Part shown: positions 1-20,059 of the stretch, in pieces
Numbering within the stretch: position 1 is the first letter of the stretch
Layout of the letters: each line of letters starts with the position of its first letter
The notes under the pieces: model-generated
The model's input: the letters and a program-made list of their open reading frames with translations, nothing else
What the model was told of the DNA's origin: nothing
The model's database searches: none
Translations under genes and position numbers: made by a program
IMG/VR virus record: IMGVR_UViG_3300025099_000196
Span: 1 to 20,059 of that record
Source of the DNA: a virus
Direction: 5' to 3' (one strand)
DNA length: 20,059 nt

Positions 1-553
1 CGAACTCTCGTCTAAGCTCTGGGACTTTGCGGTATATTGTTTGAACATTACCAACTACTACTGGGGTTGATATATCAAATTTACCACTACCAACTATGCC
101 AGGCTGAAAACCAAATACTTTTTTTACTTCATCTTCCCACTGCTTCCGCAATGATAAAGTGTGAGTTACTACAAGAGTTTTTTGTCCAAGCTTTTCTGCT
201 ATTGCTAAACCTGTAAATGTCTTTCCCCAACTTACCCATGCGTTTATTATAGCACTACCAGTTATTTCATCAAATACTTCTTTCTGGCTGGGTCTTAAAG
301 TTAACTTAAACGAAGGAAATTCCATTGGTTTTAACACTCGTTTATCTACTATTTCATGTCCTTCAGGTATCAAATCTTCTCTACCAGAAGGAATTGCTAC
401 TAGACCGTTCCCAATAAGTGCCATGTTTTTTATTATAATTGGCGGATCACCATATTTATATGGAGGAATGGAATAAGTTAATTCTTTATCAATCTTCTGC
501 TGTTGATGCGGAAGGACATCTAAATAAATTCTATCACTAAGTACAGCTTTCAT
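1..553 (-). CDS. SF2 DNA helicase/ATPase, N-terminal part (3' end beyond the window)
   Basis: The frame opens at ATG 553 and stays open for 184 codons to the window edge, so the C-terminal half is missing. A Q-motif-like LRPSQKEVFDEI (residues 87-98) precedes a Walker A-type NAWVSWGKT (104-112) and motif Ia-like TLVVTHTLSLRKQW (126-139). This order matches phage SF2 helicases of the UvsW/type III restriction-helicase kind, which unwind or anneal branched DNA in replication and repair. The P-loop is unusual: the small residues normally before GKT are replaced by V-S-W. DEAD/DEAH and the second RecA domain would lie outside. The ATG overlaps the upstream stop by 1 nt (TAATG). The fold assignment is secure, the specific role is not. 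Confidence 0.85.
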   Translation of the reverse strand, partial: MKAVLSDRIYLDVLPHQQQKIDKELTYSIPPYKYGDPPIIIKNMALIGNGLVAIPSGREDLIPEGHEIVDKRVLKPMEFPSFKLTLRPSQKEVFDEITGSAIINAWVSWGKTFTGLAIAEKLGQKTLVVTHTLSLRKQWEDEVKKVFGFQPGIVGSGKFDISTPVVVGNVQTIYRKVPELRREF

Positions 554-1116
554 TATACGAAGTCTGGTCCGCTAAACCACTGTACAAGAGAGTGTCTAGT
601 ACCTTCTGTTACAGGGGTTACTTTATGTAGTAATATAGAGGGGAATACAATTATAGTACCTTTATTTTTTATTTCTTTATCCATTGGTAAGTTTGTAGTT
701 CCCCAAAAGTGTTTCATAAGTAAATCACCACCATCGTAGTCGTCTGGACTGCTAAGCTGTACGGAAATGCTTAATTTTCTGTACTGAGCTTGAAGAATAT
801 TACAATCTCTATGATAGTCATAAAAAGCACTATCCTCATAAGTTGCAAACTGTATATGCTCTTTACTATCTACTACAAAGTGCCAACCTGCTTCTATATT
901 AGCTTTAGAGGCATAAGTTTCCAGCATTTGCTGTACCCAATCATCTTTTATCCAAGCAACCTCTCCTTTGCGCATTTTGTTATCTGATGTGTTTTCTACA
1001 TTGATACCAGCTATCATTTGCTCTTTGGTTTTACCCAGTTCTACTATTGTATCACACATAGCGTCTGGTATAACACCATCAAAGTAATAATAAGGGCATT
1101 TAATTATACTTCTCAT
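553..1116 (-). CDS. 2OG-Fe(II) dioxygenase, PKHD/prolyl-hydroxylase-like
   Basis: This 187-aa protein is a single double-stranded beta-helix dioxygenase domain. The facial triad is complete: H102-R-D104 in YHRD and H164 in LLHKV, followed by R174 (EGTRHSLVQW) to bind 2-oxoglutarate. The G-G-D of DYDGGDLL and the IIVFPS strand are also typical. Such enzymes hydroxylate or otherwise oxidise protein or small-molecule substrates; the substrate here is unknown. It starts at ATG 1116 with a 4-nt ATGA overlap with the gene upstream. It forms a tandem pair with a second dioxygenase but shares little sequence with it beyond the metal site. Confidence 0.9.
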   Translation of the reverse strand: MRSIIKCPYYYFDGVIPDAMCDTIVELGKTKEQMIAGINVENTSDNKMRKGEVAWIKDDWVQQMLETYASKANIEAGWHFVVDSKEHIQFATYEDSAFYDYHRDCNILQAQYRKLSISVQLSSPDDYDGGDLLMKHFWGTTNLPMDKEIKNKGTIIVFPSILLHKVTPVTEGTRHSLVQWFSGPDFV

Positions 1117-1610
1117 TTATATTCCTCTAATAATCTATTCCAAGGATTTATGTTTATTGAAAACCTATCACCTTGAAAGTCTTGGACATAATGTTTTCTT
1201 CCCGGTCCAAAAATAACTAATCTGTTTTCTTTGGGGGTTATCATTATATCATCTTCTATTAATAATCTGCCATCTCTTAAATTTTTTGCTTTAGCATAGT
1301 ATACCATACTACAAACTGGAAAACTTAATCTTTTATTCACCGTATATCTATGTTCATCTTTATCATAATGCCACCCACCATTTTTATCCCCGTCAGGTTT
1401 TGAATTATTGTGTGTCCATATTTCAAATCCTTTTATTTTAGATAAATCATAGTATTGACCAGCAATTTCTACTAATTTCCATGAACAATTATCTACATTT
1501 AAACTCCAATCTACCCAAGAGCCTTCGCCACCAATAGCTTCTGAATAAAATAAATATTCAAGCATATCACCTTTATTTAATACATTGTCTAGTACTATGG
1601 TTGGATTCAT
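1113..1610 (-). CDS. 2OG-Fe(II) dioxygenase family protein, second of a tandem pair
   Basis: The 165-aa product carries a plausible dioxygenase metal site: H81-Y-D83 in GGWHYDKDE, H140 in GRKHYVQDF and R149 in GDRFSININPW. Strands such as SMVYYAKA and LVIFGPGRKH fit the jelly-roll fold. I chose ATG 1610 over an in-frame GTG at 1619 because 1610 forms the 4-nt ATGA overlap seen at neighbouring junctions. Similar proteins are common hypothetical 2OG oxygenases of marine phages. The substrate cannot be read from the sequence. It is co-translated with the next oxygenase. Confidence 0.75.
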   Translation of the reverse strand: MNPTIVLDNVLNKGDMLEYLFYSEAIGGEGSWVDWSLNVDNCSWKLVEIAGQYYDLSKIKGFEIWTHNNSKPDGDKNGGWHYDKDEHRYTVNKRLSFPVCSMVYYAKAKNLRDGRLLIEDDIMITPKENRLVIFGPGRKHYVQDFQGDRFSININPWNRLLEEYK

Positions 1611-1963
1611 GTAACCCACGCAACAATTATCACATAAGTTAAAATATGTACTAACTGATCAAACCCTGTTACTATTCTTCTAAACTGTTGTGATAATCCT
1701 TTTCTTTTATGTAAGTATTTTGTTTTTAACCAATCTTCATGATAGTGTACAAAACCATCAAATAAAGTAGCTAGGATTACTACTTTGAAAGGTAGAACCC
1801 ATACTAGCAATATCATACACCAAAACATATGCATAGCTGTATGCTCTAAACTTCCTTTAGAGCCATAGATGTGTTTATTAACAGGCACAGTCCATACAGG
1901 ATTAAAAACATAATCTGCCATGAAATGTTTAATTGCTAATAATGTCATAATTGTTGCTGTCAT
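1607..1963 (-). CDS. DUF3307-like small membrane protein
   Basis: The 118-aa protein is largely hydrophobic, with likely membrane segments at the N-terminus (ATIMTLLAIKHFMADYVF), the middle (MFWCMILLVWVLPFKVVILATLF) and the C-terminus (LVHILTYVIIVAWV). The N-terminal K-H-F-x-A-D and the repeated His residues (H39, H44, H73, H75) resemble DUF3307 proteins, small integral membrane proteins found in bacteria and phages. Function is unknown. ATGA overlaps at both ends show translational coupling. Confidence 0.6.
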   Translation of the reverse strand: MTATIMTLLAIKHFMADYVFNPVWTVPVNKHIYGSKGSLEHTAMHMFWCMILLVWVLPFKVVILATLFDGFVHYHEDWLKTKYLHKRKGLSQQFRRIVTGFDQLVHILTYVIIVAWVT

Positions 1964-2238
1964 TCTATATTCTCTAACTTTTTAAGTTCTCGATCTACTA
2001 TTTTTTCTAAATCTTCTACGTCAGGCATCATATCCCAATCTTCAAACGCTTCTTTAGTTTTGTCTATTTTTGCTTGTAATTCTGGATCTTCTGTAATCAC
2101 GGGTTTCATTCCATCAGTTAAGATGCGTAATATTTGCTTCTGATCTGTTTTATTTAAAGACCAAAAATATCCTAAGATATCTGCAATTTTTTCGTTATCT
2201 GTTTTTTGTCTGTGAACTATTTTTTCCACATTTATCAT
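1960..2238 (-). CDS. Hypothetical acidic helical protein
   Basis: I do not recognise this 92-aa protein. It is rich in Glu, Asp and Lys and looks helical, with a possible amphipathic or coiled-coil C-terminus (VEDLEKIVDRELKKLENIE). The start is ATG 2238: GGAG lies 6 nt upstream and the ATG overlaps the previous gene's stop (ATGA). A longer TTG start at 2250 has no such support. It sits directly downstream of the polymerase cluster and may be part of the replication operon. Confidence 0.65.
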   Translation of the reverse strand: MINVEKIVHRQKTDNEKIADILGYFWSLNKTDQKQILRILTDGMKPVITEDPELQAKIDKTKEAFEDWDMMPDVEDLEKIVDRELKKLENIE

Positions 2239-2714
2239 ATCTTTCTCCAAGTATCCTTTTTCTGTTCTTCTTGTAAGTCATATAGAAGCCAGGGAACACC
2301 CTGTCTATAAAGTACCCCTGCCCAAGAAGCGTTCTCGGGCAGAGGCCGTTTGAGAGGGAAGGGGAAAGGGCAATTTTTTAACCATAGCATACTTACTATG
2401 TTTTTCTTTTCCACTCTCAAAATCTTATGATATTTCAAACTTACTTTTGTCTTTTTTCTTTTCTCAAAGTAGAATCCTACACTATCAATATAGAATTTTC
2501 CTTGATGTTGTAATAACTCAGGTACATCATCTAGCATATACTTTAAGTTATATAGCCCTTTCATTGGGGTTTGTAATCTTCTTAACCCTAAGGTTTCGCC
2601 AGTCATATTAGTATCATCTAATATTTCTCTATCTATAAATAATAATCCGTCAATTAACTCAATATTATCTGTATGTAGAACAAAAACAGGAAACTTAATT
2701 TTGTCATAAATCAT
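2235..2714 (-). CDS. Conserved phage protein of unknown function next to DNA polymerase
   Basis: The 159-aa product shows motif-like stretches that look conserved: GETLGLRRLQTPMKGLYNLK, GKFYIDSVG and SWAGVLYRQGVPWLLYDLQ. I recall similar proteins beside polymerase genes in marine phages, without an assigned function. It is soluble and basic in the middle (FEKRKKTKVSLKYHK). I start it at ATG 2714, which overlaps the polymerase end by 11 nt and has a purine-rich GAAAAGAA just upstream. A 17-codon extension to 2765 would overlap the polymerase further. The position suggests a replication accessory, but that is inference. Confidence 0.75.
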   Translation of the reverse strand: MIYDKIKFPVFVLHTDNIELIDGLLFIDREILDDTNMTGETLGLRRLQTPMKGLYNLKYMLDDVPELLQHQGKFYIDSVGFYFEKRKKTKVSLKYHKILRVEKKNIVSMLWLKNCPFPFPLKRPLPENASWAGVLYRQGVPWLLYDLQEEQKKDTWRKI

Positions 2715-4980
2715 ATTTCTTTTCAAACTTGCCAAGAGAGTAATCATCATGAACATCAAAATCACAACCTACTGGACAGCCTGGAATACTAATTCCTCTA
2801 TCTTTTTGCACTTCTTTTAGTACAATAGCACTATATTCTTCTACTCTATCTTCTTTTACTTCTGCTAAAATAGAGTCATGCACTAATGCAAATATCTTCA
2901 TGTCATCTTGATACCCTAGTCTTTTTATTGTATTATGGGTATCAACTGCGCCCAGTAGGTTAATATCTGACGCTATAGATTGAACTAAAAAGTTTAGTCC
3001 TGATCTTACTTCATGTCCAGCAATTCCTGAGTTATCTGATTGAACATTTGGTAGTCGTCTTTTTCTTCCAAAATGTGAGTAAATAAATCCATTATCTTTT
3101 ATAAATTTAGATGAACGATCTATCCATGCTCTTAACTTATGAAACTGTTTAAAGTAGTCATCTATGACTTCTTGAGCTTCGCTTACGGAGAAATAACTAC
3201 CACTATCTTTAGTTACTTGCTCAGATATCTTTCTAGCGCCTGCACCATACATAATACCAAAGGTTACTGCTTTTGCTGCCTGTCTTTCTGTAGAGTAGTG
3301 TTCTGTAACTTCATCTATTGTTCCCGGCAACTGAAAAACTATCTTAGCAATACTACTATGAAAGTTTCCACCAGACTTAAACACATTCATTAGTGCTTCA
3401 TCTTTTGCAAGAACAGCTGCAACATATACCTCTGCGGTAGTCAAGTCCATAGCAACTATTTTGTTACCTTCTTTTGCTCGAATACAACCTTTAACGATAG
3501 GATTATCACGAGGTATTTGTTGCATATTCATTTTACCACTAGAGGATAATCTTCCTGAAGTTGTACTATGAATATTAAAACCTGTTCTTAACCTTCCATC
3601 TCTATCAAGTTGGGGAAGGATTTTGTCTAAGTAAGTGTTTTTAATTTTTGATTTCTTTCTTATGTCAAGAATGTGTTTAGGTATCTCATGTTTTTCTGCT
3701 AATTTATTTAATACTTCTGCATCTGTTGAATGAGCACCTGTGCCTGTCTTTTTGCCTGTTGGTTTTAATCCGACAAAATCAAACAGTAGTTCTCTTAACT
3801 GAACAGTACTGTTTGGGTTAAATTCTTTTTGTTTTATTCTTTCAAAGGTTTGAACAGCATCAAATTCATATAGCTCTGTTACTGCTTTATCAATATCATC
3901 TTGCATTAGTAACGCACTTTGTTGTAATCTTTCTGCATCAAAAGGTACTCCAATGTCTTGAACATCTGTTAAAAATCTACAAGCAGGAATAAGAATATCT
4001 TCATATACCCTAAATAATTTAGAGTTATTTTTTACTGCTGGATATAGTTTTTCAAATACTAATAGAGTTACTACTGCGTCCATAGCTGCATATGTTTTCA
4101 TAACTTCAAACGGAATAGTATCCCAAGTAAAGTCTGCTTTTAATACTCTGTGCGCTTTCTTATACCCGTCTATCCAATCGTGCATAGGTTTTTCATAATC
4201 TCCATATGCTGTATGTTTCATAGCAAGTTGTTTTAGTCCGTGTGTTCCAGGCTGTTCTTCTAAGCAATAATGTAAAAGCATTGTATCTTCAAATTTGGGG
4301 AATTTAAATCCGAAATGATATTCTAGCATTGCCAAATCAAACTTAGCATTATGAAAGACTACTATCTTAGTGTCAAATATTTCTTGAAATAGTTGTTCTG
4401 CTTCTTCGTCTACACAGTCTGTTGATATGTATGCACCATGATCTTTTTCATAGGACATACTAATACCTAATATATAGCCATCTCTTGGATACAGTCCTGT
4501 TGTTTCTGTATCAACTGCTATCCATTTATTGTCGTGGGTAAGAGCATTTTTTAGAAACTTAATAAGTTCAGGTGTTTCTGTAATTCCATAACACTTATCT
4601 TCTTTTAACTTTTCTAGTTTTAACTCGCCAGAAATATACTTTACTATATTACTTTTACTTTCTTCCCACATTGGTTTTGCTTCTGGTTTAAAAGCTAACA
4701 TTGCAGGGTTAATTGCTGGTAAGAATTTATCATCTATAATTCTTCCACTATATTCCGTGATAGAGTTGGCTTTAGTATAATACTTTAATGCCTCTGAGCC
4801 AATAAGTATTACCCATTCATAGCTGTCAATATCTATTTCAATATCAACATCTTTTTTCAATACTTTTTTCTTGGTTGGATCAGAACAAAGTGCATATCTA
4901 TCAAATTCAAATGCGCCTTCAAATCTATCTACATAGTCTGTTCTACTTGGTTTGTTTTCTATTAGTGCTATATTAGCCAT
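2704..4980 (-). CDS. polA: Family A DNA polymerase with 3'-5' proofreading exonuclease
   Basis: This 758-aa replicative polymerase has all three exonuclease motifs: DTET (157-160), HNAKFD (210-215) and YAAMDAVVT (297-305). Polymerase motif A is at D512 (AMDLTTAEVYVAA), motif B at R566-Y578 (RQAAKAVTFGIMYG) and motif C at HDS 701-703. F574 occupies the position of E. coli Phe762. Motif A departs from the usual DxSQxELR and motif C has HDS rather than HDE. Residues 55-118 (VILIGSEALKYY through INPA) look like the C-terminal half of a uracil-DNA-glycosylase fold. GGGGA lies 8 nt before ATG 4980. It overlaps the primase gene by 8 nt. Confidence 0.97.
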   Translation of the reverse strand: MANIALIENKPSRTDYVDRFEGAFEFDRYALCSDPTKKKVLKKDVDIEIDIDSYEWVILIGSEALKYYTKANSITEYSGRIIDDKFLPAINPAMLAFKPEAKPMWEESKSNIVKYISGELKLEKLKEDKCYGITETPELIKFLKNALTHDNKWIAVDTETTGLYPRDGYILGISMSYEKDHGAYISTDCVDEEAEQLFQEIFDTKIVVFHNAKFDLAMLEYHFGFKFPKFEDTMLLHYCLEEQPGTHGLKQLAMKHTAYGDYEKPMHDWIDGYKKAHRVLKADFTWDTIPFEVMKTYAAMDAVVTLLVFEKLYPAVKNNSKLFRVYEDILIPACRFLTDVQDIGVPFDAERLQQSALLMQDDIDKAVTELYEFDAVQTFERIKQKEFNPNSTVQLRELLFDFVGLKPTGKKTGTGAHSTDAEVLNKLAEKHEIPKHILDIRKKSKIKNTYLDKILPQLDRDGRLRTGFNIHSTTSGRLSSSGKMNMQQIPRDNPIVKGCIRAKEGNKIVAMDLTTAEVYVAAVLAKDEALMNVFKSGGNFHSSIAKIVFQLPGTIDEVTEHYSTERQAAKAVTFGIMYGAGARKISEQVTKDSGSYFSVSEAQEVIDDYFKQFHKLRAWIDRSSKFIKDNGFIYSHFGRKRRLPNVQSDNSGIAGHEVRSGLNFLVQSIASDINLLGAVDTHNTIKRLGYQDDMKIFALVHDSILAEVKEDRVEEYSAIVLKEVQKDRGISIPGCPVGCDFDVHDDYSLGKFEKKYDL

Positions 4981-5809
4981 ATAATCTTTCCCCTAAATTT
5001 TTTACTTGTTGTTCTACTAGACTGCCCGGGTCTATGTTTTGTCCTAAATTTACATTTCTGGTTAAAAGACCAATTCTTTCTGCTAACACTCTTATGTTGT
5101 CCGCAGCTTTCTGTCCTGCCTCATCTCCATCAAATACTATATCTACTCCCATAATGTCTTGCATTTTAAGAATAGAGAGTTTATCTGTATCTACATTGTT
5201 TGTTCCAAAACAACATACTACATTAGTTAAACCCTTGTCGAAAAGATTTACCATATCATAAATCCCTTCGACAAGAATTACTCTACCTTTTATAGGTTTT
5301 ACACTAGCTGGATACAGAGGAAGGGTAGCTTGAGGTGGATAGATCATATACTTTAATTTTTCACTAAGTGTCATATGTCTACCGTTGAAAGCTACTACCT
5401 TCCCTGTAATGTCGCGAATAGGGAAAACTACTCTACCCACAAATTGTGTTTCATGGTGTAGAAAAGCATCAAAGTGTTTATAGGTTGCTGGTTTTATATT
5501 TCGCCAGTTACCAACATAAGGTGTATATCCTTTAGGATAATTTAAGCCTACACTTGATGATCTTTTTTCTTCTATTGCATCAGTTAATTTCTGTCTTTTT
5601 ATATCTAAATAATTAGAGGGTGCTCCGAATAATTTAAATATATTTCCTTTAAAACCACAGGAAAAACAGTTAAAAATACCTGTGATATTATCAATACGCA
5701 TACTAGGATTTTTATCGTCATGCTCAGGATTTAGACACTTAACAAGATAGTCCCTTCCCGAGACTTTAAAGTCAAGCTTTCGTTCTTGAATTAAATCAAT
5801 TACTTTCAT
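4973..5809 (-). CDS. DnaG-type DNA primase (CHC2 zinc finger plus Toprim), not fused to a helicase
   Basis: The 278-aa enzyme would make RNA primers for the phage fork. The zinc ribbon uses C25, H30, C48 and C51 (CLNPEH...CFSCGFKG). The RNA-polymerase-like core includes VVFPIRDITGKVVAFNGRHM. The Toprim metal site is E181 (LVEGIYD) and D227/D229 (FDGDEAG). In T7 these domains are fused to a helicase; here the helicase is a separate gene at 7459-8814. I chose ATG 5809 over the adjacent GTG at 5812. AGGTG lies 4 nt upstream, and the gene overlaps the ParB-like gene by 14 nt. Confidence 0.95.
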   Translation of the reverse strand: MKVIDLIQERKLDFKVSGRDYLVKCLNPEHDDKNPSMRIDNITGIFNCFSCGFKGNIFKLFGAPSNYLDIKRQKLTDAIEEKRSSSVGLNYPKGYTPYVGNWRNIKPATYKHFDAFLHHETQFVGRVVFPIRDITGKVVAFNGRHMTLSEKLKYMIYPPQATLPLYPASVKPIKGRVILVEGIYDMVNLFDKGLTNVVCCFGTNNVDTDKLSILKMQDIMGVDIVFDGDEAGQKAADNIRVLAERIGLLTRNVNLGQNIDPGSLVEQQVKNLGERLYG

Positions 5810-6350
5810 CACTCACCTGAATAGCAGAAAGAATATTATTGCTACTAGTATTCCTATTAGTTCTGTCATGTTCCCACTCCAGTTCTTCGCCTATATCTTC
5901 AAATTCCGTCATCTCAGTTCCGCTCTCATCAACATCATGTTCATAGTATAGGCTTTTAAATACTACTTCTTGAAGTTGGAACCAAATGGCGATTGCTTTA
6001 TTGCGGAATTCTATGTCAGGCCATAGGTAAAAACAATTATGCCAATCTTCCGTGAATCTATGACATTGAATGTTTTGATTCCAGTTTGAATCTATGTTTT
6101 CTACTATGTGCTGAACAGCCCGAATTCGTTGGCTGCCTGCTAAAGGATACCAGTTTGCTAAATGTAAACTTGGATTCTTTATCCCTTCATTTAATATACT
6201 TTCTACTAGCTTTTCATTAAGCGGTACTTTATGTATATTCTTTTTTACTTCTTCCTGTTGAAGTACGAAACGAGTTGTAACACTCCTTACTTCATAAGGT
6301 GGTACGCCTATTAGTTTACAAGTATCTACACTTACTCTATCACTTGCCAT
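5796..6350 (-). CDS. ParB/sulfiredoxin-fold domain protein
   Basis: The 184-aa product has a ParB N-terminal-type segment: PLNEKLVESILNEGIKNPSL followed by YPLAGSQRIRAVQHI, matching the G-x-R-x-x-A box that binds phosphate or nucleotide in this fold. The C-terminus is acidic (DVDESGTEMTEFEDIGEELE) and low in complexity. I set the start at ATG 6350 because GGAG sits 7 nt upstream; an in-frame ATG at 6368 lacks this. In phages such proteins act as CTP-dependent clamps, nucleases or regulators. Its place between glutaredoxin and primase suggests DNA metabolism. Confidence 0.7.
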   Translation of the reverse strand: MASDRVSVDTCKLIGVPPYEVRSVTTRFVLQQEEVKKNIHKVPLNEKLVESILNEGIKNPSLHLANWYPLAGSQRIRAVQHIVENIDSNWNQNIQCHRFTEDWHNCFYLWPDIEFRNKAIAIWFQLQEVVFKSLYYEHDVDESGTEMTEFEDIGEELEWEHDRTNRNTSSNNILSAIQVSDESN

Positions 6351-6558
6351 TTGAATCTCCGTATACATCTTTTGCTACAGAGTAGGGATCTGTCATTCTA
6401 TTACCTACATATTTAAAGTGTTCTTGCACCATACTAGGTCTTGCAGAACTGTAGAAAGAAGCTACTCCTGTATTGTTTTGTTCACAGTAAGATGCTATTT
6501 CTTCTGTTTCACCATACACAAGTTCTTGATTCTTTAATCTTGCTAATTTAATTCCCAT
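6340..6558 (-). CDS. Hypothetical 72-aa protein
   Basis: I do not recognise this small soluble protein. It is overlapped by glutaredoxin upstream (11 nt) and the ParB-like gene downstream (11 nt), which argues it is translated. ATG 6558 has GGAG 8 nt upstream. It contains motif-like stretches (YSSARPSMVQEHFKYVG, DPYSVAKDVYG) but no metal site, membrane segment or catalytic signature that I can name. Confidence 0.7.
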   Translation of the reverse strand: MGIKLARLKNQELVYGETEEIASYCEQNNTGVASFYSSARPSMVQEHFKYVGNRMTDPYSVAKDVYGDSNGK

Positions 6559-6775
6559 CTAACATCTCCATCATATCTGTATAGCCACCCACATGAGTGT
6601 TGTCTATTACTATTTGTGGATAAGTTTTAGCATTGGTAAACTTTTTTAGCAGCCAATCTGCGTGAAAATCCTTACCTACTTGATAATACTTATAGTCAAA
6701 TCCTCTTTGTTCGCATACCATTTTTGCTTTTTCACAAAAAGGACAATTTTCTTTTCCATATATTACAACTTTCAT
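6548..6775 (-). CDS. Glutaredoxin
   Basis: The 75-aa protein is a compact glutaredoxin: beta strand MKVVIYG, active-site CPFC at residues 11-14, the cis-Pro motif TYPQIVI, and the glutathione-binding GGYTDM near the C-terminus. Both catalytic cysteines remain, so dithiol chemistry is possible. Phage glutaredoxins usually feed electrons to ribonucleotide reductase, boosting dNTP supply; no reductase lies in this window. It begins at ATG 6775 in an ATGA overlap with the HTH gene and sits inside the replication operon. Confidence 0.95.
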   Translation of the reverse strand: MKVVIYGKENCPFCEKAKMVCEQRGFDYKYYQVGKDFHADWLLKKFTNAKTYPQIVIDNTHVGGYTDMMEMLDGN

Positions 6776-7458
6776 AATTGTTCCTCATTGATTCCGTACT
6801 CGTCTATTAAGTGTTGTATACTTGCTAAGTCGTACGCTCGTTTAAATGTGTGAGCCTTAAACCTTCTTATACCAGGCCACCAGCCAATCCACATACCTTC
6901 TTTCCATTCTATAGGTACAAAATATTGAATACTATACCCTTTAACACCTTCTGCTTCACAGCGTGGAGATTTTGCTTCTTTCATAATTATACCAGCTTTA
7001 CCTCCTTTAGCGTCTGGGTGTGCATCATTAAACCATACCCACTCCCCTTCTTCAAATTCATACTTTACACACTCATCTGGTGGTATAAAGGTTTCTCCTT
7101 CTGCAACTTTTGTTGGAACTCCTATTCTATCTAGGTGTCCTTTTACAAAAGCGGGAGAGCGATACATTCTTTTGGCAATATGACTCACTGGGCTACCAGT
7201 TAGATATCCCATAATCATTTCTTTTATTTCTTGTTTAGTGGCAGCCTTGCCTCTATTCTTATCCATCATTCTTCTTCTATGCTTCTTAGTATCTTCATAG
7301 TCGTTTATGATTTTACCAAGTCGCGTAGTATTATAACTGATGTTGAGCATTTCGCATGCTTCTTTTTTAGTTATAGGACTTTTGTCCTCTAAAGCATCTA
7401 TTACTCTTTGGATATTTTTGTCGTCTAGCTTTTCGTATGATTTCTTTTTAATTGCCAC
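6772..7458 (-). CDS. Two-HTH DNA-binding protein of the replication operon
   Basis: The 228-aa protein has a helix-turn-helix-like region at 27-52 (SPITKKEACEMLNISYNTTRLGKII), a basic stretch KKHRRRMMDKNRGK, and a second HTH-like region at 75-112 (YLTGSPVSHIAKRMYRSPAFVKGHL). A Trp-rich beta C-terminal half follows (GEWVWFNDAHPDAKGGKAGI, WKEGMWIGWWPGIRRF), resembling a small barrel. The start is GTG 7458, with GAGG 8 nt upstream. It lies immediately after the helicase stop. Binding to DNA is likely; whether it is a regulator, helicase loader or origin-binding protein is open. Confidence 0.75.
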   Translation of the reverse strand: MAIKKKSYEKLDDKNIQRVIDALEDKSPITKKEACEMLNISYNTTRLGKIINDYEDTKKHRRRMMDKNRGKAATKQEIKEMIMGYLTGSPVSHIAKRMYRSPAFVKGHLDRIGVPTKVAEGETFIPPDECVKYEFEEGEWVWFNDAHPDAKGGKAGIIMKEAKSPRCEAEGVKGYSIQYFVPIEWKEGMWIGWWPGIRRFKAHTFKRAYDLASIQHLIDEYGINEEQL

Positions 7459-8814
7459 TTATATTGCCTCATGTATGTCTTCGCCTGTTGACAGGGAATC
7501 TTTTATTGCTTCTTTCTCGTTTGGATTCATTGTGGACTGAGGGCCAATCTTTAATGTGTCCCAATCCATAACGCTTGTGAATCCGTCCATTTTTGCCGCC
7601 CTCATCTTAGTGCAGTTAAAGGTTATACACGCATCTTCGGGCGACCATGTTTCTAATGTGAAGGCTGCGTCTGCCGCATCAAGAATACCTTTTGCAAATC
7701 TTGCTTCTCCTGTATTATCTGTCTGAAACGGAGAGAATACTGGTATTTCATATTCTTGTGCTATACTTTTTAAAGTCTTACTGACTTCTATTTGTTCAGT
7801 CCAATCATATTGTCCCGAACGATTAGGTGCGTTGTGGCGTCGTACTTGGTTTAGATAATCTACTATGATAACTCCTACATTCGTCTGACTTACCTTAGCC
7901 TCTAGTTCTTGGCGAATTCTAGAAAGACTGAGCATTGGATCGTAAACCACTTCTAACTGCCGATCTTTAGTGAGCTTCTTTTTTGTGAGAGATTCATGGA
8001 ACTTATCGAAATCTCTACTTTCATAATATCTAGGTAATAATTCATCTCCACCCTCAAAACGACCTGCCCACCACTCAGCGACTCTGTTCCATTCTGATTC
8101 TGCCAAGTTTCTAGTAATTAGTCTGCCTACTGGAACTCTAGTTCCAAGTGCGCACATTCGTTGTAAAATGGATCGACTATCCATCTCGATTGTGAAGTAT
8201 ATAGAACTTTTCCCTGCTTCATAAACATTATTTGCAATGTTTACACAAGTGAAAGTTTTTCCTGCTCCTCTACGACCACCTACAAGCACCAAGTCTCTGG
8301 GAGAGAACTTCATTTGTTGATCGTAATCTTGATTTAAACCAAGAGGTAGATATTTTTTAATTTCTGACTCTGATTCAAATAGATTTATTACTTGCATATT
8401 TTCTTCTGGCGGTTTGAGATCAACCCTTTCGCCTACGTCCAAGACTATCTGTTGTAATGCTTCAACATTTTCTTCAGCAGAAGAAATAGCGACTGTCTTG
8501 TCGATAAAACCATCTAATTCATCTAGGATTTCTACTTGTGTGTATTCATTCTTTAAATACTCCAAGAGCACCCACGCATCTACATCTACCTCTACCGCTT
8601 TAATAGCAAAGACTTTTTCTTGTAATTTTCTATCTCTGATAGATAATTCTAAGTCCTCAAAAGATGGTAGCTTTGTAAAATTTTTAACATGGGAAGCTAT
8701 TACACGATGAAGTGGTTGATATTCGGCTGTTAAGTAATTTTCCCGTAAATTACCCCAAGTATCATGATCTTCTTGTGTAATGATTTGTTTCAGCAATGCT
8801 GAAGTTAAGTTCAA
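7459..8814 (-). CDS. DnaB-type replicative DNA helicase
   Basis: This 451-aa RecA-fold helicase has Walker A GGRRGAGKT (179-187), motif H1a with E210 (YFTIEMDSRS), Walker B IIVDY (316-320) and the sensor region SPFQTDNTGEARFAKGI (361-377). An N-terminal helical domain of about 150 residues precedes the motor, as in DnaB-like phage helicases. It should form a hexamer, encircle the lagging strand and work with the separate primase. The start is TTG 8814: GGGAG lies 7 nt upstream, and no better ATG matches the domain boundary. A hairpin terminator lies just upstream, so expression depends on readthrough or a promoter I did not identify. Confidence 0.95.
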   Translation of the reverse strand: MNLTSALLKQIITQEDHDTWGNLRENYLTAEYQPLHRVIASHVKNFTKLPSFEDLELSIRDRKLQEKVFAIKAVEVDVDAWVLLEYLKNEYTQVEILDELDGFIDKTVAISSAEENVEALQQIVLDVGERVDLKPPEENMQVINLFESESEIKKYLPLGLNQDYDQQMKFSPRDLVLVGGRRGAGKTFTCVNIANNVYEAGKSSIYFTIEMDSRSILQRMCALGTRVPVGRLITRNLAESEWNRVAEWWAGRFEGGDELLPRYYESRDFDKFHESLTKKKLTKDRQLEVVYDPMLSLSRIRQELEAKVSQTNVGVIIVDYLNQVRRHNAPNRSGQYDWTEQIEVSKTLKSIAQEYEIPVFSPFQTDNTGEARFAKGILDAADAAFTLETWSPEDACITFNCTKMRAAKMDGFTSVMDWDTLKIGPQSTMNPNEKEAIKDSLSTGEDIHEAI

Positions 8815-8829
8815 ATTCTATCTCCCAGA

Positions 8830-8877
8830 TAAAAAAGGCAAGAAGGAGTTCGCGTGTGACGCGATACCTTCCTGCCT
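8830..8877 (-). terminator. Strong intrinsic terminator between the HTH-repeat gene and the helicase
   Basis: On the minus strand an arm AGGCAGGAAGG (8877-8867) pairs with CCTTCTTGCCT (8846-8836) with one mismatch. A nested CGCGT-CAC-ACGCG stem sits inside, and TTTTTT follows at 8835-8831. This is a textbook rho-independent terminator. It begins about a dozen nt after the stop of the gene at 8889 and ends only a few nt before the GGGAG of the helicase. Confidence 0.88.
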
Positions 8878-8888
8878 AGTTGTGAAAC

Positions 8889-9611
8889 TTAGCTAGAAGC
8901 TTTTTCTTTTCTAGCAGCGCCATCGTAGTCTGCGCAAGTAAGACCACGTCTTGTCAACATAGTTTTTACGCCTCGTACGGTTTTGCCAATTTCATCAGCG
9001 ATGTCAGCAACGTTCATGTTAGCAACATCTACTTCAGACAAAGGATCGGCTTTAGACGAGCCTTTTGTTTCCTTTTGTCTAGGTATAGCGTTAATATCGC
9101 CAGACCTTAACAAGCTAAGAGCTTTTCCTCGAATAGAGTTTACAGTCTTGCCAAGTGCTTCTGCGATTTCTTCAACAAATGCACCATCATTTACCATAGT
9201 AGTAAATGTAGCTTCTTCTTCGGGAGAGTAAGTTCTGACTGATTGAGGTTTCTCAGCTGGTTTAACATGGGAAGTTAATTCCATAGAAAGAATTTTCCCT
9301 TGTATTGATTTTGCAGAGAATGCGCCATCTTCGAAAGATGCAGCGATGTCTGCGTAAGTGTACTGACCAGAATTGTCAGTAACGAATTGTGATAGAGTTG
9401 CCTCTTGATCTTCACTAAAAGTTCTGTGAGATACTGAAGACGCAAGTTCTACATCATAACCCATTTTTCTAAGTTTGCTTGAAACTGAACGAGTTGAAGT
9501 TTCGAGTTCTTCAGCTGCGTTAGCAACAGTCGCTTGAGAAATAGGGCTTTCAGAACCGATAAAATCAACTAGATTTTGAGTTCTTTCTTCTGTCCATTTA
9601 GGTAATGCCAT
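8889..9611 (-). CDS. Tandem helix-turn-helix repeat protein
   Basis: The 240-aa protein is built from four related modules. Three begin with a Myb/SANT-like W/Y-T/S-x-E-E element (KWTEERTQNL at 5, TFSEDQEATL at 64, TYSPEEEATF at 127) and continue into an HTH. The fourth (VADIADEIGKTVRGVKTMLTRRG, 201-223) has only the HTH. It has no catalytic motif. The last module closely resembles one in the 14615-15055 protein. AGGA lies 7 nt before ATG 9611. Its own strong terminator implies an abundant product. It could be a regulator or a DNA-coating protein; no single-strand binding protein was recognised in the window. The exact role is unknown. Confidence 0.85.
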   Translation of the reverse strand: MALPKWTEERTQNLVDFIGSESPISQATVANAAEELETSTRSVSSKLRKMGYDVELASSVSHRTFSEDQEATLSQFVTDNSGQYTYADIAASFEDGAFSAKSIQGKILSMELTSHVKPAEKPQSVRTYSPEEEATFTTMVNDGAFVEEIAEALGKTVNSIRGKALSLLRSGDINAIPRQKETKGSSKADPLSEVDVANMNVADIADEIGKTVRGVKTMLTRRGLTCADYDGAARKEKASS

Positions 9612-9625
9612 TGTATTGTCCTATA

Positions 9626-9648
9626 ATTATATTAAATCTTTAAGATTT
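9626..9648 (-). promoter_or_regulatory. Possible promoter with palindromic operator before the HTH-repeat gene
   Basis: A TATAAT box (9631-9626) lies just upstream of the HTH-repeat gene. Two nt upstream of it is a perfect 15-nt palindrome, AAATCTT-A-AAGATTT on the minus strand (9648-9634). No -35 box is present at the right spacing. The segment is also the last codons of the ligase subunit gene, so chance is possible. Confidence 0.3.
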
Positions 9649-10376
9649 GTGATTATTGTTATGCCCTTAGATTGGGCGGCTCTTGTTTTTGCGGATTCGA
9701 TACCGCTTTCGTTAACTAGAATATTTACATCTTTTGTCATACTACTTTTCACAAGATAGCCCTTTTGTTCCAATATTTTCTTGGCGGCTGCCTTTGTAGA
9801 GTAGGATTTTAACTTACCTGATATACATACTATGCCTTTGTCTGCACTTTTAGATTCAATCTTGGTAAGTTGCTGCCATCTAAAAGGTAATCTATCATAG
9901 CCGTCAGTAAAATCTTCTATTAACCAGTTCAGTAAATTATCTGTAGCTTTCGGACCGAGACCTGCTTCTTTGCATACTTCTTCGTCTATTTCTGCAATAT
10001 TTCTTATTTTTGAGCAAATTTTCGCTGAAGCAGTTCGTCCGATTAGCTTTATAGAGAAAGCAGGTAGTAAGTCCACTAAGTCAGTATTCTTACTGCTCTG
10101 TATTTCTCTGTGTAATTTAACTGCTAATTTCTCGGAATTTAAAATATCTATCATCATCTCTAAGGGTAGTTGGTATAAGTCATATATACTATTTATCTCT
10201 AGTTTTTCAATAGTGCGGGGTCCGAGTCCCTTAATTTTGAGAGTCTTTGCAAAATGTTCAATCATTTTATGAGTTCTACCACCACAAGCAGTACGAACGC
10301 AAAAGAGTTGATCCTTTTCCCACTCCAATATCGAGCCACAGGCTGGACAATTTGTTGGTGGTAAGATTTGTTGCAT
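9627..10376 (-). CDS. NAD+-dependent DNA ligase, C-terminal subunit (Zn finger, HhH, BRCT)
   Basis: The 249-aa protein holds only the DNA-binding half of a bacterial-type ligase. The zinc finger is C10, C13, C26 and C31 (CPACG...FCVRTACGG). Helix-hairpin-helix elements follow (KIKGLGPRTIEKLEINSIYDLYQL, FSIKLIGRTASAKI, GLGPKATDNLLNWL). The BRCT domain is at 178-247 (GIVCISGKLKSYSTKAAAKKILEQ in two parts, ending TNLKDLI). It has no adenylation domain; that is encoded at 12431-13429. I start it at ATG 10376, because the longer frame runs through the promoter, and AGAGGG lies just upstream. The two proteins probably assemble into one enzyme, as in T5-like phages. Confidence 0.9.
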   Translation of the reverse strand: MQQILPPTNCPACGSILEWEKDQLFCVRTACGGRTHKMIEHFAKTLKIKGLGPRTIEKLEINSIYDLYQLPLEMMIDILNSEKLAVKLHREIQSSKNTDLVDLLPAFSIKLIGRTASAKICSKIRNIAEIDEEVCKEAGLGPKATDNLLNWLIEDFTDGYDRLPFRWQQLTKIESKSADKGIVCISGKLKSYSTKAAAKKILEQKGYLVKSSMTKDVNILVNESGIESAKTRAAQSKGITIITNLKDLI

Positions 10377-10404
10377 AGTCCCTCTCATTTTTTTATATAC
10401 ATAT

Positions 10405-10433
10405 ATTATAACAAAAATCAGGTGCCATGTCAA
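10405..10433 (-). promoter_or_regulatory. Consensus sigma-70 promoter for the ligase C-terminal subunit and HTH-repeat genes
   Basis: TTGACA (10433-10428) and TATAAT (10410-10405) are separated by exactly 17 nt. An A-rich block, AAAAAATAAATC, lies directly upstream of the -35 box. The TGA stop of the preceding gene is inside the -35 hexamer. A start near 10398 would give a leader of about 20 nt ahead of ATG 10376. Confidence 0.92.
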
Positions 10434-10798
10434 GATTTATTTTTTGGAAAGTCCCGAAGAATGAGCGAAGTAATTTCGAAACACTCTGTGTGACCTCCAA
10501 ACTTGATTTTAGGTTGATATTTGTCATGTTTAAATTTTTCGTGTAATTCTTGTTCTAACTTCCACACATTATAAAGCGTATCGTGATAAGACCTTTGAAT
10601 CCTGAGGTCATATCCCTTAAAACCACGACTACGCTTTATAATGTGCCTCCAGTCTTTACCAGAGGCAATCCCTACTTTTATACATTCTCTAGTCCAAGTC
10701 TTCTTATTGACTAGCACTACTCCGTATAAAACTCCATCTCTATCTCTTTCTTCAGGGTAGTTATTGAAGTAGGTTTGATTATATATCCCGCCTGCCAC
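10430..10798 (-). CDS. GIY-YIG superfamily / T5orf172-like protein, putative nuclease
   Basis: The 122-aa product follows the T5orf172 pattern: LYGVVLVNKK in place of GIY, CIKVGIAS in place of YIG, then a basic stretch (DWRHIIKRSRGFKGYDLR), an acidic helix KLEQELHEKFKH that would supply the catalytic Glu, and GGHTECFEI. Such domains are metal-dependent endonucleases or their relatives. The start is GTG 10798, overlapping the upstream stop as TAGTG; I see no clear ribosome site. It lies between the two ligase genes, a position sometimes taken by small mobile nucleases, but it is not inserted inside a coding sequence. Confidence 0.6.
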   Translation of the reverse strand: MAGGIYNQTYFNNYPEERDRDGVLYGVVLVNKKTWTRECIKVGIASGKDWRHIIKRSRGFKGYDLRIQRSYHDTLYNVWKLEQELHEKFKHDKYQPKIKFGGHTECFEITSLILRDFPKNKS

Positions 10799-11385
10799 TA
10801 CTGATTTTCAAACCAGTTATATACTATGTCGTCCATTAGTTCATCTGCGGCACATGTATTGTCATCTTCGTTGTCCTGAACATCGTCTGACCAGTCAAAG
10901 GCTTCGGGTAATTCATCCATACCTGTTCTTTCTAAAAACTGTTCCATAAGGTCTTCGCCGTCTATTTCCTCGTAGGAAGTAAGCCCGTCGCTATCAGCCC
11001 ATGCAACCCCGATGAAGTTTCTAAACTCATCTTCGTAAGTCATTCTAAGGTCAGTATCTATGTATTTAGCTAAGTGTCCTAGCATTGGTGTTGGTGGTGA
11101 CCAAGCGGAATATCCGTTTATAAAGTCATCATCAAAGTCTTCAATATTACACCATTTAGCACCTACTTCTTCGCAATGCCAAGTATAAGCATCCTTAGGC
11201 CAACCATCTGAATCTAAAGGTTCTCCTCTTTTAGCTTCAAACATAAAAGGTTGGTTGCATACCTCTATAGCTTCCTTCATTTCAAAAGGCCCTGTGCCAT
11301 AATCTCTAGTTACTGTCTGTGTTTTTATAACATCTAAACTTCTACCGTTTTCGCTTGTTATATTAAAATATATATTATTTGCCAT
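10798..11385 (-). CDS. Api92-like / DUF1281-type phage protein
   Basis: The 195-aa acidic protein contains the pattern TWHCEEVGAKWC...SAWSPPTPMLGHLAKY...YEDEFRNFIGVA, which resembles the ferredoxin-like Api92/DUF1281 family of phages and plasmids. The C-terminus is strongly acidic (DDVQDNEDDNTCAADELMDD), as in DNA-mimic proteins, though this is only a resemblance. ATG 11385 has GAGAGGG 7 nt upstream. Function is unknown. It follows a 75-nt gap. Confidence 0.65.
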   Translation of the reverse strand: MANNIYFNITSENGRSLDVIKTQTVTRDYGTGPFEMKEAIEVCNQPFMFEAKRGEPLDSDGWPKDAYTWHCEEVGAKWCNIEDFDDDFINGYSAWSPPTPMLGHLAKYIDTDLRMTYEDEFRNFIGVAWADSDGLTSYEEIDGEDLMEQFLERTGMDELPEAFDWSDDVQDNEDDNTCAADELMDDIVYNWFENQ

Positions 11386-11460
11386 TTTATTGCCCTCTCA
11401 TAATTTTCTTTAGTCTAGTTATTCTAACATAGTAAAGGCCTATGTAATACCATAAAGTGC
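11386..11460 (-). other. Short intergenic leader with a hairpin
   Basis: This 75-nt gap separates the SET gene from the Api92-like gene. A 6-bp hairpin (ACATAG-GCCTTTA-CTATGT, 11445-11427) is present without a U-tract, so termination is doubtful. I see no consensus promoter here. The ribosome site of the next gene (GAGAGGG) is at the end near 11393-11399. Confidence 0.45.
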
Positions 11461-12015
11461 TTACGTATCCCATTTTGGTAACCACCCTCTTATTTCACCA
11501 TAGCAGTTTTCAGAACCACACTCACAATCAAAGGGTTCTGCTAAGGATTCTTCTGTTTGATTATAGTTAAAAGTAACTTCTTGCCCTTTAAAAATGGGTT
11601 TAACTGCTACTAATACAGGAGTAGGCTCTGATACTAACATACTTGTTAGAGTTCCTTTTATCCCTACTCTCCACGGCACATATTGTTCTTTAAAAGTCAT
11701 ATCTTTTATTTTAATCAATACGGCACAGTTAGGTTCGCAACTATGATTTACATAACCACCAATCGCACTATCTAAATGTTTTTCACCAATTTGTATAGTT
11801 CTTCTACTAGGTTCGTGCCTCCACTCTCCTGTTAGGGTTATTGCTACTTGTCCTTGATTTATGTCTTGTTTTGCTACAGCTCCGTGATATAAAGGTTTAT
11901 GGGTAAATTCGCCATCTTCTTCCATCTTAGTAATAGGAAAGTCTCTTTCTTTTACGCCAGGAAGTCCTGTTATTACTTCTGGGTTTATTATTTTTATTTC
12001 TACTTTAGATTCCAT
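11461..12015 (-). CDS. SET-domain protein, putative protein-lysine methyltransferase
   Basis: The 184-aa protein is nearly all SET domain. It shows an N-terminal KPLYHGAVAKQDINQGQ strand region, the cofactor/active-site knot GGYVNHSCEPNCAV (NHSCxPN at 90-96), a catalytic-Tyr region GQEVTFNYNQTEE (144-156), and a post-SET zinc cluster CECGSENC with GEIRGW (164-177). SET enzymes use S-adenosylmethionine to methylate lysines. The target could be a host or phage protein; nothing nearby identifies it. I start at ATG 12015, with GGA 8 nt upstream; TTG 12027 is the longer alternative. SET genes are rare in bacterial viruses. Confidence 0.88.
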   Translation of the reverse strand: MESKVEIKIINPEVITGLPGVKERDFPITKMEEDGEFTHKPLYHGAVAKQDINQGQVAITLTGEWRHEPSRRTIQIGEKHLDSAIGGYVNHSCEPNCAVLIKIKDMTFKEQYVPWRVGIKGTLTSMLVSEPTPVLVAVKPIFKGQEVTFNYNQTEESLAEPFDCECGSENCYGEIRGWLPKWDT

Positions 12016-12016
12016 A

Positions 12017-12274
12017 CTACATTCCAATTAGTCTTGTGACTATTCCTGTTGCTAATATAAAACAAGCAACTACATTTAATATTAAGATGGCTTTATCTTT
12101 CCACAGTATGCCAATCCCAATCCAACCAGCACACCCAACAAAAGAAAGGCACATATCAGCAAAGGGAAATTCGCCTGTCGATCGTAAGACCATAGCTACT
12201 AATATTATTGCTGATGATACCCACTTTAAGTACCAGTCTTTTGTTAGTTTAGGTGTTTTGAAATTAGTGTTCAT
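12017..12274 (-). CDS. Small membrane protein
   Basis: The 85-aa product has about three hydrophobic segments: WVSSAIILVAMVL, CLSFVGCAGWIGIGILW and AILILNVVACFILATGIV. A short polar N-terminus (MNTNFKTPKLTKDWYLK) precedes them. ATG 12274 overlaps the upstream gene by 11 nt. I recall similar small membrane proteins in marine phages, without known function. A longer start at 12286 adds four residues. Confidence 0.7.
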   Translation of the reverse strand: MNTNFKTPKLTKDWYLKWVSSAIILVAMVLRSTGEFPFADMCLSFVGCAGWIGIGILWKDKAILILNVVACFILATGIVTRLIGM

Positions 12275-12431
12275 ATACTTCTTCATCTGCTAACGCCTGT
12301 ATTGTTACATCATCTTCAAACATTGCTCTGAAAACATCAAGTGTAGGTATCATATAGTCTACAGGACAAAATTTTCTAATAAAAACTTTATAAGCTCTTA
12401 ATAGTTGTTCTTCTGTGTATAATACTAGCAC
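12264..12431 (-). CDS. Small conserved phage protein (VLYTEEQL family)
   Basis: The 55-aa product, starting with LVLYTEEQLLRAYKVF and ending in an acidic tail, looks like a small protein family I have seen in marine phages, where LYTEEQL is a recurring opening. Function is unknown. The start is GTG 12431: it overlaps the ligase stop (TAGTG) and has GGAG 9 nt upstream. An ATG at 12494 would extend it by 21 residues of low quality inside the ligase gene. Confidence 0.6.
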   Translation of the reverse strand: MLVLYTEEQLLRAYKVFIRKFCPVDYMIPTLDVFRAMFEDDVTIQALADEEVYEH

Positions 12432-13429
12432 TAGTAGACTCTCCGAACTATACGAGGGATAATTTCCCCACTTCTTATCACTTCTACTTTGCAACCTATT
12501 TCTAGATTTAGTCCTTCGATATAAGCCATATTGTGTAAGGTTGCTTTACCTACGACAGCTCCATCTATTTCGACAGGCTCTAAAATGCCTACGGGAGAAA
12601 CTACTCCCGATTTTCCAACTTGCCAAATAACATCAATCAAGTTGGTTTCCACACCTTTCTGTATCCTCTTCAAGGCATAAGAGCCTCGTGGGTGATGTGA
12701 GGTGTGTCCCATAGAGTCGAATTCTTCTTGATTATCTATACGACAAACCATTCCGTCTGTCGGATATTCATGCCACTCTTCCTGAGTGATAACATCAAAA
12801 CCACATCGTTTTAATACTGTCATTTCTTCAGTCCATGTGGAGTAGTTATAAGGCTGCACCCCATAGGCAACAAACCTTATATTTCTACTAGTGAATTCGC
12901 CATAGTCTTTTAGATTTAACGCACCCGCAGCATAATTTCTAGCATTTTTTATGCTTGCTGGAGCTACGACTTCTCCAGTTATTTGGGTATAAGGTCGAGG
13001 CTCAAAAGGATCAGAGTGTAAGATATCAAAATCATACTCTGTAGGAACTAACAAAGCCATGTTGCTTGTTATATCCAATCCTTTTTTGCCGTCCCCTCGT
13101 GTAAGTGCTTGAACTAGTTTACCTCTAAAATAAGTTAAAGACACAGCTGCTCCGTCAAGTTTAGGCGACCAAGCCAACTTGCCTTTATAATTTTTTAGAG
13201 GGTTCTTTTGTTCGTGTTCATTTTCAAACACTTTTTGTAAAGAATACATTTGAAATAAATGAGAGATACGATTAGAACTACTACTATACCCAACTTGTTG
13301 GTAGCCACAAGAAGCTGCTAGTGAATCAAATTCTCTATCAGACATAAGGGGCTTGCCCTTGTAATATGCCTCTGATACTTCTTTTAAAAACTCTTCTAAG
13401 TCTGCTGTGGTATTGAATGTTTTACCCAT
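12431..13429 (-). CDS. ligA: NAD+-dependent DNA ligase, catalytic subunit (Ia, adenylation, OB fold)
   Basis: The 332-aa protein carries the nick-sealing half of a LigA-type enzyme. An Ia-like stretch AYYKGKPLMSDREFDSL (21-37) is followed by nucleotidyltransferase motif I PKLDG with nucleophile K90, TRGDGKKGLDIT (110-121), motif III TGEVV (151-155), IIIa SRNIRFVAYG, IV DGMVCRI (225-231) and V ALKRIQK (252-258). The OB fold ends the protein (WQVGKSGVVSPVGILEPV to GEIIPRI). It stops where the zinc finger would begin; that part is a separate gene at 9627-10376, with six genes between. It starts at ATG 13429 and overlaps the upstream gene by 34 nt. Confidence 0.95.
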   Translation of the reverse strand: MGKTFNTTADLEEFLKEVSEAYYKGKPLMSDREFDSLAASCGYQQVGYSSSSNRISHLFQMYSLQKVFENEHEQKNPLKNYKGKLAWSPKLDGAAVSLTYFRGKLVQALTRGDGKKGLDITSNMALLVPTEYDFDILHSDPFEPRPYTQITGEVVAPASIKNARNYAAGALNLKDYGEFTSRNIRFVAYGVQPYNYSTWTEEMTVLKRCGFDVITQEEWHEYPTDGMVCRIDNQEEFDSMGHTSHHPRGSYALKRIQKGVETNLIDVIWQVGKSGVVSPVGILEPVEIDGAVVGKATLHNMAYIEGLNLEIGCKVEVIRSGEIIPRIVRRVY

Positions 13430-13950
13430 TTAGGTATCTCTCTGTGTTTGTAAGTCATTATGTGTTGTTTGTCTTTATTGTAGTATTCTCTATACGCTAC
13501 GACTGCGTTTTCGTTTTTATACTCATCTGGCATAGCCTGAGCAAACGAGGTAAGACCTTTTCTTGGCAGGTCAATCTCTGGTAGTTTGAGTATAACCTCA
13601 TCTACAGATTTATGACTCTTGCCATACCTATAACCATATTCATCATTCAATGCTAGAGATAAACAATATAACCACTCGTAATTTTCAAGTGATTGTCTAA
13701 CCCATATTGTGCAAGGGTGATTTTCCATAGTAGGTAGATATGGAAAAGGTCTTGGTTCTAGTTTTTTAGCCTCTTTTATGACTGCTCTTTCATCTGCATT
13801 GATTTTACGAGGTACATAGCCTATGTACTTGTTAATCCAATGAGTTGTGCATAGCATCTGAGCTGACTCAAGAGGCATCTTAACTATGTGTTTGTCCAAA
13901 TGATACTCAGCGCATTTGTCAATATCGTTGTCAAGTATAAAAATATTCAT
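13396..13950 (-). CDS. Conserved phage protein (MNIFxLD...DKHxVKM family), probably leaderless
   Basis: The 184-aa protein begins MNIFILDNDIDKCAEYHLDKHIVKMPLESAQMLCTTHW (quoted in parts: MNIFILDND, HLDKHIVKMPLESAQ). This is a recurrent phage family that I recognise by its opening but cannot name with confidence; some members are loosely annotated as pyrimidine-dimer glycosylases. Later blocks, FPYLPTMENHPCTIWVRQS and YEWLYCLSLALNDEY, are also motif-like. The family opening fixes ATG 13950 as the start. The -10 box of a consensus promoter ends 6 nt upstream, leaving no room for a ribosome site. Confidence 0.8.
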   Translation of the reverse strand: MNIFILDNDIDKCAEYHLDKHIVKMPLESAQMLCTTHWINKYIGYVPRKINADERAVIKEAKKLEPRPFPYLPTMENHPCTIWVRQSLENYEWLYCLSLALNDEYGYRYGKSHKSVDEVILKLPEIDLPRKGLTSFAQAMPDEYKNENAVVAYREYYNKDKQHIMTYKHREIPKWVKHSIPQQT

Positions 13951-13956
13951 ATGAAT

Positions 13957-13985
13957 ATTATATCAAACTTTTGGGGTTGTGTCAA
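13957..13985 (-). promoter_or_regulatory. Consensus sigma-70 promoter, probably leaderless start
   Basis: TTGACA (13985-13980), 17-nt spacer, TATAAT (13962-13957). Upstream is the A-rich block AAAAATATTAC. The ATG at 13950-13948 begins 7 nt after the -10 box, where transcription normally starts. Confidence 0.92.
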
Positions 13986-13994
13986 GTAATATTT

Positions 13995-14297
13995 TTAACT
14001 AAGGTAAATTTCATCTAAAATATCTTTGAAGTGAGTTTCTAATATATCCTTAGCTTCTGCTATGGATAGAATCTCTACCAACCCCTCAAATAACGCTTTT
14101 GAGTTTTCAAAGTCTAATTGCATAGCAACACCGTCTTTTGAAGGTTTAAATTCTCCTTCAAAATCTTGGTAATACTTTCTGAGATGTAAATATTCTACGC
14201 CTCTGAACTCATTAATAGTTAATCTGATTTGTTCTGTACCGCCTTCCTTTTCTGATATTATCTTTTCATATATCTCTGGTGCCTCATGTATCTTCAT
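13995..14297 (-). CDS. PC4-like transcriptional coactivator / ssDNA-binding protein
   Basis: The 100-aa protein contains the PC4/YdbC-type strand pattern: QIRLTINEFRGVEYLHLRKYYQDFEGEFKPSKDGVAMQLDFEN (in parts: IRLTINEFRGVEYLHLRKYY, FKPSKDGVAMQL). This is followed by a helical C-terminus (ALFEGLVEILSIAEAKDILE). PC4-fold proteins dimerise and bind single-stranded DNA, often melting promoters. ATG 14297 has GAGGA 7 nt upstream and an ATGA overlap with the preceding gene; an ORF extension to 14384 lacks support. It may influence phage transcription or replication. Confidence 0.8.
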   Translation of the reverse strand: MKIHEAPEIYEKIISEKEGGTEQIRLTINEFRGVEYLHLRKYYQDFEGEFKPSKDGVAMQLDFENSKALFEGLVEILSIAEAKDILETHFKDILDEIYLS

Positions 14298-14560
14298 CGT
14301 TTGTTCCTCAGTATAGACTGAAGGGGAACAACATGAGTTATATTGGCAGGTCTTAAAAGACGATAAGAGTCCGTGTCCCAGCAAAACAGTAAAACTGTTT
14401 GAGATGTTTCTTTCGCTCTGTTCTTTTTCGACTGAATATATTTATTATCAAAGTCTAAGGTACAAACATTATATTTTAACTTTCTAGAATTAGTGCTTCT
14501 ATAAGTTATTACGGCATCGCCATATTCATGGACTAAGTCCTTGAATTTTCCTTTTTCCAC
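14294..14560 (-). CDS. Hypothetical phage protein
   Basis: The 88-aa product is not recognised at family level. It is basic in the middle (KYIQSKKNRAKE), and its C-terminal half (TVLLFCWDTDSYRLLRPANI, HVVPLQSILRN) looks like a small beta-rich domain. The start is GTG 14560, with GGAG 8 nt upstream. That ribosome site lies in the 3' arm of a long hairpin after the previous gene, which may limit translation. It is coupled to the PC4-like gene by an ATGA overlap. Confidence 0.7.
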   Translation of the reverse strand: MEKGKFKDLVHEYGDAVITYRSTNSRKLKYNVCTLDFDNKYIQSKKNRAKETSQTVLLFCWDTDSYRLLRPANITHVVPLQSILRNKR

Positions 14561-14562
14561 TT

Positions 14563-14617
14563 TAAATACTCCATTACATCAAGAAAACTCTTTCTAGTAT
14601 GTAATGGTGTGTATTTA
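14563..14617 (-). promoter_or_regulatory. Long imperfect hairpin spanning a stop codon and the next ribosome site
   Basis: Three stacked stems are visible: TAAATAC/GTATTTA (14617-14611 with 14569-14563), CCATTACAT/ATGTAATGG (14607-14599 with 14579-14571) and AGAAA/TTTCT (14595-14591 with 14586-14582), about 21 bp with small internal loops. The outer arm contains the TAA of the HTH gene. The inner 3' arm contains the GGAG (14572-14569) of the next gene. There is no U-tract, so a translational or processing role is more likely than termination. Confidence 0.7.
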
Positions 14618-15055
14618 GCCGTTTAGTTTTTGTACTATGCCTGTAAGGTAAACTGCTGCTTTACCAGTCAGTTTAGAAATGATACTATCATCAACGTCCA
14701 TGCCAGCATCTTGAATAGCCGCTGTTAATGCTTCTTGCGCATCAGCTTTGCTTACTCGTCCGCCGCCTGTACTGCCTGATTTAGCACTACCGCCACTCGC
14801 TGGTGTTTTCTTAACATATACACCTGCTCTGGTTAGTATCATTCTGACTCCATTAGGGCTCTCACCTAATTCGTCAGCTATTTCTTTGACCACTTCCATA
14901 CTTGTTTCTGGAGTTGGTTCTGCTGCAGTATACATTTCAACTGCGTCTGCTTTGCTTTCATCTGTCCAAGCCACTCTTCTTCTCCGTTTTGTATGCTCCA
15001 TGCCGGGGCATGTTCCCCATTTATCGAGCATTTGTTGATAAAATCTATCGCCCAT
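14615..15055 (-). CDS. Basic HTH protein related to the tandem-HTH repeat protein
   Basis: The 146-aa protein starts MGDRFYQQMLDKWGTCPGME, then has a basic patch (TKRRRRVAWTDESK), an HTH module IADELGESPNGVRMILTRAGVYVK (about 59-82), a Gly/Ser linker and a helical C-terminus. The HTH module matches IADEIGKTVRGVKTMLTRRG of the 8889-9611 protein almost position by position. ATG 15055 has GGGAG 6 nt upstream; a frame extending to 15112 runs into the promoter. It is the first gene after a consensus promoter. I infer DNA binding; the target is unknown. Confidence 0.82.
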   Translation of the reverse strand: MGDRFYQQMLDKWGTCPGMEHTKRRRRVAWTDESKADAVEMYTAAEPTPETSMEVVKEIADELGESPNGVRMILTRAGVYVKKTPASGGSAKSGSTGGGRVSKADAQEALTAAIQDAGMDVDDSIISKLTGKAAVYLTGIVQKLNG

Positions 15056-15083
15056 TGCGACTCCCTTTTCCAATTTATTATTT

Positions 15084-15112
15084 ATTATAACAAAATATAA
15101 GGGTATTGTCAA
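15084..15112 (-). promoter_or_regulatory. Consensus sigma-70 promoter for the HTH gene
   Basis: TTGACA (15112-15107), 17-nt spacer, TATAAT (15089-15084). Upstream is AAAAAATAATTC, which contains the TAA stop of the membrane-protein gene. A start near 15077 gives a leader of about 22 nt with GGGAG before ATG 15055. Confidence 0.93.
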
Positions 15113-15115
15113 GAA

Positions 15116-15397
15116 TTATTTTTTCTTCGTACCAAGTTGTTTAACATATGCTTTCACCCATTGGTCTCTTTTAGTATCATGTAATACAATACTAAAGCCG
15201 ATTATTGGGAGTATTAGATTTATGCAGAAAGCATAAATTACAAAATGTAGTGTAGGGCTATTTGATATTGTTAATCTAGGATATTTCATGTAAAGTAGCC
15301 ATTTTATTCTACTCCATGTTCTAGTTAATATTAATACCCACATTGATGACCATATTGCTAACATCCATTGCCAAATAGGTATTTCGTTTAGTTCCAT
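15116..15397 (-). CDS. Two-TM membrane protein
   Basis: The 93-aa product has hydrophobic segments at about residues 8-27 (IWQWMLAIWSSMWVLILTRT) and 50-72 (LHFVIYAFCINLILPIIGFSIVL). Between them is a basic stretch, and the C-terminal tail is Lys-rich (VKAYVKQLGTKKK). No family is recognised. It ends immediately upstream of a promoter, its stop codon lying in the promoter's A-rich block. Confidence 0.65.
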   Translation of the reverse strand: MELNEIPIWQWMLAIWSSMWVLILTRTWSRIKWLLYMKYPRLTISNSPTLHFVIYAFCINLILPIIGFSIVLHDTKRDQWVKAYVKQLGTKKK

Positions 15398-15426
15398 AAA
15401 AATTTCTCATAAGCTTGCCCCTTCTG

Positions 15427-15753
15427 TTAAAATTTCTTTTCGCCTTCTTGTTGTTCTATTGTATGTAATAGAATAACGGCATAATGTATGATTTTAAATA
15501 AATCATACTCTTTGTCTTTGTAGTTAGTTCCTTTTCTTCCAAAGCGTTGAGCATACTTAATTATATTCCCTAAACAGAAACCTTCTGCCAATCCCTGATC
15601 CGCTATAAACTCTGTAGCCTGAATTCTACCATGTGCGTAATGGGCAGAGTAAGTATTGCTGATGTATTCCATCACCCTACCCATTGTTTGCTTTTCATTA
15701 AATGACCATACTAGATTGCTTTCTTGGTAGTCGTCTTTTTTATCCACGAACAT
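15427..15753 (-). CDS. DUF3310-like protein
   Basis: The core AHYAHGRIQATEFIADQGLAEGFCLGNIIKYAQRFGRKG (in parts: EGFCLGNIIKYAQRFGRKG, YDLFKIIHYAVILL) matches the DUF3310 pattern of phages: HY...E.I...G..F.LGN..KY..R.G.K....DL.K...Y. Function is unknown; the fold resembles nucleotide-processing helical bundles only loosely. The start is uncertain. ATG 15753 has AAGGA directly abutting; GTG 15747 places the same AAGGA at 6 nt; ATG 15816 would overlap the EF-hand gene by 77 nt. Confidence 0.8.
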   Translation of the reverse strand: MFVDKKDDYQESNLVWSFNEKQTMGRVMEYISNTYSAHYAHGRIQATEFIADQGLAEGFCLGNIIKYAQRFGRKGTNYKDKEYDLFKIIHYAVILLHTIEQQEGEKKF

Positions 15754-16000
15754 TCCTTTTCGGGCATCTTCGTTTGTTAAAGAGATAGTTAACAGCGTCG
15801 CTGGCTTCTTTGCCATTCAACATTCCATCATTATTTTTGTCTGCATGCTCAAACGTTCCCGCTTTAACAATACAGCCTGCGAGAGTCATTTCTCTCTTAA
15901 TAATGAAGCCGTCTTCATCAAGGTCAAACTTGTCCGTATACTTATTTGCAAAAGCATTAGGAGCAGTCATTAATAGTGTCAGCACTAAAAGTTTTTTCAT
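15740..16000 (-). CDS. Secreted two-EF-hand calcium-binding protein
   Basis: The 86-aa precursor begins with a classical signal peptide (MKKLLVLTLLMTAPNAFA, likely cleaved before N19). Two canonical EF-hand loops follow: DLDEDGFIIKRE (26-37) and DKNNDGMLNGKE (54-65), each with acidic residues at positions 1, 3, 5 and 12 and Gly at 6. C43 and C79 could form a disulfide. The protein should be exported to the periplasm or outside and bind Ca2+. It has no enzyme domain. Its role in infection is unknown. Confidence 0.85.
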   Translation of the reverse strand: MKKLLVLTLLMTAPNAFANKYTDKFDLDEDGFIIKREMTLAGCIVKAGTFEHADKNNDGMLNGKEASDAVNYLFNKRRCPKRNVRG

Positions 16001-16009
16001 TTTTGTTCT

Positions 16010-16111
16010 CTATAAAATGCCAAAGATTCTGAAAGTATCCCATAGTAAATAGGTGAAGCATAACCAAAATCCCTTCTTGTAAAAATCTTGCTTTTCTTCA
16101 TCACTCATCAT
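16010..16111 (-). CDS. Tiny ORF, possible single-TM peptide
   Basis: A 33-codon ORF (MMSDEEKQDFYKKG, then a hydrophobic aromatic stretch, ending RIFGIL) starts inside the end of the DUF6356-type gene. A second frame in the same stretch, from ATG 16101 to 15997, encodes 34 residues (MKKSKIFTRRDFGYASPIYY...) and ends in an ATGA overlap with the EF-hand gene. Only one is likely real and neither has a clear ribosome site. The compact gene order favours some coding use of this gap. Confidence 0.35.
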   Translation of the reverse strand: MMSDEEKQDFYKKGFWLCFTYLLWDTFRIFGIL

Positions 16112-16322
16112 GTGTCTTTGGTTGCCTGCAAGTTAGGTCTCGGTGTAAAGCCTTAATCCTATCACTTGCGGTGGTAGTTAAAATAAATGGAAAAATACCA
16201 TGTGTTATAATGATTACACTTAAGCCTATGAATAAACACATATACTTAATACAACACCAAAGATGCTCAAAGTAGGATTCACCCACTTCGCTTAAGTGAT
16301 TAAAATTAAATGGGAAATTCAC
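16101..16322 (-). CDS. DUF6356-like small membrane protein
   Basis: The 73-aa protein has the DUF6356 layout: N-terminal FNHLSEVGESYFEHLWCCIKY, one membrane segment (CLFIGLSVIIITHGIFPFIL) with H-G-x-x-P-F, then TTTASDRIKALHRDL. The family is widespread in bacteria and phages and has no known function. The start is GTG 16322, forming a GTGA overlap with the upstream gene; no ribosome site is evident, so coupling is likely. Confidence 0.75.
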   Translation of the reverse strand: MNFPFNFNHLSEVGESYFEHLWCCIKYMCLFIGLSVIIITHGIFPFILTTTASDRIKALHRDLTCRQPKTHDE

Positions 16323-16516
16323 GAAAGATACAGAGAAGCAGAGGTTTGCTTAGCTCGCCTCTGATATTCTGTCCATAACCAGCTCTCATAGAGTCCATAG
16401 TAAATTTCAAATGTTGCGTGTTGAGTTTGTCCATGCCTGTGTCTTTCTAGGCAGTTCTCATCATACAAATTCTGCGCCCATCTAATAAATTTCTCGTTAT
16501 TTTTTAATTTTTCCAT
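16319..16516 (-). CDS. Hypothetical 65-aa protein, probably leaderless
   Basis: This soluble protein (MEKLKNNEKFIRWAQNLYD...) is rich in aromatic residues and charged at the N-terminus, with no recognised motif. ATG 16516 is the only reasonable start. A consensus -10 box ends just 6 nt upstream, so the mRNA should begin at or next to the ATG and lack a ribosome site. It opens the cluster of small genes down to 15116. Confidence 0.65.
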   Translation of the reverse strand: MEKLKNNEKFIRWAQNLYDENCLERHRHGQTQHATFEIYYGLYESWLWTEYQRRAKQTSASLYLS

Positions 16517-16522
16517 TATTAT

Positions 16523-16551
16523 ATTATACTAAAAATTGACAACTTTGTCAA
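16523..16551 (-). promoter_or_regulatory. Consensus sigma-70 promoter with inverted repeat, probably leaderless
   Basis: TTGACA (16551-16546), 17-nt spacer, TATAAT (16528-16523), preceded by AAAAAATAGTTC. The stop TGA of the oxygenase gene lies within the -35 box. TTGACAA-AG-TTGTCAA (16551-16536) forms an inverted repeat over the -35 region. The ATG follows the -10 box by 6 nt. Confidence 0.93.
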
Positions 16552-17090
16552 GAACTATTTTTTGCTTGTTCAATAAAGTTCTTTTCATTAAAGCTGGCAA
16601 ACAAAGTAAACCTATAACTTGGCGCTATGTGTGATGAAGGTCTTATTGTGTGTGGGATATTTCCATCAAAGAATACTACTCGACCTGGCTTAAAAAGGCT
16701 TGTATGCTCTACTTCAGTGCCTAGGTCGTTAAAGAAAAGTGTTTCTCCATAATACTCATTCTTCCACTCCATATTTATATAATAGAGCAGGGTTTTATGT
16801 TGGGGGTGGGTGTGCTGAAATTGCACTGAGGAGGGTACAGCTAGATTGATTGTAGCTGATACAAAACTTAATTCTTCTAATTGATTTCTGAGTTCGTGGT
16901 TTTGTATCCTATTAACCAAATCTAGCTGTTCCCAAGACTGTTTATCCAGCATGTGATGTAAGCAAGGATATTGTCTATGTTCAAAAACTGAGCTATCGTC
17001 CCAACCGATTTGATAATCGGCAGTAATAGCTTTCAGGTAGATATCTGAGCGAAAATCTTCCGTAAATATATTATCGTATATATCTATCAT
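16548..17090 (-). CDS. 2OG-Fe(II) oxygenase-fold protein lacking the usual Asp ligand
   Basis: The 180-aa protein matches phage 2OG oxygenases: TLLYYINMEWKNEYYGETLFFND (in parts: LLYYINMEW, YGETLFF), FKPGRVVFFDGNIPHTIRP with distal H147, and YRFTLFASF with R160. The proximal metal motif reads H93-T-H95-P-Q, with no Asp or Glu where HxD is expected. It may use three His, or an open site as in halogenases, or be inactive. It overlaps the acyl carrier gene by 20 nt, which raises the possibility that a carrier-bound acyl group is the substrate. No strong ribosome site precedes ATG 17090. Confidence 0.85.
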   Translation of the reverse strand: MIDIYDNIFTEDFRSDIYLKAITADYQIGWDDSSVFEHRQYPCLHHMLDKQSWEQLDLVNRIQNHELRNQLEELSFVSATINLAVPSSVQFQHTHPQHKTLLYYINMEWKNEYYGETLFFNDLGTEVEHTSLFKPGRVVFFDGNIPHTIRPSSHIAPSYRFTLFASFNEKNFIEQAKNSS

Positions 17091-17319
17091 CTACATTATT
17101 ATCCAAATAAGTATAGACATCGCCTACGGTGAGCATCTGCTCTGCGTATTCATCTGGTATATCAATACCAAATTCGTCTTCTAGTTCTAATACTAATTCA
17201 ACTGTATCTAGTGAATCAGCCCCGAGATCGTTTAAAAAGTTGCTGTCCATATGTATATCCATTTCGTCTATACCCATAGATTGAGCTACTAATGTAACGA
17301 GTTTTTCTTTTAAGTCCAT
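17071..17319 (-). CDS. acpP: Acyl carrier protein
   Basis: The 82-aa protein is a standard type II ACP: VTLVAQSMGIDEMDI helix I, the DSL motif with S36 (LGADSLDTVELVLELEDEFGI in parts) for 4'-phosphopantetheine, and helix IV-like MLTVGDVYTYLDNN. The length and acidity match bacterial AcpP. It should be loaded by the host phosphopantetheinyl transferase and could alter host fatty-acid flow or serve a dedicated phage enzyme. AGGA lies 4 nt before ATG 17319. Its immediate partner in the transcript is the 2OG oxygenase-fold gene. Confidence 0.95.
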   Translation of the reverse strand: MDLKEKLVTLVAQSMGIDEMDIHMDSNFLNDLGADSLDTVELVLELEDEFGIDIPDEYAEQMLTVGDVYTYLDNNVDDRYIR

Positions 17320-17325
17320 AGTTTC

Positions 17326-17703
17326 CTACTTGCTGTTAATTTTATCTTTAGCTGTTCCAGCATATAAGCCGAACCATGCTGCGCCAGCACCTACTATAAT
17401 ACTAATAAGTCCTGATTGTTCTAATGTTGGCTCTGGTAGTTCCATAAACCAAATAGTAGAGTAGTATAGTAAAAACATATAAATGCTTAAAAATGCTCTT
17501 GGGAATATTCTCCAAGAATCTACCATTTGGGACATCCAAATCCATCGTTGCCATGGATTATCTGGTTCTCTTTCGTTCTCCATCTCCATGATTTTTGCTT
17601 TTAATTCGCCTATCTCTGCAACCATTGCCATAAACTTGTTAAGGTCTATCTCAACTTCGTTACGGCTCATGTCCCCAGAGAATTGTTCACTAGGCTGTGC
17701 CAT
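17326..17703 (-). CDS. Holin-like membrane protein
   Basis: The 125-aa product has a polar N-terminus with a coil (LNKFMAMVAEIGELKAKIMEMENERE), then two likely membrane segments (FPRAFLSIYMFLLYYSTIWF and GLISIIVGAGAAWFGLYAGT) and a charged tail KDKINSK. The N-coil plus TM hairpin and the nearness to the lysozyme gene suggest a holin or related lysis membrane protein, but no holin family is recognised. The ribosome site GGGAG is 6-7 nt upstream and sits in a hairpin loop. Confidence 0.65.
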   Translation of the reverse strand: MAQPSEQFSGDMSRNEVEIDLNKFMAMVAEIGELKAKIMEMENEREPDNPWQRWIWMSQMVDSWRIFPRAFLSIYMFLLYYSTIWFMELPEPTLEQSGLISIIVGAGAAWFGLYAGTAKDKINSK

Positions 17704-17705
17704 AT

Positions 17706-17732
17706 TGTTCTCCCGAACAGCTCTTGCGAGCT
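17706..17732 (-). promoter_or_regulatory. Two adjacent GNRA-tetraloop hairpins, the second presenting a ribosome site
   Basis: On the minus strand AGCTC-GCAA-GAGCT (17732-17719) is followed at once by TGTTC-GGGA-GAACA (17719-17706), each a 5-bp stem with a GNRA loop. The first overlaps the stop codon of the small ORF upstream. The second holds most of the GGGAG ribosome site of the holin-like gene in its loop. Confidence 0.6.
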
Positions 17733-17907
17733 ACTTATCCATATCTCGTATGAATTTATATTGGTTATCATTTATGTCTATGGGTTGAATCTCTATTAAC
17801 TTGGGTTGTTTTCCTCTCGCCATGAGAGAACCTAAAGTTAGTTTATCCTTATTATCCCATTCACAAATGATTTCAATTTTATAATATTGCTTTTTAATGT
17901 CTGCCAT
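17731..17907 (-). CDS. Hypothetical 58-aa protein
   Basis: The ORF from ATG 17907 to TAG 17731 encodes a mixed, soluble-looking protein (MADIKKQYYKIEIICEWDNK...KFIRDMDK). Its composition is more protein-like than the competing frame starting at ATG 17990 (MLDDKDKTLWFHPKLRF..., 50 aa), which overlaps it. No ribosome site is clear for this ORF. The 76 nt between it and the Cys-rich gene otherwise hold only the start of the competing frame. Confidence 0.5.
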   Translation of the reverse strand: MADIKKQYYKIEIICEWDNKDKLTLGSLMARGKQPKLIEIQPIDINDNQYKFIRDMDK

Positions 17908-17983
17908 AGTTTTTTCGTTTTACTAATTCTCTTAGTATTAAATCTTAATTTGGGGTGAAACCATAAAGTTTTATCTTTATCGT

Positions 17984-18274
17984 CTAACATTCATTGCAAC
18001 ACTCATCAGTTCCGCAATCTTTGTGAGCTTGAAACTCTTCTTCGGAAATCCACCCTTCTGGTGTTCCTCCGCAAGATGTTTCATTTGAGGGGGCTCCGTT
18101 TGCATCAAAACCCCAGTCTGATGTTGTTGCTAGAGGTCTTTGTGCCTCTAACATAGCAAAAGCTTCTGCTATATATTCTTCTAAAGTTATTCCTCTCTTC
18201 TCAGCGTGTTGTCCACACAATGCTATGAAGTCGTTAGGAACTTCTAACTCTTTTCCTTTATACTTGAGAAGCAC
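17984..18274 (-). CDS. Hypothetical protein with Cys-rich tail
   Basis: The 96-aa product has an N-terminal region (LLKYKGKELEVPNDFIALCG, then AEKRGITLEEYIAEAFAMLE) that resembles a short ribbon-helix-helix-like segment, and a Cys-rich end (CGGTPEGW...KDCGTDECCNEC) that could bind metal. No family is recognised. I chose GTG 18274, with GGGA 7 nt upstream and 1 nt clear of the lysozyme stop. A TTG at 18289 would add five residues and overlap lysozyme. Confidence 0.65.
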   Translation of the reverse strand: MLLKYKGKELEVPNDFIALCGQHAEKRGITLEEYIAEAFAMLEAQRPLATTSDWGFDANGAPSNETSCGGTPEGWISEEEFQAHKDCGTDECCNEC

Positions 18275-18275
18275 T

Positions 18276-18704
18276 TTACATTCCCGCAAACATATCGGCT
18301 TCTGCCTGTCTGCGTCTTGTTAATCCTTCTAACTCTTTACCACCTGCTTTATTCCATCTAAGCATCTGTGCTGGTACTTCGTCATATTTGCCCTCATTTA
18401 AAACTCTCAACATAGTTGAACTTTTTAAGTTGCTGGGGCCGAGGTTATATGTCCATGATACTAAGGCATCAAATTGATGTTGATGTAGAGGAACTGTAAC
18501 TAACTCATTCACATAAGTTTCATACTCTTGCAATTCTTCTTTTAACATCTGTTCGCCTTGCGCACTAGATATAACCATGTTTGGAGTGACACCTTTAATG
18601 TGTCCATATCCAATAGTCCAGACTCCTACTGCATCTTGATATGCGTGTGTCCTGAACCCTTCAAATTCTTTTATAAGGTCTGTGCCTTTATTACTTATAT
18701 ACAT
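18276..18704 (-). CDS. T4-type lysozyme (GH24 endolysin)
   Basis: The 142-aa enzyme cleaves peptidoglycan at host lysis. The catalytic triad has T4 spacing: E15 (EFEGF), D24 (AYQDAVG) and T30 (VWTIGYGH), as E11-D20-T26 in T4. LVSWTYNLGPSNLKSSTMLR and GLTRRRQAEADMF complete the family pattern. ATG 18704 has AGGA 6 nt upstream. As annotated there is no signal peptide, so a holin is needed. In-frame codons just upstream encode a hydrophobic run, noted separately. Confidence 0.95.
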   Translation of the reverse strand: MYISNKGTDLIKEFEGFRTHAYQDAVGVWTIGYGHIKGVTPNMVISSAQGEQMLKEELQEYETYVNELVTVPLHQHQFDALVSWTYNLGPSNLKSSTMLRVLNEGKYDEVPAQMLRWNKAGGKELEGLTRRRQAEADMFAGM

Positions 18705-18759
18705 ATGTATTCCTATTAGTATTACTACTAATGCTAATAATACCCACTTTAATCGGATA

Positions 18760-18858
18760 CTAATAACAAAATTCGCCCGCTCTAATTATAAAAGTAGTCC
18801 CTAGCGCACAAGCGGCTATGAACAGTATTAACGCATAATATATTATATGTCCCATCAT
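18760..18858 (-). CDS. Tiny single-TM membrane peptide upstream of lysozyme
   Basis: A 32-codon ORF begins at ATG 18858 with AGGA 8 nt upstream and encodes MMGHIIYYALILFIAACALG followed by TTFIIRAGEFCY. It is a single hydrophobic helix with a positive C-terminal residue. Its place between hsp20 and lysozyme suggests a lysis accessory such as a small holin or pinholin, but its size makes any assignment weak. A +1 shift near its end would enter the lysozyme frame. Confidence 0.5.
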   Translation of the reverse strand: MMGHIIYYALILFIAACALGTTFIIRAGEFCY

Positions 18859-18874
18859 AATTAAAGTCCTGTTG

Positions 18875-18911
18875 ATAAAGAGAGCTGCGCTATACGCGAC
18901 TATCGCTCTCT
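18875..18911 (-). terminator. Terminator-like hairpin after hsp20
   Basis: AGAGAGC (18911-18905) pairs with GCTCTCT (18885-18879), enclosing a CGC-TATAG-GCG inner stem, followed by a short TTTAT. It lies just downstream of the hsp20 stop. The weak U-tract suggests partial termination, so some transcripts could continue into the lysis genes. Confidence 0.6.
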
Positions 18912-18924
18912 CTATCGCATAAAG

Positions 18925-19341
18925 TTAATTGATATCAATAAACTTCGGTCTGTCTTCATCTGGAATTTCAATACTTAGTTTTACTACTAGTAATCCATTC
19001 TCCATTGAAGCATCTTCTATCTTAACATACTCGCCAAGAGTGAAGATTCTACGAAAGTTTTTACTCGAAATGCCTTTGAATATGAACTTTTCGTCTTCGG
19101 CTAAGATGTCTTTGCCTTTACCTTCAATAGTAAGAGTTCTGTCATCTTGCTTAACAGTAATTCGACTTTTATCCCAACCAGCTAAATCCATTTCGATTCT
19201 ATACTGTTCATCGCCATTCTTTATTATGTTGTAGCGTGGGTAGTTTCCTGTTGTGCCGTGATTGGCAAGTTCATGTTTCATTCGGTCAAAACCGAGAAAT
19301 AGCCTGTCAAAGTCGGCTAGACTTCCTAATGTGTTTACCAT
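18925..19341 (-). CDS. hsp20: Small heat shock protein (Hsp20/IbpA family)
   Basis: The 138-aa chaperone has the alpha-crystallin domain: NYPRYNIIKNGDEQYRIEMDLAGWDKSRITVK (in parts: YPRYNIIK, YRIEMDLAGWDKSRI), TLTIEGKG, FKGISSKNFRRIFTLGEYV and the conserved A-x-x-x-N-G-L-L motif ASMENGLLVVKL. The C-terminus has an I-P-D motif. It should hold unfolded proteins, perhaps during virion assembly. AAAGGAG lies 8 nt before ATG 19341. It is the first gene after a consensus promoter and a 207-nt structured leader, and is followed by a hairpin, making it nearly its own transcription unit. Confidence 0.95.
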   Translation of the reverse strand: MVNTLGSLADFDRLFLGFDRMKHELANHGTTGNYPRYNIIKNGDEQYRIEMDLAGWDKSRITVKQDDRTLTIEGKGKDILAEDEKFIFKGISSKNFRRIFTLGEYVKIEDASMENGLLVVKLSIEIPDEDRPKFIDIN

Positions 19342-19548
19342 CGTTTTTTCTCCTTTGTCCTTATCGGTACACGCTGTGCTTCCTTATCGGTAAGCGTTAT
19401 GTTTATCTGGCAGACCCGACCACAGGTGGAATGTGGTGCTCCTAACCTCGCCCTCGGAATGTTGTATTCCTACTCGTGCCAGACATAAAGAAGTCGGTTT
19501 TGTTATTGCGGTCCGACAAGCTTCCGCTAAATGATTAAATCTTCATTC
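19342..19548 (-). ncRNA. Structured 5' leader of hsp20, candidate cis-regulatory RNA
   Basis: The leader is unusually long for this genome and holds no convincing ORF. In order: hairpin AATGA/TCATT; a possible H-type pseudoknot with stems GCGG/CCGC (19527-19524 with 19511-19508) and GTCGG/CCGAC (19517-19513 with 19497-19493), joined by an A-rich loop; a long closing stem TTATGTCTGGCA (19488-19477) with TGCCAGATAAACATAA (19412-19397); two hairpins inside it (GGAAT/ATTCC and ACCACA/TGTGGT); and ACGCT/AGCGT just before the ribosome site. This complexity suggests a riboswitch-like or temperature-responsive element. I could not run a covariance search. Confidence 0.6.
19358..19392 (-). repeat. Direct repeat in the hsp20 leader
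   Basis: TACCGATAAGGA occurs twice on the minus strand (19392-19381 and 19369-19358), 23 nt apart. The first copy forms a small CTTA/TAAG hairpin; the second ends a few nt before the AAAGGAG ribosome site. The pair could offer alternative pairings that gate translation. Confidence 0.75.
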
Positions 19549-19555
19549 ATTATTT

Positions 19556-19584
19556 ATTATATCAAAATATGACCACCTTGTCAA
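19556..19584 (-). promoter_or_regulatory. Consensus sigma-70 promoter for hsp20
   Basis: TTGACA (19584-19579), 17-nt spacer, TATAAT (19561-19556), preceded by AAAAATAGTTC. The sequence AAAAATAGTTCTTGACAA is identical to that at the 16551 promoter. Transcription should begin near 19548. Confidence 0.93.
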
Positions 19585-19594
19585 GAACTATTTT

Positions 19595-19747
19595 TCAGTC
19601 GTCATCAAGTTCGATGATTCCTTGCTCTTCAAAATAGTCTATCGTGTCTGACATACCTCTGTGTTTACCAGCTTGCCAAGCAGTAATTACTGACCACCCG
19701 AAAACACAGAATAAAATGATGTTTAATTCTATCTGAGTAAATTCCAT
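19595..19747 (-). CDS. Small membrane protein, 50 aa
   Basis: The ORF from ATG 19747 to TGA 19595 encodes MEFTQIELNIILFCVFGWSV followed by ITAWQAGKHRGMSDTIDYFE and an acidic tail. It has one N-terminal membrane helix and a cytoplasmic amphipathic helix. I recall similar 50-aa proteins in marine phages, without function. AGGA lies 6 nt upstream of the start. The stop is 10 nt before the -35 box of the hsp20 promoter. Confidence 0.75.
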   Translation of the reverse strand: MEFTQIELNIILFCVFGWSVITAWQAGKHRGMSDTIDYFEEQGIIELDDD

Positions 19748-19779
19748 AAATTTTCCTTATAGTGATTGCCCAATCCCAT

Positions 19780-20059
19780 TTACTTTCCAATATCTTTAAT
19801 GTTATCTTTTGATATTACTTGATACCCACCTTTGTTATACGCAATCGCTACAGTATATCGTTTTGATACTTCGTTTTTATACTGTGTATCTGCCTGAGGT
19901 GTGTATGTCGTGCTATCGAGAGAAGGGTATTTCTGCTGTTCCTCTTTTATCTTTGCTAGCCGCTCTTGCATATGCGCACTAATAGACAGCTCACTACTAC
20001 TAGCGGTGGCTCTCTTACTTGTGCGAAGTGTCTTTCGTTTGCGTCCGCAAGGACTATAG
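19780..20059 (-). CDS. Hypothetical protein, 5' part outside the window
   Basis: The frame ending at TAA 19780 is open to the window edge, so the gene starts beyond 20059. The visible 92 codons read a basic start (YSPCGRKRKTLRTSKRATAS), then a Glu/Lys/Gln-rich helix (MQERLAKIKEEQQKYPS) and a small beta-like end (YTVAIAYNKGGYQVISKDN). An internal ATG at 19971 gives only 63 aa and has no good ribosome site. No family is recognised. Confidence 0.65.
   Translation of the reverse strand, partial: YSPCGRKRKTLRTSKRATASSSELSISAHMQERLAKIKEEQQKYPSLDSTTYTPQADTQYKNEVSKRYTVAIAYNKGGYQVISKDNIKDIGK

Follow-up and report, generated by a model that had tools for sequence, protein, structure and literature searches.

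The hsp20 locus and its promoter

The DNA studied here (the window, 20,059 nt) is a 20-kb IMG/VR record that carries, on its minus strand, a leader RNA before an hsp20 gene. The phage DNA polymerase encoded in the window has its top similarity to Proteus phage PM135 (45% identity) and to similar phages of about 100 kb and, judging from this similarity, the phage is taken to be T5-like. The initial annotation had called a noncoding leader of about 207 nt in front of hsp20, and inspection confirmed it at that place and on that strand, with a promoter upstream and the hsp20 start at 19341. The features that delimit it are:

19556..19584, minus strand: sigma70 promoter TTGACA-17-TATAAT with extended -10, TGATATAAT, 12/12 consensus match
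19350..19356, minus strand: Shine-Dalgarno AAAGGAG, from the sequence
18925..19341, minus strand: hsp20 (start codon 19341-19339), 138 aa, the presumed controlled gene, Pfam HSP20 PF00011 (E 1.9e-14)

The promoter is conserved in every relative's leader displayed, and the predicted RNA start, at about 19549, gives a leader of about 208 nt ahead of hsp20. Both the promoter and the Shine-Dalgarno sequence resemble those of E. coli. Four more TTGACA-17-TATAAT promoters with 12/12 matches occur in the window, all on the minus strand (16551-16523, 15112-15084, 13985-13957 and 10433-10405). These sit close to gene starts and leave short leaders only; the long leader is therefore peculiar to hsp20 within the window. 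No ORF is conserved through it: in most leaders the frame that starts from ATGTCTGG is 7 to 51 codons long, and it shifts from one leader to another. A scan of the window for tRNA and tmRNA genes found none.

Directly after hsp20, before genes for a small membrane protein and a lysozyme, is an imperfect long hairpin (GATAGAGAGAGC..GCTCTCTTTATC, 18874-18919, minus strand), possibly a processing or termination site. Other minus-strand genes in the window include one for a SET-domain phage protein (11461-12027; Pfam PF00856, E 5.7e-9), a domain with the protein-lysine methyltransferase fold. The NAD-dependent DNA ligase looks split over two genes (12431-13429 and 9627-10433), the first with adenylation and OB domains (Pfam) and the second with zinc-finger-like and BRCT-like sequence by eye and no Pfam match. 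There are also genes for an acyl carrier protein (17071-17319) and for three proteins matching 2OG-Fe(II) oxygenase (553-1116, 1113-1619 and 16548-17090), two of these three matches being below the Pfam cut-off.

Anatomy of the leader

From 5' to 3' the leader is made up of the following elements.

19529..19548, minus strand: variable 5' hairpin, present in the minimum-energy fold
19493..19527, minus strand: H-type pseudoknot PK1, with stem S1 GCGG 19527-19524 / CCGC 19511-19508
19517-19513 / 19497-19493, minus strand: second stem of PK1, S2, GTCGG / CCGAC
19507-19498, minus strand: A-rich loop 3 of PK1, AATAACAAAA
19478..19486, minus strand: closing helix, 5' strand ATGTCTGGC, pairs with 19411-19405 and the bases after
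19471..19477, minus strand: near-invariant junction ACGAGTA, invariant in alignment A3
19456..19470, minus strand: hairpin P3, GGAAT/ATTCC, from pairing and both-side changes
19446..19455, minus strand: G-rich junction GAGGGCGAGG, GG tracts invariant and spacers variable in alignment A3
19428..19442, minus strand: possible second pseudoknot, GGAG 19442-19439 with UUCC 19431-19428 in the P4 loop
19419..19437, minus strand: hairpin P4, loop UUCCACC, with the strongest covariation in the leader
19415..19418, minus strand: CGGG after P4, near-invariant in alignment A3
19405..19411, minus strand: closing helix, 3' strand GCCAGAT, from alignment A3 and a pairing test
19378..19395, minus strand: tandem hairpin 1 (stem, bulged A, CC/GG, loop GAUAA), from covariation
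19355..19372, minus strand: tandem hairpin 2, of the same design, from covariation

The 5' hairpin and the H-type pseudoknot had both been called in the initial annotation, and both are present. The hairpin is probably accessory, because its sequence differs among relatives and it is missing from one of them (L012). The pseudoknot has the 4- and 5-bp stems and the A-rich third loop attributed to it, and it covaries across relatives. The multi-branched domain proposed to follow it also stands, as does its long helix, but in the family the closing helix is of about 9 bp (AUGUCUGGC with GNNAGACAU) rather than the 12 or so first given. This helix encloses almost invariant loops, the order in the branched core being closing helix, ACGAGUA, P3, GAGGG..GAGG..GGAG, P4 (loop UUCCACC) and CGGG; one variant of the ACGAGTA junction was seen, GACGCGAG in L190.

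Near the ribosome site a single terminal hairpin with a 12-nt direct repeat had been described. The repeat is there (TACCGATAAGGA at 19392-19381 and 19369-19358), but it is the common top of two tandem hairpins and not part of one. Each has one purine bulge; the CC/GG upper stem becomes UC/GA in some relatives, and the loop is GNRA in relatives and GAUAA in the window's clade. In the records scanned, hairpins with the CC/GG upper stem are confined to this leader.

In the MTGL clade a hairpin with a bulged A, AAUG-A-CUG..CAG-CAUU, covers the hsp20 start codon (L021:5875-5905 and other hsp20 starts of the clade), and there CUG/CAG and CAG/CUG are exchanged via synonymous Thr codons (ACT..ACA versus ACA..ACT), a compensating swap that supports the hairpin in that clade. 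In the window's own clade the hairpin is weak (window z +1.1), and we do not propose it for the window.

Comparative evidence for the fold

Is this fold more than a drawing? The minimum-energy fold of the window leader has a z-score of -0.95, is equalled by 36 of 200 shuffles and does not display the pseudoknot. Since the single-sequence fold is thus no better than chance, the evidence was taken from relatives, all of them metagenomic viral contigs; pattern searches led to about 80 contigs, and 53 distinct full leaders were analysed. These 53 leaders were aligned without regard to structure, and covariation was sought de novo by scoring all column pairs with an APC-corrected G-test. For each of 300 nulls the inferred substitutions were distributed anew over the tree, in a home-made procedure that approximates the R-scape test.

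The six top column pairs (E<0.05) comprise three in P4 and three in the two tandem hairpins, and the next four (E 0.17 to 1.3) also fall in predicted helices, including stem 1 of PK1. In P4 the three pairs have E of about 0.002, and all 5 of its 5 pairs change on both sides. The same E value was obtained for pair 19393-19381 of tandem hairpin 1 and for pair 19371-19357 of tandem hairpin 2; a second pair of the latter, 19370-19358, has E 0.045. Homologous hsp20 leaders thus covary in the stems, and the initial proposal of a complex structured leader of a new class has the support of covariation seen across more than 50 distinct leaders.

The core was also scored on 33 diverse sequences. Its structure has a covariation score of 0.293, where shuffles score 0.132 and slid versions 0.096 or less; 91% of cells are paired, and 14 pairs show a both-side change. 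P3 is paired in 97% of cells, with both-side changes in 3 of its 5 pairs, among them G-C to A-U. The closing helix is paired in 91.6% of cells, and its changes are only of the G-C/G-U type. The GGAG and UUCC tracts can pair in 98.5% of cells but are invariant, hence without covariation, and because of this invariance the pairing is neither supported nor refuted. It is plausible that they make a second H-type pseudoknot within the branched domain; that the conserved GG tracts form a G-quadruplex was also considered, and the present data do not separate the two.

PK1 was parsed automatically in 51 of 54 leaders, which gave 14 different pairings for S1 and 28 for S2, and in a test set its parse score was reached by 3% of shuffles. 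Both-side changes occur in 4 of the 5 S2 pairs and 2 of the 5 S1 pairs. In L013 and L045 the parser chose a different, poorer pairing. In the window and two sisters the first loop is of 6 nt, which is beyond the limits of the parser; their pairing was read by eye and is clear. Mean identity is 80% for the core, 63% for the 5' part, 69% for the tail and 68% for the Hsp20 protein.

Distribution

The core RNA is found on about 80 IMG/VR contigs, and all readable leaders except one (L034, see below) precede hsp20 and follow the same strong promoter. Two of the pattern searches demanded the conserved core; the searches with Hsp20 protein were independent of the RNA. One such search gave 13 close phage loci, and the same leader was present in 12 of the 12 that include the upstream region. 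Every close relative from the Hsp20-based searches that has enough upstream sequence carries either this leader (type A) or the type B leader described below, and neither occurs at four hsp20 loci that are more distant (L014-L017, 39-41% identity). When the core was searched for with a covariance model, each record gave one copy, and eight other hsp20 loci, cyanophage and pelagiphage loci included, gave no match. Searching 84,980 bacterial and archaeal genomes with the exact core pattern, which does not reach diverged versions, returned two matches; both are ascribed to chance because they lie in GC-rich DNA and the rest of the RNA is absent. A blastn search against phage records gave short chance matches only.

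Exchange of modules

In five relatives (L114/L180, L119/L181, L133/L182, L179 and L185) the core has been swapped for an unrelated conserved RNA, type B. At these loci the A-bulge/GNRA hairpins and hsp20 remain and the promoter is of the same kind; their type B RNAs share the almost invariant block TTAGAGTTGGCACTCGTWAAAATGCCCCTCTTGTATCCA. Three type B loci were scanned against Rfam, with no credible match in the leader and a few chance-level matches outside it. In one further assembly, L034, the promoter, PK1 and core are retained, and lysis-region genes come directly next.

L114:974-1203, L119:974-1203, L133:974-1203, L179:841-1075, L185:976-1203: type B leader, structured RNA of about 150 nt
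L034:822-1100: core RNA and promoter, with hsp20 and the tandem hairpins gone and a different strong hairpin after the core

The type B swap and L034 together indicate that evolution has handled two or more parts of the leader separately: module 1 (PK1 and the branched core with P3, P4 and a probable second pseudoknot) and module 2 (the two bulged-purine, GNRA-type hairpins by the Shine-Dalgarno sequence). Overall, comparison of the relatives shows a leader RNA that is conserved, is predicted to fold as described, is tied to phage hsp20 and has two evolutionarily separable modules.

Given its presence in L034 without hsp20 or tandem hairpins, module 1 may function by itself. Could it then also, or mainly, act in trans, as a small RNA set free from the leader? 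Retention of promoter and module 1 after the loss of hsp20 and of the tandem hairpins is what such a dual use would leave, but L034 is one assembly in which the core now stands before the next lysis-region gene, all other readable leaders are fused to hsp20, and no terminator follows the core. We regard dual use as improbable.

The swap bears as well on a purely mechanical role, with which the replacement of one folded domain by another would fit. According to this explanation the 5' pseudoknot and the compact domain block 5'-end-dependent decay and hold the ribosome site open, so that the leader is an mRNA stabiliser or translation enhancer; the strong promoter, the folded 5' end and the mostly open Shine-Dalgarno sequence agree with it. 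A mechanical block, however, needs no near-invariant loop sequences, and conservation is higher in the core than in the Hsp20 protein. This makes a stabiliser unlikely.

Relation to known RNAs

The manA RNA (RF01745) is a structured leader of marine phages with a possible pseudoknot; it is reported to precede various genes, those for ibpA-type chaperones among them (PMC2864571), and membership in this family had been suggested for the leader. The two are alike in being marine viral 5' leaders before an ibpA-type gene (all our matches are IMG/VR viral contigs, with hsp20 identified by Pfam), but the RF01745 model had no match at E<=10 in any of 12 records, ten of them leader-bearing. The leader RNA is not manA. 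Nor did any other Rfam family match the window leader at E<=10 or the leaders of six diverse relatives at up to E 5; at gathering level, the window and the leaders of 17 loci gave no leader match, and tRNAs were the only such matches on the window and relatives. We found no description of this RNA in the literature searched, although the Ocean-VI motif (PMC2864571), which has no Rfam entry, may be identical.

An H-type pseudoknot is shared with the preQ1-I, SAM-II and SAM-V riboswitches, and the third loop of PK1 is A-rich; PK1 differs from these riboswitches in forming just the start of a larger domain and in its long distance from the ribosome site, and it has no Rfam match. The marine phage Melnitz has a predicted glutamine riboswitch in its genome, with tmRNA as the gene (PMC9004378); this is another RNA, associated with tmRNA rather than hsp20, and nothing in Rfam matched the leader described here.

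A thermosensor had been offered as another option, and the gene class fits, since RNA thermometers such as ROSE and fourU control small heat-shock genes. For the window alone the predicted opening of the Shine-Dalgarno sequence rises from 0.27 at 4 C to 0.89 at 37 C. Over 53 leaders, however, the mean goes only from 0.54 (4 C) to 0.65 (45 C), in a fold prediction without pseudoknots and hence a weak test, and in most homologues the Shine-Dalgarno sequence is predicted to be mostly unpaired even at 4 C, and so not consistently sequestered. No Rfam thermometer family matches, the fold is far more complex than that of ROSE or fourU elements, and thermometers need neither invariant loops nor pseudoknots. 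This option is thus poorly supported, and we hold it to be very improbable.

A proposed mode of action

The leader has one typical trait of riboswitches, a conserved folded domain in the 5' leader supported by covariation, and the unpaired bases of its core are nearly fixed, as is typical of a binding pocket. Our preferred reading, in which we place moderate confidence, is that it is the 5' part of the hsp20 mRNA and that its two modules make up a structured RNA of a new cis-acting, riboswitch-like class. That it regulates hsp20 in cis is likely. Module 1 would be a compact receptor comparable to a riboswitch aptamer and, by analogy, might sense a small-molecule ligand, a suggestion we make tentatively. 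Module 2 would be the platform, or operator, that sets ribosome initiation on hsp20. With tandem hairpins adjoining the ribosome site, a sensor domain joined in cis to a translation platform would be the simplest reading. Neither a terminator nor a covarying switch helix hiding the Shine-Dalgarno sequence was found in the leader, and it is from the lack of a terminator that we infer action on translation rather than on termination.

Module 2 invites another explanation. The operator for the MS2 coat protein consists of a lower stem, a bulged A, 2 bp and a 4-nt loop. The tandem hairpins, likewise near a start codon, also have a lower stem, a purine bulge, an upper stem of 2 bp and a small loop; they differ in being present in two to three copies, in having GNRA or GAUAA loops, in belonging to a DNA phage and in having no known protein. 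The leader might accordingly be a translational operator controlled by a phage or host RNA-binding protein on the tandem bulged-purine hairpins, with module 1 as an extra binding domain. Two hairpins of one design (three in the MTGL clade) around the ribosome site would suit a protein, as would the retention of a single purine bulge while the stems covary and the restriction of hairpins with this upper stem to this leader among the records scanned. Against this, there is no candidate protein, GNRA loops often act as RNA contact motifs for which no protein is needed, and the elaborate module 1 is left unexplained. We therefore consider a protein-controlled operator rather unlikely.

Returning to the riboswitch-like reading, types A and B could be two unrelated sensor RNAs used as exchangeable cassettes before a shared operator of bulged-purine GNRA hairpins, and the whole could be a riboregulator family controlling a chaperone in infection; this wider scheme is a possibility to which we give somewhat less than even weight.

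Few structured regulatory RNAs are known from phages, and the small heat-shock proteins of phages, though widespread in the sea, are little understood in their control. The class described here has much covariation, is absent from Rfam, is phage-only in the collections searched and is module-swapped with a second uncharacterised RNA. The leader RNA is probably a built-in gene switch of a new kind. With this class one could study how RNA controls infection and how aptamer and platform domains recombine, and a ligand, if found, would reveal a cellular signal that the phage reads.
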